This document shows, in pieces, positions 1-64,000 of a stretch of 64,000 nucleotides of DNA. The notes under the pieces are model-generated. The model saw only the letters and a list, made by a program, of their open reading frames with translations, ran no database searches and had not been told where the DNA came from. The DNA is taken from positions 1-64,000 of the forward strand of contig QHTE01000063.1 of the NCBI GenBank assembly GCA_003220685.1. The letters run 5' to 3'. The number at the start of each line of letters is the position of its first letter. The stretch's first letter is position 1. The translations under genes and the position numbers were made by a program. This DNA is from Candidatus Rokuibacteriota bacterium. Lineage in GTDB: Bacteria > Methylomirabilota > Methylomirabilia > Rokubacteriales > CSP1-6.

Positions 1-1187
1 AGTACCTCGACGTCGAAGCCGTCCAGGCGCCCGACCCCTACACGGTGGTCTTCCGGCTCAAGTGGCCGTCGGGCTCCTTCCTCATGTCGCTGGCCTCGCC
101 GTGGAACTGGATCTACAAGGCCGACATCCTGGCGAAGGACGTGCGCTGGTACGAAACCCACGTGATGGGGACCGGACCCTTCGTCTTCGTCGAGCACGTC
201 CGGGGCTCGCACTGGGTCGGCAAGAAGAACCCGAACTACTGGGACAAGGGGAAACCTTATCTGGACGGATACCGGGCGGTCTTCATCAAGGACTCCGCGG
301 CGCAGGTCGCGGCGGTTCGGGGTGAGCGGGCCCACATCCAGTTCCGGGGCTTCTCGCCGGCCGAGCGCGATAGCCTGGTCCAGGCCCTTGGCTCGAAGAT
401 CACGGTGCAGGAAAGCCCCTGGGACTGCGCTCTGCTCGTGGCCATGAACCACGAGAGGAAGCCGTTCGACGACAAGCGGATCAGGCGCGCCCTCACCCTG
501 GCGCTCGATCGCCACCAGGGCTCGCAGGCGCTGTCGAAGATCGCCATCGTCAAGGAGGTCGCCGGCGTCCAGGTGCCGGGAACTCCGTTCGCGACACCGC
601 CGGCGGAGCTCGAGAAGCTCGCCGGCTACGGACGCGACATCGCGAAGTCCCGCGCCGAGGCCAAGCGGCTCCTGAAAGAGGCGGGGGTTCCGGACGGCTT
701 CGCGTTCACATTCAAGAATCGCGGTATCCCCATGCCCTACGAGCCCGTCGGCGTCTGGCTGATCGATCAGTGGCGACAGGTCGGCTTGAACGTGAAGCAA
801 GAGGTGATCGAGGCGGCCAAGTACTACGCGGAGCTGCGCGGTGGCAATTTTGACGTCGCGATGGACTTCCAGTGCGGCTACATCGTCGAGCCCGACCTCG
901 ACCTCTACAAGTTCCAGTCGAAGGACAAGAGCCCGGCGAACTACAGCCGCTATACCGACCCGGTGCTCGACGAGCTCTACGAGAAGCAGGGCAAGGCGGT
1001 GGACGCCGAGGAGCGCAAGAAGTATATCCGCGAGCTCGAGCGCCGACTCGTGGACGAGGAGGCGCACTACCTCTACACGCTTCAGTGGAATCGGATCATT
1101 CCCCACAGCTCGAAGGTGAAGGGCTGGACGATCACCCCGAGCCACTACCTGAACCAGCAGCTCGACACTGTCTGGCTCGCGGAGTGA
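1..1187 (+). CDS. ABC transporter substrate-binding protein, family 5 (5' truncated by window)
   Basis: Periplasmic solute-binding protein of the dipeptide/oligopeptide/nickel type (SBP_bac_5) that would deliver peptide-like ligands to the permeases downstream. The reading frame is open from the left edge, and its first visible residues (YLDVEAVQAPDPYTVVFRLK) align with the middle of the next gene, so the start lies outside the window. About 394 residues of the C-terminal two thirds are visible. The protein is a close paralogue of the next gene over its whole visible length, for example sharing the PNYWDKGKPYLDGYRA segment. Only 5 bp separate its stop from the next start, so the two are one transcript. 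The family is certain; the ligand is unknown. Confidence 0.9.
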   Translation, partial: YLDVEAVQAPDPYTVVFRLKWPSGSFLMSLASPWNWIYKADILAKDVRWYETHVMGTGPFVFVEHVRGSHWVGKKNPNYWDKGKPYLDGYRAVFIKDSAAQVAAVRGERAHIQFRGFSPAERDSLVQALGSKITVQESPWDCALLVAMNHERKPFDDKRIRRALTLALDRHQGSQALSKIAIVKEVAGVQVPGTPFATPPAELEKLAGYGRDIAKSRAEAKRLLKEAGVPDGFAFTFKNRGIPMPYEPVGVWLIDQWRQVGLNVKQEVIEAAKYYAELRGGNFDVAMDFQCGYIVEPDLDLYKFQSKDKSPANYSRYTDPVLDELYEKQGKAVDAEERKKYIRELERRLVDEEAHYLYTLQWNRIIPHSSKVKGWTITPSHYLNQQLDTVWLAE

Positions 1188-1192
1188 CCTCG

Positions 1193-2824
1193 ATGACCTT
1201 GTCCCGCCGGCTCGGCGCCGCCGTGGCGCCGCGCCGTCTCCTCGTGCTTGCCGCCATACCACTGGCGGTGTTGCTCGCCGGCCGCGGCGCCGACGCCCAG
1301 GACCGCCCGCGCTACGGCGGCGAGCTCGTGTACGTCGTCCCGACGGAGCCCGCGTCCTACGACGGCCACCGTGAGGGGACGTTTGCGCTCATCCACCCGC
1401 TCGCGCCGGTCTACAGCACCTTGCTCCGGTTCGATCCGACCGACCGCACGGGCACCCACGTGATCGGCGACCTCGCCGAATCGTGGACGATCGCCAAGGA
1501 CGGCCGGACCTACACGTTCAAGATTCGTCGCGGCGTGAAATTCCACGACGGCAGCGATCTGACGTCGAAGGACGTGAAGGCGTCGTACGACAAGATCGTC
1601 AACCCGCCCGCGGACGTGATCTCGTTCCGCAAGGGCCAGTACACGGCGATCGAGGCGATCGAGGCGCCCGATCCGACCACGATCGTCTTGCGTCTCAAGT
1701 GGCCGGCGGCCTCGCTCATCACCGCGCTGGCCTCGCCGTTCAACTGGATCTACAAGGCGGACATCCTCGCCAAGGACATGCACTGGTACGAGACCCACGT
1801 CATGGGCAGCGGCGCCTTCATCTTCGTCGAGCACGTGAAGGGCGCCTACTGGGCCGGCAAGAAGAACCCCAACTACTGGGACAAGGGCAAGCCGTACCTC
1901 GACGGCTATCGCGCGCTGGTGGTCAAGGACGGCAGCGCCGAGGTGGCGGCGGTCCGCGGCGAGCGGGCCCACGTCCAGTTCCGCGGCTTCACGCCTGCGG
2001 AGCGCGACAGCATCGTGCAGGCGCTCGGCCCGAAGGTGACGGTGCAGGAGAGCCCGTGGGATTGCGTGCTCCTGGTCGGCATGAATCACGAGAGGAAGCC
2101 GTGGGGTGACCGGCGCGCGCGCCGGGCCCTCACCCTGGCCCTCGACCGGTACCAGGGCTCGCAGGCGCTCTCCAAGATCGCGATCGTGAAGAGCGTCGGC
2201 GGCGTCCAGCTCCCGGGCACGCCCTACGCGACGCCGCCGGCAGAGCTCGAGAAGCTCGCCGGCTACTCGCCGGACATCGCGAAGTCGCGGGCCGAGGCGC
2301 GCCGTCTCCTGAAGGAAGCCGGCGTCCCCGAGGGCTTCTCGTTCAGCCTGAAGAACCGGAACGTCCCCATGCCCTACGAGGCGGTTGCCATCTGGCTCGT
2401 GGATCAATGGCGGCAGGTCGGACTGCAGGCGCGGCACGACTTCATCGAGTCGCAGAAGTGGCAGGCCGACCTGCGCGAGGGCAACTACGAGGTCGCCGTC
2501 GACACGCAGTGCAGCTACGCGGTCGATCCCGACCTCGACCTCTACAAGTTCCAGTCGATGGACATCAGCGGCAACAACTACGGCCGCTACGTCGACCGAA
2601 CCCTGGACGATCTCTATCAGAAGCAGAGCCGCGCGCTCGACTACGAGGAGCGGAAGAAGTGGGTCCGCGAGTTCGAGCGCCGGCTGCTGGACGAAGAAGC
2701 CCACTACGCGTACACGCTGCAGTGGCACCGGATCATCCCGCACAGCGTCAGGCTCCGCGGCTGGACCATCACGCCCAGCCACTTCGTCAACAACCAGCTC
2801 GACGGCGTGTGGCTGAGCGAGTAG
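1193..2824 (+). CDS. ABC transporter substrate-binding protein, family 5 (second tandem copy)
   Basis: 543-residue periplasmic binding protein of the peptide/nickel ABC family. The ATG at 1193 is followed by a basic stretch and a hydrophobic segment ending ...LLAGRGADAQD, a typical secretory signal with cleavage near ADA-Q. The mature part starts with the RYGGELVYVVPTEPASYDGH element usual for the family. It is a paralogue of the upstream gene with many scattered substitutions, indicating an old duplication rather than an assembly artefact. It lies 13 bp before the first permease gene, so the order is SBP-SBP-permease-permease. No ATPase gene follows within the window, so the ATP-binding subunits must be encoded elsewhere or shared. 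The ligand cannot be read from the sequence. Confidence 0.93.
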   Translation: MTLSRRLGAAVAPRRLLVLAAIPLAVLLAGRGADAQDRPRYGGELVYVVPTEPASYDGHREGTFALIHPLAPVYSTLLRFDPTDRTGTHVIGDLAESWTIAKDGRTYTFKIRRGVKFHDGSDLTSKDVKASYDKIVNPPADVISFRKGQYTAIEAIEAPDPTTIVLRLKWPAASLITALASPFNWIYKADILAKDMHWYETHVMGSGAFIFVEHVKGAYWAGKKNPNYWDKGKPYLDGYRALVVKDGSAEVAAVRGERAHVQFRGFTPAERDSIVQALGPKVTVQESPWDCVLLVGMNHERKPWGDRRARRALTLALDRYQGSQALSKIAIVKSVGGVQLPGTPYATPPAELEKLAGYSPDIAKSRAEARRLLKEAGVPEGFSFSLKNRNVPMPYEAVAIWLVDQWRQVGLQARHDFIESQKWQADLREGNYEVAVDTQCSYAVDPDLDLYKFQSMDISGNNYGRYVDRTLDDLYQKQSRALDYEERKKWVREFERRLLDEEAHYAYTLQWHRIIPHSVRLRGWTITPSHFVNNQLDGVWLSE

Positions 2825-2837
2825 GGGGCGCGGCGGC

Positions 2838-3791
2838 GTGACCAAGTACATCGTCAAGCGGCTGCTCCTGATGATCCCGACCCTGTTCGGCGTCGCCGTG
2901 ATCATCTTCTTCCTGATGCGGATCGTGCCCGGCGACATCGTCGAGCTACGCTTCGCCGGGGAGAGCGCCTACGCGCAGAAGGAGAACCTCGACACGGAGC
3001 GCGCCCGGCTCGGCCTGGACAAGCCGATCGGGCAGCAGTTCCTCACCTGGATCGGCGGGCTCCTGCGGCTCGATTTCGGGACGTCCATGTGGACGGGCGC
3101 GCCGATCACGGAGGAGATCCGGCTGCGCTTCGCGCTCTCGCTCCAGCTCGCGATCATGGCGACGATCGTCGCGATCCTCCTGGCCATCCCGCTCGGGGTG
3201 ATCGCGGCCCTTCGCCAGGACACGTGGATCGACTACACCGTGCGCGTCATGTCGATCGCCGGGCTGGCGACGCCGTCGTTCTGGCTCGGCATCGTGTTCA
3301 TCCTGGGACTCCTGATCGTCTTCAAATGGCTGCCGCCGATGGTCTACACGCCGTTCTGGGTCAACCCGGTCCAGAACCTCGCGCAGCTGATCTGGCCGGC
3401 GCTCGCGGTCGGCTACCGCTACTCGGCGGTGGCGACGCGCATGACGCGCTCGGCGATGCTCGAGGTGCTGCGCGAGGATTACATCCGCACCGCCCGCGCC
3501 AAGGGGCTCTGGGAGAAGCTCATCCTGTCGCGCCACGCGCTGAAGAACGCCATGCTCCCGGTGCTCACGGTGATCGCCCTCGAGTTCGCCTTCCTCATCG
3601 GCGGGCTCGTCGTCACCGAGCAGGTATTCAACCTGAACGGCCTCGGCATGCTCTTCGTGGAAGCGGTCGGCCACCGTGACTACACGCTCACGCAGGCGCT
3701 CGTCATGCTGGTGGCGTTCGTCTTCATCTTCGTCAACTTCCTGGTCGACCTGGCGTACGCGTGGCTCGACCCGCGAATCAGGTTCCGCTAA
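2838..3791 (+). CDS. ABC transporter permease, DppB type
   Basis: 317-residue inner-membrane permease of the dipeptide/oligopeptide importer family. It begins with the DppB-type first helix (MTKYIVKRLLLMIPTLFGVA, GTG start at 2838). The coupling region that contacts the ATPase is visible as the EVLREDYIRTARAKG segment, which matches the family EAA motif. The C-terminus ends in the usual LAYAWLDPRIRFR. Its stop abuts the ATG of the next permease at 3792. It should form a heterodimer with that protein. Confidence 0.95.
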   Translation: MTKYIVKRLLLMIPTLFGVAVIIFFLMRIVPGDIVELRFAGESAYAQKENLDTERARLGLDKPIGQQFLTWIGGLLRLDFGTSMWTGAPITEEIRLRFALSLQLAIMATIVAILLAIPLGVIAALRQDTWIDYTVRVMSIAGLATPSFWLGIVFILGLLIVFKWLPPMVYTPFWVNPVQNLAQLIWPALAVGYRYSAVATRMTRSAMLEVLREDYIRTARAKGLWEKLILSRHALKNAMLPVLTVIALEFAFLIGGLVVTEQVFNLNGLGMLFVEAVGHRDYTLTQALVMLVAFVFIFVNFLVDLAYAWLDPRIRFR

Positions 3792-4694
3792 ATGGCGATC
3801 GGTCGTCCCGTCGATGTCGCCGCCGAGATCCCCGAGGCCACCCGGCGCCGCCGTTGGCTCGCGGCGGTCGGGGAGTTCTGCCGTCAGCGCCCCCTGGGCG
3901 CGATCGGTGCCATTGTCGTCGTCGTCAACATCGTGGTCGGCGTCAGCGCGAACGTGATCGCGCCGTACGACCCGCTGGCCACCGACTACGGCGCGATGCT
4001 GGCGCGGCCGTCGGCGGCGCACTGGCTCGGCACCGACGCGTTCGGCCGCGACGTGCTCTCGCGCATCATCTATGGCTCGCGCACGGCCATGCTCGTGGGC
4101 TTCGCGTGCGCGCTCCTGGGCGCGACGATCGGCGCCGTGATCGGCGTCGCCAGCGCGTACTTCGCCGGTAAGGTCGATCTGCTCGTCCAGCGGGTGATGG
4201 ACATCTTCCTCGCGTTCCCGCTGATCATCCTGGCGCTCGCCGTCGTCTCGATCCTCGGCACCGGCATCGTCAACGTCATCGTGGCGATCGCGATTCCGAT
4301 GATCCCGCGCGCGGCGCTGGTGTCGCGCTCGAGCGCCCTGGCGATCCGCGAGATGCCGTACGTCGACGCGGCACGCGCAGCCGGGTTTCGCCATCGGCGG
4401 ATCATCCTGCGCCACATGCTGCCGAACGTCATGGCGCCGTACTTGATCATGCTCACGGCGTATCTGGGCCAGGCGATCCTGGCGGAGGCGTCGCTCACGT
4501 TTCTCGGCCTCGGGGTCTCCGAGCCGACGCCGGCGTGGGGGTTGATGCTGCGCGGCGCCGCCGTGCAGTTCGCCGAGTCGGCGCCGTGGATGGCGGTGTT
4601 CCCCGGGCTCGCGATCAGCCTCGCCGTGTTCGCCTTCAATCTGTTCGGCGACTCGTTGCGCGACGCGCTAGATCCTCGTCTCCGGGCCCAGTGA
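3792..4694 (+). CDS. ABC transporter permease, DppC type
   Basis: 300-residue inner-membrane permease, partner of the preceding DppB-type protein. The cytoplasmic N-terminal extension is followed by a helix, the HWLGTDAFGRDVLSRIIYGSR block typical of DppC, several further helices, and an EAA-type coupling loop (IREMPYVDAARAAGFRHRRI). It ends FGDSLRDALDPRLRAQ, as usual for the family. This is the last gene of the importer operon. A GC-rich self-complementary stretch (gcgcggcgcgcgccgc) follows the stop and may weaken read-through before the ferredoxin promoter. Confidence 0.95.
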   Translation: MAIGRPVDVAAEIPEATRRRRWLAAVGEFCRQRPLGAIGAIVVVVNIVVGVSANVIAPYDPLATDYGAMLARPSAAHWLGTDAFGRDVLSRIIYGSRTAMLVGFACALLGATIGAVIGVASAYFAGKVDLLVQRVMDIFLAFPLIILALAVVSILGTGIVNVIVAIAIPMIPRAALVSRSSALAIREMPYVDAARAAGFRHRRIILRHMLPNVMAPYLIMLTAYLGQAILAEASLTFLGLGVSEPTPAWGLMLRGAAVQFAESAPWMAVFPGLAISLAVFAFNLFGDSLRDALDPRLRAQ

Positions 4695-4739
4695 GAAGGC
4701 GCGGCGCGCGCCGCAAGCGCCGCCAACTCAGCGGAATGC

Positions 4740-4768
4740 TTGACACATTGTGCGGATTCGGGTACAAA
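4740..4768 (+). promoter_or_regulatory. Sigma-70-type promoter for the ferredoxin gene
   Basis: A perfect -35 hexamer TTGACA (4740-4745), a 17-bp spacer and a -10 box TACAAA (4763-4768). The predicted start near 4775 leaves a leader of about 55 nt containing a GGGAGGA ribosome-binding site (4818-4824) before the ATG at 4829. This is one of the best promoter matches in the window. Confidence 0.7.
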
Positions 4769-4828
4769 GGCCGGTGGCTTCGCGGGAAATTCAGCGCCGC
4801 GAATAGCGCTCGCTAGCGGGAGGACTTG

Positions 4829-5095
4829 ATGCCGTACATCATCGCCGAGCCGTGCATCAACGTGAAGGACAAGGCCTGCGTCGAGGTGTGTCCGGTGGAT
4901 TGCATCTACGAAGGCGAGACGATGCTCTACATCCACCCGGACGAGTGCATCGACTGCGGCGCTTGTGAGCCTGTGTGCCCGGTCAAGGCGATCTTCGCGG
5001 AAGACGAGACGCCCGATCAGTGGAAGAGCTACATCGAGCTCAACAAGAAGTTCTTCAAGGACAATCCCGGAGTCAAGCCGGCCACCAAGGCCTAG
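4829..5095 (+). CDS. fdxA: Seven-iron ferredoxin (FdxA type)
   Basis: 88-residue soluble electron carrier. The first half has the Cys pattern of a [3Fe-4S] site (PCINVKDKACVEVCPVDC) and the second the classical 4Fe-4S motif CIDCGACEPVCP. The HPDECIDCGACEP block and the W-K region near residue 70 match mycobacterial/Azotobacter-type FdxA proteins. The ATG at 4829 is chosen because a GGGAGGA element lies 4 bp upstream; a TTG three bases earlier is also in frame. It is monocistronic behind a strong promoter. Its redox partner is not identifiable from the context. Confidence 0.93.
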   Translation: MPYIIAEPCINVKDKACVEVCPVDCIYEGETMLYIHPDECIDCGACEPVCPVKAIFAEDETPDQWKSYIELNKKFFKDNPGVKPATKA

Positions 5096-5216
5096 CTGCA
5101 CACGTCCAACAGCAGCGCGCCAGGCCCGCAGGGCATTCCGCGGAGTGCGGCGGGCCTGATTCTTCTGCAAAACCGCTCGTTCGTGACTGGCACGCCGGTT
5201 GCCGGTCTGTCATGCC

Positions 5217-5453
5217 ATGAACTCCATGCCTGGACCGACTCCGACAGCTTCGTCCTCGACGATCGGCTATCACGGCGCGGTGTCCGACTTCAAACGGCGG
5301 CTGATCGAAGCGACGCTTCATCAGGCGCGCGGCAACCGCACGCACGCGGCGCGCGCGCTGGGGCTGCAGCGGACGTACTTGCTGCGCCTCATCCGCGACC
5401 TCGGCGTCGCGGCGCCGCCGCCGCCTCCCCGGCGGAGGAGACCGGCCGCGTAG
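5217..5453 (+). CDS. Small Fis-type helix-turn-helix protein
   Basis: 78-residue protein consisting almost entirely of the DNA-binding end found on sigma-54 activators: a helix (FKRRLIEATLHQARGNRTHAARALGLQRTYLLRLI) that matches the Fis/HTH_8 pattern, then a Pro/Arg-rich basic tail. No receiver or AAA+ domain is attached. It may be a free-standing nucleoid-type regulator or a remnant of a larger regulator. The ATG at 5217 is preferred; an in-frame upstream start exists at 5199. Role and targets are unknown. Confidence 0.65.
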   Translation: MNSMPGPTPTASSSTIGYHGAVSDFKRRLIEATLHQARGNRTHAARALGLQRTYLLRLIRDLGVAAPPPPPRRRRPAA

Positions 5454-5495
5454 AAGTTGACCTTTGGCGACCCGCCCGGCAATCTGTGGGCCGCC

Positions 5496-6617
5496 ATGCG
5501 TGACGTGTGGATCGCCGGCGCCGACATGACCCGCGTCGGCCGGCTTCAGGACCCGTTGCAGGATCTGATGGCCGTCGCCACGCACGGGGCGCTCCAGAGC
5601 GCCGATCGCGAGCTACCCGACTCGATCGTCGTCGCGACCATGAACCCCGAGGAGTTCCTGGGCGACGGCAACTTCGCCTCCAACGTCGCCACCCACATGG
5701 GCTTCGCGAACGTCCCCGTCGTGCGCGTCGAGACGGCGACGTCGTCGGGCGCGGCGGCGTTCTACGCCGGCTTCGCGCAGATCGCCTCGGGACTGGCCGA
5801 CACGGTCGTCGTGGTCGGCGGCGAGAAGATGACGCATCTGCCGACGCCGAAGGTGTCCGAGCTGATCGGGCGCTCGCTCGATCCCTACGAGCGCTCGTAC
5901 GGCACGACGATGCCGGCGTTCGCGGCGCTCGTCACCCGCGCCCTGATGGCGCGGGGGGTCACCGAGCGCGAGATCGCGCAGGTCGCCGTGAAGAACCACG
6001 CGAACGGCGCCCGCAATCCGCTGGCCCACTTCCGCGAAGAGATCACGCCCGAGATGGTCCTCGGCAGCCGGATGGTCGCCGACCCGTTGCGGCTCTTCCA
6101 CTGCTGTCCGATCTCCGATGGCGCGGCCGCGATCGTGCTGACGGCGGAGCGCACGACCGTGCGCGTGGCGGGCGTCGGGCAGGGGACCGACGCGCTCGCC
6201 CTCCGGCACCGCGAAAGCCTCACGAGCTTCAGGGCCACCCAGGCGGCGGCGAGCGCGGCGTTCGCCATGGCCGGCTTCGGCCCCGAGCGCGTCGACGTCG
6301 CCGAGATCCACGACGCGTTCGCCCCGTTCGAGCTCATCTCGCTCGAGGACATCGGGCTCTTTCCTCCCGGGAAAGCCGGATCGGCCACGCTTGATGGTGA
6401 GACCGCGCTGGGTGGGCGGCTGCCCATCAACCCGTCGGGAGGGCTCAAGGCGCGGGGCCATCCACTCGCGGCGACGGGACTGGCGCAGATGGTCGAATGC
6501 TTCTGGCAGCTGACCGGATCTGTACCCAGGCGTCAGGTGCAGTGTAGCGTCGCGCTGGCGCAATCGATCGGCGGCCCGGGCACCAACAACTGGGTCACGA
6601 TTTTGGAGTCCCGATGA
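5496..6617 (+). CDS. Thiolase-superfamily protein lacking the nucleophilic cysteine (Ltp2/SCPx-like)
   Basis: 373-residue protein of the thiolase/sterol-carrier-protein-X branch. The first half carries the dimer-forming core, and the C-terminal half keeps the catalytic His blocks EIHDAFAPFE and GGLKARGHPLAATG. Where thiolases have the acyl-accepting Cys (ACSSG or ACASG) this protein has ATSSG, with Thr at residue 82. The C-terminal Cys is also absent (ALAQSIGGPG). Ordinary thiolysis is therefore unlikely. Ltp2-type retro-aldolases that work with a DUF35 partner are cysteine-less relatives, and the DUF35 gene follows directly. An ATG at 5496 is chosen over the TTG at 5457. Confidence 0.85.
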   Translation: MRDVWIAGADMTRVGRLQDPLQDLMAVATHGALQSADRELPDSIVVATMNPEEFLGDGNFASNVATHMGFANVPVVRVETATSSGAAAFYAGFAQIASGLADTVVVVGGEKMTHLPTPKVSELIGRSLDPYERSYGTTMPAFAALVTRALMARGVTEREIAQVAVKNHANGARNPLAHFREEITPEMVLGSRMVADPLRLFHCCPISDGAAAIVLTAERTTVRVAGVGQGTDALALRHRESLTSFRATQAAASAAFAMAGFGPERVDVAEIHDAFAPFELISLEDIGLFPPGKAGSATLDGETALGGRLPINPSGGLKARGHPLAATGLAQMVECFWQLTGSVPRRQVQCSVALAQSIGGPGTNNWVTILESR

Positions 6618-6632
6618 GCCCAACGGGAGCGA

Positions 6633-6668
6633 CCAGCAAAACGGCCAGCAAAACGACCATCAAAACGA
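6633..6668 (+). repeat. Three 12-bp tandem repeats (ccagcaaaacga)
   Basis: Immediately after the thiolase-like gene stop, a 12-bp unit occurs three times in a row (6633-6644, 6645-6656, 6657-6668) with one or two changes per unit. It is A-rich against a GC-rich background and lies directly before the dispersed repeat element at 6677. No function can be assigned. Confidence 0.7.
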
Positions 6669-6676
6669 CGAGGGTT

Positions 6677-6753
6677 GGTCGGGGGTGCGGAGCCACGCCG
6701 CTTCTATCTCAGGCCACCCTCGGTCCAAGCCGGCCTCACGGACCCCGCTACAC
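6677..6753 (+). repeat. Dispersed start-codon-adjacent repeat, family 1, copy A
   Basis: About 77 bp closely matching sequences at 30421-30506 (same strand) and 20544-20625 (opposite strand). Shared blocks include gcggagccac, ctatctcag, ccaccctcggtccaagccgg and cctcacgg..cccgctaca. All three full copies sit in gaps between genes of an operon and finish directly before a start codon, here the ATG at 6754. No purine-rich ribosome-binding site lies between the repeat end and the ATG. Confidence 0.85.
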
Positions 6754-7182
6754 ATGATCGAGCATCTCGCCGCCTCCCGCTGTCCGCAGTGCCGGCTCGT
6801 TGCGGCGCCGCCCTCGCGCTGGTGTCCGCGCCATCCCGTCGAGATGACGCCGACCTCGGTGATGGGCGGCGGCGAGGTCGTCTCGTTCACCACCTTGCTG
6901 TCGCCGCCCGAGGGATTTCGCTCGCCGCTTCACATCGCGCTGGTCGACCTGGTCGGGGGCGCGCGGCTCGTCTGCCACGGCGACAAGACGCAGGGACTCA
7001 AGATCGGCTCGTGGGTGGCCATCGAGGCGGTCGGCAACATCTACTACTTCTCGCACCTCGGCGCGCTCGACCGCGCGCGGCTCTTCTGGCGCCGCGCCGG
7101 CCGCGCCGGCGAGCGCATGAGCGCGATCGCGCAGAGCCTGGCGAAGCGCGCCTGGAAAGGACGACTCCGTGGCGAAAGCTAA
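6754..7182 (+). CDS. DUF35 / OB-fold acyl-CoA-associated protein
   Basis: 142-residue protein with an N-terminal zinc ribbon (CPQC at the start and WCPRH about 14 residues later) followed by an OB-fold (VVSFTTLLSPPEGF... IGSWVAIEAVG). This is the ChsH2/DUF35 arrangement found beside thiolase-like proteins and acyl-CoA enzymes. Family knowledge: these proteins form complexes with SCPx/Ltp-type thiolases and help channel CoA intermediates. It lies between the cysteine-less thiolase homologue and a CoA transferase, supporting a three-gene acyl-CoA module. The ATG at 6754 directly follows a dispersed repeat; longer in-frame starts would translate the repeat itself. Confidence 0.8.
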   Translation: MIEHLAASRCPQCRLVAAPPSRWCPRHPVEMTPTSVMGGGEVVSFTTLLSPPEGFRSPLHIALVDLVGGARLVCHGDKTQGLKIGSWVAIEAVGNIYYFSHLGALDRARLFWRRAGRAGERMSAIAQSLAKRAWKGRLRGES

Positions 7183-8365
7183 GGGACCGCTGGCCGGCGT
7201 TCGCGTGCTCGACCTCACCCGCGTCCTCGCGGGCCCCTTCTGCGCGATGATGCTCGGCGACATGGGCGCCGAGGTGATCAAGGTCGAGGAGCCCGGCAAG
7301 GGCGACGACACACGCAGCTGGCCGCCGTTCGTCGGGGGCGAGTCGACGTACTTCATGTCGGTGAACCGCAGCAAGAAGAGCATCACGCTGAATCTGAAAT
7401 CGCCGGCCGGATGCGAGATTCTCCGCAAGCTAGTGAAGAAGACCGACGTCCTGCTCGAGAACTTCCGTCCCAGCACCATGGACAAGCTCGGCTTCGGGTA
7501 CCGGGCGCTCGCCCGCCTGAACCCGCGCCTGGTGTATTGCTCGGTCTCGGGGTTCGGCGAGTCCGGCCCCGAGGCCCACCGCGCGGGGTACGACCTCGTG
7601 ATCCAGGCCGAGTCGGGCGTCATGGACCTCACCGGCTTCGCCGACGGCCCGCCGGTCAAGGTGGGCAACTCGATCGCCGATCTGGTCGCCGGCATGTCGG
7701 CGGCCCACGGCGTTGTCCTGGCGCTGCTCGCGCGAACCCGGACCCGTCGCGGCCAGAAGGTCGAGATCTCGATGCTCGACGTGATGGCCGCGCTCCTCAC
7801 CTATCAGGCCGGCATCTACTTCGGCACCGGCGCGCGCCCGACCCGTCGCGGCAACGCCCACCCCTCGATCGTGCCCTACGAGGTGTTCCGCGCCGCCGAC
7901 GCGTTCCTCGTGCTGGGCGTCGCGAACAACTCGCTGTGGACCAAGTGCTGCGCCGCGCTCGGGCGTCCCGAGCTCGCCACCGACCCGCGCTACGACGCCG
8001 AGGCCAAGCGGGTCCAGAACCGCGACACGCTCGTGCCGCTGCTGAACGAGATCCTCGGCACGCGAGGCGCCGCGGAATGGATCAAGCAGTTCGAAGGCGC
8101 CGGCATCCCGGCCGGCCTCATCAAGTCCGTCGCCGAGGTGTGCGAGAGCGAGCACCTCAAGGCCCGCGGCATGATCGTGTCGCTGCCGCATCCCCGGGCC
8201 AAGAAGGTGACCGTGATGGGCGTGCCGGTGCGCTTGCACGGGACACCGGGCGCGGCCGTCGCGCCGCCGCCCCTCATCGGCCAGCACACGGACGCGATCC
8301 TTCGAAGCCTGGTCGGGCTCAAAAAGCCCGCGATCGATCGCCTGCGCGCCCAGGGCGCGGTCTGA
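7169..8365 (+). CDS. CoA transferase, family III (CaiB/BaiF type)
   Basis: 398-residue family III CoA transferase, which moves CoA between carboxylic acids through an aspartyl thioester. The N-terminal GVRVLDLTRVLAGPFCAMML and MGAEVIKVEEPGKGDDTR blocks are diagnostic. The NSIADLVAGMSAAHGV segment contains the expected catalytic Asp. The GTG at 7169 overlaps the end of the DUF35 gene by 14 bp and has an AAGGA element upstream. With its two upstream neighbours it probably activates or transfers an organic acid for degradation. The actual substrate is unknown. Confidence 0.93.
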   Translation: MAKAKGPLAGVRVLDLTRVLAGPFCAMMLGDMGAEVIKVEEPGKGDDTRSWPPFVGGESTYFMSVNRSKKSITLNLKSPAGCEILRKLVKKTDVLLENFRPSTMDKLGFGYRALARLNPRLVYCSVSGFGESGPEAHRAGYDLVIQAESGVMDLTGFADGPPVKVGNSIADLVAGMSAAHGVVLALLARTRTRRGQKVEISMLDVMAALLTYQAGIYFGTGARPTRRGNAHPSIVPYEVFRAADAFLVLGVANNSLWTKCCAALGRPELATDPRYDAEAKRVQNRDTLVPLLNEILGTRGAAEWIKQFEGAGIPAGLIKSVAEVCESEHLKARGMIVSLPHPRAKKVTVMGVPVRLHGTPGAAVAPPPLIGQHTDAILRSLVGLKKPAIDRLRAQGAV

Positions 8366-8379
8366 CAGCCTCCCGAGTG

Positions 8380-8409
8380 TTGACACCGCGTCCACCCGAG
8401 GCGCATGAT
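8380..8409 (+). promoter_or_regulatory. Candidate promoter for cimA
   Basis: A perfect -35 TTGACA (8380-8385), an 18-bp spacer and a -10-like CATGAT (8404-8409). The predicted start is about 5 nt before the ATG at 8421, so the mRNA would be leaderless or almost so. Confidence 0.5.
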
Positions 8410-8420
8410 CGAAGTCCGCC

Positions 8421-10001
8421 ATGCGCCGCCTGATCAAGATCTACGACACCACGCTCCGCGACGGCACCCAGGGCGAAGGCGTGTCGTTCTCGATGGAAGA
8501 CAAGGTCCGCCTCGCGACCCGGCTCGACGCGCTGGGCATCCACTACATCGAGGGCGGGTGGCCGGGCTCGAACCCGAAAGACCTTCGATTCTTCCGTCGG
8601 ATGCAGGACGTCACGCTCAAGCACGCCAGGCTCGCCGCCTTCAGCATGACCCGCCGCGCCGGGACCACGCCGGAGGCGGACGCGAACATGCAGGCGCTGC
8701 TCGACGCCGGGACGCCGGTGGCGACGATCGTCGGCAAGTCGTGGGACTTCCACGTGACCGAGGCGCTCGGCACGACCCTCGCCGAGAATCTCGCGATGAT
8801 CGGCGACACGATCGCGTTCCTCCGGCCGCGGATGGACGAGGTGCTCTTCGACGCCGAGCATTTCTTCGACGGCTTCCGCGCCAACCGCGACTACGCGCTG
8901 GCCACCCTGCGCGCGGCGGAGGCCGCCGGCGCCCACTGGCTCGTCCTCTGCGACACCAACGGTGGGACCTTGCCGGGCGAGCTGGTGGCGATGATCGCCG
9001 AGGTGAAGAAGCAGGTGCGGGTGCCGCTCGGGATCCACGTGCACAACGACGCCGAGTGCGCCGTCGCGAACTCGCTCGCCGCCGTCGCCGAGGGCGTCGG
9101 CCAGGTGCAGGGGACGCTCAACGGCTTCGGCGAGCGCTGCGGCAACGCGAACCTCGTGTCGATCATCCCGAGCCTGATCTTGAAGATGGGGCTCGACTGC
9201 ATTCCCGAGCCCAACCTGCGCGAGCTCCGCGACGTCTCGCGCTTCGCGTCGGAGCTGGCCAACCGCAAGTCCTGGTCCTCGCAGCCTTATGTGGGCGACT
9301 CGGCCTTCGCGCACAAGGGCGGCATGCACGTGTCGGCGGTCCAGAAGCACCCGGAGACCTACGAGCACATCAACCCCGCGGCGGTGGGCAACCGGCGGCG
9401 CGTGCTGGTCTCGGAGCTGGCGGGCAAGGCGAACATTCTCTGGAAGGCGCGCGAGTACGGCATCGACCTCGATCACGACACCCCGGACTCCCGCCGGATC
9501 CTCGACCGGCTCAAGGCGCTCGAAGACCAGGGATTCCAGTTCGAGGGCGCCGAGGCCTCGTTCGAACTCTTGATGGAGCGGGCGCTCGGCCGTCACCGGC
9601 CGTATTTCGTGCTCGAGGCATATCGGGTCATCGTCGAGGAACAGAACACGGATCAGGAGCCCGTCGCGGAGGCGACGGTGCGGGTGCGCGTGAAGGGCAT
9701 GCTCGAGCACACCGCGGCGTCGGGCAACGGTCCCGTCGATGCGCTCGACCACGCGCTCCGCAAGGCCCTCGAGGAGTTCTATCCGAACCTCAAGACCATG
9801 AAGCTCCTCGACTACAAAGTACGCATCCTGGACGAGTCGAAGGGGACCGCGGCCAAGACCCGCGTGTTGATCACCTCGGGCGACGGCGACGAGACGTGGG
9901 GCACCGTCGGCGTGGCCGACAACATTATTGAAGCGTCGTGGCAGGCGCTCGTGGACTCGGTCGAGTACAAGCTGCGCCGCGACGGTTCGGCTCGAACTTA
10001 G
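8421..10001 (+). CDS. cimA: (R)-citramalate synthase
   Basis: 526-residue enzyme of the isopropylmalate/homocitrate synthase superfamily. It condenses acetyl-CoA and pyruvate to citramalate, the first step of the threonine-independent route to isoleucine. The HMGL-like TIM barrel begins [19 protein letters not shown], with metal-site motifs [10 protein letters not shown] and [13 protein letters not shown], and a linker region ([14 protein letters not shown]). The C-terminal 150 residues form a LeuA-type regulatory domain, suggesting isoleucine feedback. The [13 protein letters not shown] segment is typical of the CimA branch rather than LeuA. It stands alone behind its own promoter. Confidence 0.93.
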
Positions 10002-10156
10002 ACGCCGGTCACGAACTGATCGATTCGCCGATCTACTCCGATCACGGAATATCTGGATCGAGAGTGATCCATGTGGTCAATTCCATACCAGGGCCCAATC
10101 CGGCCCAATACCCTAAGTAGCTTGAAAATCTAGTAAAACGGCCAGGCATGTCACTC

Positions 10157-10170
10157 GGTATCGGATTTGC
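10157..10170 (+). promoter_or_regulatory. Candidate sigma-54 promoter (GG-N10-GC)
   Basis: GG at 10157-10158 and GC at 10169-10170 are separated by exactly 10 bp. The downstream half (TTTGCT) fits the TTGCW consensus, while the upstream half (CTCGGTAT) is weak. The expected start near 10182 would lie just before the AGGAGG of the HTH gene. The match could be chance. Confidence 0.35.
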
Positions 10171-10199
10171 TGTTTCCGGTACGGCAGGAGGATTCAGAC

Positions 10200-10484
10200 A
10201 TGTCGGTCAATGGAACGGCGGTCAATGAGTCGGTCAACGGCAGCCCTTCTCGCACGTGGCAACAGCCGCGTGGCGTAGGCCGCCCATCGACGGTGGCTCC
10301 GTTCGCACCTCAGATCGAGGAATGGCTGCGTGAGGCGCCGACGCTGTCTGGGGCCGAAGTGCTCCGGCGCGCACGCGCGGTCGGCTACCGTGGCGGCAAG
10401 AGCGCGCTGTACGAGCTGGTGCGGCGACTTCGAATTCCTGTCACCGCGAGTCCGACGATCGTCCAGTCCAACGCAAGCCGCTAG
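10200..10484 (+). CDS. Orphan HTH protein resembling the N-terminus of IS21-type transposases
   Basis: 94-residue protein. Residues about 26-78 (GRPSTVAPFAPQIEEWLREA ... GGKSALYELVRRLR) look like the helix-turn-helix region at the start of IstA/IS21-family transposases, but no DDE catalytic domain follows and the frame stops at 10484. An AGGAGG element 8 bp before the ATG at 10200 suggests real expression. It may be a domesticated DNA-binding protein or a decayed transposase. About 200 bp of relatively AT-rich DNA without genes precedes it. Confidence 0.6.
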   Translation: MSVNGTAVNESVNGSPSRTWQQPRGVGRPSTVAPFAPQIEEWLREAPTLSGAEVLRRARAVGYRGGKSALYELVRRLRIPVTASPTIVQSNASR

Positions 10485-10519
10485 GGCTTCGAACGGTCCG
10501 AGCCGCACCCGAGAATTTC

Positions 10520-10541
10520 GGCCGGCGGCGCTCCGCCGGCC
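10520..10541. terminator. Hairpin between convergent genes (first of two)
   Basis: A perfect 9-bp inverted repeat, GGCCGGCGG-cgct-CCGCCGGCC, 35 bp after the HTH gene stop. No T-run follows, so factor-independent termination is uncertain, but its position between convergent genes fits. Confidence 0.5.
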
Positions 10542-10579
10542 CGCGGTCTGAAGTTTCAGGAAGGCCGCGTCGTTTTAAC

Positions 10580-10600
10580 GGGATTCCCCGCGGGAATCCC
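10580..10600. terminator. Hairpin between convergent genes (second of two)
   Basis: A perfect 9-bp inverted repeat, GGGATTCCC-cgc-GGGAATCCC, preceded by a gttttaac stretch. On the minus strand the transcript of the RraA-like gene reads through this hairpin and then a short run containing AAAAC, so it could serve either direction. The rest of the 10485-10753 gap shows no gene. Confidence 0.5.
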
Positions 10601-10753
10601 CCTGATAGCCCCGGTTCTCAGCCCAGGGCTCGCCCACTTCTGCCGCTCCGCCCTCCTTTCGCGAATTTTCCGTCGACCTCGAGGAGTGCCGCCTGCACGA
10701 CGACGGCCGCAGCGTGCGTGAACAGTCCGAGCCAGGCGCCGGTCGACGCGAGC

Positions 10754-11431
10754 TCAGTACGTGCCCGGGCGGATCTGCTTGTAGAGCTGCTTCAGGGCGT
10801 CCGCGGTGAAGTTCGGGGATTGGCAGACCGAGATGATCTTGCGCTCGTCCGCCTCGACCTTCGTGACCGCCTCTGGGATCTTGCCCCCGATGTCGGCCGG
10901 GATCGTGACGGCGCCGTGCTGGTCGGCGTGAACGAGATCGCCGGGCTTCACCCAGAGCCCGCCGACCTTGATCGGTAAGCCGAAGTCCACCATGTGCACG
11001 TACGCGTGGGAGACCGAGACGTGCGCCGCGGCGAACTGGAAGCCGAGCGCCCTCACCTCGTCGAGGTCGCGCACGGAGCCGTCCGTGATGACGCCGGCGC
11101 AGCCGAGCGCCCGATGGATGTTGGCCTGGACCTCGCCCCACTGGGCGCCCTGGCCTCGCGGCTCGTCGAGGTCGTGCACGACGATCACGCGCGGCGCCGG
11201 GATCGAGAGCACGTAGTCCCACCAGCCGAACGTCGAGGCGCGGTGCCCCTCCAGCGGCTGAGGCTCCGCGCGGATCACCGCCGTGACCGCGTACCCGACG
11301 AGCGGCCCGAGTTCGGGGAACAAGGTGCGGATCTCGGACGACATGTTGCCTTGATTGCGCGGGCGGACGTTGAACGTCTCGATCGCGTTGGCCACGCTCG
11401 GGCTGGAGATCTTCTTGAGGGCGTCGATCAT
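10754..11431 (-). CDS. RraA-like / HMG aldolase-family protein
   Basis: 225-residue protein of the RraA/demethylmenaquinone-methyltransferase-like fold. The characteristic GVITDGSVRDLDEVRALGF block and the HGAVTIPADIG segment are present, matching the metal and oxaloacetate-binding sites of HMG/CHA aldolases. Proteins of this family are either RNase E regulators or class II pyruvate aldolases/oxaloacetate decarboxylases. The DGxxRD motif fits a metal-dependent lyase. It is the last gene of the ligA operon and shares one base with the upstream stop (TGATG). The substrate is not deducible. Confidence 0.8.
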   Translation of the reverse strand: MIDALKKISSPSVANAIETFNVRPRNQGNMSSEIRTLFPELGPLVGYAVTAVIRAEPQPLEGHRASTFGWWDYVLSIPAPRVIVVHDLDEPRGQGAQWGEVQANIHRALGCAGVITDGSVRDLDEVRALGFQFAAAHVSVSHAYVHMVDFGLPIKVGGLWVKPGDLVHADQHGAVTIPADIGGKIPEAVTKVEADERKIISVCQSPNFTADALKQLYKQIRPGTY

Positions 11432-12074
11432 CAGATGGTATCCTTTCGGCGCTGGATCAGCAGGGTTTTGAGGATCTCGATCGTCTGTCGGGTCGACTCG
11501 AGATTGGGATTCACGCGGAGCGCCTGCTCGAAGTACTCGAGCGCGGTCGCCGGCTGGTCGAGCTGTATGTAGATCATCCCGTAGCCGCTGAGCGCGCCGA
11601 AGTGATACGGGTTGCGCTTCACCACCTCGTCGCAGTCGGCGAGCGACTTCTTGTACTCGCCCAGCAGATAGTAGACCGTCGCCCGCTTGTTCCACCCTTC
11701 CGCGAAATCCGGCCGGCGCCGGATGATCTCGCTGAACGTCTCGACGGCCTCCTCGCCCTGGCGAGCCTGCATCTGCTCCAGGCCGGTCGCGAAGAGCCGG
11801 TCGATGGTCGCGTCGCCCGATCGGCTCCACACCTGCCACATCGCGTTCTCCGCGAGCTCCCGGACGAGCGGGTCGGCATCGCGGAGCACCGCGGCGAGCT
11901 TCGGCAGGTCGGCCATGAGACCGGTCTCGCCGAGCGCCCGAGCGCCCTGACGGCGGCTGTCCACGTTGGCCGTGTCGAGCGCTCGGAGCGCCTCGTCGCG
12001 CGTCGGGCCCGCGAGGAGCGGCGCCGGCCACAGGGCGAGTGCGGCGAGGACGAGTGACGCGAGCCGGCGGGCGC

Positions 12075-12078
<4 letters not shown>
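11431..12078 (-). CDS. Secreted TPR/HEAT-repeat protein
   Basis: 215 residues. An N-terminal signal (RRLASLVLAALALWPAPLLAG) is followed by a HEAT-like segment (LAAVLRDADPLVRELAENAM) and then three TPR units (about residues 95-205, with FAEGWNKRATVYYLLGEYKK and YFEQALRVNPN). The GTG at 12078 overlaps the kelch gene stop by 4 bp, which decides the start. It is probably a periplasmic scaffold for protein contacts. Its role beside DNA ligase and the kelch lipoprotein is unclear. Confidence 0.8.
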
Positions 12079-15125
<3,047 letters not shown>

Positions 15126-15165
15126 GCCGGGCGACCGGTCGAGAGCTCGCGCGAGAGACTCAAAC

Positions 15166-15879
15166 ATGCCACGATCCTCGGTCCTGAAAGTCGCGGTCGA
15201 GACCCGAGCCACGACGGCTTCGGTCCAGGACTATCTCGCGGCGATCTACGATCTGGGGAGCAGCGGCAAGCCGGTGATCGGGGCTCGGCTCGCCAAGCAC
15301 ATGGGAATCTCCGCTCCGGCGGTGACCGAGGCGATCCACCGCATCGCGCGCGGCGGCTACGTGAAGATCGGGCGCGGCAAACAGCTCGTGCTCTCCAGCA
15401 AGGGGCGACAGATCGCCGAGGTCATGGCGCGCCGTCATCGTCTCCTCGAGCGCTGGCTCACCGACACGCTCGGGCTCAACTGGACCGACGCCCACGAGGA
15501 GGCACATCGCCTCGAGCACGCGCTCTCGCCCCGGGTCGAGGACCGCCTCGCGGAGCTTCTCGGCATGCCGAGCACGTGCCCGCACGGCAACCCGATCCCC
15601 GGGATGGCCAAGCCGCCCCGCGTCGAGCCGTTTCCGCTCGCCCAGGCGAAGGAAGGGACGACCGTCGTGGTCGAGCGCATCACGGAAGAGGCCGAAGCCG
15701 ACAAGAAGCTCCTCGAGCACCTCTGGAAGAACGACGTCCGCCCGGGCCGGCGCTTGAAGATCACCGAGGTCGCACCCTGGGCCGGGACGATCACGGCGTC
15801 CGGCGACGGCCAGATCATCGCGCTCGGCTTGCCGGCCGCGGCCAAGATCTGGGTCTATCTTCCCAGTGCCGCCGGATGA
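15166..15879 (+). CDS. DtxR/MntR-family metal-dependent transcriptional regulator
   Basis: 237-residue regulator. The N-terminal winged helix (VQDYLAAIYDL ... ARLAKHMGISAPAVTEAIHRI) is followed by the metal-binding/dimer domain with the DAHEEAHRLEHALSPRVEDRL helix and a CPHGNPIPG loop typical of DtxR/IdeR. A C-terminal FeoA-like SH3 domain spans about residues 160-235. It would sense Fe(II) or Mn(II) and repress uptake genes; its targets are not obvious nearby. Its stop overlaps the next ATG by 4 bp. The N-terminus carries about 15 residues more than usual, so a later start is possible. Confidence 0.9.
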   Translation: MPRSSVLKVAVETRATTASVQDYLAAIYDLGSSGKPVIGARLAKHMGISAPAVTEAIHRIARGGYVKIGRGKQLVLSSKGRQIAEVMARRHRLLERWLTDTLGLNWTDAHEEAHRLEHALSPRVEDRLAELLGMPSTCPHGNPIPGMAKPPRVEPFPLAQAKEGTTVVVERITEEAEADKKLLEHLWKNDVRPGRRLKITEVAPWAGTITASGDGQIIALGLPAAAKIWVYLPSAAG

Positions 15880-16232
15880 AGGCCCTCTTCTGGATTTTGG
15901 TCGCGATCGGCTGTGTCTACGTGTTCTACACCGGTGCGATGGCCGTGTGGTCCTATCTCGAGGTCACCAGCGTGGTCGAGGAGGTCGTCAACGAGCGCGC
16001 GTCGCGCACTGACCGGCAAGACCGCGCCGGTCGCGTGAAGGACGACATCGCCAGGAAGGTGGCGGCGAGCGGCATCGCCGTCGACGAGCGCGCGATCTCG
16101 GTGAGCGACGAGGGCAGGACGCTCGAGGTCAGGGTGCGGTGGAACTGGCCGTTGATCGTCTACCAGCAGCGCGAGTATCTGGCGGTTCCGTTGAAGCACG
16201 ACCGCACCTTCGCGGTTCCCGAGGGGCGCTGA
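15876..16232 (+). CDS. Small single-span membrane protein
   Basis: 118 residues. One strong N-terminal transmembrane segment (ALFWILVAIGCVYVFYTGAM) is followed by a charged soluble part with a beta-rich end (LEVRVRWNWPLIVYQQREYL). No family was recognised. It is coupled to the DtxR-type gene by an ATGA overlap and ends one base before the convergent ccmI stop. Confidence 0.75.
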   Translation: MKALFWILVAIGCVYVFYTGAMAVWSYLEVTSVVEEVVNERASRTDRQDRAGRVKDDIARKVAASGIAVDERAISVSDEGRTLEVRVRWNWPLIVYQQREYLAVPLKHDRTFAVPEGR

Positions 16233-16233
16233 G

Positions 16234-17163
16234 TCACTTCCCGGCCTGAGCGTCGCGGATCATCTTCGCGACCCGGTCCCGATCCTCGCCCGGCGGCACC
16301 AGCGCGACGAATTTCTCCCAGGACCGGACGGCCCCGGCGACGTCGTGCTTGGCCTCGTAGAGCACCTGGCCGCGATACAGGAGCGCTGGCAGGTAGCTCG
16401 GATCGATCGCCAGCGCGCGATCGAAGATCTCGAGCGCGCGGTCGGCGTGCTCGGGCCCCCCGCCGACCGCGAGGATCAGCCCCAGGTGCGTGGTCGCGTC
16501 CACGTTGTTCGGATCGCGCTTGAGAACGGCCTGATACGCAGCGATCGCCTCGCTGTAGCGTCCCTGCGCCAGGCTCGAGCGCGCGGCCTGCAGCATCCCG
16601 CGAAGCATCTCGGGCGGGATAGGCCGGCCGGGCGCAATCGCGGGCGCGTTGCTCGCGCCGGGCGCGGCGTCGCCGCCGGGCGCCTCGCGCGGGAGCTCGG
16701 CGAGCGGACGCGAGCCCGGAGAAGGCCGGCCGGCCATCGGGTCGGGCTCGGTGTACCGCACGATGCCGGCGCCCACGGCGATGCCGAAGGCGACCAGCAG
16801 CACCGCGGCGGCCGCGAGGGCCGCTGGATGCCGCCATGCCGAGCGGCGCGGCTCCGGCGGCGGCGGCGCGGCGGGACCCAGCCGGTCGAGCTCGGTGAGG
16901 ATCGCCGCGGCCTCGCCCTCGTAGCGGGCGCGGAGCTCGGCGAAGTCGGCGTCCGACACGTGCCCGGCCGCGTGCTCGAACTCGAGCTCGCGGATGGCGG
17001 CGAGGGCGACGCGCTTTTCCTCGGAGAGCTCCTGCCGCCGGTCAGGCGGCAACGGAAGGAATGTGCGCCCGCGCCGGTCCTGACCCAGGAGCGGCCAGAG
17101 CACGAACACGAGGGCGGGCACGCCGACGACGAGAGCCACGACGGCGACCCCGGCGCCGATCAC
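16234..17163 (-). CDS. ccmI: Cytochrome c maturation TPR protein CcmI (CycH)
   Basis: 309-residue membrane-anchored TPR protein that presents apocytochrome c to the haem ligase in System I. An N-terminal helix is followed by a cytoplasmic helical region (LSEEKRVALAAIRELEFEHAAG, the CcmI signature), a second helix (residues ~110-130) and TPR repeats near the C-terminus (ARSSLAQGRYSEAIAAYQAV). The GTG at 17163 overlaps the ccmH stop (GTGA). It is the last gene of the operon. Confidence 0.9.
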   Translation of the reverse strand: MIGAGVAVVALVVGVPALVFVLWPLLGQDRRGRTFLPLPPDRRQELSEEKRVALAAIRELEFEHAAGHVSDADFAELRARYEGEAAAILTELDRLGPAAPPPPEPRRSAWRHPAALAAAAVLLVAFGIAVGAGIVRYTEPDPMAGRPSPGSRPLAELPREAPGGDAAPGASNAPAIAPGRPIPPEMLRGMLQAARSSLAQGRYSEAIAAYQAVLKRDPNNVDATTHLGLILAVGGGPEHADRALEIFDRALAIDPSYLPALLYRGQVLYEAKHDVAGAVRSWEKFVALVPPGEDRDRVAKMIRDAQAGK

Positions 17164-17633
17164 GACCCGCTCTCCAGCTCGCGGCGGATCCGCTCGCTCA
17201 TCGCCGCGTCGACCGTCACCGGCGGCGGGCGAACCCCCCGACGTCGGCGGGTCCAACGCCACACCAGAGCGCCCGCGGTGGCGAGCCCCACGACGACGGC
17301 CGCGAGCGGCAGGAGCCAGACGAGAAGGTTGAATCCCCGACGCGGCGGCGAGAGGAGGATCCATTCGCCATAGCGGTCCACGAAGTAGCGCTGGACCTCG
17401 GTCGGGCTCTCGCCCGCCGCCAGCCGCTCGCGGATGATCGCGCGCATCTGGCTCGCCATCTCCGAGGGCGAGTCGGCCACCGACAGGTTCTGGCAGACGA
17501 CGCAGCGGAGCTGCAACGCGATGTCGTGCACGGCGTCCTCGCTCACCGGCGTGGCCGTCTGCGCGGCGATAGGAGACGCGACCGAGCCGATCAGAGCCAG
17601 CGCCGCCAGGACCGCGATCCTCACGCGGCTCAT
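17160..17633 (-). CDS. ccmH: Cytochrome c maturation protein CcmH
   Basis: 157 residues: a signal peptide, the redox motif RCVVCQN (residues ~43-49) that reduces the haem-binding cysteines of apocytochrome c, the downstream SPTEVQRYFVDRYGEWIL block, and a transmembrane helix near residue 110. It partners with CcmI and CcmF in the haem ligation complex. The ATG at 17633 overlaps the ccmG stop. Confidence 0.95.
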   Translation of the reverse strand: MSRVRIAVLAALALIGSVASPIAAQTATPVSEDAVHDIALQLRCVVCQNLSVADSPSEMASQMRAIIRERLAAGESPTEVQRYFVDRYGEWILLSPPRRGFNLLVWLLPLAAVVVGLATAGALVWRWTRRRRGVRPPPVTVDAAMSERIRRELESGS

Positions 17634-18166
17634 GGGGAGGCCGCCTCCGCCAGGAGGCGATCGACCGTCGTCCGGAAGACGTCGTCGGTGACGGCGCCGA
17701 CGTGCTTGACGCGGATGCGGCCCTGACGGTCGAGGAAGAAGGTCTCGGGCACGCCGTACACGCCGTAGTCCACGGAGACCGTGCCCTTCAGGTCCTGGGC
17801 GACCGGGAAGGTGAGGCCGAAGTCGCCGACGAACTTCAGCGCGGCCTCGCGCTTGTCCTGGACGTCGACGCCGACCACCACCACGCCGCGCTCGCGATAG
17901 CCCCGCCAGTTCCGCTCGAGCACCGGCGCCTCCTCGTAGCACGCGGGATAGCACCACGAGGCCCAGAAGTTCAGGACGACGACCTTGCCCCGGTGCGTCG
18001 CGAGCTCAAGCGGCGCGCCCTCGAGCGTGGCGAGCGCGAAGCCGGGCGCCGGCCGTCCGACGAGCGGCGACGGGATGTCGCGCGGGCTCAGCCGGAACCC
18101 GTAGGCGAGCAGCACCAGCACGGGGACGGCGGCGAGCGGGATCAGCCAGCGCCAGAGCCGCTTCAC
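17630..18166 (-). CDS. ccmG: Thioredoxin-like CcmG (DsbE) with CxxxC motif
   Basis: 178-residue membrane-anchored thioredoxin-fold protein that passes electrons to CcmH. It has an N-terminal helix (residues 8-24), the redoxin core beginning VGRPAPGFALATLEG, and a VPETFFLDRQGRI block containing the cis-Pro. The active-site segment reads WASWCYPACYEEAP: the cysteines are residues 72 and 76 with three residues between them instead of the usual two. The codons (tgc tat ccc gcg tgc) are unambiguous. The GTG at 18166 overlaps the ccmF stop, fixing the start. The operon position makes the assignment secure despite the odd motif. Confidence 0.93.
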   Translation of the reverse strand: MKRLWRWLIPLAAVPVLVLLAYGFRLSPRDIPSPLVGRPAPGFALATLEGAPLELATHRGKVVVLNFWASWCYPACYEEAPVLERNWRGYRERGVVVVGVDVQDKREAALKFVGDFGLTFPVAQDLKGTVSVDYGVYGVPETFFLDRQGRIRVKHVGAVTDDVFRTTVDRLLAEAASP

Positions 18167-20106
18167 ACGCTCTTGTGTCGCTCCGGCAGGATCGCCAGCA
18201 GCGCGCCCAGGGTGAGCACGACTCCGCCGATCCAGATCCAGCTCACGAGGCGGTTGACCTGGAGCTTGATGGTCGCCTGCGAGCCGTCGCGGGCGAAGTC
18301 GCCGAGCACGAGGTAGAGGTCCTCCCGCAGGCCCAGCCGATAGTCGACGTAGGCGATGGGCGCCTGCTCCTGAGGATAGAACTTCTTGGCGGGCCGCAGC
18401 ACGCCGAGGACGCGCCCGTTCGAGACGGTGAACGCGCCGACGACCTTGAAGTGATTCGACTCCTCGACCGCGGTGAGGCCGTCGAAGCGGAAGCGATAGC
18501 CGGCGAGCTCGGCGGTCTCGCCGCGGTGCAACGTGGTCTCGGTCTGCACCGACCAGGCGTGCGAGCCCATCACGCCCAGCGCGATGATCAGGATGCCCAG
18601 GTGCACGACGAAGCCCCTGTAGCGCCGGTTGTGTCGCAGCATGAGCCCGCCCATGGCCGGCAGGAGCGACTCGCCCACGCGCAGGCGCGCGCGCGTGGCG
18701 CGCGTGAAGTCGACCGCGATCGTCGCCGCGACGAAGACCGTCGTCGCGCACGTGAGCGCGGCCAGCAGCGAGCGCACACCCAGGGCGAACGCCGCCGCGG
18801 CGGCGGCGATCCCGAGAGCGACCGGCCACAGGAAGTTCCGCTTGAGATTGTCGAGCGACGCCCTCCGCCAGGCGATCAGCGGTCCGACGCCCATCAGGAA
18901 GACCAGCGACAGGAAGAGCGGAATGTTCACCTGATTGAAGAAGGGCGCGCCGACGCTGACCTTCACGCCGCGCACGGCTTCCGAGAGCAGCGGAAACACC
19001 GTGCCGAAGAAGACAGTGAACGCGGCGGCAACGAGCAGGACGTTGTTGAGGAGGAAGGCCGACTCGCGCGAGACGACCGAATCGAGCTCACCCTCGGACC
19101 GGAAGGTCTCCCAGCGCCACGCGACCAGCCCGAGCGCGGTCAGCAGCACGAGCGCCAGGAAGCCGAGGAACAGGATGCCGATCGAGCCCTGCGTGAAGGC
19201 GTGGACCGAGGCGATGACGCCGGAGCGGGTGAGGAACGTGCCGAAGAGCGTCAGACCGAACGTCAGGATCACCAACGAGATGTTCCAGAGGCGGAGCATG
19301 CGCCGGCGCTCCTGGATCATCACCGAGTGGAGGAACGCGGTGCCGGTGAGCCACGGCATGAAGGCGGCGTTCTCGACGGGATCCCACGCCCAGTATCCAC
19401 CCCACCCGAGGACGTGGTAGCTCCACCAGCCGCCGATCAGGAGACCGAGGGACAGGAAGTACCAGGCGACGATCGTCCACCGCCGGGTCAGCACGAGCCA
19501 GGTGTCGCCGATGCGGCCCGTGATCAGCGCGGCCATCGCGAAGGCGAAGGGCACGGTGAAGCCGGTGAAGCCGAGGTAGAGGGCGACGGGGTGCGTGATC
19601 ATCCCCGTGTCCTCGAGCAGTGGGTTCAGGCCGCGACCGTCGGCTGGCACGGGCGCCTGGCGCTGGAACGGCGGCGCGGCGACCGTCATCACCAGCAGGA
19701 AGAACGCGAGGATCCCGAGCATGGTCGCGAGCGCCCACGGGTAGAGCTCGCGCGCGCCGACCCGGTGGCGGACGATCAGGATGATCGTGTAGAGCGCGAG
19801 CATCCAGGACCAGAGGATGATCGAGCCCTCGAGGGCGCCCCACACGCCGGTGATCCGGTAGTAGAACGGCGTGCCGAGGTTCGTGTTGGTCGCGACGTAT
19901 CGGACCGAGAAGTCGAACGTCAGGAACGCGTAGGTCAGGAGCGCGAAGCAGGAGGTGACGAGGACGAACACCCCGAGCGCCGCGTGCTGCGCGGACTCGA
20001 TCAGCGCCAGGCGGCCCGTTCGGGCCCCGGCCCCGGCGGCGACGCCGCCGTACACCGCGAGGCCCAGGGCGATCAGGGTCATGCCGTAGCCGAGGTCCGC
20101 GGTCAT
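18163..20106 (-). CDS. ccmF: Cytochrome c haem lyase subunit CcmF
   Basis: 647-residue polytopic membrane protein, the core of the System I haem ligase. It contains the tryptophan-rich haem-handling motif WGGYWAWDPVENAAFMPWL (near residue 240), the early NTNLGTPFYYRITGVWGALEGS block, and about 14-15 hydrophobic segments. Its start overlaps the ccmE stop (ATGA) and its stop overlaps the ccmG GTG. Length and motif order are normal. Confidence 0.96.
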   Translation of the reverse strand: MTADLGYGMTLIALGLAVYGGVAAGAGARTGRLALIESAQHAALGVFVLVTSCFALLTYAFLTFDFSVRYVATNTNLGTPFYYRITGVWGALEGSIILWSWMLALYTIILIVRHRVGARELYPWALATMLGILAFFLLVMTVAAPPFQRQAPVPADGRGLNPLLEDTGMITHPVALYLGFTGFTVPFAFAMAALITGRIGDTWLVLTRRWTIVAWYFLSLGLLIGGWWSYHVLGWGGYWAWDPVENAAFMPWLTGTAFLHSVMIQERRRMLRLWNISLVILTFGLTLFGTFLTRSGVIASVHAFTQGSIGILFLGFLALVLLTALGLVAWRWETFRSEGELDSVVSRESAFLLNNVLLVAAAFTVFFGTVFPLLSEAVRGVKVSVGAPFFNQVNIPLFLSLVFLMGVGPLIAWRRASLDNLKRNFLWPVALGIAAAAAAFALGVRSLLAALTCATTVFVAATIAVDFTRATRARLRVGESLLPAMGGLMLRHNRRYRGFVVHLGILIIALGVMGSHAWSVQTETTLHRGETAELAGYRFRFDGLTAVEESNHFKVVGAFTVSNGRVLGVLRPAKKFYPQEQAPIAYVDYRLGLREDLYLVLGDFARDGSQATIKLQVNRLVSWIWIGGVVLTLGALLAILPERHKSV

Positions 20107-20543
20107 CGCCCTTCACCCCGGAGCGTCTTGAGCAGCTCCCGGTAGCCGGCCTCGCTCTGGTCGTGGGGCGCCTTGTACTCCTCGGAGTGCTTCGCCATGA
20201 TCAAGGTCGCCTTGAAGTAGCCGTCCGCCGTCCAGCTTCCCTCGAGGACAGCGCCGCGGCCCTCGCCGAACAAATCGGGCGGCGTGCCCTTGTGACGGAC
20301 CGGAACCGTGGCGGTCCCGTCGGACAGGGTGAACGAGAGATCGAGCGAGCGCGGCTCCCACTTGAGCGAGCCGGGCACCACCATGCCGCCCAGCCGATAC
20401 GCCTTGCCCGGCACCGGGGCGGCGCGGAGCTCGGCAGGCGTGACGAAGTACACGGCCGACTGGGTGACCCCCGCGTAGATCATGTACGTGAGCGCTCCCG
20501 CGATGACGATACCGCCGACGATGAGCTTGCGCTTCTGGTTCAT
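20103..20543 (-). CDS. ccmE: Haem chaperone CcmE
   Basis: 146 residues: a short N-terminal anchor helix (LIVGGIVIAGALTYMIYAG) and a periplasmic OB-fold that carries haem bound covalently to a histidine. The haem-binding motif is AKHSEEY, with His119 and Tyr123 in the HxxxY spacing. The ATG at 20543 directly follows copy B of the dispersed repeat family; no ribosome-binding site is visible before it. The reading frame continues upstream through the repeat to 20627, but the N-terminus from Met20543 fits the family. Confidence 0.94.
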   Translation of the reverse strand: MNQKRKLIVGGIVIAGALTYMIYAGVTQSAVYFVTPAELRAAPVPGKAYRLGGMVVPGSLKWEPRSLDLSFTLSDGTATVPVRHKGTPPDLFGEGRGAVLEGSWTADGYFKATLIMAKHSEEYKAPHDQSEAGYRELLKTLRGEGR

Positions 20544-20625
20544 TGTAGCGGGGACCGCGAGGCCGGCTTGGACCCGGGGTGGGCTGAGACAGACGCGGCG
20601 AAGCTCCGCACGCCCGATCTCTCGC
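20544..20625 (-). repeat. Dispersed start-codon-adjacent repeat, family 1, copy B
   Basis: Read on the minus strand, this 82-bp stretch matches copies at 6677 and 30421: gagatcgggcgt, gtctcagcccaccc, gggtccaagccggcctcgcgg, ccccgctaca, then ATG. It fills most of the only sizeable gap in the ccm operon, between ccmD and ccmE, and ends at the ccmE start codon. Confidence 0.85.
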
Positions 20626-20646
20626 AATGCTTGGTTCGGCTCTGGT

Positions 20647-20841
20647 TCACGGTAACGGGCTCCTCGAGCCCGGCTCGGTCTGGGCGTGGCCGGACACGCC
20701 CGGTGCTTGCCTCAGCTGCTGGCGTACCACGCCCGCATCGTCGAGCTCCCTTTCGCGGCGGACAAGGAAGCGCCAGTACATCGCGAGCACGACGACCGCG
20801 AGACCGTACGCGGCGATGACGAAGCTCCAGTTGTCGGCCAT
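20647..20841 (-). CDS. ccmD: Haem exporter protein CcmD with repeat-derived tail
   Basis: 64-residue protein with one membrane helix (FVIAAYGLAVVVLAMYWRFL) followed by the charged RRERELDD segment usual for CcmD, which helps release holo-CcmE from CcmABC. Its ATG shares bases with the ccmC stop (TGATG). The last ~15 residues (AQTEPGSRSPLP) come from a diverged copy of the family 1 repeat; the intact copies would translate in this frame as SKPASRSPLQ. The original CcmD probably ended earlier. Confidence 0.85.
   Translation of the reverse strand: MADNWSFVIAAYGLAVVVLAMYWRFLVRRERELDDAGVVRQQLRQAPGVSGHAQTEPGSRSPLP
20651..20695 (-). repeat. Dispersed repeat family 1, diverged copy D
   Basis: On the minus strand this reads cagaccgagccgggctcg, then aggagcccgttacc, then GTGAACCAGAG. 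It parallels the end of copy B plus the first ccmE codons (gctacaATGAACCAGAAG). It looks like an older duplication of the repeat together with the first codons of ccmE, now absorbed into the ccmD 3' end. Confidence 0.6.
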
Positions 20842-21488
20842 CACGCTTCGGCCTCGGCTTCCAGGCCAAGCACGACGGTGCGCCGGGTGACGAAGTAAAC
20901 GTAGAGCAAGGTGAACGCCGCGAAGTTCACCAGCAGCGCCGCGACGATGATGCCCGGCATCGCCCCGGGCCCGGGCTTCATCAGAGACGGCGGCTGGTGG
21001 AGGGTGCGCCACCAGATGACCGAGAAGTGCACCAGCGGGATGTTGAACGCGGCGACGATGCCGAGCACCGCGGCGAACCGGGCGCCGCGCTCGCGGTCCT
21101 CGACCATCCCGCGGAGCAGGAGATAGCCGAGGTACATGACGAACAGGATCGAGACGCTCGTGAGCCGCGCGTCCCACGTCCACCAGGTGCCCCACGTGGG
21201 CTTGCCCCAGATGGAGCCCGTGGCGATCGTGAGTCCGGTGAAGAGCACACCCACTTCCGCCGACGCGTGCGCGAGCCGGTCGGCGCGGTCGTCCCGCCGG
21301 ACGAGATAGACGACCGACGCGACGAGGACGACCCCGAACGCGAGGTACGCCACCCAGACGCTCGGCACGTGCAGGTACATGATGCGCTGCACGTTGCCCT
21401 GGGTCGCCTCGCGCGGCGCGATCCCGAAGGCCATGACGAGCCCCGCGACGAGCCCCGCGAGCGTCGCGCCGCCGAGAAGCCGTCTCAC
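20841..21488 (-). CDS. ccmC: Haem exporter protein CcmC
   Basis: 215-residue membrane protein with six helices that loads haem onto CcmE. It carries the tryptophan motif WGTWWTWDARLTS (about residues 100-112) and conserved histidines in MYLHVPSVW and VHFSVIWWRTLHQ. It lies between ccmB and ccmD in the standard order, with an 8-bp gap to ccmB. Confidence 0.96.
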   Translation of the reverse strand: MRRLLGGATLAGLVAGLVMAFGIAPREATQGNVQRIMYLHVPSVWVAYLAFGVVLVASVVYLVRRDDRADRLAHASAEVGVLFTGLTIATGSIWGKPTWGTWWTWDARLTSVSILFVMYLGYLLLRGMVEDRERGARFAAVLGIVAAFNIPLVHFSVIWWRTLHQPPSLMKPGPGAMPGIIVAALLVNFAAFTLLYVYFVTRRTVVLGLEAEAEA

Positions 21489-21496
21489 GCGCGCCC

Positions 21497-22174
21497 TCAG
21501 GCCTCCAGCACGAAGTCGAACGTGAGCACGCCGACGGCGACGTATACCACGTCCGCGGCCGCGAGGAGCTTGAGCCAGTGGGCGACGCTGCCGAGCGGCT
21601 CGCCGAGCAGCACGGCCTCGGTCGCCTTGACGGTGGCGAGCAGCACCGGCGCCTGGACCGGGAGCAGGAGCACCGGGAACAGGAGCTCACGGGCGCGCAC
21701 CTGCGCGGTCATCGCGGCGAACAGCGTGCCGACGGCGGCGAGCGCGACGGTGCCGAGCGCGATCACGACGGCGAGGGCCGGCAGGATGCCGGCGAGGTCG
21801 AGGTTGAAGAAGAAGCCGAAGAGCACCAGCAGGACCGTCTCGATGACCACCATCAGCAGCAGGTTGCCGGCGAGCTTGCCGACGTAGATCGCCGACTTGT
21901 CGCCCGGGGCCAGGAGGAGCCCCTCCCAGCAGTCGTTCTCGCGCTCGACGACGAACGTACGGCCCAGGCCGAGGAGTCCGCTCAGCATGAAGCCGAGCCA
22001 GAGCAGGCCGGGGAGCGTGCCGGCGAGCCGCTCGCGGTCGGGACCTAGAGCGAACTGGAAGACGAACAGGAGCAAGAGCGCGAAGAAGAAGAGCGAGTTC
22101 AGGGTCTCCTTCGACCGGCGCTCGACGAGAAAGTCCTTCCAGACCACGACCAGCGCCCGCCGCGCGAACGTCAG
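21497..22174 (-). CDS. ccmB: Haem exporter protein CcmB, probable CTG start
   Basis: 225-residue membrane subunit of the CcmAB transporter. The N-terminus TFARRALVVVWKDFLVERRSKE and the RTFVVERENDCWEGLLLAP block are diagnostic. No ATG, GTG or TTG is available where the protein should begin; a CTG at 22174 overlaps the ccmA stop as CTGA, exactly like the ATGA and GTGA junctions elsewhere in this operon. A CTG start is therefore inferred. Six hydrophobic segments follow. Confidence 0.92.
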   Translation of the reverse strand: MTFARRALVVVWKDFLVERRSKETLNSLFFFALLLLFVFQFALGPDRERLAGTLPGLLWLGFMLSGLLGLGRTFVVERENDCWEGLLLAPGDKSAIYVGKLAGNLLLMVVIETVLLVLFGFFFNLDLAGILPALAVVIALGTVALAAVGTLFAAMTAQVRARELLFPVLLLPVQAPVLLATVKATEAVLLGEPLGSVAHWLKLLAAADVVYVAVGVLTFDFVLEA

Positions 22175-22890
22175 GACGCATCCTCCGCATGCAGGGCGTA
22201 GAGCCGGTGCACGTCGGCGGCGGACAGGGCGCCGCGCGGCGTGTCGAGCGCGATGGCACCGCCGGCCAGGATCGCGATCCGGTCGGCGACGGCGAGCTCG
22301 CGGCCGAAGCTGTGGCTGGTCATGACGATCGCGCCGCCACCCGCCTTGAACGACGCCAGATGCTCCTCGAGCCACTTCTTCGCGCGCTGGTCGAGCCCGG
22401 TGAAGGGCTCGTCGAGCAGCAGGACCCGCGGCCGCGCCAGGACGAAGCGCGCGAGCGATAGGCGGCGCTTCATGCCCGCCGAGAACGTGCGGACGCGCTC
22501 GCCGGCGGCCCGCTCGAGCTCGACCGTCGCGAGCGCGCCGGTCCGCTCCGCGGCGGACGGCCGGAGGCCGGCGAGCGTCGCCCAGAACGTCAGGTTCTCG
22601 GCGGCGGTCAGGTCCTCGTACACGTAGGGGCTGTGAGCGACGAGCCCGATCTCGCGGCGGACGAGCTCCGGGTCCTTCGCGCAGTCGTGGCCGGCGACGG
22701 TCGCGGTGCCGCGCGTCGGACGCGTCAGGGTCGCCAGCACCTTGAGCAAGGTCGTCTTGCCGGCGCCGTTGGCCCCCAGCACCGCCACCGCCTCGCCGGC
22801 GCGGACGTCGAGATCGAGCCCGTCCAGCACGCGATGGTTGCCGAAGGTCTTACGGAGACCGGTCACTCGGATGAGTGGCTCGGAGACCAT
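22171..22890 (-). CDS. ccmA: Haem exporter ATPase CcmA
   Basis: 239-residue ABC ATPase. Walker A is GANGAGKTT (near residue 38), the signature region is FSAGMKRRLSLAR, and Walker B is VLLLDEPFTGLD, followed by an H-loop MTSHSFGREL. It drives release of haem-loaded CcmE through the CcmABCD complex. It is the first gene of the operon, with its ATG at 22890 in the gap divergent from the second peptide importer. Confidence 0.95.
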   Translation of the reverse strand: MVSEPLIRVTGLRKTFGNHRVLDGLDLDVRAGEAVAVLGANGAGKTTLLKVLATLTRPTRGTATVAGHDCAKDPELVRREIGLVAHSPYVYEDLTAAENLTFWATLAGLRPSAAERTGALATVELERAAGERVRTFSAGMKRRLSLARFVLARPRVLLLDEPFTGLDQRAKKWLEEHLASFKAGGGAIVMTSHSFGRELAVADRIAILAGGAIALDTPRGALSAADVHRLYALHAEDAS

Positions 22891-22946
22891 GGCTGAAACC
22901 GCCCAATTCTCGCCCAGCCGCCTGAAACGGTCAAGGAAGCGGGAAC

Positions 22947-22995
22947 TTGACTCGGTCGGCCGACCTTGTGCCAAATAGGAGCGGTCGAGCCGACC
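22947..22995 (+). promoter_or_regulatory. Promoter region with two GGTCG..CGACC palindromes
   Basis: In the divergent gap between ccmA and the importer operon: a TTGACT -35-like box (22947-22952), a perfect 12-bp palindrome GGTCGGCCGACC (22954-22965), and a second inverted pair GGTCG-agc-CGACC (22983-22995). The paired half-sites suggest an operator for one or both operons. A clear -10 box is not evident; CAAATA at about 22972 is a weak candidate. Confidence 0.45.
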
Positions 22996-23017
22996 GTGCG
23001 ACCGCCGGAGGATCTGG

Positions 23018-23944
23018 TTGTTCCAATTCGCGCTGGCCCGGGTGCTGTGGTTGGTGCCGACACTGCTGGCGATGGCGCTCGTGACGTTTCTGGTGATGCA
23101 CGCCACGCCCGGAAGCCCGCTCGATCCGGTCGCGGAGGGCGCCAACCCGCTGTCGCCGGAGGCGCAGAAGAACCTGGCGGCTCACTACGGCCTCGATCGG
23201 CCCCTCTACGAGCAGTTCGCCATCTTCATCACGAAGGCCGTACAGGGTGACTTCGGCAACTCGTTCGTTTACAAGACGCGAACGGTGAGCGAGATCATCG
23301 TGCAGACGTTCCCGATCTCGCTCCTGCTCGGCTCGATGGCGCTGGCGCTCGCCATCGTCGTCGGCCTGACGCTCGGCATCCTCGCCGCGATCTATCAGAA
23401 CCGCGCCTGGGACTACGTGTCGGTGAGCCTGGCGACGGTCGGCGTCGCCGTACCGAACTTCGTCCTGGCGGTCTTCCTGATCATCCTGTTCTCGTTCGGG
23501 GTGCCGCTCTTCCCGACCGGTGGCTGGGAGTCGCCGCGCAACTGGGTGCTGCCGACCGTCGCGCTGGCGCTCGCGCCGATGGGGATCATCGCGCGCTTCA
23601 CGCGCGCCAGCATGCTCGAGGTCATCCGGGCCGACTACACGCTCACCGCGCGGGCCAAGGGGCTGGGCGAGCTGCCCGTCATCTTCAAGCACGCGCTCAA
23701 GAACGCCTTCATCCCCGTGGTGACCCTGCTGGGCCCGATGTTCGCCGCGGTCGGGACCGGGTCGTTCTTCGTCGAGTCGATCTTTCGTGTGCCCGGCATG
23801 GGCCGCTTCTTCGTCCTGTCGATGACCGGCCGCGACTACCCGATGATCATGGCGGTCGTCATGACCTACGGCGCGTTCCTCGCCGTCATGAACCTGGTGG
23901 TCGACCTGCTCTACGGGGTCCTCGACCCACGGATCCGGTACTGA
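23018..23944 (+). CDS. ABC transporter permease, DppB type (second importer)
   Basis: 308-residue inner-membrane permease. The N-terminus (FQFALARVLWLVPTLLAMAL), the HATPGSPLDP loop, the LDRPLYEQFAIFI segment and the coupling EAA region (EVIRADYTLTARAKGLGE) identify the peptide/nickel importer family. The TTG at 23018 is chosen because a GGAGGA element lies about 5 bp upstream and no ATG or GTG fits. The gene precedes its partner permease by 1 bp. Confidence 0.94.
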   Translation: MFQFALARVLWLVPTLLAMALVTFLVMHATPGSPLDPVAEGANPLSPEAQKNLAAHYGLDRPLYEQFAIFITKAVQGDFGNSFVYKTRTVSEIIVQTFPISLLLGSMALALAIVVGLTLGILAAIYQNRAWDYVSVSLATVGVAVPNFVLAVFLIILFSFGVPLFPTGGWESPRNWVLPTVALALAPMGIIARFTRASMLEVIRADYTLTARAKGLGELPVIFKHALKNAFIPVVTLLGPMFAAVGTGSFFVESIFRVPGMGRFFVLSMTGRDYPMIMAVVMTYGAFLAVMNLVVDLLYGVLDPRIRY

Positions 23945-23945
23945 G

Positions 23946-24839
23946 GTGAGCCGTGTCGCGGTCGCCGTGGCCGCTCCGGTCGAAGAGCCGCGCGTCCGCT
24001 CCTCCAGCCTCTGGCGCGACGGGGTCCGCCGCCTCCGGCGCAATAAGCTCGCGGTGGCGGGCGGGATCGTGATCGCGCTCCTGTGCGTCGTCGCGATCTT
24101 CGCCGACTTCCTCGCCCCGCTCCCGTACACGAAATCGAACTTCGGCCGCCTCAACGAAGCGCCGTCGCGCGACTTTCCGCTGGGCACCGATCTGCTCGGC
24201 CGGGACCTCCTGTCGCGGATGATCTACGGGGCGCGGGTGTCGATGCTCGTGGGGCTGGGCGCCCAGGTGATCGTGGTGCTGATCGGCGTGCCGATCGGCG
24301 CGCTCTCGGGCTACATCGGCGGCCGGACGGACATGTTCCTCACACGGTTCATCGACGTCATGTACGCGTTTCCGCGTCTCCTGTTCGTGATTCTCCTGAT
24401 GTCGATGCTCGGCGCCGGGCTCACGAACATTTTCATCGCGATCGGGCTGACGGGATGGGTCGGCATCGCACGGCAGACGCGCGCGCAGGTGCTGGCGATC
24501 AAGGAGAAGGAGTTCATCGACGGCGCCCGGGCGCTCGGCGCCGGATTCCGACGCCTGCTCATGCGCCATATCCTGCCGAACGCGCTGACGCCGATCGTCG
24601 TCGCGGTCACCTTCGGGATCCCCGAGGCCATCTTCACGGAGGCGGCGCTCTCGTTCATCGGCGTCGGCATCAACCCGCCGACGCCGTCCTGGGGCCAGAT
24701 GGTGGGGGAGGGGCAGCAGTACATCCGGTCATACTGGCACCTTTGCGTTTTCCCGTCGATCGCGATCGCAGTTACCATGCTCTCGTTCACGTTCTTCGGT
24801 GACGGCGTGAGGGACGCGCTGGACCCAAAACTGAAATAG
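23946..24839 (+). CDS. ABC transporter permease, DppC type (second importer)
   Basis: 297-residue inner-membrane permease, GTG start at 23946. The N-terminal cytoplasmic part is followed by a helix, the FPLGTDLLGRDLLSRMIYGAR block, the coupling loop (IKEKEFIDGARALGAGFRRL) and the C-terminal FGDGVRDALDPKLK. It pairs with the preceding protein. Like the first importer, this operon has no ATPase gene in the window. Confidence 0.95.
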   Translation: MSRVAVAVAAPVEEPRVRSSSLWRDGVRRLRRNKLAVAGGIVIALLCVVAIFADFLAPLPYTKSNFGRLNEAPSRDFPLGTDLLGRDLLSRMIYGARVSMLVGLGAQVIVVLIGVPIGALSGYIGGRTDMFLTRFIDVMYAFPRLLFVILLMSMLGAGLTNIFIAIGLTGWVGIARQTRAQVLAIKEKEFIDGARALGAGFRRLLMRHILPNALTPIVVAVTFGIPEAIFTEAALSFIGVGINPPTPSWGQMVGEGQQYIRSYWHLCVFPSIAIAVTMLSFTFFGDGVRDALDPKLK

Positions 24840-24853
24840 CAAGGAGACCGCTC

Positions 24854-26590
24854 ATGCGAGTTCCTCGTATCTCCGACAGCCAGATGGAGCTCTTGGCCAC
24901 GCGCCTCGCCGCCATCGGCGTCGGCCGGCGCGACTTCCTGAGGGTCGCTGCGGGCCTGGCCACGATGGGCGCCGCCGGCTTCAACGCGCGGCCCGTCTCG
25001 GGGGCGCCCAAGCTCGCGCCCGGCGAGAAGCTGGCGAGGGAGCAGCACCTCCGCTTCGGCGGCGGCAGTTGGTACGAGCAGGATCCGTCGAGCCACGACT
25101 TCAACAAGGACCTCTACTGCAGCGGAACCCCACAGCTCTGGGCCGGGCTCATGAAATTCAACGTGAACTTCGAGGCGGTGCCCTACGTCGCCGAGAAGGT
25201 CACACCCAACAAGGACGGCTCGGTCTGGACGTTCGCGATCCGCAAGGACTCGAAGTGGTCCGATGGCTCGCCGTGCACGGCGCGTGACTTCGAATACTCG
25301 TGGAAGCGCCAGCTCGATCCGGCGAGCGCGGCGCCCTACGCGTCATTTCTCTACGACATCAAGAACGGCGAGGCGTTCAACAAGAAACAGCTCACCGACG
25401 CGAGAGAGGTCGGCGTCCGCGCGAAGGACGACTGGACGCTCGAGGTGACGCTCGAGGGCCCGCGCGGCTATTTCCCGGTTCTGTCGGCCTATCTGGCCGC
25501 ATTGCCCGGCCACAAGGGCTCGATCGAGAAGCACGGCGACAAGTGGACGGAGGCTGCGAATATCGTCTCCAATGGGTCCTTCGTCCTCGACACGTGGGAG
25601 CACAACAAGGTCATCGTCCTGAGAAAGAACAAGCACTTCTTCGGCGCCAAGGACATCACCCTGGAGAAAGTGACGATCCCGATCATCCCAATCGCGTCCG
25701 GCGTGCTTCCGTACGAGAACAACGAGATCGACCTCACGCGACTGGCCCCCGCCGACCTCAAGCGGCTCCAATCCGATCCGAAGACCGCGAAAGAGGTCTT
25801 CCGGTTCCCGTACCCAGGGACCTGGTATCTCCTGCCGCAGGTCACCAAGCCGCCCTTCGACAATCTAAAGGTGCGTAAGGCGGTCGCTCACGCGATCGAT
25901 CGCGAGAACATCGTCAAGGTCAGCCAGGGGTTCGCGGTCCCGGCCCACGCCATGATCCCGCCGGGCTTTCCCGGCGCGCTCGACGACAAGAAGACGCGCG
26001 ACCTGCAGCGGTTCGACCCCAAGCTCGCGATGTCGATGCTCAAGGGGACCCCGTTCGAGGGCGGGAAGAACTGGCCGAAGATCAGCCTCACGATGCGCGA
26101 CGAGGCGCTCGGCAGCAAGCAGCTCGCCGAGGCGGTCCAGGCGGTCCTGCTCGAGAACTTGAATATGAAGACCGAGCTCGAGGTTCTCGAGCAGCGCGTC
26201 TTCCGCGAGCGGCTCTGGAAGCAAGACCTCCAGTTCGTGTGGATCCGCTGGTTCATGGACTACCCGGATCCGCACAACGAGTACTTCGACACCTTCTACG
26301 GTAAGAAGACGACCGGCAAGCGCCAGGCGTGGGTCAACGACGCCTTCGACAAGGAGCTCGAGGCCGGCCGGGACACCAGCGATCCCAAGAAGCGCCTCGT
26401 GCACTACGCGAAGGCCGAGGAGATCATGCAGAACGATGTCGGCTACGTCCCGGTGGCGTGGGTCGTGCGGTACGCGACGGCCAAGCCGACGGTTCGGGGC
26501 ATCGAGAAGAACCGCCAGGGCGAGGTCGTTGTGGACGGCAACATCTACACCGACATGCTCATGCACATCTACATGGTCGACAAAGCCTGA
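24854..26590 (+). CDS. Oligopeptide-type substrate-binding protein with Tat signal
   Basis: 578-residue SBP_bac_5 protein (OppA-like) that captures the ligand for the preceding permeases. The N-terminus contains GRRDFLRVAAGLATMGAAGF, a twin-arginine motif with a hydrophobic stretch, so export is probably by Tat in folded form, unlike the Sec-type signal of the first importer's binding protein. An AAGGAG ribosome-binding site lies just before the ATG at 24854. The ENVKDWTLEV-like and HAIDRENIVKVSQGFAVPAH segments are typical of OppA. The ligand is unknown. Confidence 0.94.
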   Translation: MRVPRISDSQMELLATRLAAIGVGRRDFLRVAAGLATMGAAGFNARPVSGAPKLAPGEKLAREQHLRFGGGSWYEQDPSSHDFNKDLYCSGTPQLWAGLMKFNVNFEAVPYVAEKVTPNKDGSVWTFAIRKDSKWSDGSPCTARDFEYSWKRQLDPASAAPYASFLYDIKNGEAFNKKQLTDAREVGVRAKDDWTLEVTLEGPRGYFPVLSAYLAALPGHKGSIEKHGDKWTEAANIVSNGSFVLDTWEHNKVIVLRKNKHFFGAKDITLEKVTIPIIPIASGVLPYENNEIDLTRLAPADLKRLQSDPKTAKEVFRFPYPGTWYLLPQVTKPPFDNLKVRKAVAHAIDRENIVKVSQGFAVPAHAMIPPGFPGALDDKKTRDLQRFDPKLAMSMLKGTPFEGGKNWPKISLTMRDEALGSKQLAEAVQAVLLENLNMKTELEVLEQRVFRERLWKQDLQFVWIRWFMDYPDPHNEYFDTFYGKKTTGKRQAWVNDAFDKELEAGRDTSDPKKRLVHYAKAEEIMQNDVGYVPVAWVVRYATAKPTVRGIEKNRQGEVVVDGNIYTDMLMHIYMVDKA

Positions 26591-26598
26591 AAACGACC

Positions 26599-26625
26599 GC
26601 GCGCCGGGGGCGAACCCCGGCGCGC
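26599..26625. terminator. Strong hairpin between convergent genes
   Basis: A perfect 11-bp inverted repeat, GCGCGCCGGGG-gcgaa-CCCCGGCGCGC, starts 9 bp after the binding-protein stop and precedes the convergent htpX stop. No T-run follows on either strand, so its strength as a terminator is inferred from the stem alone. Confidence 0.65.
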
Positions 26626-26651
26626 CTTCGACTCTCGCGTCGTCGGGCGGG

Positions 26652-27503
26652 TTAGACCCGCATCGCCCGCAGGCGGGCGATCCGCTCCTCGAGGGGCGGG
26701 TGAGTCGAGAACAGCCGCATCAAGGTCTCGCCGCTCAGCGGGTTGACGATGAACAGATGCGCGGTTGCCGGCGTGGCGTCCGCCATCGGCATTTGCTGGT
26801 TCGCCATCTGGAGCTTCTCGAGCGCCTTCATGAGCCCCCAGGACTTTCCGGCCACCTTGGCGCCGGTGGCGTCGGCCTGGAACTCGCGCGAGCGCGAGAC
26901 CGCCATCTGGACGAGCAGGGCGGCGATCGGCGCTAGGATGGCCAGGAGAATCATCGCGAGCGGATTCGAGCCGCCTTCCTCGTCGTCGCGGCTGCGCCCG
27001 CCGAACATCGCGGCCCACTGCGCCATGTGCGCCAGATAGGTGATGGCGCCGGCTAAGGTCGCGGCGATGGTCGAGATCAGCACGTCGCGGTTCTTCACGT
27101 GGGAGAGCTCGTGGGCCAGCACGCCCTCGAGCTCTTCCTCGTCGAGGATCCGCATGATCCCCTCGGTCACCGCCACGACGGCGTGCTCGGGGTTGCGGCC
27201 CGTCGCGAACGCATTCGGCGTCTCGCTCGGAATCAGGTAGATGCGCGGCATCGGGATCCCGGCGCGGGTGGTCAGACGGTGCACGATCGCGTAGAGTCGG
27301 GGCGCAGACGCCTCCTCGATTGGCTGGGCCCCATAGGCGGCGAGCACCATCTTGTCCGAGAACCAATAGCTGACGAAATTCATGATGACGGCCACAAAAA
27401 AGGCGATCAGCATGCCTTGACGGCCGCCGACCGCGCCGCCGATCAAAACGAGCATCACTGTCAGGACGGCCAACAGTAGCCCGGTCTTGAACACGTTTGA
27501 CAT
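26652..27503 (-). CDS. htpX: Zinc metalloprotease HtpX
   Basis: 283-residue M48 membrane protease involved in quality control of membrane proteins. Two N-terminal helices (residues ~5-55) are followed by the [26 protein letters not shown] block, the zinc motif HELSH (near residue 131), two more hydrophobic segments, and the third zinc ligand region [15 protein letters not shown]. Length and order are normal. The gene is divergent from the fatty-acid operon, sharing its 138-bp upstream region. Confidence 0.95.
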
Positions 27504-27532
27504 GGTCGAAGCCTAGCAGACGGTCCCGGACC

Positions 27533-27594
27533 GGTCAAATCGCACCCTATAGCGGTCAAATGCCTTGACTTCTCGGTATATCGGCCGATATACT
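27533..27594 (+). promoter_or_regulatory. Promoter and operator candidates of the yceD-rpmF-plsX-fab operon
   Basis: Two direct repeats GGTCAAAT (27533-27540 and 27554-27561, 21 bp apart, i.e. the same helix face) precede a -35 TTGACT (27565-27570). An 18-bp perfect palindrome GTATATCGGCCGATATAC (27576-27593) fills the spacer and covers the -10 TATACT (27589-27594). A protein bound there would block initiation, so this is a likely repressor operator. The regulator is unknown. The leader to the ATG at 27642 is about 40 nt. Confidence 0.65.
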
Positions 27595-27641
27595 GGCCCG
27601 ATCTAAGTAAAAAATCGTTTGTTGACGAAGATTTAGCAGTC

Positions 27642-28151
27642 ATGATCGTTAGAGTTCCAGATATAACGGCCGATGGGCTGAGCGTCACGGACGCGACCGC
27701 TCTCGGGTCGGTCTATCGAGATCCGGCCTGGCGGCTCCTGGACGTGAACCTCCGCATCGAGCGCGATGGATCGGACGTCTTCGTGACCGGCGAGCTTCGC
27801 GCGGCGGTATCGCAGGCCTGCAGTCGTTGCCTCGAGCCCTCGCCTGGCGAGGTGACGGCTCCGGTCGAGGTGCGGCTCGTGCCGCGCCCGGCCACTGCGG
27901 ACAACGTCGAGCTGGCCGCCGACGATCTCGACGTGGACTTCTACGACCGGGACGAGATCGATATCCGCGCCCTGATCGAGGCCGAGACGACCTTGGCACT
28001 ACCCATGAAGCCGCTGTGCCGCGAAGGCTGTCTCGGGCTCTGCCGGGCGTGCGGCGGGAACCGCAACGTGGTCAAGTGCGAGTGCCCCGATCGCCCGCCG
28101 GACCCACGGATGGCGGTCCTCAAGGACCTGGCTGCGCGGCTTTCGCACTAG
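27642..28151 (+). CDS. yceD: YceD/DUF177 family protein
   Basis: 169-residue member of the YceD family, encoded next to rpmF in most bacteria and linked to 23S rRNA accumulation. A first CSRCLEP motif and a second cluster CREGCLGLCRACGGNRN suggest zinc binding. The DLDVDFYDRDEIDIRALIEAE segment is typical. It is the first gene of the ribosomal/fatty-acid operon, 9 bp before rpmF. Confidence 0.9.
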   Translation: MIVRVPDITADGLSVTDATALGSVYRDPAWRLLDVNLRIERDGSDVFVTGELRAAVSQACSRCLEPSPGEVTAPVEVRLVPRPATADNVELAADDLDVDFYDRDEIDIRALIEAETTLALPMKPLCREGCLGLCRACGGNRNVVKCECPDRPPDPRMAVLKDLAARLSH

Positions 28152-28160
28152 GAGAATCCG

Positions 28161-28343
28161 ATGCCTCTGCCGAAACGACGTCACTCGAAAACGCGCGGAC
28201 GCAAGCGCCGCACGCACTACAAGCTCGCCGCGCCCACGCGCTCGGTGTGCCCGCAATGCCGCGAGACCAAGCTGCCGCATCGGGTGTGCCCGCACTGCGG
28301 GTACTACAAGGGGCGGGAGATCGTCGCCGTCGAAGGGACGTAG
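28161..28343 (+). CDS. rpmF: 50S ribosomal protein L32
   Basis: 60-residue ribosomal protein with the basic N-terminus [20 protein letters not shown] and a four-Cys zinc ribbon (CPQC ... CPHC). An AGGAG element precedes the ATG. Its position between yceD and plsX is the common arrangement. Confidence 0.97.
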
Positions 28344-28367
28344 CCGGCTCTTCACGCCGCCGACCAC

Positions 28368-29426
28368 ATGCCGATGACCAACGGAGACGGCGCGCCGTCC
28401 CGCTTGAAAGTCGCCGTGGATGCAATGGGAGGCGACTACGGTCCCCGCGTCGTGGTCGAGGGCGCGGTGGCAGCCGTCCGCGAGTTCGGGGCCGCCGTCA
28501 TCCTCGTAGGTGACCGCTCGGCGATCAACCGCGAGGTCGTCCGGCTGGACGCGCAGAACCTCGACCTCGAAGTCCGGCACGCCTCGCAGGTCGTCGGGAT
28601 GGCCGAGAGCCCGTCGCAGGCGCTCCGGCGAAAGCGCGACTCGTCCCTGCGGGTCGCCGCCGAGCTGGTCAAGGACGGAAGGGCGTCGGCCTTCATCTCG
28701 GCCGGCAACACCGGTGCGGCGATGGCGATCGCGATGTTCGTGATCGGCGTGCTGCCCGGCGTGGACCGGCCGGCGATCGCAGCGGTCCTGCCGAACCTGA
28801 GACGGTTCACGATCCTGCTCGACGCCGGCGCGAACGTCGATCCGAAGGCCGAGCACCTCCTCCAGTTCGCGGTCATGGGCCACGTGTACGCGCGCGACAT
28901 CCTCGGGCTCGACAGCCCGCGGGTGGGGCTCCTCTCGGTCGGCGAGGAGGAGGGCAAGGGCAACGAGCTCACGAAGGAGACGTACGAGCAGCTGCGCGAG
29001 TCGTCGCTGAATTTCGTCGGCAACGTGGAAGGCCGCGACATCTACAACGGCCGGTGCGACGTCGTCGTCACCGACGGCTTCACCGGCAACGTCGCCCTCA
29101 AGATCTCCGAGAGCCTCGCCGAGATGATCGGCGCCATGATCAAGGAAGAGCTGTTGCGCGACGCGCGGTCGAAGATCGGCGCGAAGCTTGCGATGCCGGC
29201 CTTCGAACGATTCCGTCGCCGCATCGACTACACCGAGATGGGCGGCGCGCCGCTCCTCGGCATTGACGGCGCCGCCATCATCTGTCACGGTGCATCACCG
29301 GTGAAGGCCATCAAGAACGCGGTGCGCGTGGCCCAGGAGTGGGCGAGCGCCGGACTGAACGAGCACATCAAGGCCGCTCTCGAGGCCGAGGTGGCGCGCG
29401 GTGGCCGCGAAGGGGGACGCGAATGA
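28368..29426 (+). CDS. plsX: Phosphate acyltransferase PlsX
   Basis: 352-residue enzyme that converts acyl-ACP to acyl-phosphate for phospholipid synthesis. Diagnostic blocks are LKVAVDAMGGDYGP at the start, SAGNTGAAMA, DAGANVDPK, GLLSVGEEEGKGNEL and VVTDGFTGNVALK. The ATG at 28368 gives a 10-residue extension before the conserved start. Its stop overlaps the fabH ATG (ATGA). The C-terminus is Arg/Gly/Glu-rich. Confidence 0.97.
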   Translation: MPMTNGDGAPSRLKVAVDAMGGDYGPRVVVEGAVAAVREFGAAVILVGDRSAINREVVRLDAQNLDLEVRHASQVVGMAESPSQALRRKRDSSLRVAAELVKDGRASAFISAGNTGAAMAIAMFVIGVLPGVDRPAIAAVLPNLRRFTILLDAGANVDPKAEHLLQFAVMGHVYARDILGLDSPRVGLLSVGEEEGKGNELTKETYEQLRESSLNFVGNVEGRDIYNGRCDVVVTDGFTGNVALKISESLAEMIGAMIKEELLRDARSKIGAKLAMPAFERFRRRIDYTEMGGAPLLGIDGAAIICHGASPVKAIKNAVRVAQEWASAGLNEHIKAALEAEVARGGREGGRE

Positions 29427-30403
29427 CGCGAGCGAGGATCACCGGGGTCGGCGCGTACGCGCCCAAGCGGATCCTGACGAACGCCGATCTCGAGAAAATG
29501 GTCGAGACGAACGACGAGTGGATCGTCCAGCGGAGCGGCATCCGCGAACGCCACATCGCCGACGAGAGCGAGGCGACGTCCGACCTGGCGGTCCGCGCCG
29601 CGCAGCAGGCGCTCGAGCGGGCGAACCTCCTGCCCGAGGACGTGGAGTTCATCGCGGTCGGCACGACCACGCCGGACATGATCTTCCCGACCACCGGCAA
29701 CATCGTCCAGCACCGGCTCGGCTGCCGGCGGGCGGGCTCGATCGACATGCTCGCGGCGTGCGCCGGCTCGATCTACAGCCTGTCGATCGGCGCCCAGTTC
29801 ATCCAGACCGGGAAGTACAAGCGCGTGCTCTGCATCGGCGCCGAGACCCTATCGAAGATCACCGACTTCACCGACCGCGGCACGTGCGTCCTCCTCGCCG
29901 ACGCGGCGGGAGCCGCGGTGCTCGAGCCGTCCGTGGACGAGCGGGGGATCATCGACTTCGATCTCTACTCCGACGGCCAGTACTGGGAGCTGCTCTACAT
30001 GCCCGGCGGCGGCTCGCGCCATCCGACGACCCGCGAGACGGTCGACGCCCGGATGCACTTCGCCAAGATGAAGGGCAACGAGGTCTTCAAGGTCGCGGTG
30101 CGCCTGTTCGTCGACTGCGCCGAGCGCATCCTCGCGCGCAACGGGTTCACCGCGGACGACGTGAGCCTCTTCATCCCCCACCAGGCGAATCTGCGGATCA
30201 TCGAGGCCGCGGCCAAGCGCGTCAACCTGCCGATGGAGCGCGTGTTCGTCAACGTCGATCGCTACGGCAATACCGGCGCCGCGTCGGTCTACGTCGCGCT
30301 CGAGGAGGCGATCGCCGTCGGCCGGCTCAAGCGCGGCGACCTGGTGCTCATCGTCGCGTTCGGGGGCGGCTTCGCCTGGGGCGCCGCCTTGATGCGCTGG
30401 TGA
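29423..30403 (+). CDS. fabH: 3-oxoacyl-ACP synthase III
   Basis: 326-residue condensing enzyme that joins acetyl-CoA to malonyl-ACP to start fatty acid synthesis. The catalytic triad is visible: Cys113 in AACAGSIYSL, His in IPHQANLRII and Asn in YGNTGAAS. The N-terminus RITGVGAYAPKRILTNADLE is typical. The ATG at 29423 overlaps the plsX stop. A dispersed repeat follows before fabD. Confidence 0.97.
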   Translation: MTRARITGVGAYAPKRILTNADLEKMVETNDEWIVQRSGIRERHIADESEATSDLAVRAAQQALERANLLPEDVEFIAVGTTTPDMIFPTTGNIVQHRLGCRRAGSIDMLAACAGSIYSLSIGAQFIQTGKYKRVLCIGAETLSKITDFTDRGTCVLLADAAGAAVLEPSVDERGIIDFDLYSDGQYWELLYMPGGGSRHPTTRETVDARMHFAKMKGNEVFKVAVRLFVDCAERILARNGFTADDVSLFIPHQANLRIIEAAAKRVNLPMERVFVNVDRYGNTGAASVYVALEEAIAVGRLKRGDLVLIVAFGGGFAWGAALMRW

Positions 30404-30420
30404 AGAAGAAAGAGCGCAGC

Positions 30421-30542
30421 GCGAGATCGGGCGTGGGTGTGTCGGAGCCACAAGCTTCTATCTCAGCCCACCCTCGGTCCAAGCCGGCCTCACGGTCTCC
30501 GCTACAATGGTGAAAGCCGGCCTCATGGCCCCCGCGACAACA
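30421..30542 (+). repeat. Dispersed repeat family 1, copy C with partial second unit
   Basis: 30421-30506 matches copies A and B (gcgagatcgggcgt, cggagccac, ctatctcagcccaccctcgg, tccaagccggcctcacgg, ctccgctaca, then ATG at 30507). A partial, more diverged second unit follows (30510-30542: gaaagccggcctcatggccc, ccgcgacaaca), so the end of the element is duplicated and the fabD start falls inside it. It is the only large gap in the fabH-fabD-fabG stretch. Confidence 0.8.
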
Positions 30543-31493
30543 GTCATCGCGTTTCTCTTCCCCGGACAGGGCTCGCAGGCGGTCGGCATGGGCAAGGGCT
30601 TCTACGACACGTCCGCCGGCGCCAAGGCCGTCTTCGAGGAGGCCAACGACGCACTCGGGTTCGACCTCACGCGGCTCGCCTTCGAGGGGCCCGAGGCCGA
30701 GCTCGGCCTCACGGCGAACACGCAGCCCGCGGTGCTGACCGCGTCGGTGGCCGCCGCGACCGCGTGCGCCGAGCGCGGACTGCGTCCGGCGCTGGCGGCC
30801 GGCCACAGCCTCGGCGAGTACACCGCCCTGGTGGTCGCGGGCGTGCTGCGCTTCGCCGATGCCGTCCGCATCGTACGCAAGCGCGGCCAGTTCATGCAAG
30901 AGGCCGTGCCCGTGGGGACCGGTGCGATGGCCGCGATCATGGGCGTCGAGCTGCCGGTCGTCGAGAGGGTCTGCGCGGACGCCGCGCAGGGCGAGGTCGT
31001 GGAGATCGCGAACGTGAACTCGGCGCTCCAGATCGTGATCGCCGGCCATCGGGCGGCCGTCGAGCGCGCCGTGGCACTCGCGACCGAGCGGGGCGGCAAG
31101 ATGAGCGTCATGCTCCCGGTGAGCGCGCCGTTCCACTGCTCGCTCATGACGCCGGCCAGCGCCCGGCTCGCGCCCGAACTCGACGCGGCGCCCGTGGACG
31201 ACCCGCGTGTGCCGGTCGTTCGCAACGTCGACGCGGGCGTCACGCGCCGCGCCGAGGATGTGCGGCCCTTCCTCCTGCGCCAGGTCGCCAGCCCTGTCCG
31301 GTGGACGGACTGCGTGCAGCGGCTCGCCTCGGAGGGCGCGACCGCCTTCGTCGAGGTGGGCCCGGGCCGCGTGCTCTCGGGATTGCTCCGGCGTATTGTC
31401 AACGGCGCGCGCGGGCAGTCGGTCGAGGATCCGGCCGGGCTCGAGAAGGCGCTGACGGCCGTCGCCGGCGCCGCCGCCGAGTCGCGCTCGTGA
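30525..31493 (+). CDS. fabD: Malonyl-CoA:ACP transacylase
   Basis: 322-residue transferase that loads malonyl groups onto ACP. The N-terminal FLFPGQGSQAVGMGK, the nucleophile Ser95 in GHSLGE, and the VSAPFHCSLM block with the catalytic His are all present. Two in-frame ATGs, 30507 and 30525, both lie within repeat-derived DNA. 30525 gives MAPATTVIAFLFPG, closer to the family start; 30507 adds six residues. Its stop overlaps the fabG GTG. Confidence 0.96.
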   Translation: MAPATTVIAFLFPGQGSQAVGMGKGFYDTSAGAKAVFEEANDALGFDLTRLAFEGPEAELGLTANTQPAVLTASVAAATACAERGLRPALAAGHSLGEYTALVVAGVLRFADAVRIVRKRGQFMQEAVPVGTGAMAAIMGVELPVVERVCADAAQGEVVEIANVNSALQIVIAGHRAAVERAVALATERGGKMSVMLPVSAPFHCSLMTPASARLAPELDAAPVDDPRVPVVRNVDAGVTRRAEDVRPFLLRQVASPVRWTDCVQRLASEGATAFVEVGPGRVLSGLLRRIVNGARGQSVEDPAGLEKALTAVAGAAAESRS

Positions 31494-32239
31494 AGGGCCC
31501 GCTCGACGGCAAGGTCGCGATCGTCACCGGCGGAAGCCGCGGGATCGGCGCCGAGGTCGGCGCGCGGCTGGCCGAGGACGGCGCGGCCGTGGTAGTCTCG
31601 GGACGCGACGGCGAGCGGCTGCAACAGACCGTTCGCGAATGGGAAACGCAGGGCCGGGCGGTGCTCGGCATCGTCGCCGACGCGGCGAGCCGCGAGGATT
31701 GCGAGCGGCTCGTGAGCACGGCGAAACAGCATTTCGGGCGCATCGACGTCCTCGTCAACAACGCCGGCATGACGCATGACCAGTTGCTGGTGCGGATGAC
31801 GGACGAGGACTGGGATCGAGTGATAGAGGTCAACCTCCGCAGCGCGTTCCTGATGACGCGGGCGGTGAGCAAGGCGCTGGTCAGACAGAAAAGCGGCGGA
31901 CGCGTCATCAACATCACGTCCACCGCCGGCGCGATGGGCAACGCCGGCCAGGTGAACTACTCCGCGGCGAAGGCCGGGCTCATCGGCTTCACGAAGGCGG
32001 CGGCCCGCGAGCTCGCCCACTGGTCGATCCTCGTGAACGCGGTGGCCCCCGGCCTCATCGAGACCGACATGACCAAAGATCTGTCGGCGGCCGCGCGGGA
32101 AGCCCTGCTCGCCCAGGTGCCGCTCAAGCGCAGCGGAACCGCTCGCGAGGTGGCCGAGATGGTACGATTCCTCGCCGGAGACGGGGCGACCTACGTCACG
32201 GGTCAGGTCTTCCACGTCAACGGCGGACTTTACATGTAA
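31490..32239 (+). CDS. fabG: 3-oxoacyl-ACP reductase
   Basis: 249-residue short-chain dehydrogenase of fatty acid elongation, NADPH dependent. The cofactor motif is [12 protein letters not shown] follows at about residue 87, and the catalytic Ser (NITSTAG), Tyr and Lys (YSAAKAG) are present. The end [12 protein letters not shown] is standard for FabG. The GTG at 31490 overlaps the fabD stop as GTGA. Confidence 0.96.
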
Positions 32240-32268
32240 CTCATCCTTTCCGTGGAGGTGGCGGGTTC

Positions 32269-32505
32269 ATGGCGAAGTCAGTCGACGAAAAGGTGAAGGA
32301 GATCATCGTCGAGCAGCTCGGGGTGGAGGAGGACGACGTCACTCCGTCGGCAAAGTTCATCGAGGACCTGGGCGCCGATTCCCTCGATACGGTCGAGCTG
32401 GTGATGGCCCTCGAGGAGCACTTCGACATCCAGATCCCTGACGAGGACGCCGAGAAGATCGTGACCGTCGGCGACGCGGTCCAGTACATCAAGGACAACT
32501 CGTAG
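32269..32505 (+). CDS. acpP: Acyl carrier protein
   Basis: 78-residue acidic carrier protein. The phosphopantetheine attachment site is Ser38 in [17 protein letters not shown]. It lies between fabG and fabF as in most bacteria, preceded by a GGAGGT ribosome-binding site. Confidence 0.98.
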
Positions 32506-32508
32506 ACG

Positions 32509-33753
32509 GTGAGCACGCGCAGGGTCGTCGTCACCGGGCTCGGCACCCTCTCGCCCGTCGGCAACACCGCCGACGAGTTCTGGTCCTCGCTCGTCCAGGG
32601 GCGCTCGGGAGTGGGAATGATCACGAAGTTCGACACCACCGGCTATCCGACCCGCATCGCCGGCGAGGTGCGAGACTTCGATCCGCTGAACTTCGTCGAC
32701 AAGAAGGAAGCGCGGCGGCTCGACCCGTATCTCCAGTACGCGGTGGCGTCCTCGGTCCTGGCCGTCCAGGACGCCGCGCTCGACACCGGCAAGGTCGACG
32801 GCACCCGGTTCGGCGTCCTCATCGGCTCCGGGATCGGCGGCATCTCGACGCTCCTCGAGTCCCACCGAAATCTCCTCGAGAAGGGGCCCGACCGGGTCTC
32901 GCCCTTCTTCATCCCGATGCTCATCGCGAACATGGCCTCGGGGCTCGTGTCGATGCGCTTCGGCGCCAAGGGACCGAACTCCGCCGTGGTGACCGCCTGC
33001 GCCACCGGCAACCACGCCATCGGCGACTCCTTCAAGATCATCCAGCGCGACGCCGCCGACGTGATGATCGCCGGTGGCTCCGAGGCCATCATCGTCCCGC
33101 TGACGATCGCCGGGTTCTGCTCGATGAAGGCCATGTCCACGCGCAACGACGAGCCGGCGAAGGCGATGCGGCCGTTCGACGCGAGCCGCGACGGCTTCGT
33201 GGCCGGCGAGGGCGCCGGCATCCTGATCCTGGAATCGCTCGATCACGCGCTCGCGCGGGATGCGCGCATCTACGCCGAGATCGTGGGCTACGGAATGACC
33301 GGCGACGCCCATCACATGACGGCGCCCGACCCCGAGGGCGACGGCGCGGCGCGGGCGATGGCCGCGGCGGTCCACGACGCCGGACTGGACGTCTCCGCGG
33401 TCGGCTACATCAACGCCCACGGGACGTCCACGCCGTACAACGACAAGTTCGAGACGACGGCGATCAAGCGCGTCTTCGGCGACCACGCGCGGCGGCTGGC
33501 CGTCTCCTCGACGAAGTCGATGACCGGCCACCTGCTCGGCGCCGCCGGCGGCATCGAGGCGATCGCGACGGTGCTGGCGCTCCACCACGGGGTGCTGCCG
33601 CCGACGATCAACTACGAGACGCCCGATCCCGACTGCGACCTCGACTACGTGCCCAACCAGGCGCGCAAGCAGAACGTCGAGGTGGCGCTCTCGAACGCGT
33701 TCGGCTTCGGCGGCACGAACGCCACGCTGGCTTTCCGCGCCTACACCGGATAG
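32509..33753 (+). CDS. fabF: 3-oxoacyl-ACP synthase II
   Basis: 414-residue elongating condensing enzyme. Catalytic Cys164 is in [12 protein letters not shown], and the two histidines are in [11 protein letters not shown] and [15 protein letters not shown]. The GTG at 32509 lies 3 bp after the acpP stop, and its own stop abuts the next GTG. Length and motifs are normal. Confidence 0.97.
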
Positions 33754-34197
33754 GTGGATCCGCTCCGCGTCGCCGAGCTGGAGCGACGGCTCGGCTACCG
33801 GTTCCGCGATCCGCTCCTGCTCGAGCGGGCGCTCACGCACGCCTCCTACGCCAACGAGCACCCGCCGGCCGCGGATCACGAGCGCCTCGCCTTCCTCGGC
33901 GACGCCGCGCTGGCCCTCGTCGTCGCCGACCGCCTGATCGCCGACGACCCGGCCGCCTCGGTCGGGGCGCTCACGTCACAGCGCGCCGAGCTGGTGACCG
34001 GGGTGCGGCTGGCGCGCTGGGCCGTCGAGCTCGATCTCGGACCGCTCTTGCGCCTGGGCCGGGGTGAAGACCAGTCGGGCGGGCGCGCGCGCGAATCGAT
34101 CCTGGCCTCGGCCCTCGAGGCCGTGCTCGGCGCGATTTACGCCGAGGGCGGGCTCGAGGCGCTGCGGTCCGCCGTCGGCCGTCTGGCCGCGTGGTAG
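33754..34197 (+). CDS. Degenerate RNase III-fold protein without dsRNA-binding domain
   Basis: 147 residues aligning with the endonuclease domain of RNase III (rnc normally follows fabF), but with no double-stranded-RNA-binding domain. The signature ERLEFLGD reads ERLAFLGD (Glu43, Ala46, Asp50) and the second acidic pair ILADxxE reads ILASALE (Ser119, Glu122). Two of the four metal-binding acids, equivalent to E. coli Glu41 and Asp114, are therefore replaced. The GTG at 33754 directly follows the fabF stop. It may be a non-catalytic RNA-binding or dimerising protein, or a decaying rnc; an active rnc would have to be elsewhere. Confidence 0.8.
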   Translation: MDPLRVAELERRLGYRFRDPLLLERALTHASYANEHPPAADHERLAFLGDAALALVVADRLIADDPAASVGALTSQRAELVTGVRLARWAVELDLGPLLRLGRGEDQSGGRARESILASALEAVLGAIYAEGGLEALRSAVGRLAAW

Positions 34198-34206
34198 CCT
34201 GAAGCC

Positions 34207-35412
34207 ATGCGCTGGAGGCCGAGCCGCGCGCGCCGTCTTCCGCCGCCGCCCCCGCCGGACGAGATGCTCGTCACCGAGGATCGGCTGCGCCGGAACGTCG
34301 AGGACGTCCTGGCCGTGCGCGACCGACAGGTTCGCGGGGCGATCGTCGTGTTCCGCGGGGAGCTGACGACCGAGCCCGCCCGGGCACTCGACCTGCTGAT
34401 CGACCGGTTCCGGCCCCTCGGCTACATGCCCTGCCTGCGAGCCGAAGAGGCCGGCGTGGTGGCCGTGCAGGCGTGTCCGTTCACCGAGCCCGTCGCGCCC
34501 CAGCGCATCCGCACGAACGTGCTCTTGTTCGTCGCCACGTGCGTCTCGACGCTCGTCGCGGGTTTCGGGCTGCCGTTCATCGGACTGGGCTTCGTCGGCT
34601 CGCCGACGTTCGACGCGCTCCGCGCCTCCTCGTCGCTGCTCCGCTTCCTGGCCGGCGCGCCCTTCGCCTTCACCTTGATGGCGATTCTGGTCGTGCACGA
34701 GCTCGGTCACTACTTCACGGCCCGTCACTACCGCGCGGCGGTGAGCCTGCCGTACTTCATTCCGTTTCCCCTCGGGTTCGGGACGCTCGGCGCGATCATC
34801 CTCATGCGCTCGTCGGCGCGCAACCGCAACTCGCTGTTCGACATCGCCGCGGCGGGCCCGCTGGCGGGCCTGGCTGTCGCGATCCCGGCGATCGTCCTCG
34901 GTCTCGCGTGGTCGACCGTGGTGCCGGAGCCGCCGGGCGGGCACTTCGCGTTCGGCGACTCGATGCTCACCCGCGCGCTCACGTATCTGCGGTTCGGGTC
35001 GATCCCGCCGGGCCACATGGTCTTCACGCACCCTGTCGCCGACGCCGCGTGGGCCGGCCTGTTCGTCACTGCGCTGAACCTCTTCCCGATCGGGCAGCTC
35101 GACGGCGGCCGGATCGCCTACGCCCTGTTCGGCGCCCGCCACCGCGCGATCGGCAAGGCGACTGTCGCGGCCCTCGTCGCGCTGGGCGCGATCTCGTTCG
35201 CGCGCGGCCTCCACCTGAGCGGCGGCGACGTGGTGTTCGCCGTGTTCTTCTCGCTGAACTGGTTCCTGGTCGCAGCGCTCGTCTCGCTGCTCGTGGGACT
35301 GCACCACAGCCCGCCGCTGGACGACGTGTCGCCCATCTCGGCCGGACGCCGAGTCGTCGGCGTGGTCTGCCTGGCGCTGCTCGTCCTGATGATCCCGCCC
35401 TTCATCCACTAG
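34207..35412 (+). CDS. Site-2 protease family (M50) membrane metalloprotease
   Basis: 401 residues with six or so hydrophobic segments. The zinc motif HELGH (residues 164-168) lies in the first core helix and the third ligand is in NLFPIGQLDGGRIAYALFG. The PYFIPFPLGFGTLGAII segment and an N-terminal cytoplasmic domain of about 100 residues resemble the cyanobacterial/plant EGY-like branch. Such enzymes cut transmembrane substrates such as anti-sigma factors. It ends the fatty-acid operon region; its substrate is unknown. Confidence 0.9.
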   Translation: MRWRPSRARRLPPPPPPDEMLVTEDRLRRNVEDVLAVRDRQVRGAIVVFRGELTTEPARALDLLIDRFRPLGYMPCLRAEEAGVVAVQACPFTEPVAPQRIRTNVLLFVATCVSTLVAGFGLPFIGLGFVGSPTFDALRASSSLLRFLAGAPFAFTLMAILVVHELGHYFTARHYRAAVSLPYFIPFPLGFGTLGAIILMRSSARNRNSLFDIAAAGPLAGLAVAIPAIVLGLAWSTVVPEPPGGHFAFGDSMLTRALTYLRFGSIPPGHMVFTHPVADAAWAGLFVTALNLFPIGQLDGGRIAYALFGARHRAIGKATVAALVALGAISFARGLHLSGGDVVFAVFFSLNWFLVAALVSLLVGLHHSPPLDDVSPISAGRRVVGVVCLALLVLMIPPFIH

Positions 35413-35479
35413 TCTGCGGGCACTCGTCGGCGGGCCCACGGCGTGACACGGGCCGGGCCGGTACGCTACTATCCGCGTC

Positions 35480-36853
35480 ATGTCGGGGCGGCTCGATCGC
35501 AGGCGACTCGCGCAGCTCATCGCGAAGGGTGACGTCGACACCGTCCTGACCGTGTTTCCCGACGCGCTCGGCCGGCTGATGGGCAAGCGCGTCGTCGGAC
35601 GCTACTTCCTGGATCACGTCGTGGACGACGGCGCGCACGCCTGCATCTATCTCTTCACCGTCGACATGGAGATGGAGCCGCTGCCGGGCTTCAAGCTCAC
35701 CTCGTGGGAGCGCGGGTACGGCGACATGAAGATGGTCCCGGACCTGAGCACCGCGCGGCTCATCCCGTGGCTCCCGAAGACGGCGCTCGTCTTCTGCGAC
35801 GTCTTCACCGAGGAGGGCGAGCCGATCGAGGAAGCGCCGCGGTGGATTCTCAAGCGGCAGATCGAGCGGGCGTCGGCGCTGGCCTACGTCGTCAAGACCG
35901 CGGCCGAGCTCGAGCTCTACTGCTTCAAGGAGTCCTTCGACGAGGCGCGCCGCAAGCGCCATCACGACCTCACGCCGGTCTCGAGCTACCTCGAGGACTA
36001 CCACATCCTGCAGACCTCGAAAGAGGAGCCGCTGATCCGCGCGATCCGCAACGGCATGGAGGCCGCGGACGTCCCGGTCGAGACCTCGAAGGGCGAGTGG
36101 GGGCGGGGACAGGAAGAGATCAACCTCCGCTACGCGGAGGCGCTCGAGATGGCCGACCGCACCGCGCTCTACAAGCACGGCGCGAAGGAGATCGCCCACC
36201 AGCACGGCTCGGCCATCACGTTCATGGCCAAGTACGACATGACCGCGGCCGGCTCGTCGTTCCACCTGCATTCCTCGCTCTGGGACAAGACCGGACGCAA
36301 GCCGTTGTTCGCGGCCGCGGGCCGAGGGAGCAAGACGACGAGCACGCCGCTCTTCGGCCAGTGGCTGGCCGGGCAGATGGCGATGGCGCGGGAGCTCGCG
36401 TACTTCTACGCGCCGAGCGTGAACTCGTACAAGCGTTACCAGTCCGGCTCGTTCGCGCCGACGCGGATCGTCGCCGGCTGGGACAACCGCACCTGCGGGT
36501 TCCGGCTCTGCGGCGAGGGCGGCGCGTTCCGCGTGGAGAACCGCATCCCCGGCGCCGACGCCAATCCCTATCTCGCCTTCGCGGCGACGATCGCGGCCGG
36601 GCTGCACGGCATCGCGAGCCGCCTGAAGCCGCCCCGGCCCTACGAGGGCAACGCCTACGAGGACGCGACCTTGCCGCAGGTGCCCAAGACGCTCCGCGAG
36701 GCGATCGCCGAGCTCGAGCGCTCGAAGGTCGCGCGCGCGGCGTTCGGCGACCGCGTGGTCGACCACTACCTGCACACCGCGCGGCTGGAGCAGCAGGCGT
36801 TCGACCAGGTCGTGACCGACTGGGAGCTCGCGCGTAACTTCGAAAGGATCTAG
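35480..36853 (+). CDS. Glutamine synthetase family protein (possible gamma-glutamyl-amine ligase)
   Basis: 457 residues of the class I glutamine synthetase fold. The beta-grasp N-terminus is followed by the catalytic domain with SKGEWGRGQEEINLRYAEAL, HQHGSAITFMAKYDM, GSSFHLHSSLWDK and NRTCGFRLCGEGGAFRVENRIPGADANPY blocks. The sequence is of the divergent GlnA-like type found near amine or amino-acid catabolism genes, and its neighbours are an SDR and a DMGDH-type oxidase. Gamma-glutamylation of an amine (as by PuuA or GmaS) is therefore plausible, but true glutamine synthesis cannot be excluded. A TACTAT -10 box lies 7 bp before the ATG. Confidence 0.85.
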   Translation: MSGRLDRRRLAQLIAKGDVDTVLTVFPDALGRLMGKRVVGRYFLDHVVDDGAHACIYLFTVDMEMEPLPGFKLTSWERGYGDMKMVPDLSTARLIPWLPKTALVFCDVFTEEGEPIEEAPRWILKRQIERASALAYVVKTAAELELYCFKESFDEARRKRHHDLTPVSSYLEDYHILQTSKEEPLIRAIRNGMEAADVPVETSKGEWGRGQEEINLRYAEALEMADRTALYKHGAKEIAHQHGSAITFMAKYDMTAAGSSFHLHSSLWDKTGRKPLFAAAGRGSKTTSTPLFGQWLAGQMAMARELAYFYAPSVNSYKRYQSGSFAPTRIVAGWDNRTCGFRLCGEGGAFRVENRIPGADANPYLAFAATIAAGLHGIASRLKPPRPYEGNAYEDATLPQVPKTLREAIAELERSKVARAAFGDRVVDHYLHTARLEQQAFDQVVTDWELARNFERI

Positions 36854-36929
36854 CGGCCGTGAGCGATCGAGCGTGGATCCGGGCCTTCGCGGCCCGCTTC
36901 GCGGGGCTTCGCCGGACCGGGGCCGGGCG

Positions 36930-37694
36930 ATGAGCGGGCGGCTCGCCGGCAAGGTGGCCCTCATCACCGGCGCCGGGATGGGGATGGGCCGCGAGACGGC
37001 GACGCTCTTCGCCGAGGAAGGCGCCCGGATCGTCGTGGCCGACATCGACCCGGAGGCGGCGAAGGGGACGGTCGCGCGGGTCGAGAAAGCGGGCGGCCAG
37101 GCGGTCGCGGTCACCGGCGACGTCGCGGTCGAAGCGGACGTGCAGCGGATGGTCGAGGAAGGGGTACGCCGCTTCGGCGCGCTCCACGTCCTGCACAACA
37201 ACGCCGGCGTCCTGTGGAAGGACCGTGACCGCTCCGTGCTCGAGACCGACGACCGCTGGTGGGATCGCGTCATGGCGATCAATCTGAAGTCGGTCTTCTG
37301 GGTGACCAAGTACGGGATCCCGCACCTGCAGCGCGCCGGCGGCGGCTCGATCATCAACATGGGCTCGGTCTCGGCGCTGGCCGGCTTCACCCGGGCGCAG
37401 GACGCCTACACCGCGGCGAAGGGCGGACTGATCTCACTGACCAAGTCGCTGGCGATCCAGTTCGCCCGCGACAAGATCCGCTGCAACGTGATCCACCCGG
37501 GCATCGTCGACACGCCGCTCCAGGCGCCCTACCTCACCGACGCCATCCGCAAGGAGTTCGAGACCGGCATCCCGCTCGGCCGGATCGCGCAGCCGCGCGA
37601 GATCGCCTACGTCGCCCTGTTCCTGGCGAGCGACGAGTCCTCGTTCATGACGGGCGCGGAGCTGGTCGTCGACGGTGGCTTCACCGCCGGGTAG
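36930..37694 (+). CDS. Short-chain dehydrogenase/reductase
   Basis: 254-residue NAD(P)-dependent oxidoreductase of the classical SDR family: TGAGMGMGRE cofactor loop, DIDPEA after the second strand (the Asp suggests NAD+ preference), NNAG at about 90, catalytic Ser in NMGSVSAL, Tyr and Lys in YTAAKGG. The ATG at 36930 follows a purine-poor leader; a longer in-frame start at 36873 would add an unlikely Arg/Gly-rich extension. It overlaps the next gene by 20 bp, so the two enzymes are probably coupled. Confidence 0.92.
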   Translation: MSGRLAGKVALITGAGMGMGRETATLFAEEGARIVVADIDPEAAKGTVARVEKAGGQAVAVTGDVAVEADVQRMVEEGVRRFGALHVLHNNAGVLWKDRDRSVLETDDRWWDRVMAINLKSVFWVTKYGIPHLQRAGGGSIINMGSVSALAGFTRAQDAYTAAKGGLISLTKSLAIQFARDKIRCNVIHPGIVDTPLQAPYLTDAIRKEFETGIPLGRIAQPREIAYVALFLASDESSFMTGAELVVDGGFTAG

Positions 37695-40137
37695 CGAGCC
37701 GCCCGCCATCGATCCCGCCCGCGTCGTCATCATCGGCGGCGGCGTCGCCGGCTGCAGCATCGCGTACCACCTGGCGGTCGCCGGCTGCCGGGACGTGCTC
37801 GTGCTGGACCGCGGCGAGCTGACGGGTGGATCGACGTTTCACTCCGCCGGCCTCGTCGGCCAGCTGCGCTCGACCATCGCGCTCACCCGGATCAACATGG
37901 CGAGCGTCGAGCTCTATCGCCGGCTGCGCGACGACACCGGCGTCGATCCAGGCTGGCGTCAGGTGGGCAGTCTGCGACTGGCCTCGTCGAGGCAGCGGCT
38001 GCTCGAGCTCCGGCGTCAGGTCGGGTGGGCGCGCACCTTCGGGTTGCCGCTCAGCCTGATCTCGGCCCGGGACGCGCGCGACCTGTTTCCGCTGATGAGC
38101 ATCGACAGCGTCGAAGGGGCCGCCTACCTGGCGACCGACGGCCGCATCGACCCGGCCTCGCTCGCCACCGCGCTGGCCGCCGGCGCTCGCCAGCGCGGCG
38201 TCGCGATCCGGACCGGCGTGAACGTGCGCGGCATCACGGTGGACCGTCACCGAGTCGCGAGCGTCGAGACCGACGAGGGCTCGGTGCCCTGCGAGGTCGT
38301 CGTCAATGCCGGCGGCATCTGGTCGCACGAGATCGGCCGAATGGTCGGTCTCACCGTGCCGGTGATCCCGATGGCCCACCAGTATCTCGTCACCAGGCCC
38401 ATCGACGGGGTGACCCGCGACATTCCGACCATGCGCGACCCCGACCGCCTCGTCTACTTTCGTGAAGAGGTCGGGGGACTCCTCATGGGCGGCTACGAGC
38501 GCACGCCCGCGCCGTGGGGGCTCGACGGGATCCCGCCAGACTTCACCCACAAGCTGCTGGCGCCGGACTGGGAGCGATTCGGTGACCTGATGGAGCAGGC
38601 GATCTCGCGCGTGCCGGCCATCGGCCGCGCCGAGGTCATCACGTTGATCAACGGCCCCGAGGCGTTCACGCCGGACGGCGAGTTCATCCTGGGCGAGGCG
38701 CCGGACGTGCGCGGCTTCTTCGTCGCCGCCGGATTCTGCGCTCACGGAATCGCGGGCGCAGGCGGCGTCGGCCGTGTCATGGCTGAGTGGATCCTCGAGG
38801 GGCGCCCCTCGATCGACGTCTGGCGCATGGATCTGCGTCGCTTCGGCAAGCACTACGGCGATCGCGGCTACGCGCGTGTTCAGGCGGTCGAGACGTACTC
38901 CACGTACTACGACATCCACTATCCGGGTGAGGAGCGGCGCGCGGGGCGCGGGCTCAAGCGCTCCCCCGCCCACGTGCGGGTCGACGCGCTCGGCGCGGCC
39001 TTCGGCGAGAAGGCGGGCTGGGAGCGGCCGAACTGGCTCGAGGCGAATGCGAGGCACTCGCCGCACACCTGGATGCCGCGCGGCTGGTCGGCGCGCCACT
39101 GGTCGACGGCGATCGAGGCCGAGCATCGCGCCGCTCGCGAGGGCGCCGCGCTCTTCGACGAGACCTCGTTCAGCAAGCTCGAAGTATCGGGCGCCGGGGC
39201 GTTGAGCGTGCTCCAGCGCCTGGCCGACAACGACGTCGACAAGCCCGTGGGCTCGGTCACCTACACACAGCTCCTCAATGACCGCGGCGGTATCGAGTGC
39301 GACCTGACCGTCACGCGGCTGGGCCTGGACCGCTTCATGCTCGTGACCGGCAGCGCCTTCGGGCTGCACGACCTGGCGTGGATCCGGTCGCACGCGGTGG
39401 ACGACCCCGCGGTCAAGGTCGGCGACCTGACCGAGCTCTATGCGTGCTTCGGTCTCTTTGGCCCGAGGGCGCGTGAGGTGCTCGCGCGCGCGACGCGCGA
39501 CGACGTCAGCGACCGCGCGTTCCCGTACATGACCGCGCGGGGTCTCACGGTCGGCAAGGCGAACGTCCTCGCGCTGCGCGTGACCTACGTCGGGGAGCTC
39601 GGCTGGGAGCTCTACACGCCGATGGCCGACGGGCTCAGCGTGTGGGACACGCTCTGGGCCGCCGGAAGCCCTGTCGGCATGCTCGCCGCGGGATACCGGG
39701 CGATCGACTCGCTCCGGCTCGAGAAGGGCTACCGGTACTGGAGCGCCGACGTGACCCCCGAGCACACTCCGTGGGAGGCGGGGCTGGGATTCTGCGTGAA
39801 GCTCGACAAGGGCGACTTCATCGGGCGCGAGGCGCTCGTGAAGCAGAAGACCGACGGCGTCGCGACCAGACTCGTCTGCCTGACCCTGGCCGATCCGGCC
39901 TCGGTCGTCACCGGTGGAGAGCCGATCCTGGCCGACGGGCGCACGGTCGGCCGCGTCACGAGCGGCGGCTACGGCTACACGGTGGGCGCGTCGATCGCGT
40001 ACGGCTACGTCCCCGTGGCCTCGTCGGCGGTGGACACGCCGCTCGCGATCGAGCTGTTCGGCGCGCCGGTCGGCGCGGTCGTGAGCCGGGAGCCGCTGTA
40101 CGATCCCAGGGGTCAGAAGATCAGGGGAGGTGTCTGA
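37675..40137 (+). CDS. FAD-dependent dehydrogenase fused to aminomethyltransferase (DMGDH/sarcosine dehydrogenase type)
   Basis: 820 residues. The N-terminal half is a DAO-type FAD domain (VVIIGGGVAGCSIAYHL, residues ~18-35) with GGSTFHSAGLVGQLRST, where the His corresponds to the residue that bonds FAD covalently in dimethylglycine dehydrogenase. The second half (from about residue 440) is a GcvT-like folate domain with LEVSGAGALSVLQRLADND and the C-terminal barrel. Such enzymes oxidise N-methyl groups of dimethylglycine, sarcosine or similar and pass formaldehyde to tetrahydrofolate. The GTG start at 37675 overlaps the SDR gene. The substrate is inferred only to family level. Confidence 0.9.
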   Translation: MASPPGSEPPAIDPARVVIIGGGVAGCSIAYHLAVAGCRDVLVLDRGELTGGSTFHSAGLVGQLRSTIALTRINMASVELYRRLRDDTGVDPGWRQVGSLRLASSRQRLLELRRQVGWARTFGLPLSLISARDARDLFPLMSIDSVEGAAYLATDGRIDPASLATALAAGARQRGVAIRTGVNVRGITVDRHRVASVETDEGSVPCEVVVNAGGIWSHEIGRMVGLTVPVIPMAHQYLVTRPIDGVTRDIPTMRDPDRLVYFREEVGGLLMGGYERTPAPWGLDGIPPDFTHKLLAPDWERFGDLMEQAISRVPAIGRAEVITLINGPEAFTPDGEFILGEAPDVRGFFVAAGFCAHGIAGAGGVGRVMAEWILEGRPSIDVWRMDLRRFGKHYGDRGYARVQAVETYSTYYDIHYPGEERRAGRGLKRSPAHVRVDALGAAFGEKAGWERPNWLEANARHSPHTWMPRGWSARHWSTAIEAEHRAAREGAALFDETSFSKLEVSGAGALSVLQRLADNDVDKPVGSVTYTQLLNDRGGIECDLTVTRLGLDRFMLVTGSAFGLHDLAWIRSHAVDDPAVKVGDLTELYACFGLFGPRAREVLARATRDDVSDRAFPYMTARGLTVGKANVLALRVTYVGELGWELYTPMADGLSVWDTLWAAGSPVGMLAAGYRAIDSLRLEKGYRYWSADVTPEHTPWEAGLGFCVKLDKGDFIGREALVKQKTDGVATRLVCLTLADPASVVTGGEPILADGRTVGRVTSGGYGYTVGASIAYGYVPVASSAVDTPLAIELFGAPVGAVVSREPLYDPRGQKIRGGV

Positions 40138-40138
40138 G

Positions 40139-41257
40139 ATGCGGATCGAAACGGTCGCGGTCCACGCCGGCACGCGCGTCGACCCCGGCACCGGCGCGGT
40201 CACACCGGCCATCCACGCGTCGACGACCTTCGAGCGCGATCCGGACGGCTCGTACCCACGCGGCTTCCTCTACGCGCGCAACAACAATCCCAATCGCGAG
40301 GCGCTCGAGGAGTGCCTGGCCGCGCTCGAGGGCGGCGCGGCGGCGGCCGCGTTCGCCTCGGCGTCCGCGGCGACGTCCGCGATCCTCCTGGCGCTCGAGC
40401 CAGGCGACCACGTCGTCGCCCCGATGGACGCGTACCACGGAACTTCGCGGCTCCTGCGCGAGACCTTCGCGCGCTGGAAGCTCGACACCACGTTCGTCGA
40501 CATGACCGACCTCGCCGCGGTGCGCGCCGCGATGCGGCCGAGCACGCGGCTCGTCTGGGTGGAGACGCCGTCGAACCCGCTGTGGAAGATCACCGACATC
40601 GCGGCGGTCGGCGAGATCACGAGGCGCGCCGGCGCCCGCTACGTCTGCGACAACACGACGGCGACGCCGGTGCTCCAGTCGCCGCTCGCGCTGGGCGCCG
40701 ACCTAGTCGTTCACGCGACGACGAAATACCTCGGCGGCCACGGCGATGTCCTCGGCGGCGCCGTGGTGTCGAAGGCCCCCGACGAGCTCTTCGAGCGCAT
40801 CCGCGCGGTGCAGGCCTCCGCGGGCGCGGTGCCCTCGCCGTTCGACTGCTGGCTCGTGCGCCGCGGGATAAGGACGCTCCCGTACCGCGTGCGCGGCCAC
40901 TCGGAGAACGCGCTCCGGGTCGCCACGTTCCTGCACGACCATCCGAAGGTGGAGGCCGTGCACTATCCTGGGCTGCCGACCCACGCGGCGCACGACGTCG
41001 CCCGACGTCAGATGACGGCGTTCGGCGGGATGGTGTCGGTCCAGGTACGCGGGGATCGGGCTCGCGCGATGGACGTCGCCGCGAAGCTCCGCGTGTTCAC
41101 CCGCGCCACCAGCTTCGGCGGGACGGAGAGTCTCGTCGAGCACCGCGCGTCGATCGAGGGCGCCGGCACCCGCACACCGGAGAATCTCCTCAGGCTCTCG
41201 ATCGGTCTCGAGCACCCGGAGGACCTGATGGAGGACCTCGAGCAGGCGCTGTCGTGA
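40139..41257 (+). CDS. Trans-sulfuration family PLP enzyme (cystathionine gamma-synthase/lyase type)
   Basis: 372-residue PLP-dependent enzyme of the Cys/Met metabolism family. The N-terminus TVAVHAGTRVDPGTGAVTPAIHAS is diagnostic, the phosphate loop is FASASAATSAILLAL, the ring-stacking Tyr is in DAYHGTSR, and the Schiff-base Lys is in HATTKYLGGHGDVLGG. GTSFGGTESLVEHRAS-like sequence at the end is also typical. An AGGGGAGG element 8 bp before the ATG at 40139 decides the start. It may act in methionine synthesis, or on a substrate of the neighbouring oxidase cluster; the reaction cannot be fixed. Confidence 0.9.
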   Translation: MRIETVAVHAGTRVDPGTGAVTPAIHASTTFERDPDGSYPRGFLYARNNNPNREALEECLAALEGGAAAAAFASASAATSAILLALEPGDHVVAPMDAYHGTSRLLRETFARWKLDTTFVDMTDLAAVRAAMRPSTRLVWVETPSNPLWKITDIAAVGEITRRAGARYVCDNTTATPVLQSPLALGADLVVHATTKYLGGHGDVLGGAVVSKAPDELFERIRAVQASAGAVPSPFDCWLVRRGIRTLPYRVRGHSENALRVATFLHDHPKVEAVHYPGLPTHAAHDVARRQMTAFGGMVSVQVRGDRARAMDVAAKLRVFTRATSFGGTESLVEHRASIEGAGTRTPENLLRLSIGLEHPEDLMEDLEQALS

Positions 41258-41263
41258 GCACGG

Positions 41264-41321
41264 CACTGCGCGCTGCAGGCCGTCGCGGGGCTGGGGCCCC
41301 GCCGGCCGAGGCGCGCCTATG
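41264..41321 (+). repeat. Dispersed hairpin repeat, family 2, copy at 41 kb
   Basis: About 58 bp resembling the tandem copies at 51050-51173: gcaggccgtcgcggggctgg and ggccccgccggccgaggcg, then gcctatgaa. The core forms a hairpin CGGGGC-tgg-GGCCCCG-like stem. It lies between the PLP gene stop and the SDR gene and ends in an in-frame ATG (41319), 24 bp before the SDR start preferred here. Confidence 0.7.
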
Positions 41322-41342
41322 AACAAACCAGGGGAGGGGCCG

Positions 41343-42080
41343 ATGAGCCTGAGTGGGCGGGTCGCGCTGGTCACCGGAGGCGCGCGCGGGATCGGGCTGG
41401 CCATCGCGCAGCGGCTGGCCGCCGACGGCGCGCGCGTCGCGCTCGTCGACCTGGACAAGTCGGCGGTCGAGGCGGCGGCCGGCGAGGTCGGCGCCGCGGC
41501 GCTGGCGCTCGTGGCGGACGTGACGCGCACCGACGACGTGGAGCGGGCTGTCGGCGCGACCCACGCGCGCTGGGGGCGGCTCGACATCGTCGTGAACAAC
41601 GCCGGAATCACCGGCGGCTCGAAGCTCACCTGGGAGCTGACCGACGAGGACTGGAACCAGGTCATCGCTTGCGATCTCACCAGCGTGTTCCTGGTCTCGC
41701 GCGCGGCGGTGCGCCTCATGCTGCCGCGGCGGAGCGGACGCATCGTCAACATCGCGTCGATCGCCGGCAAGGAGGGCAACCCGACGCTCGTGCCCTATTC
41801 GACGGCGAAGGCCGGCGTGATCGGATTCACGAAGGCGCTCGCGAAGGAAGTCGCCGGCCACGGGATCTTCGTGCACGCGGTGGCGCCCGCCGTCATCGGG
41901 ACCGACATGGTGAAGCAGATGTCGAAGGAGACCGTCGACTACCTGGTCGCGAAGATTCCCATGGGCCGGGTCGGACGTCCCGAGGAAGTGGCGGCGCTCG
42001 TCGCCTGGCTCGTCTCCGACGAATGCTCGTTCTCGACCGGCGCCGTCTACGATCTCTCGGGCGGCCGGGCGACGTACTGA
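41343..42080 (+). CDS. Short-chain dehydrogenase/reductase (FabG-like)
   Basis: 245 residues: TGGARGIG cofactor loop, DLDKSA after strand two (Asp suggests NAD+), NNAG, catalytic Ser in NIASIAGK, Tyr and Lys in YSTAKAG, and the end SFSTGAVYDLSGGRATY. A GGGGAGGGG element 5 bp before the ATG at 41343 decides the start; the ATG at 41319 belongs to the repeat. It overlaps the convergent Nudix gene by 34 bp at the 3' ends. The substrate is unknown. Confidence 0.92.
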   Translation: MSLSGRVALVTGGARGIGLAIAQRLAADGARVALVDLDKSAVEAAAGEVGAAALALVADVTRTDDVERAVGATHARWGRLDIVVNNAGITGGSKLTWELTDEDWNQVIACDLTSVFLVSRAAVRLMLPRRSGRIVNIASIAGKEGNPTLVPYSTAKAGVIGFTKALAKEVAGHGIFVHAVAPAVIGTDMVKQMSKETVDYLVAKIPMGRVGRPEEVAALVAWLVSDECSFSTGAVYDLSGGRATY

Positions 42081-42589
42081 AGCAGGGTCAGCTTCGAGAC
42101 CGACTCCGTGATGTCGCCTTCGATCGCCATGCGGATGGCCTCCTCGAGTGACACCACCCGCCGCTCGATGCACTCGTCCTCGTCGGCGGGCAGGGGATCG
42201 TGAGTCAGCCCATAGGCGGCGTAGCAGTGCGCGATCTCGTCCAGGTAGGCGTTCGACGGGTAAAAGGTCGTCAAGAACTCGAGCCGCTCGGCGCGGTAAC
42301 CGGCCTCCTCGCGCAGCTCGCGCTGCGCGGCGGCCCGGGGATCCTCCCCGGGCTGGGCGCCGCCGCCCGGTAGCTCCCACGAGATCTTGCCGACGAGGTG
42401 GCGATACTGACCGACGAGCAGGACCCGACTCGGCTCCACGAACGGGAGCACGCCGACCGTCACGCCGACGGCCAGGACGGGATAGACGATCTCCTGGCCG
42501 TCCGGCAGCCGCCAGGCGTCTTCCCGGAGCGTGAGCTTGCCCCGAGTGTAGAGCGCCGCCGACGACAGGCGGGTCCAGGCCGCGTTCAC
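42047..42589 (-). CDS. Nudix hydrolase, ADP-ribose pyrophosphatase type
   Basis: 180 residues. The Nudix box GX5EX7REUXEEXGU is complete (GGAQPGEDPRAAAQRELREEAGY), preceded by GQYRHLVGKISWELPGGG as in ADP-ribose pyrophosphatases (NudF type). It hydrolyses nucleoside diphosphate derivatives, most likely ADP-ribose or ADP-sugars. The GTG at 42589 begins right beside an 18-bp near-palindrome shared with the divergent small gene. Confidence 0.92.
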   Translation of the reverse strand: MNAAWTRLSSAALYTRGKLTLREDAWRLPDGQEIVYPVLAVGVTVGVLPFVEPSRVLLVGQYRHLVGKISWELPGGGAQPGEDPRAAAQRELREEAGYRAERLEFLTTFYPSNAYLDEIAHCYAAYGLTHDPLPADEDECIERRVVSLEEAIRMAIEGDITESVSKLTLLQYVARPPERS

Positions 42590-42591
42590 CG

Positions 42592-42609
42592 CCCTATGAT
42601 ATCGTAGGG
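42592..42609. promoter_or_regulatory. Near-perfect palindrome between divergent genes
   Basis: CCCTATGATATCGTAGGG is an 18-bp inverted repeat with a single mismatched pair. Read on each strand it contains a -10-like hexamer (TATGAT on plus, TACGAT on minus) 2-15 bp from the start codons at 42589 (minus) and 42616 (plus). It may be a shared operator or paired promoters. Confidence 0.5.
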
Positions 42610-42615
42610 AACGCG

Positions 42616-42846
42616 ATGGCCCGTGACCGACAGGTCGACGCGCTGCTGAAGAAGCTCTTACAGACGATCGAAGCCTCGCTCGCGGCCGCCGACGCGGCCC
42701 GCGACGCCGTCCAGGAGATCCTCCGCCGAGGCGCCGACACCGGCATCTTCTTCGCCGGTAGCAAGAAGGGCGTCACGGTCTCGTCCGAGCTGACGACCCA
42801 GGACAAAGAGTTCCTCCGGGCGGTGTCGATCAAGCCCGACCGCTGA
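42616..42846 (+). CDS. Conserved-looking small hypothetical protein
   Basis: 76 residues, mostly one long amphipathic helix (DALLKKLLQTIEASLAAADAARDAVQEILRR) followed by GADTGIFFAGSKKGVTVSSELT and a short charged end. No signal peptide or known domain. It starts behind the shared palindrome and is followed 5 bp later by the YHS-like gene. Function unknown. Confidence 0.6.
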   Translation: MARDRQVDALLKKLLQTIEASLAAADAARDAVQEILRRGADTGIFFAGSKKGVTVSSELTTQDKEFLRAVSIKPDR

Positions 42847-42851
42847 GTGGT

Positions 42852-43088
42852 ATGCGGCTTCTTCCGATTCTTCTGCTCCTGGTCGTGGCCGTCGTGTTGC
42901 TGCTTCCGCTGCTGAGTCGCATCCGGCTGTCGGCGCCCCGCGCCCGGCGCACCCTGCCCGACGAGCTCGTGAAGGACCCGGTCTGCCAGACCTACGTCGT
43001 GAAGTCGCGCGCCGTCCGGCGCACGGATGCCGGCCAGGTCCGATACTTCTGCAGCGAGCAGTGCGCCCGGCTCGACACCGGCGCCTGA
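42852..43088 (+). CDS. Membrane-anchored YHS-like small protein
   Basis: 78 residues: an N-terminal helix (LLPILLLLVVAVVLLLPLL), a linker, and a short YHS-type domain (VKDPVCQTYVVKSRAV ... VRYFCSEQCARL) with Cys residues placed as in metal-binding YHS/TRASH motifs. It probably binds a metal at the membrane. It is the second gene of a small plus-strand operon. Confidence 0.75.
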   Translation: MRLLPILLLLVVAVVLLLPLLSRIRLSAPRARRTLPDELVKDPVCQTYVVKSRAVRRTDAGQVRYFCSEQCARLDTGA

Positions 43089-43098
43089 CGCGCCTGGC

Positions 43099-43974
43099 GT
43101 GAGCCCGCGCGAATCCCAGAGAGCGGCGGCCGCCGGCCGCCGCCCGCGCGGGCCGGACCCGCATCCGGACCCCTGGCGCGATGCGGACGGCCAGACCAAC
43201 GTCGACGAGATGGCGCGGAGCCTGGAAGCGCGCGGCCGGACACCCGCCCACATGCGGTTGCGCCGGCGCTTCCTGCGATTCGTGCCCATCGGTCCCGGCG
43301 AGCGCGTGCTCGAGGTGGGGTGCGGCACCGGCGTGGTCGTCCGCGACCTCGCCGCGCTGGTCGGGCGCCGCGGCCAGGTGGTGGGAGTCGACGCGAGCCG
43401 CCGTCTGCTCGAGCGGGCTCGCGTGCTGTGTCGCGAGCGCGCACGCAGCGCGCGCATCACACTCCGCGTCGCCGACGGCGCGAGCCTTCCGTTCGCCGCG
43501 AGCCGCTTCGACGCCGCGCTGGCGGTGACCGTCATCCTGCACGTCGCCGATCCGCTGCGGGTCGCGCGCGAGATGGCGCGGGTCACGCGGCCGGGGGGTC
43601 GCGTCGGCTTGCAGGACCAAGATTTCGGCGTGATCGCCGTCACCCATCCGGATCGCGCGCTCACCGAGCGCCTCATGCGCGGGGTGGCCGAGCGCGTCTA
43701 CGCGGAGCCTCACAGCGGCCGGCGGCTCCCGGGCCTGCTGCGCGCCGCCGGTCTGGTGGACGTCCGCCTGCTGACCGACGTCTACCAGGACACGACGCTC
43801 GAGCCGTGGACGAAGACCTTTCTCGAGCGGCGCGCCGAGCGGGCCGTCGGCTTCGGCATCGTGGACGTCGCGACCGCCGAGCGATGGCTGGAAGGCTTCG
43901 GCGAGGTCGTGGCGGCCGACGCGTTCGTGCTGACGTTGAACTACTACGGCGCCGTCGGGGTGAAGCCGCGATGA
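43099..43974 (+). CDS. SAM-dependent methyltransferase (class I)
   Basis: 291 residues. The SAM-binding motif I is VLEVGCGTGVVVRDLA, motif II VVGVDAS, and the ADGASLPFAASRFDAALAV block follows, as in UbiE/Methyltransf_11 proteins. The GTG at 43099 lies 10 bp after the preceding stop; an in-frame start at 43027 would overlap the YHS gene. Its stop overlaps the peptidase ATG (ATGA). The acceptor is unknown. Confidence 0.88.
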   Translation: MSPRESQRAAAAGRRPRGPDPHPDPWRDADGQTNVDEMARSLEARGRTPAHMRLRRRFLRFVPIGPGERVLEVGCGTGVVVRDLAALVGRRGQVVGVDASRRLLERARVLCRERARSARITLRVADGASLPFAASRFDAALAVTVILHVADPLRVAREMARVTRPGGRVGLQDQDFGVIAVTHPDRALTERLMRGVAERVYAEPHSGRRLPGLLRAAGLVDVRLLTDVYQDTTLEPWTKTFLERRAERAVGFGIVDVATAERWLEGFGEVVAADAFVLTLNYYGAVGVKPR

Positions 43975-44885
43975 GCCGGTTGCGGATCGCTCTGCCGCTC
44001 GCCGCCATCGTGCTGACCTGGCTCCTGCCGCTGGGCGCGCAGGAGATGCGTTTGGCCCCGGTGTTCGACGGCGGGGCCGCGCTGCGGCACATCGAGCGGC
44101 TCGTCACCATCGGCCCGCGGCCGGCAGGATCGCCCGGCGCGGTGCGGGCACGCACGTACATCGTCGGAGAGCTGCGCCGCGCCGGCGTTTCCGTCCGGGT
44201 CGAGTCGTTCGACGCGGCGACCCCGCACGGTCGGCTCCCGATGGCCAACATCGTCGCGACCGTTACGGGGCGCCGCAAGGACGTGATCCTGATCGGCGGC
44301 CATTACGACACCAAGTGGTTCCGCGAGATCGAGTTCGTCGGCGCGAACGACGGCGGCTCGAGCGCGGGGCTCCTCATCGAGCTCGCGCGCCGTCTGCACG
44401 CGCGGCCCCACGAGTACACGTACTGGATCGTCTGGTTCGACGGCGAGGAGGCCAGGGAATCGTGGACCGCGACCGACAGCCTCTACGGCTCGCGGCGGAT
44501 GGCCGCCGAGCTCGACAAGGCGCGGCAGCTGCCGAGCGCGGTGATCGTCGCCGACATGATCGGCGACCGCAATCTCGGCATCCAGCGTGAGGCGGCGTCG
44601 ACGCCGTGGATGAACGACGTCATCTGGGCGAGCGCCGCCCGGCTCGGGTACACCGCGCACTTCCTGCCGGACTCGCTCGCCGTCGAGGACGACCACGCGC
44701 CCTTCATGCGCCTGGGGATTCCCGCCGCGCTGCTGATCGACTTCGACTTTCCGCCCTGGCACACCGCCGCCGACACGCTCGACAAGGTGTCCGCGCAGAG
44801 CCTCGAGATCGTGGGCAAGGTGCTCCTCGATGCCTTGCCGGGGATCGAGGAGGGCTTGAGCCGCTCGCGCGGAGGGCGCCCGTAG
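43971..44885 (+). CDS. Secreted M28 family zinc peptidase / glutaminyl cyclase-like
   Basis: 304 residues with a signal peptide (RLRIALPLAAIVLTWLLPLGA-Q). Zinc ligands are visible in order: GGHYDTK, GANDGGSSAG, FDGEEA, VADMIGD, and a late His in FPPWHTAADTLDKVS. The combination of GHYDTK, ANDGGSS and WFDGEEA resembles glutaminyl-peptide cyclotransferases as much as M28 aminopeptidases. It acts outside the cytoplasm. It is coupled to the methyltransferase gene by an ATGA overlap. Confidence 0.85.
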   Translation: MSRLRIALPLAAIVLTWLLPLGAQEMRLAPVFDGGAALRHIERLVTIGPRPAGSPGAVRARTYIVGELRRAGVSVRVESFDAATPHGRLPMANIVATVTGRRKDVILIGGHYDTKWFREIEFVGANDGGSSAGLLIELARRLHARPHEYTYWIVWFDGEEARESWTATDSLYGSRRMAAELDKARQLPSAVIVADMIGDRNLGIQREAASTPWMNDVIWASAARLGYTAHFLPDSLAVEDDHAPFMRLGIPAALLIDFDFPPWHTAADTLDKVSAQSLEIVGKVLLDALPGIEEGLSRSRGGRP

Positions 44886-44897
44886 CGCGCCCGAAGG

Positions 44898-44903
44898 TAT
44901 AAT
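44898..44903 (+). promoter_or_regulatory. Consensus -10 box TATAAT before the selenoprotein gene
   Basis: A perfect TATAAT (44898-44903) ends 6 bp before the GTG at 44910, so transcription would begin at or near the start codon, giving a leaderless mRNA. No convincing -35 hexamer is present at 16-19 bp. Confidence 0.5.
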
Positions 44904-44909
44904 CGGGCC

Positions 44910-45452
44910 GTGCCGCGCGTGAGAGAGATCGACGATCCTGGAGGCGATCCGCTCCTGACGGAAGCGTTCGCGAAGGAGACCGACACCTTTGGCTTCGTCC
45001 TCAACACGACGAAGATCCAGGCGCACACGCCGGGGATCATGAAGGCCGCCAAGCAGCTCTCGGCGGCCGTCGAGCACTCCGGCCTCCTGCCGCCGCAGCT
45101 CCTGTCGCTGGTCTACCTGCGCGTCGCCCTGATCAACGGGTGCCCGTTCTGAATCGACATCAACGCATCCAGGGGGATGCGAGCGGGCGCGACGGAGGCG
45201 AAGATCGCCGAGGTCGCCACGGCGCCGACCAGCGAGCTCTTCGACGAAAGCGAGAAGGCGGCGCTCGAGTACGCCGAGGCGATGACGTTCACTGACCGGA
45301 AGGTCGGCGAAGATCTGTTTGCGCGCGTGCGCGCGCATTTCGCCGAGGCGCAGATCGTCGAGCTGACCGCCGCCGTGGCGCTCGAGAACTTCCGCTCCAA
45401 GTTCAACGTCGCCCTCGGCATCGAGGCGCAGGGGTTCTGCCTCATCAAGTAG
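44910..45452 (+). CDS. AhpD/carboxymuconolactone-decarboxylase-family protein, probable selenoprotein (TGA = Sec at residue 81)
   Basis: A single reading frame of 180 residues interrupted only by TGA at 45150-45152. Before it: PGIMKAAKQLSAAVEHSGLL then LVYLRVALINGCPF; after it: IDIN then a full C-terminal CMD domain (EKAALEYAEAMTF ... VELTAAVALENFRSKFNVAL). In cysteine homologues this place reads NGCxxCIDMH, so the TGA stands for the second Cys of the redox CxxC: Cys78-Pro-Phe-Sec81. A 7-bp hairpin follows at 45164-45181. Family knowledge: AhpD-like selenoproteins with CxxU have been reported in marine metagenomes. It probably acts as a peroxide- or thiol-reducing enzyme. A nonsense mutation remains possible. 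Confidence 0.75.
45164..45181 (+). other. Candidate bacterial SECIS hairpin
   Basis: CGCATCC (45164-45170), loop AGGG (45171-45174), GGATGCG (45175-45181): a perfect 7-bp stem starting 11 nt after the in-frame TGA, with G in the loop about 20 nt downstream of it. Bacterial SECIS elements lie directly after the UGA, with a small G-containing apical loop at this sort of distance. The hairpin lies within coding sequence, as expected. Confidence 0.65.
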
Positions 45453-45878
45453 TGGCGTGTGCATTCCGCCCCGTCGTAGCCGGCGACGCTGAAGAGCGCC
45501 GGCGTGCCGGGTTTTCCCCTCCCCAGTATCAGGTTTTTCCCCAGTGTGCAGCCGATTCGATGATCGCTAGCCTACTGGTGGCAGTCCGCCCAAAGTAAGA
45601 AGCGCACCGGCCATAAGGCCGAGCTTGTGACGGCGTGCGGTGTCGGGCGCGATCGGATTCGACCGGACGGTGGCGAGACGGAGCGGATTGCCTCGAGTGG
45701 CTTGCCTTCAGCCCTCCTTCGTCTTCAAAACCTCGTGGCCCAAGGGAGCAGCCAGAGTCGTCGGATCGCTGACTCAGCCGAGAAGAGCCGCAGGGCGCTC
45801 ATCCGGAGCCACGTCCTTGTCACGATGAGTCTTCAGAGACTCCGGTCAAGCGATGGCGCCTCGAAGGAGGGAGGGACG
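45453..45878. other. 426-bp stretch without a supported gene
   Basis: It holds the hairpin at 45479-45514 and two direct repeats TCCCCAGT (45520-45527 and 45538-45545) separated by an AT-richer gtatcaggttttt-like spacer. Beyond that only weak open frames run through it, including an upstream extension of the GIY-YIG frame from 45627. Base composition is less GC-rich than the neighbourhood. Confidence 0.6.
45479..45514 (+). terminator. Hairpin and T-run after the selenoprotein gene
   Basis: GCCGGCG (45479-45485) pairs with CGCCGGC (45497-45503) around an 11-nt loop; gtgccggg and TTTT follow. It lies 27 bp after the stop and fits a rho-independent terminator, although the T-run is 8 nt beyond the stem. 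Confidence 0.5.
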
Positions 45879-46172
45879 ATGTCGTGGATCAACCCAACTC
45901 GTTATCCGTTCACGCAGAGATCCGTCGTCGTGAACGCGCCGATGCAATCGGGCGTCTACGCGCTCCACAATGGGATCAGATGGATCTACGTTGGTGAGAC
46001 CTCGGACATTCTCGCCCAACTGGTCCAGCTTCTGAACGGGGACAATGCGTTCCTCACGGTGTTCAGGGACTTGACGTTCAGTTACGAGCTTCTTCCCGAG
46101 GTGACACGGGCGTGGCGGCGGGCTGAACTGGTCCGGGAGTTTCGGCCGATCTGCAATGCTCAGCTGGTCTAA
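45879..46172 (+). CDS. GIY-YIG-like small protein
   Basis: 97 residues. SGVYALHNGIRWIYVGETSDI matches the GIY-(10-11)-YIG core of the nuclease family (as GVY...YVG), and a later RAWRRAELVREFRPICN segment supplies the expected Arg, Glu and Asn positions. It is short for a full nuclease, and no second domain is attached. A GGAGGGAGGGA element precedes the ATG at 45879. The region is less GC-rich than its neighbours, suggesting acquisition from elsewhere. The catalytic status is uncertain. Confidence 0.65.
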   Translation: MSWINPTRYPFTQRSVVVNAPMQSGVYALHNGIRWIYVGETSDILAQLVQLLNGDNAFLTVFRDLTFSYELLPEVTRAWRRAELVREFRPICNAQLV

Positions 46173-46410
46173 AGCTGGCGAGCAGGCAACCGAGCCCTTC
46201 ACCTGAGCGAGCTGACCGCCGATCTTCTCAGAGGCGTACGCACCTCTGCCGTCGCTGTCGTGATCTCACTCCGCGCGGTCGCACTCACCTCCTAGGGTTG
46301 CGCGGTATTGCCAGCGGAGGCGCGACGCTGGGCGGAGGCGCTACCAGAGGGAGCGGCGCAAGGCGCACCGTCCAGCGGACGATGCGTCCGGCCTTCGCGC
46401 TCGGAAACGC

Positions 46411-46764
46411 TCAGAATTTCTTCGGCGCCTCCTCGGGTGGGGCCGGGGCTGGCACGCGCTGGCCCAGGGAGAGCCGAGTCAGAATCTTGTCTCCGTTCTC
46501 TTCCCGGTACATCGCAACCACGAGCATACCCTCGCCGAGGACTCCGGGCCGCAGGCGTGACCCCGGCGGCGTCAGCAACGTCGTGCCGTCCTTGAGCGTG
46601 AGCTGCGTCCCCGATTCGTCGACGCTCTGCACCTGACCGACCAGCACTTTCTCCTCCGCTTGCTCCCGTTCCGGCGCACCTGCGCCGCCGGTCGTCTGAC
46701 CGATCGCGAACGCCGGGGCGAAACCAATGGTGAGGACCAGCCCCGCGAGAATCAGTTTCTTCAC
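46411..46764 (-). CDS. Secreted small protein with beta-strand-rich domain
   Basis: 117 residues: a signal peptide (KKLILAGLVLTIGFAPAFA-I), a short Gly/Glu-rich linker, and a domain VLVGQVQSVDESGTQLTLKDGTTLLTPPG that resembles small OB/SH3-like periplasmic folds. The GTG at 46764 has an AGGAGGG element 5 bp upstream. The end is Pro-rich (PAPAPPEEAPKKF). No known family could be named. The 46173-46410 stretch after it shows no gene. Confidence 0.7.
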   Translation of the reverse strand: MKKLILAGLVLTIGFAPAFAIGQTTGGAGAPEREQAEEKVLVGQVQSVDESGTQLTLKDGTTLLTPPGSRLRPGVLGEGMLVVAMYREENGDKILTRLSLGQRVPAPAPPEEAPKKF

Positions 46765-46987
46765 TAGACCCTCCTGTGCCGCGGGCACGCTGCGGCGATC
46801 GTTGATGCCTCGATCGTTCACGACTATTGATGCCCCCCATTCGACGTGTGAATCCAGAGGGGCAATCCTGCAACGCGGGATCGGGGCTTTCCTCTCCCCC
46901 GGCAGGCGGTCTAGCGGACTCACGCGAGCCGCCTGGCCGCTTTCGCTGAGTTGCGTCCGCTCCGACGATCTGCCACGATCTGCACAC

Positions 46988-47362
46988 GTGCGCTCGACCG
47001 GGCCTCAGCTCCTTCCCGTCCCGATGTTCTTCGGCTCGTTCGCCTGGTCGTTCGTGTTCGTGAGCCTGCCCTTCCACATCCAGCGCGTCAGCACCCTGGA
47101 GCCTGCGGCCACCTTGCGGTGGACGGGCTGGATCGTCGCCCCCGTGTTCCCCCTGATCGTCTCTCGAGTCGTCCAGCACGCGGGCGGCTCGGCGATCGGA
47201 GTGATCAACGCGGCGCGCATTGGCGCGGGCTTCCTCGGGCCGGTGGCCGCGACCACCTTGCTCGCCTGGACCTCGCCCGCCGTCGTCTACTTCCTGCTGG
47301 CGTCGGTCGGTCTGGCGTGTGTGCCCCTCGTCCGGATGCGCGAGGCCGGAGCGCGGGCGTGA
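46988..47362 (+). pseudogene. MFS transporter remnant with large internal deletion
   Basis: 124 residues. The first ~45 (PMFFGSFAWSFVFVSLPFHI ... LRWTGWIV) look like the first helix and loop of a major facilitator transporter. The following segment (SRVVQHAGGSAIGVINAARIGAGFLGPVAA ... VVYFLLASVGLACVPLVRM) looks like its last two or three helices. The roughly 250 residues in between are missing, with the frame kept. A functional transporter is not possible. Its stop overlaps the GTG of the ABC ATPase gene. Confidence 0.7.
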
Positions 47363-48456
47363 GCCCGAGCGAACGGCCGCTCGTAGACATTCGCCTCGAC
47401 GAGCTCGATACGCGCGGGGGCGTCCCGCCAGGCGTCTCGGGAGTCACGCAGCACGTCCGCTACGGCGAGTTCTTCACTTTCCTCGGCCCGCCCAAATCGG
47501 GCAAGTCCGACGTGCTGCGCGCGATCGCCGGGTTCCTGCCGGTCACGCGCGGTCGCGTGCTCGTCGACGGCCGTGACATCTCGGCCGTGCCGCCGCGCCT
47601 GCGCGGCGTCGGCTACGTCTTCCAGGACGGCGCGCTCTGGCCGCACATGCGGGTGGGGGAGCACGTCGCGTTCGGACTGCGCCAGCAGGGGCTCCCCGCC
47701 GACGAGATCGCGCGCCGGGTGGCGACCGTGCTCGGTCGGCTCGGGCTCGCGAGCGTCGAGGCGCGGAAGCCCCCCGAGCTCACGCTCGAGCAGCGCCGTC
47801 GTCTCGCGCTGGCGCGGGCGCTCGCCGTCGAGCCGCAAGTTCTGCTCCTCGACGAGCCGCTCGCGAATCTCGACCCGACGGCGCGCAAGACGCTCAGGCT
47901 CGAGCTGACGAAGCTACATCGCGATCTGGCGGTGACGACGGTGCAAGCCACGCGCAACGCGGCAGACGCACTGGCCCTCTCGGACCGGCTCGCGGTCATC
48001 GACGGCGGCCGTGTCCTTCAGGTGGGCGATCCGGCGGATCTCTATCAACGACCCCGGAACCGGGCAGTCGCCGAGGCCCTCGGTCCCGCCAATTTCCTTC
48101 CGGTCCGGGTCGTCGAACATCGCGACCTCGGGGTCGTCGTGGAGACGGCGCGCGGCGACCGTGTGCCGGTCGCCGGCATGGGGATGCACCGCGTCGGCGA
48201 TCGCGGGCTCCTGGTGCTGAGACCCGAGACCCTGTCGATGACGGAGGCCGCGATGGCGCGGGGCCCGAGCATTCCCGGCCGAATCGCCCTGCGCGTCTTC
48301 GAGGGCTCGCGCCACCTCTACGAGATCGAGATCGGCGCGGGCAACCCGGTGCAGGTCGAGCTTCCCGCCGCCGGTGAGACCCGCATCTTCCGCCTCGGCG
48401 ACCAGGTCCGCGTCGAAATCTCCACCGAAACCGTCGTCCTGATCCCCGACCCCTAG
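47359..48456 (+). CDS. ABC transporter ATPase (PotA/MalK type) with degenerate signature and H-loop
   Basis: 365 residues with the architecture of importer ATPases: nucleotide-binding domain (1-235) plus a C-terminal TOBE region. Walker A is GPPKSGKS (43-50), the Q-loop VFQD, and Walker B VLLLDEPLANLD (161-172). The signature LSGGQ is LTLEQ (141-145), and the switch histidine (normally VTHDQ) is replaced in VQATRN (Arg199). No permease or binding protein is adjacent; the upstream neighbour is a decayed MFS gene. It may be inactive or have a regulatory role. The GTG at 47359 overlaps the preceding stop. Confidence 0.85.
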   Translation: MSPSERPLVDIRLDELDTRGGVPPGVSGVTQHVRYGEFFTFLGPPKSGKSDVLRAIAGFLPVTRGRVLVDGRDISAVPPRLRGVGYVFQDGALWPHMRVGEHVAFGLRQQGLPADEIARRVATVLGRLGLASVEARKPPELTLEQRRRLALARALAVEPQVLLLDEPLANLDPTARKTLRLELTKLHRDLAVTTVQATRNAADALALSDRLAVIDGGRVLQVGDPADLYQRPRNRAVAEALGPANFLPVRVVEHRDLGVVVETARGDRVPVAGMGMHRVGDRGLLVLRPETLSMTEAAMARGPSIPGRIALRVFEGSRHLYEIEIGAGNPVQVELPAAGETRIFRLGDQVRVEISTETVVLIPDP

Positions 48457-48509
48457 AACAGGCTCGACGTACCTCGCGGGCCTCTGATGTGGGCGGTGGT
48501 GAGCCGGGC

Positions 48510-48643
48510 GGCGGCGAGGGGGCAGGGGGTGCCCGCCGCGACCTGTGTAGTCAGGGTTGTCCCGAGATGGCCCCTTCTAAGAAAAGTCCGCCCCGCGCAG
48601 CAGCTACCAGGTCGCGGCGGGCACCCCCTGCCCCCTCGCCGCC
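48510..48643. repeat. 36-bp perfect inverted repeat with 62-bp spacer
   Basis: Arms 48510-48545 and 48608-48643 are exact reverse complements over 36 bp (ends ggcggcgagggggcag and gcccgccgcgacctg). Similarity continues imperfectly on both sides. The spacer (48546-48607) contains no gene. The element occupies almost the whole gap between the ABC ATPase gene and the convergent phosphodiesterase gene. It resembles a miniature inverted-repeat element or a very large hairpin; target-site duplications are not clear. Confidence 0.85.
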
Positions 48644-48674
48644 AGCCCGCCCCGCCGCGCGCGCAAGCGAGAGG

Positions 48675-49439
48675 CTAGACGATGTAAATACGATCCTGCT
48701 CGAGGATCGAAATCCGCCGAGGGTCGATGCGCGCGAGCTCTTCGCCAACTTCTTCGTGGAACTGCGGCTTCACGTGGAAGATCCAGACCGGCAGGTCCGG
48801 CGGCAGCTTGTCGAGCTCGCGGCGAATCAGGGCCGGCGTCATGTGCTTGGCGACCTGGGCGAGCGGACCGAGGCGATTCGGGAAGGCGCACTCGAGAATG
48901 ATCGCGCGCAGACCGCGCAGGCTCCGCGCGGTCTGCCACAGAGCCTCGGTCGGCCCGGTATCGCCCGAGTAGATCAGACCGCTGGAGCCGTCGTGGATGA
49001 CGAATCCGGAGGCCGGGACCGAATGGCTCACCGCCACGGGCGTCACCCAGAGGTCCGAGACGCGCTGCTCGACGTCTTCGATCAGGGTCCGGAACTTCAC
49101 CACCGGGACGTCCGGGTGGGGAATCTTGCTGAAGTCGGGCCAGAGCACGTTGTTGAAGACGCTCCCTCGGAGCGTGGTGATCACCGGATCGATGCTGCTG
49201 ATCGTGACCGCCGCGCCGACCTCGCAGAACGCGAGCGTCTCGGTGAGATAGGCCAGTCCCGCGACGTGGTCCAGATGCGCGTGGGAGATGATCGCGTGCT
49301 CGATCGCGAGCTGCTGCGGAACCGTGAGAGCGCCGGTGACCGAGCCGCCGTCGATGAGAGTCTTGTCGTTGATGAGGAAGCAGGATGGGCGATGTCCGAG
49401 CCCTTCGCCTCCGAAGGCGCCGAGCACACGAATTTTCAT
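48675..49439 (-). CDS. Metallo-beta-lactamase-fold phosphodiesterase (class II cyclic nucleotide PDE-like)
   Basis: 254 residues. The HAHLDHVAGL metal motif (HxHxDH, near residue 60), VSHSVPASGFVI, and YSGDTGPTEALW blocks match the class II cyclic-nucleotide phosphodiesterase branch (CpdP/PDE1-like). It begins KIRVLGAFGGEGLGHRPSCFLI. It would cleave cAMP or a similar phosphodiester in the cytoplasm. It is transcribed divergently from the corrinoid protein gene, with 51 bp between start codons. Confidence 0.85.
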   Translation of the reverse strand: MKIRVLGAFGGEGLGHRPSCFLINDKTLIDGGSVTGALTVPQQLAIEHAIISHAHLDHVAGLAYLTETLAFCEVGAAVTISSIDPVITTLRGSVFNNVLWPDFSKIPHPDVPVVKFRTLIEDVEQRVSDLWVTPVAVSHSVPASGFVIHDGSSGLIYSGDTGPTEALWQTARSLRGLRAIILECAFPNRLGPLAQVAKHMTPALIRRELDKLPPDLPVWIFHVKPQFHEEVGEELARIDPRRISILEQDRIYIV

Positions 49440-49490
49440 CGCCTCGATGATACTAACACACGGGAATCGTTGTAAGATGACGCGTAACCG

Positions 49491-50162
49491 ATGGGCGACG
49501 AAACGTTCGACTATCCGACTATGGCGCGCGCGTTGATCCTGGGCGACAAGGACACGGTGGCCCGTAAGACGCGCGAGGGTCTCGACCTCTCGCTCGACCC
49601 CAAGGCGCTCATCTTCAAGGGGCTCATCCCCGGCATGGACGTCGTCGGCGAGAAGTTCCGCCGCAACGAGTACTACGTGCCCCAAGTGTTGCTCTCGGCG
49701 CGGGCGATGTACGCGGGGCTCGATCTGCTGAAGCCGCTGATCACGGCCTCGGCCCGCGGCGGCGACTACCTCGGCATCGTCGTGATCGGCACCGCGCAGG
49801 GCGACCTGCACGACATCGGCAAGAACCTCGTGGCGATGATGCTGGAGGGCGCCGGGTTCAAGGTGGTGAACCTCGGCCGCGACGTGGCGCCGGAGGCGTT
49901 CGTGTCGGCCGTCGGCGAGCACGGCGCCAACCTGGTCGGCATCTCGGCGCTGATGACCACGACCATGCCCGCGATGAAGCGCACGATCGACGCGCTGATC
50001 AAGGCCGGGCTCCGCGAGCGCGTGAAGGTCATGGTGGGGGGCGCGCCGGTGAGCCAGGCCTTCGCCGACGAGATCGGCGCCGACGGCTACGCCAAGGACT
50101 CCACCCTGGCCGTCGTCAAGGCCAAGGCCCTCGTCGCTGCGGCGGCGGAGGTCGCGTCGTGA
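49491..50162 (+). CDS. Corrinoid (B12-binding) methyltransferase protein
   Basis: 223 residues in two parts: the helical cap (residues ~5-90, with KGLIPGMDVVGEKFRRNEYYVPQ) and the Rossmann domain carrying the cobalt-ligating DxHxxG motif (QGDLHDIGKN, near residue 105) and SALMTTTMPAMK. This equals the cobalamin module of MetH or the MtgC/MttC/MtbC corrinoid proteins. It overlaps the following homocysteine methyltransferase gene by 4 bp, so that enzyme is its likely partner. The natural methyl donor is unknown. Confidence 0.93.
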   Translation: MGDETFDYPTMARALILGDKDTVARKTREGLDLSLDPKALIFKGLIPGMDVVGEKFRRNEYYVPQVLLSARAMYAGLDLLKPLITASARGGDYLGIVVIGTAQGDLHDIGKNLVAMMLEGAGFKVVNLGRDVAPEAFVSAVGEHGANLVGISALMTTTMPAMKRTIDALIKAGLRERVKVMVGGAPVSQAFADEIGADGYAKDSTLAVVKAKALVAAAAEVAS

Positions 50163-51109
50163 AGGCGCGGGGCTGGGAGGTCGTCGAGCGGGTGCGCGCG
50201 GGCGAGTCGCTCGTGTTCGACGGCGGCTACGGGACCATGCTGTTCGCGGCGGGGCTCGCGAACGGCGCGTGCCCGGAGCTCTGGAACGATACCCGCGCCG
50301 CGGTGGTGCAGGGGATCCACGCCGGATACTTCGGTGCCGGCAGCCAGATCGTCGAGACGAACACGTTCGGCGGCACGCGCCTGAAGCTGAACGAATACAA
50401 GCTCGGCGACCGGACGCGCGAGCTGAACGAGAGGGGCGCGCGCCTGGCACGGGCGGCCGCGCCCGCGGAGGGCTACATCGCCGGGTCGATCGGACCCACG
50501 AGCCGTCTGCCGGTCGACTACGCGCTCGACGAAGGCGTCACCGACGAGCAATACGTCGAGACGTTCCGCGAGCAGGCCGAGGCCCTCGCCGAGGGCGGCA
50601 TCGATCTCTTCGCGGTGGAGACCATGATGTTCCCGCAGGAGGCCACGGCGGCGATCCGCGCGTGCAAGGCGGCGGCCGACCTGCCGGTCATGGCCACCAT
50701 GTTCTTCCAGTACGAGGAGATTCACGACCGCGACCGGACCATGTGGGGCGAGAGCCCCGCCGAGGTCGCGAAGAACCTGCTCGCGGCGGGCGCCGACGTC
50801 ATCGGGATGAACTGCGGCCGGGGCCCGGACCGGGCGATCGTGATCATCCGCGAGATGCGGCGGGTCACCGACGCGCCGCTCGTGGCCTATCCCAACGCCG
50901 GCCTGCCGATCACGACGGGCGACACCGTGACCTACGAGCTCGGCCCCGAGGAGATGGCGCGCGAGTACCCGGCGCTCCTGGACGCCGGCTGCAACATCGT
51001 GGGCGCTTGCTGCGGCTCCAATCCCGATCACATCCGCCGCATCGCCGCGGTCGTGCGAGCCGCAGGGCGTCGGCGGGCTGGGCCCCGCCCGCCCGAGGCG
51101 AGCCTGTGA
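50159..51109 (+). CDS. Homocysteine S-methyltransferase domain protein (MetH module 1-like)
   Basis: 316 residues forming the zinc TIM barrel that methylates homocysteine. Typical blocks are VFDGGYGTMLFAAGL, IVETNTFGGTRLKL and SIGPTSRL; zinc cysteines lie in GMNCGRG and NIVGACCGSNPDHIR. The GTG at 50159 overlaps the corrinoid gene stop. The last ~20 residues (RAAGRRRAGPRPPEASL) are encoded by the first unit of a 62-bp tandem repeat. Together with its neighbours it forms a split methionine-synthase-like system. Confidence 0.9.
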   Translation: MKARGWEVVERVRAGESLVFDGGYGTMLFAAGLANGACPELWNDTRAAVVQGIHAGYFGAGSQIVETNTFGGTRLKLNEYKLGDRTRELNERGARLARAAAPAEGYIAGSIGPTSRLPVDYALDEGVTDEQYVETFREQAEALAEGGIDLFAVETMMFPQEATAAIRACKAAADLPVMATMFFQYEEIHDRDRTMWGESPAEVAKNLLAAGADVIGMNCGRGPDRAIVIIREMRRVTDAPLVAYPNAGLPITTGDTVTYELGPEEMAREYPALLDAGCNIVGACCGSNPDHIRRIAAVVRAAGRRRAGPRPPEASL

Positions 51110-51173
51110 AGGTCGTGCGAGCCGCAGGGCGTCGGCGGGCTGGGCCCCGCCCGCCCAAGGCGAGCCTGTGAAA
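51050..51173 (+). repeat. 62-bp tandem duplication, repeat family 2
   Basis: Two units, 51050-51111 and 51112-51173, differ at one internal base and the last base; a fragment of a third follows (51174-51190). Each contains the hairpin GGCGGGC-tgggcccc-GCCCGCC and ends gcctGTGAA. The unit is related to the copy at 41264-41321. As 62 is not a multiple of 3, the reading frame changes between units; the first supplies the C-terminus of the upstream gene. Confidence 0.9.
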
Positions 51174-51208
51174 ATCGTGCGCGCTCGAGGACGCCAGAAG
51201 CACCCGTA

Positions 51209-51961
51209 GTGGCTCAGCCGTTTTCCACCCGCCTCAGAGTTCTCACCGCCCTCCCGCTCGAGATCGATCCCGACGAGGTTCTGCGCTTCCAGGGGTACAA
51301 AAAGGCAGTCGACCGGCCCGGTCCCGAGGTGCTGGCGCTCCTCGACGAGGCGCTCGCCCTCGGTCGTGCGCTGATCGCCCCGCGCGCGGTCGTCCGCTGG
51401 CTCGGCGTGTCGCGCCTCGGCGCCGGCACCATCGAGACCGGGGGCGTCGTGCTGACGATTCCGAGCGTCGATCGCCTGTGGGGACCGATCGAGTGGCTGG
51501 CGGCCGCCGTGTGCACTATCGGCGACGAGCTGGAGCGGCGCGTCGCCGAGCTGTGGGAGGCCCGCGAGCTGCCGCTGGCCGCCATGCTCGACAGCGTCGG
51601 CTCGGGCGCCGTCGAGAGCCTGGCCGAGTACGTCAACGATCTCTTCTGTCAGGAGGCGATCCCGCTCGGGCTGCCGGTCACGAACCGGGTGAGCCCAGGC
51701 TACGGGAGCTGGGACGTGAGGCAGCAGACGGCGTTGTTCGCTATCTGTCCGGGCGACCCGATCGGCGTCGGCCTCAACGAGGCCTGCTTCATGACGCCGG
51801 TGAAGTCCATCTCGCTGCTGGCCGCCGCGGGAGCGCGCGCGAAGGTCGACCACTACTTCAGCCAGTGCGCCCGTTGCTGGATGCGCGATTGCGCCTACCG
51901 CCGCACCCCGGCCCGCAAGAGCGTCCACCGCAAACCCAGCTCGCCGCCAAGCCGAGAGTGA
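51209..51961 (+). CDS. Methionine synthase activation-domain protein (MetH module 4-like)
   Basis: 250 residues resembling the SAM-binding reactivation domain of B12-dependent methionine synthase. The SAM motif RxxxGY is present in NRVSPGYGSWDVRQQ, and the CTIGDELERRVAELW and PVKSISLLAAAG blocks match. A Cys cluster (QCARCWMRDCAYR) near the end could bind metal or a cluster. It would re-methylate inactive cob(II)alamin on the corrinoid protein encoded upstream. The GTG at 51209 lies just after the tandem repeat. Confidence 0.85.
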   Translation: MAQPFSTRLRVLTALPLEIDPDEVLRFQGYKKAVDRPGPEVLALLDEALALGRALIAPRAVVRWLGVSRLGAGTIETGGVVLTIPSVDRLWGPIEWLAAAVCTIGDELERRVAELWEARELPLAAMLDSVGSGAVESLAEYVNDLFCQEAIPLGLPVTNRVSPGYGSWDVRQQTALFAICPGDPIGVGLNEACFMTPVKSISLLAAAGARAKVDHYFSQCARCWMRDCAYRRTPARKSVHRKPSSPPSRE

Positions 51962-51978
51962 TTTGATACGATGCGGGG

Positions 51979-52503
51979 ATGCGGCGGGATAACGTGATTC
52001 TCGTGGGATTCATGGGCGCGGGGAAATCGGTGTGCGGGCGCCTGCTCGCGCGCCGGCTTGGGCGCTGCTTCGTCGAGACCGACGACATCATCGTGGCCAG
52101 CGAGGGCCGCTCGATCCCCGAGATCTTCCGCGAGGCGGGCGAGGCTCGCTTCCGCCAGCTCGAGGGCGACGTCGTCGAGGCCCTCAAGCTGAAGTCCGGT
52201 GAAGTCATCGCGACCGGCGGCGGCATGCCGTGCCGCGACGGCCGCATGGAGCTCTTGCGCGAGCTGGGGACCGTGGTGTGGCTCGACGGCGACCTGGGCG
52301 AGCTGTACGCGCGCGCCAGCCGCGTCGGCCACCGCCCCATGCTCGAGGGCCGCTCGATGGCCGAGATCGAGGAGCTCTACCGGTCGCGACAGCTGTCCTA
52401 CCGGCGGGCGCACATCACGATCGACACGACCGGGATCGGTGCCGACCAGGTCGTCGCGCGCATTCTGAGCGCGCTCCGGGAGGCGCATGACATACGAGCT
52501 TAG
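51979..52503 (+). CDS. aroK: Shikimate kinase
   Basis: 174-residue kinase of the aromatic amino acid pathway. The P-loop is GFMGAGKS (residues ~10-17), shikimate-binding residues are in ETDD and FREAGEARFR, the GGG motif is in ATGGGMPC, and the lid Arg is in RVGHRPML. It overlaps the next gene by 17 bp. Its place inside the methionine cluster is unusual. Confidence 0.93.
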   Translation: MRRDNVILVGFMGAGKSVCGRLLARRLGRCFVETDDIIVASEGRSIPEIFREAGEARFRQLEGDVVEALKLKSGEVIATGGGMPCRDGRMELLRELGTVVWLDGDLGELYARASRVGHRPMLEGRSMAEIEELYRSRQLSYRRAHITIDTTGIGADQVVARILSALREAHDIRA

Positions 52504-54337
52504 CCGCAGGCTCGCCGCGGGTCCGCTCCTGTGCGACGGCGCGATGGGTACCCTGCTCTACGCGCGCGGGATCTCGCTCGACGCGTGCTTCGACGTCCTC
52601 AACCTGAACAACCCCCGGGTCGTCCAGTCGATCCACGCCGACTACATCGCCGCCGGCGCCGACTGCATCGAGACCAACACCTTCGGCGCGAACCGGTTCA
52701 AGCTGGCGATCCACGGCCTGGACAAGCAGGTGCGCGAGATCAACCGGCGCGGGGTCGCGCTCGCGCGCGATGTGCGCGAGAGCTCCGGCCGCGACGTCTT
52801 CGTGCTTGGCTCCATCGGGCCGCTCGGCAAGTACCTGGCGCCGCTCGGCACCGTCACGCCCGACGAGGCGCGCTCGGCGTTTCACGAGCAGGCCGAAGCT
52901 CTCCTCGAGGGGGGGGTCGACGCCTTCGTGGTCGAAACGTTCTCCGACCTGGACGAGGTCGCGCTCGCCGTGGCCGCGATCCGCGCAATCACCGACGTGC
53001 CGATCATCGCCCAGATGGCGTTCACCGACGACGGCACCACGTTCACGGGCCGCCCGGCCGCCGACGTCGCACGCGCGCTGCGCGCGCTGCCGGTCGATGC
53101 GCTCGGGGCGAACTGCTCCGTCGGCTCGAGCACGCTCTACGAGGTACTCGAGCAGATGCGCCCCGAGGCGGGAAGCTTGCCGCTCTGCATCCAGCCCAAC
53201 GCCGGCCTGCCGAGCCGGATCGGTGAGCGTCTGATCTATCTCTCGTCGCCCGCCTACATGGCCGAGTACGCCGAGCGAATGGTGGGCGCCGGCGCCCGCC
53301 TGGTCGGCGGCTGCTGCGGCACGACGCCCCAGCACGTCGCCGCGATGCGTGAAGTCCTCGACCGCCGACGCCCGGCCCGGCCGGAAGCTCGCACCACGGC
53401 GGTCACGGTCAGTCCGGTGGCCACCGGTGTTTCGCCCGGTCTCCACGTCGCCCGGCCGCCGACGTTACTCGGCCGCAAGCTCGCGGCCGGCGAGTTCGTC
53501 GTCACCGTCGAGCTCGATCCCCCGCGCGGCCACAGCGTGGAGAAGCTCGTGCAGGGCGCCAAGCTCTTGCGCGAGCGGGGCGTCGACATCGTCGACATCA
53601 ACGACGGCTCACTCGGGCGGGTCAGGATGGCGGTGCTGCCGACCGCCTTGCTGGTGCGCGAGGCGACGGGCCTCGACATCAACATGCATTTCACCTGTCG
53701 CGACCGGAACCTGATGGGTATCCAGGGCGACCTTCTCGGCGCGCACGCCCTCGACGTGCGCAACATCCTGGCGATGACCGGCGATCCTCCCCGCGCGGGC
53801 GACTATGCCAACGCGACCGCCGTCTTCGACGTCGACGGGGTCGGGCTCATCGAGATCTTGCGCCGGATGAACGAGGGGCAGGACGCCACCGGCAGCAGCA
53901 TCGGCGAGCCGACGTCGTTCTACGTGGGCGCCGCGCTGAACCCGGCGGCCGAGGACGCCGCGCGGGAGATCGATCGCTTTGACCGAAAGGTCCGCGCCGG
54001 GGCGCGCTGGATCCAGACGCAGCCCGTGTACGACCTGGCCGAGCTCGATCGCTTCCTGGAGCGGGCCGGCGGCTCGCCGGTGCCCGTCCTGGTCGGCATC
54101 CTGCCGCTCCACAGCGCCCGCCACGCCGAGTTCCTCCACAACGAGGTGCCGGGGATCATGATTCCCGAGGACGTGCGCCGCCGCCTTCGCGAGGCGGGCG
54201 ACGGCGCGCTCCGCGTCGGCATCGAGATGGCGCAGGAGCTCGTCCGCGCCGTGCGACGTCGCTACGCCGGCGCGTATCTGATGCCCTCGTTCGGCCGCTT
54301 CGAGGTGGTTGCGGAGGTGCTCGATGCGATCCGCTGA
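52487..54337 (+). CDS. Bifunctional homocysteine S-methyltransferase / methylenetetrahydrofolate reductase (YitJ-like)
   Basis: 616 residues. Residues 1-290 form a homocysteine methyltransferase barrel (LLCDGAMGTLLYARG, IETNTFGANRFKL; zinc Cys in GANCSVGS and GGCCGTTP). Residues ~325-616 form a MetF-type reductase (VTVELDPPRGHSVEKL, MHFTCRDRNLMGIQGDLLGAHALDV, RNILAMTGDPP, WIQTQPVYDL). This is the fusion seen in Bacillus YitJ. It makes methyl-tetrahydrofolate and methionine, linking the split corrinoid system to the folate pool. Confidence 0.94.
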   Translation: MTYELSRRLAAGPLLCDGAMGTLLYARGISLDACFDVLNLNNPRVVQSIHADYIAAGADCIETNTFGANRFKLAIHGLDKQVREINRRGVALARDVRESSGRDVFVLGSIGPLGKYLAPLGTVTPDEARSAFHEQAEALLEGGVDAFVVETFSDLDEVALAVAAIRAITDVPIIAQMAFTDDGTTFTGRPAADVARALRALPVDALGANCSVGSSTLYEVLEQMRPEAGSLPLCIQPNAGLPSRIGERLIYLSSPAYMAEYAERMVGAGARLVGGCCGTTPQHVAAMREVLDRRRPARPEARTTAVTVSPVATGVSPGLHVARPPTLLGRKLAAGEFVVTVELDPPRGHSVEKLVQGAKLLRERGVDIVDINDGSLGRVRMAVLPTALLVREATGLDINMHFTCRDRNLMGIQGDLLGAHALDVRNILAMTGDPPRAGDYANATAVFDVDGVGLIEILRRMNEGQDATGSSIGEPTSFYVGAALNPAAEDAAREIDRFDRKVRAGARWIQTQPVYDLAELDRFLERAGGSPVPVLVGILPLHSARHAEFLHNEVPGIMIPEDVRRRLREAGDGALRVGIEMAQELVRAVRRRYAGAYLMPSFGRFEVVAEVLDAIR

Positions 54338-55631
54338 GCCCACCCGGCTCGACGCGCGCGAGGCGGCGGACGCGATTCGCACCGGCGCGGTGAGCCCGGT
54401 CGAGCTGGTCGAGGCCTGCCTGGCGCGGATCCGCGCCCTGGACGGCGCGCTCGAGGCGTGGGCCCACGTCGATGCCGACGGCGCCCTCGCGGTCGCGCGC
54501 GAGCGCGAAGCGGAGGCACGCGCCGGGCGGCTTTGCGGCCCGCTGCACGGCGTTCCGGTCGGCGTGAAGGATATCTTCGACGTCGCCGGGATGCCGACGA
54601 CTGGGGGGGCTCGGCCCTTCGCGCACACCCGGCCGAGCGCGGACGCGGCCGCGGTGGCGCGCATCCGCGCGGCCGGCGCGATCGTGCTCGGCAAGACAGT
54701 GACGACGGAGTTCGCGTATCGCGACCCCGCCCCCACGCGAAACCCGTGGAACCGCGCTCACACCCCCGGGGGCTCGTCGGCGGGCTCGGCGGCGGCCGTC
54801 GCCGCACGGATGGCGCCGCTCGCGCTAGGCTCGCAAACGGTTGGCTCGGTGCTGCGGCCCGCCGCCTACTGCGGCGTCGTCGGGTTCAAGGGCACGCACG
54901 GTCTAGTGCCGGTGGCGGGCGTCATCCCCCTCGCCTGGTCGCTCGATCACGTGGGTGTGCTCACGCGCTCCGTTGCCGACGCCGCCCTGGCGATGTCGGT
55001 GCTCGCCGGACGCGACCTGACGCCGCTGCTGGTGAGCGCGCCGCGGCTGGCCCTGGCACCCGAGCTCCTGAGCCGGGCCTCCCGCGAGGTCGCGGCGCAC
55101 ACCGAGGCGGTGGCCGACGCCTTCGCTCGCGCCGGCGCCACGGTATCGAAGATCGAGCTGCCGCCCTCGTTTCGCGATCTCCCGGCCGCGGGATTGACGG
55201 TGCTCGAGGCGGAGGCCGCGGCCTACCACGAGCCGTGGTTCGTCAAGCATGCCGACGAGTACAGTCCCGAGATGCGGAGCCTCATCGAAGCCGGCCGCGG
55301 CGTGTCGGCGACCGCCTACGTCGGCGCCAACCGGCGGCGTCTGTCCTTTCGCGACGACGTCATGCCGCTGCTGGCCGCGCACGACGCGCTCCTCGCTCCC
55401 ACGGCGCCCGCGCCCGCGCCGTCCGGGCTCGGCTCGACCGGCGATGGCTCGCTCTGCGCGCCCTGGAGCAACGCGGGCGTTCCGGCCATCAGCCTGCCGA
55501 GCGGTATCGCCGCCTCGGGGCTCCCACACGCTATCCAGCTGGTCCAGGCGGCCGGGGCGTCGAGCCGTCTCCTCGGCGTCGCGGCCTGGTGTGAACGGGT
55601 GCTCGGGTTCACGCAGGCCCCGGGGGTCTAG
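54324..55631 (+). CDS. Amidase signature family hydrolase
   Basis: 435 residues. The Ser-cisSer-Lys triad is visible: Lys in GVPVGVKDIFD, the cis-Ser in TPGGSSAGSAAAVA, and the nucleophile Ser in QTVGSVLRPAAYCGVVGFK. The family usually has TGGS at the last site; here it is TVGS. The ATG at 54324 has a GGAGG 6 bp upstream and overlaps the preceding stop by 14 bp. It hydrolyses an unidentified amide. The D-aminoacylase gene follows, so both may serve amide-compound breakdown. Confidence 0.9.
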   Translation: MRSAEPTRLDAREAADAIRTGAVSPVELVEACLARIRALDGALEAWAHVDADGALAVAREREAEARAGRLCGPLHGVPVGVKDIFDVAGMPTTGGARPFAHTRPSADAAAVARIRAAGAIVLGKTVTTEFAYRDPAPTRNPWNRAHTPGGSSAGSAAAVAARMAPLALGSQTVGSVLRPAAYCGVVGFKGTHGLVPVAGVIPLAWSLDHVGVLTRSVADAALAMSVLAGRDLTPLLVSAPRLALAPELLSRASREVAAHTEAVADAFARAGATVSKIELPPSFRDLPAAGLTVLEAEAAAYHEPWFVKHADEYSPEMRSLIEAGRGVSATAYVGANRRRLSFRDDVMPLLAAHDALLAPTAPAPAPSGLGSTGDGSLCAPWSNAGVPAISLPSGIAASGLPHAIQLVQAAGASSRLLGVAAWCERVLGFTQAPGV

Positions 55632-55640
55632 CCCACCGCC

Positions 55641-57236
55641 GTGCTGGATCTAAAAATCGAGGGTGCCCAGGTTTTCGACGGCACCGAACGTCCGGGCAGC
55701 CGCGCGGACGTCGGGATCAAGGACGACAAGATCGCCGCGATTGGTGATCTGCATCGCGAGCCCGCGGGGCGAAACCTGCACGCGGCGGGCAAGGTCGTGG
55801 CGCCCGGCTTCATCGACATGCACTCGCACTCGGACTGGCGTCTCTGGGACAACCGCCGCGCCGAGTCGAAGGTGCGGCAGGGTGTGACGACCGAGGTGGT
55901 CGGCAATTGCGGCTTCTCGCCGGCCCCGGTGTCCTCGGAGTTCCTCGAGGAACTTCGAGGCTTCGCCCTTCATGTCCCCGCCGGGATGGACTTTCGCTGG
56001 CGCTCGGTCGGCGACTACCTGCGCGCCTTCGACTCGAGCGGCACGGCGCTCAACGTGATCCAGCTGATCGGCCACGGCACCCTCAGGATCGCGGCGATGG
56101 GCTTCGCGCGCCGCGCCCCGACGGCGGCCGAGCTCGCCCGGATGCAGCGGTACATCGCCGACGGGATCGAGGACGGGGCGTGGGGCCTCTCGACCGGGCT
56201 CATCTACGCGCCCGGCTCCTATGCGACGACCGACGAGGTGGTCGCGCTCGCCGCCACCGCCTCACGCCATCGGGGCTTCTACGCGAGCCACATCCGGGGC
56301 GAAGGCGCCACGCTCCTGGACGCGGTCCGCGAGGCGATCCACGTGGGGCGCGAGGGTGACTTGCCGGTCCAGATCAGCCACGTGAAGGCGGCTGGCCGCC
56401 CCAACTGGGGCAAGGTCGCCGAGGCCCTGGAGCTTATCGACGCGGCGCGGGCCGAGGGGCTCGACGTGATGGCCGACGTCTATCCGTACACTGCCTCGAG
56501 CACGAGCCTCCGGACGCTCTTGCCCGACTGGGTGCTCGAAGGCGGGATCGATGCCATGCTCAAGCGCCTCGCCGATCCCGAGGATCGCGCGCGGATCCGG
56601 CGCGACGTCGAGGCGCCGGCGGCCGGCCAGAGCCTGCTCGATCGCATCGGGTGGGAGAACGTCATGGTCGCCTCGTGTACCCGGCGCAAGGACGCCGAGG
56701 GCCAGCGCATCTCCGAGATCGCGGCCAGACGCGGCATGGACCCGGTCGACGCCTCGCTCGAGCTGATTGTCGACGAGGGCGGCAAGGGGTATATGATTCT
56801 CTTCCAGCTCGACGAGCGCGATCTGCGTTGCGCGCTGGCCCATCCGGCCGTGATGATCGGCTCGGACGGCTCGGCCCTCGCGCCATACGGCGAGCTGGCG
56901 GCGGGCAAGCCACATCCCAGGAGCTATGGCACGTTCCCACGCGTTCTGGGCGAGTACGCACGCGAGCAGCGCGTGCTGACCTTGCCGCAGGCGATCCACA
57001 AGATGACGCAGCTGCCGGCGCGCCGCCTCGGGCTGAAGGATCGCGGCGTCGTCGCCGTGGGCGCCCGGGCCGACCTCGTCGTATTCGACGCGCGCCGTGT
57101 CGCCGATCGCGCCACCTACCAGGAGCCGCACCAGTATCCGACGGGCATCGAGCATGTGCTGGTGAACGGCACCTTCGTCATCAAGGACGGACAGCACACC
57201 GGCAGCCTCCCCGGCCGATTGCTGACGCCGCCGTGA
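55641..57236 (+). CDS. N-acyl-D-amino-acid deacylase (amidohydrolase family)
   Basis: 531 residues of the D-aminoacylase branch of the amidohydrolase superfamily. The metal motif is PGFIDMHSHSD, and the GVTTEVVGNCGFSPAP loop with its metal-bridging Cys, the SHIRGEG and QISHVKAAG histidines and the late IGSDGSAL Asp are all present. It releases D-amino acids from N-acylated forms. GTG start at 55641, 9 bp after the amidase stop. The C-terminal strands (GVVAVGARADLVVFDARRV) complete the composite domain. Confidence 0.93.
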   Translation: MLDLKIEGAQVFDGTERPGSRADVGIKDDKIAAIGDLHREPAGRNLHAAGKVVAPGFIDMHSHSDWRLWDNRRAESKVRQGVTTEVVGNCGFSPAPVSSEFLEELRGFALHVPAGMDFRWRSVGDYLRAFDSSGTALNVIQLIGHGTLRIAAMGFARRAPTAAELARMQRYIADGIEDGAWGLSTGLIYAPGSYATTDEVVALAATASRHRGFYASHIRGEGATLLDAVREAIHVGREGDLPVQISHVKAAGRPNWGKVAEALELIDAARAEGLDVMADVYPYTASSTSLRTLLPDWVLEGGIDAMLKRLADPEDRARIRRDVEAPAAGQSLLDRIGWENVMVASCTRRKDAEGQRISEIAARRGMDPVDASLELIVDEGGKGYMILFQLDERDLRCALAHPAVMIGSDGSALAPYGELAAGKPHPRSYGTFPRVLGEYAREQRVLTLPQAIHKMTQLPARRLGLKDRGVVAVGARADLVVFDARRVADRATYQEPHQYPTGIEHVLVNGTFVIKDGQHTGSLPGRLLTPP

Positions 57237-57240
57237 CCGC

Positions 57241-60200
57241 GTGAAGAACGGGCGCGAGCTGCGCGATCTGGTGACGCCGATTCTCTCGGCTCCCACGGTA
57301 GCCGAGGGGCTCGCCGCGGCCCTGCGCCGGTGCCTGGAGATGACGGGGGCGACGGCCGGGGCGCTCGCGTTCCGGCCGCGGAGCCAGGAGCCCATCATCG
57401 TCACCGCCGGCGCCCGGCGCTCGCCGGCTGGGCTCAGGGACTGGCTCATGACCGTGGCCGAAACGCCGACGCCTCGTCCGCGCCTCGCGCGAATCGTTCC
57501 GCCGGGCGCGGCGTCGGGCGACGCCGCCGCGCTCCTGAGAACACCGCTCGGCGCCGCGAGCCGGCGGGTCGGAGAGCTGGTCTTGCTCGGCCGGGTCGGA
57601 GCCCTCAGCGCCGACGCGTTGCCGGCGGAGCTGTCGCTCGAGCTGGCGGCGGCCCTCGAGCAGGTCGGCGAGCGGGAGCAGCGGGCGCGCCGCGAGGCGG
57701 CGCTCGCCGCGATCACCCGGGTGCTCACGGCGCGGCATACGATCGACGAGCTGTGCGGCACCTTCGCCGCGAGCGCCTCGAAGCTCGTGAGATTCGATCT
57801 GCTCACCGTTGCGCTGCTCGACGCCGAGCGTCGTGAGTTCGAGCGCGTCAGCGTGACGCCGCACAGCCCGGCGACGCCGCGGCCGCGCGAGCGGTGGATG
57901 CCGGTGGAGGGAACCCTGCTTGCGCGAGTCGTGGCCGAGGGTGCTCCGATTCGGATCGACGACGTCGAGCGCGAACAGGTTCCCGAGGCGAGCCGTCGGA
58001 TTCTCGATGCCGGCGGCTTCCGCGCGGTGGCGCTCGTCCCGCTGGTGTCGCGCGGTCAGGTCCTCGGCGCCGTCGTGCTCGCCGCGACCCGCCCGCGCGC
58101 CTTCGGCGATGTCGACGTCGAGGCAGTCGCCGAGCTCGCGCGCCCGCTAGCCCTGGGAATCGAGCAGTGGCGTCTGACCGAGGAGAGCCGACGGCGGGCC
58201 GACGAGCTGGCTGCGCTCCACGCGACCAGCCAGCTCATCACCGCCCGCCTCGACGTGGCGTCGGTCCTCGACCGGATCAGCCTCTCCGCGCCGGCGCTGA
58301 TCGGCGCCACCGGATGCGGCATCGGGCTCCTCAACAGTGAGAGGACGCACGTGATCCAGGCGGCCGCGCACGGCTTCCAGAGCGAGGAGTGGCGGACCTT
58401 GTCGGTCCCGGTCGACGAGGGAATCATCGGGCGAGTGGCCGCCGAGGGTGTCGCGATCCGGGTCGGCGACGTGCAGGCCGACCCGCGCTCGGCGCAGCGC
58501 GAGGTGGACGAGCGCGAAGGGATCCGGGCGATGCTGTGTGTGCCCTTGAAGGTCGTAGGCGCGGTCATCGGCGTGATCTCCGCCTTCTCGACTCGGCCGC
58601 GGAGCTTCACGGCGCACCACCAGAAGGTACTGGAGGCCTTCGCCGAGCACGCGGGAATCGCCATCCACGGCGCCAGGCTCTTCGACGAGAGCGTCCGGGG
58701 CGCTCGCGAGACCCGCGCGCTCCTCGAGGCGGGCCGGGCCGTCACGGCGAGCCTCGACGTCGGTCGAACGATGCGGATGATCCTGGAGGAGGCACGCGGG
58801 GTCCTGGGCGTCGACTCGTGCAGCGTGTCGACATTCGATCCGGCGACCGACGATCTGGTCATGGTCGCAAGCCTCGACGTCCCCCAGAACCTGGTGTCGA
58901 CGGTCCGGCTGCCTCTCGGTGTCGGGTTGACGGGGCGTGCGGTGCTGGAGAGGCGGCCGGTGCAGAGCAGCGACCTCTGGTCGGAGGCGCACGGCCAGTA
59001 TCGCCACCTGGCACAAGGCGCCGGCTTTCGCTCGATGCTGGTGGTCCCGCTCTGCGTCGGCGAGCGGGCCATCGGGGCGATCAGCGTCTTGAGGCGCGAC
59101 ACCCACGAGTTCTCGGCGCACGAGGAGGAGCTGCTCGTGGCGCTGGCCGACCAGGCGGCGATCGCTCTGGACCACGCGCGTCTCTACACCGAGCTCGAGG
59201 CCATGGTCGCAGACCGCACGCGCGAGCTCGACACGCAGAAGCGGTTCGTCGAGGTGGTCCTGGAGACGCTGCCGCTCGGTGTTTTCGTGCTCGACGCCGA
59301 CCTGAACGTGGTCCGCGTCAATTCGGCCGGCGGCCGCGCCCTGACGTGCGACGCCAGTGTCCGCGGTCCGCTGGTCCGCCTGCTCCCCGCCCACAAGGCC
59401 GCGCCGGTCCAGCTGTTGCTGCGGGACGCGTTCCGGACCCGGCGGGTGGGCTCGATCGACGAAGAGATGGTGATTGCCGGCGAGGCGAAGATCTTCCGGT
59501 TGACCGCGGCGCCGGTGGAGGCCGCCAGCGACCGCGGCACGCACGCCGTGCTCCTGGTGGAGGACGTCACGCTCGCGAAGCGGCTTGAGCGCCAGATGCT
59601 CCTGACCGAGCGGCTCACGACGGCCGGACGCCTCGCCGCCGGGGTCGCGCACGAGCTGAACAACCCGCTCGCGACGATCGCCGGGTGCGCCGAATCGCTC
59701 CGCGGGCGGCTGGATGAGGGCGATCCTGCGGGGCTGTCCGAGCCAGCGGACTTCCGGCAGTACCTGCGCCTGATCGAGGAAGAGGCGTATCGCTGCAAGG
59801 ACATCACCGGGAGCCTCTTACAGTTCGTGCGCGATCCCGGCAGCCAGCGGACCGCGACCGATCTGAACGGCGTCGTCCTGAAGGCCGCGGAGCTCCTGTC
59901 CCACCAGTCCCGCTTCGCGCGAAGCCGGGTGGTGACCGAGCTCGACCCCGAGCTCCCGACGGTGGCAGTGAACGAGGGCCAGCTCCGCCAGGTGTGCCTC
60001 GGGCTGGCCTCGAACGCTCTCGAGGCGATGGAGGGGCGCGGCACCTTGATCATCCGATCGCGTCACGCGCGCGGCGAACTCCAGATCGAGCTGGAGGACG
60101 ACGGGCCGGGCATTCCGGCCGAGAATCTCAGCCGGATCTTCGATCCATTCTTCACGACCAAGCCGCCCGGGCAGGGGACGGGGCTCGGACTCGCCATCGC

Positions 60201-60287
60201 CCAGGGTATCGTGAACGATCACGGCGGTCGCATCGAGGTCAGCTCGGTGGTCGGCAAGGGCAGCGTCTTCCGCGTGGTGCTGCCGCT

Positions 60288-60291
<4 letters not shown>
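57241..60291 (+). CDS. Multi-GAF sensor histidine kinase
   Basis: 1016 residues. An N-terminal region of about 170 residues is followed by three GAF domains (about 155-310, 325-480 and 495-650; each starts near a helix like [18 protein letters not shown]), a coiled linker ([15 protein letters not shown]), a PAS domain (~665-780), the dimerisation domain with His804 in [17 protein letters not shown], and an ATPase domain ([25 protein letters not shown]). No transmembrane helix is evident, so it senses a soluble or bound signal. Its stop overlaps the regulator gene (GTGA), making it the cognate kinase. Confidence 0.93.
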
Positions 60292-61640
<1,349 letters not shown>

Positions 61641-61680
61641 CCGTCGGCGGTGACGCGGAGCGGCAAACCGCGTCACCCAG

Positions 61681-61708
61681 TTGCGCCTTGCCACGGCCTG
61701 TGTACACT
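61681..61708 (+). promoter_or_regulatory. Candidate promoter for the RRM gene
   Basis: TTGCGC (61681-61686), a 16-bp spacer and TACACT (61703-61708). The leader to the ATG at 61810 would be about 95 nt, long for this window, which fits a post-transcriptionally controlled (for example cold-induced) RNA-binding protein. Confidence 0.4.
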
Positions 61709-61809
61709 GAGAGCGTCCGTCGCTTTGGGCGGACCTCGCCTCCGATGAAAGAGGCCTTCCGCGTTCGCGGGGCGTGCAAGAGAGCGGGAGACAGTCCCAG
61801 GGGGTTCCG

Positions 61810-62193
61810 ATGGCATCTAAACTCTACGTAGGCGGTCTTGCGTACTCCACGACCAGCGAAGGGCTTCGGGAGTTCTTCTCGCAGTGTGGGAACGTCCTGT
61901 CCGCGACCGTGATCACCGATCGCTTCTCAGGGCAGTCACGGGGTTTCGGATTCGTCGAGATGAACACGGCGGAGGAGGCCCAGGCCTCCATCTCCCAGCT
62001 GAACGGCCGCGAGCTCGACGGCCGCAGAATCACGGTGGAGATCTCCAATCCGCAGGCCGCGCGCACGGGTGGTGGCGGCGGGGGCCGGCCGGGCGGCGGG
62101 GGCCGGCCGGGCGGCGGCGGACGCGGACCCGGCGGCGGGGGCGGGCGCGACAGCGGCTACGCGCATCGGCCGTCCAAGCCCGTGAAGTGGTAG
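61810..62193 (+). CDS. RRM-type RNA-binding protein with glycine-rich tail
   Basis: 127 residues. One RNA-recognition motif (residues 3-80) has both RNP motifs: RNP2 LYVGGLAY and RNP1 RGFGFVEM. The tail is a Gly/Arg/Pro-rich low-complexity region (about residues 86-117) ending HRPSKPVKW. This is the bacterial Rbp type, similar to cyanobacterial cold-inducible proteins. Low-complexity repeats in the tail vary readily in length. Confidence 0.95.
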   Translation: MASKLYVGGLAYSTTSEGLREFFSQCGNVLSATVITDRFSGQSRGFGFVEMNTAEEAQASISQLNGRELDGRRITVEISNPQAARTGGGGGGRPGGGGRPGGGGRGPGGGGGRDSGYAHRPSKPVKW

Positions 62194-62235
62194 CAGAGCA
62201 GGCGACGACTCGAACTGCCGAGATCGCAGGCACCG

Positions 62236-62264
62236 CGGGGGTCAGCCATCCCGGCTGACCCCCG
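62236..62264. terminator. Bidirectional terminator hairpin
   Basis: A perfect 12-bp stem CGGGGGTCAGCC-atccc-GGCTGACCCCCG, extended by an outer GCAC/GTGC pair across a 2-nt bulge, then cgttctTACTT on the plus strand. It lies between the convergent RRM and DUF169-UroD genes. Confidence 0.75.
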
Positions 62265-62276
62265 TGCCGTTCTTAC

Positions 62277-64000
62277 TTACCTACTCCCGACCGGCTCCAC
62301 CCCGTCGAAGATCCGCTCGTAGCGCCCGTACTCGCGCGCCGCGTCCATGAACCACTGCACGATCTGGGCGTCGGAGCGCGGCGGAATCTCGCAGGACGTG
62401 GACAGGATGAAGGCGGAGTGCTTCGCGGCCGCGTCGATACAGCGCCGCACGTCGGCGACCATCGCCTCTTTCGTCGACCGCTCGAACGTCGTCGCGTCCA
62501 CGTTCCCGATCGCCACGGCCCGGCCCTTCGAGACCTCCATGAACCGCGCGAGCTGATCCACGTAGAGCTTCGGGTCCGCCTGCTGGTCGAGGTCGAAGGA
62601 GATGGTCGTGAAGCCGCAGCGGAGCAGGTCCTCGTAGATCGGATAGGTCGTCCCGCAGATGTGCGTGGTCACGCCGACCTTCTTGGCCTTGAAGTGATCG
62701 ACCAGCTCCTTGTGATAGGGCGCGACGAACTCGCGATAGTTATCGGGCGAGATCAGGCTGATGGAGGCGGTGGGCTCGGAGAACGAGAGCCCGATCCCCG
62801 TCTTCGCGATCGCGTCGCCCCAGAGCTTGCAGAAGTCGGTCGTCACGCGCATCAGGTCGTGGATGAACTGCGGGTCCTCGAAGGTGTCGAGCAGCATCGT
62901 CTCGGGATTGCGCAGCAGCATCGCGATCGTCCACGGGCCGACCGCGACCGCGCCGATGGCCGCCGGCGGCTTCGCCTTCACCAGCGCCTCGCACTGCTCG
63001 AGAAAGCCCGGGAGCCGCGCCGTCCGGTAGGGGTCGGGCATCGCGAGCTTCGCCAGCTTCGCCTTGTCGTCCTGCAGCACATGCTGGTCGATCGACGGCA
63101 CGACGTAGTCCGAATACTTCACGCGGGAGCCGAAGGCTTCCGCTTCCTTCGCGAGGTCGTTGTAGGCCAGGACCACGTCGGGCTGATACCGTTCGTAGTA
63201 GTTCAGCATCGCCGTGATCGCCTTCGGCACGGCCGTGCAGTACTCCTCGATCGACAGGCCGTCGAGGGTGCCGGCGAACGAGGCGACGATCGGATAGACC
63301 GGCACGCGGTCGGCGAACGAGCGGCGGTAGGCGGCGACGACCCGATCGCGGTTCGTGAACGTCGAGCGGCCGTGCTCGACCTCCCAGATCCGGCTCGCCT
63401 CCATGTACTTGGGCGGGAGCTTCGCCTCGTACTCCAGGAACTGCGTGATCGGGTAGCGGATCCCGCCGGCGTGGGTGCCCTTGAGACCCTCGATGACCTC
63501 TTCTATCTGGCTCCACGGGATCGTGAAGGCCATCTCGTGGTCCTGGGTCTGGCCGAAGATCCGGTCGCCCGAGCACGGCAGGATCACCTGGGGCTGGTCG
63601 GTCCGCATCGTCGTCACGATGATCTCGGAGCAGTCGATGCGGCCCCCGAACGAGGACGTCAGCTTGCCGCCGCGCTTCCAGAGCGCGGCCTGCGTCAGGC
63701 GCATCACCTGCGCGGGGTTGGCGTAGATGCAGACCAGATGCGGCTCGAACGTGGCGCGGTCGAGCGGCGCCACCAGCAAGGTCGAGTACTCGCCCGGGGC
63801 GAACTTGTCGACAGCAGCCTCGGAGCGCTGGCCCGCCGCCTTCGTCTCGGTGTACATGCCCTCGCACAAGGTGCCCGAGCTGTGCAGGTGCGTCGGCTTC
63901 TCGAAGCCGAGCGCCGCGATGCCGAGCGAGCAGATGTGGTCCTCGCGCGTGAGGGCGATCATCCAGCCGTAGCGCCGGGCCATGTCGATGACCTGGCAAT
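62277..64000 (-). CDS. DUF169-UroD-type (MtaA-like) methyltransferase fusion, 5' truncated by window
   Basis: About 573 visible residues running off the right edge; the first in-frame ATG (63983) is probably internal, as the frame continues upstream (CQVID...). The N-terminal ~190 residues match DUF169 (HICSLGIAALGF, MYTETKAAGQRS, FGGRIDCSEIIVTTM, PCSGDRIFGQTQDHEMAFTIPW). Residues from ~205 form a uroporphyrinogen-decarboxylase-like barrel of the methylcobamide methyltransferase branch, with zinc-ligand motifs THICG and STSCEIPP. It probably transfers methyl groups to or from a corrinoid protein. Confidence 0.85.
   Translation of the reverse strand, partial: CQVIDMARRYGWMIALTREDHICSLGIAALGFEKPTHLHSSGTLCEGMYTETKAAGQRSEAAVDKFAPGEYSTLLVAPLDRATFEPHLVCIYANPAQVMRLTQAALWKRGGKLTSSFGGRIDCSEIIVTTMRTDQPQVILPCSGDRIFGQTQDHEMAFTIPWSQIEEVIEGLKGTHAGGIRYPITQFLEYEAKLPPKYMEASRIWEVEHGRSTFTNRDRVVAAYRRSFADRVPVYPIVASFAGTLDGLSIEEYCTAVPKAITAMLNYYERYQPDVVLAYNDLAKEAEAFGSRVKYSDYVVPSIDQHVLQDDKAKLAKLAMPDPYRTARLPGFLEQCEALVKAKPPAAIGAVAVGPWTIAMLLRNPETMLLDTFEDPQFIHDLMRVTTDFCKLWGDAIAKTGIGLSFSEPTASISLISPDNYREFVAPYHKELVDHFKAKKVGVTTHICGTTYPIYEDLLRCGFTTISFDLDQQADPKLYVDQLARFMEVSKGRAVAIGNVDATTFERSTKEAMVADVRRCIDAAAKHSAFILSTSCEIPPRSDAQIVQWFMDAAREYGRYERIFDGVEPVGSR

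Follow-up and report, generated by a model that had tools for sequence, protein, structure and literature searches.

The gene located at positions 44910..45452 on the + strand of the window, the whole stretch of 64,000 nucleotides analysed here, is best explained as encoding a selenocysteine-decoded small thiol/selenol oxidoreductase of the AhpD-like (CMD) superfamily, with a probability of roughly 0.9. Comparison with its relatives makes it almost certain that the product is a selenoprotein. The coordinates of this gene are exact: it starts with a GTG at 44910, contains an in-frame TGA at 45150..45152 (+ strand) and ends with a TAG whose last nucleotide is 45452. The predicted protein counts 180 residues, with selenocysteine (Sec) at position 81. 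The initial annotation of this region had proposed a probable AhpD/CMD selenoprotein with a CPFU active site, a proposal that is supported by the conservation of the TGA, by the Cys homologues, by a SECIS-type hairpin and by the sel genes.

The existence of AhpD-like selenoproteins, which this annotation had mentioned, is documented: papers on those of COG2128 with a CxxU motif go back to 2005 (PMC1088965, PMC2398784). Their AhpD-like 1 family was described with 27 Sargasso Sea sequences (PMC1088965) and with 299 GOS sequences (PMC2398784), and AhpD-like CxxU proteins are listed again in PMC9312934, where COG2128 is named YciW, and in PMC13188914. As in the window protein, Sec occupies the second motif position of AhpD-like 1, and the best NCBIfam match of the window protein is likewise YciW-related. 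The passages devoted to AhpD-like 1 mention neither Rokubacteria nor Reyranella, nor the loss of Glu or His discussed below; the comparison is made by description, and the window clade may be among these sequences. Judged by titles and the beginning of abstracts, none of the open-access literature on selenoproteins or selenocysteine in Rokubacteria or Reyranella appeared to treat the subfamily of the window protein. Since AhpD-like CxxU proteins are in print and a related NCBIfam "(seleno)protein" model exists, the window clade is taken as a member of this known kind. What is new is a well-supported Sec-only clade of that kind.

Reading frame and conservation of the TGA codon

A mechanical ORF list built with the standard code cuts the window gene in two, with one ORF of 80 residues and another of 91. 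The read-through product, in which U was entered as C for the model scans, matches the whole Pfam CMD model (PF02627) with 54.3 bits against a cut-off of 23. That a single frame passes through a lone TGA, and that the sequence preceding and following it is typical of the family, had been noticed at first sight; the exact coordinates and this complete match bear it out. The product also passes TIGR00778 (AhpD core domain, 32.2 bits, cut-off 27.8), and stays under the curated cut-off of TIGR01926 (peroxidase-related enzyme, 45 bits against 81.8). Its best NCBIfam match is NF053654 (GroundWater_YciW), with 138.3 bits under a curated cut-off of 310. This model, described as "YciW-related (seleno)protein", is similar to the window protein over its full length, but all 11 proteins scanned, among them the paralogue L023 with 228.7 bits, fall under its cut-off and are thus related to it while lying outside it. 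Among the NCBIfam models that the window protein passes, none marks a selenoprotein.

Relatives were collected with six search patterns, one of which (CPFCIDIN) had Cys at the TGA column, and the best 80 of 154, sharing 54-91% identity with the window protein, were taken. A TGA at the residue-81 column, with no further stop in the matched stretch, is present in 80/80 of them, including L075, which ends at residue 126. These sequences belong to Rokubacteria MAGs, to Alphaproteobacteria of the Reyranella/Enhydrobacter type, to some Betaproteobacteria and to a few MAGs bearing other titles. The nearest named relatives, at up to 91% identity, are Candidatus Rokuibacteriota MAGs. The window gene thus adds a firm example of recoding, in a phylum that these relatives suggest to be uncultivated.

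Two genome searches were run with a profile (A1) of 27 rows, two of them being paralogues. Among 95 genomes of the phylum, all 38 full-length matches of at least 288 bits carry one TGA each. Among 190 genomes of the class to which Reyranella belongs (that of genome G102, which holds the Reyranella massiliensis locus L078), such full-length matches have the TGA in 4/4 cases, and the next seven matches by score have no stop and a Cys at the column. The alignment places the TGA, as the initial annotation had done, where CxxC has its second Cys, at residue 81. In the highest-scoring group devoid of TGA (L209, L210, L220-L227), this column is indeed a Cys codon, TGC or TGT, in 10/10 loci. In a second sample that includes the class search, Cys is found at the column in 31 of the 32 non-TGA loci. 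The first sample, in which some genes were counted twice, gave Cys in 8/15 non-TGA rows, the others, which come from CMD genes at a greater distance, having Ile, Val, Ser or Glu.

This conservation bears directly on two other readings of the same letters. A lone stop interrupting an open frame, in a draft assembly (137 contigs, 87.56% complete), could be the mark of a pseudogene, a formerly functional Cys gene in which a TGC or TGT had mutated to TGA. The finding of the same TGA in each of the best 80 of 154 relatives, down to 54% identity and across genera and phyla, the constraint observed after it and the covarying hairpin described below make this reading extremely improbable. The two open frames, which exist mechanically, could instead encode two proteins, the first of 80 residues ending at the TGA and the second of 91 residues restarting at the ATG in position 45177. 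The stop is always TGA, never TAA or TAG, in the same 80 relatives, Pfam matches nothing in the second ORF taken by itself and the Cys homologues run on through the TGA point; moreover, the restart ATG lies within the 3' arm of the hairpin and would leave the motif out. Two separate proteins are therefore very improbable.

The case for a selenoprotein can also be examined at the level of selection. Compared with seven relatives, pN/pS ranges from 0.15 to 0.26 before the TGA and from 0.16 to 0.61 after it. Constraint after the TGA is thus evident when the closest relatives are compared, and less marked with the remoter ones among these seven.

Predicted hairpin and selenocysteine machinery

A bacterial SECIS hairpin, CGCATCC-AGGG-GGATGCG, is predicted at 45164..45181 (+ strand), its first pair being separated from the TGA by 11 nt. 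Its AGGG loop is without the U of the classical bacterial GU loop, which is standard for this element. Folding of individual sequences was considered as a proof of SECIS and found weak. Compared with synonymous recodings, the block following the TGA has a mean z of -1.5 in 81 sequences, with p up to 0.05 in 25/81 and up to 0.01 in 1/81; blocks taken as controls along the length of 20 of these genes, with block means from 0.66 to -0.92, are on average less stable than this block. The window hairpin taken alone is unexceptional in the same test (z -1.08, p 0.17), so the case for a SECIS rests on the comparison between sequences.

For this comparison, 73 of the best 80 of 154 relatives were distributed in two alignments corresponding to different stem registers. 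In alignment A3 (33 sequences, the window included), the six core pairs are intact in 33/33, and at one of the six both sides have changed, C-G being replaced by A-U in four distinct rows. Of the five covariation measures calculated on A3, two were reached by 285/500 shuffles and three by 0/500. In alignment A2 (41 sequences), 97.8% of the cells are paired, double changes affect 5/7 pairs and the five covariation measures were reached by 0/500 shuffles. The sequences omitted from A2 and A3 are L064, L087, L091, L095 and L107, which are near-copies of kept rows, and L046 and L048, which adopt a third register with a GGUCU loop. The predicted hairpin located 3' of the TGA is thus kept through compensatory changes and register shifts. 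Codon usage can be added to these data: among the Rokubacteria, the Ala codon of the stem is GCA in 29/29 sequences having Ala at this place (the other two of the 31 have Ser), and GCA represents 18/768 of the Ala codons elsewhere in the same genes. No Rfam family reached its gathering score in the window, three matches near the window gene with E values of 2-4.5 being taken as chance, and a promoter and terminator scan returned nothing.

The initial annotation had called for a search of the genome for selA, selB, selC and selD, and all four are present. selA (588 bits), selB (363 bits) and selC, the tRNA-Sec with anticodon TCA (69.8 bits), are grouped within 5 kb on contig C73, and selD (334.9 bits) is found on C19. 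This selD match (L010, L112; C19:189837-190781) itself contains one TGA, and SelD selenoproteins are known.

The complete machinery with its tRNA-Sec also bears on a third reading, in which this organism would read UGA as Trp or Gly throughout its genes and the residue would not be Sec. Such reassignments are known from some lineages. The presence of this machinery, the lack of any internal stop in 22/26 Pfam CMD matches of the genome and the hairpin following the TGA leave this reading hardly conceivable. From the sequence, the machinery and the covariation, we infer that Sec is inserted at the UGA in position 45150, which would be decoded by SelB and tRNA-Sec recruited by the downstream hairpin.

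A selA match above cut-off is found in 82/94 genomes of the phylum, many of them without the window clade, and this gene is thus necessary but not specific. Among the genomes having a full-length member of the clade, 37 of 38 were included in the selA search (G081 was not), and 33 are above cut-off. One other, G052, has a selA fragment only, together with selB. Weighing against the selenoprotein reading, three genomes (G060, G077 and G087) contain TGA-bearing CMD genes with no selA match and no selB above cut-off; they are draft assemblies of 220-250 contigs, and a selB-like N-terminus is visible at a contig end in G087. In the proteobacterial hosts, selA was matched in 16/16 genomes tested, 15 of them above cut-off.

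Active site and possible reaction

The solved structures closest to the window protein by sequence are AhpD-like (2ijc, 7xw1, 2o4d, which is PA0269, and 2gmy). PA0269/2O4D, 2IJC, Atu0492/2GMY and the AhpD of M. tuberculosis are all of the CMD type, with the CxxC position conserved as in the window protein. Both redox positions of this motif are occupied in the latter, by Cys78 (codon 45141..45143, + strand) and Sec81. The Phe80 lying between them is not unusual, as a Phe is also found between the redox residues of 2GMY.

The catalytic relay proposed for the M. tuberculosis AhpD comprises Glu118, Cys130, His132, Cys133 and His137 (PMC3141380). The AhpD-like proteins presented in the same article have Cys-x-x-Cys, an invariant His (His55/His137) and mostly the Glu (PMC3141380), whereas the five counterparts in the window protein are Ser66 (codon 45105..45107, + strand), Cys78, Phe80, Sec81 and Asn85 (codon 45162..45164, + strand). 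The replacement by Asn of the His following the motif, pointed out by the initial annotation, is therefore confirmed, but this description was incomplete, as the relay Glu is replaced too. With Ser, Phe and Asn at the positions of the Glu and of the two His, the AhpD relay as drawn is not usable in the window protein. The same holds for its relatives: in the best 80 of 154, the relay Glu is found in 0/80 and Asn stands at the His position in 80/80.

The Cys group L209, L210 and L220-L227, which comes from Alphaproteobacteria and plasmids, is informative in this respect. Its motif region reads roughly RSLVTVRVSQxNxCxFCVDxN. As in the window clade, the His is replaced by Asn (10/10) and the Glu is absent (10/10; Ser in nine, Val in L227), but the redox residue is Cys instead of Sec, and the scores against the profile are 114-172 bits, compared with about 300 for the window clade. 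The change from His to Asn consequently belongs to the subfamily and not to the selenoprotein, and the existence of Cys relatives without the relay implies that some other residue may serve instead.

A selenol, ionised at neutral pH, would have no need of a relay, and one candidate explanation was that Sec permitted the loss of the Glu-His pair. As stated, this explanation was rejected, since Cys genes without the relay were found and no association appeared on the tree. In the first sample, with some genes present twice, Glu and His are both found in 8/151 TGA rows and 6/8 Cys rows; in a tree of 102 rows, they are both found in 8/62 Sec rows and 12/40 non-Sec rows. Six independent Sec/non-Sec pairs on starred branches, a number with which significance was hardly attainable, gave no association between Sec and the state of the relay. 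The group around the window gene provides Sec/Cys comparisons, for example between L185 and L170 or between the window clade and L220-L226, that could be used to test the contribution of selenium to an AhpD-like site, with or without the Glu-His relay.

A redox reaction of the CxxU type is quite probable for the window protein. By analogy with AhpD, Sec81 would be the attacking nucleophile and reduce an oxidised small molecule or a hydroperoxide, Cys78, the presumed resolver of the oxidised Sec, would then close a selenenylsulfide with it, and a cellular dithiol would reopen this bond. Hydroperoxide is the default substrate of the family, and a peroxide is given here slightly less than even odds. 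A selenoprotein with another reaction, for instance a reductive dehalogenation, the activity of the debrominase Bmp8, or the transfer of reducing power to a partner, is a somewhat less probable alternative. Bmp8 is a weaker sequence relative of the window protein (6ohi, E 1.9e-7), and the latter has other residues in place of the Glu and the two His that make up the M. tuberculosis relay with the Cys pair. Against such a reaction stand the AhpD-like nature of the nearest solved structures and the weak peroxidase activity of PA0269 (PMC3141380). A broader proposal, which we regard as unlikely, is that the CxFU/DIN clade and its CxFC relatives would form a separate class of CMD enzymes deprived of the Glu-His relay, using a bare thiol/selenol pair on a substrate other than an alkyl hydroperoxide, with a fixation of Sec in the branch that extended from Rokubacteria into Proteobacteria of the Reyranella type.

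Paralogues, spread and gene neighbourhood

The genome contains five CMD-like genes in which the motif includes an in-frame TGA, and a hairpin is predicted 3' of this codon in all five. They are the window gene (contig C76, CPFU) and those of contigs C113 (CEFU), C50 (SAYU, in which the first motif Cys is replaced), C23 (CEYU) and C99 (CAYU). The C23 gene was found via the window protein and is not one of the genome's 26 Pfam CMD matches. The C99 gene (L135, TGA at locus position 1594) has kept both Glu and His, and its hairpin is CTGCAGC-CGGGAA-GCTGCAG.

The tree of 102 rows, 62 of them with Sec, was built with the Sec column masked and with 24 of the 81 window-clade sequences, rows under 70 bits being dropped except L026 and L027. 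On this tree, whose bootstrap was incompletely settled and in which several long branches were flagged, parsimony counts 10 changes between Sec and non-Sec, at least six of which are forced by starred branches. Sec and Cys have thus been exchanged repeatedly in the group around the window gene. A set of 50 rows unites the window clade, the Cys group, the C113 and C50 groups, L169, L184 and L212, with a support of 85/88 that is not starred. Two cases deserve mention in their own right. In L169 (contig C518 of G044), the motif is CPCS with a TCG where its sister L184 reads CPF-TGA; the Sec codon has disappeared, and a Cys is found one residue earlier than the Sec of L184, as if the redox residue had moved. 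In the group formed by L024, L181-L183, L206 and L207, the first motif Cys is a Ser or a Thr and Sec is the sole redox residue of the motif.

The window clade is common to Rokubacteria and Proteobacteria. Its 11 proteobacterial members in the tree group together as a single starred clade, which joins Rokubacteria branches at an open fork; the nearest row outside the window clade, L179, comes from another family of the window's order. The likeliest scenario is a transfer to the Proteobacteria from a Rokubacteria lineage.

The gene order around the clade was compared in 81 loci, over up to 3 kb on each side, after approximate gene calling and clustering; Pfam names were given to the neighbours in the window only. 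Upstream of the CMD gene, an M28-family peptidase (PF04389; 43971..44885, + strand, start approximate) ends at a distance of 24 nt. NUDIX, methyltransferase and M28 peptidase clusters are found in 16/81 loci each, all in Rokubacteria. The proteobacterial loci are flanked by other genes; no cluster occupies the same place in both sets of loci among the 81, and one dehydrogenase-like cluster (9 loci) occurs in both at different places. The neighbours in these 81 loci gave no clue to the substrate. Elsewhere in the window, at 49491-51961, adjacent genes encode a B12-binding protein, a homocysteine S-methyltransferase and a third protein whose match to the methionine-synthase activation domain is under cut-off, a trio resembling a split methionine synthase.
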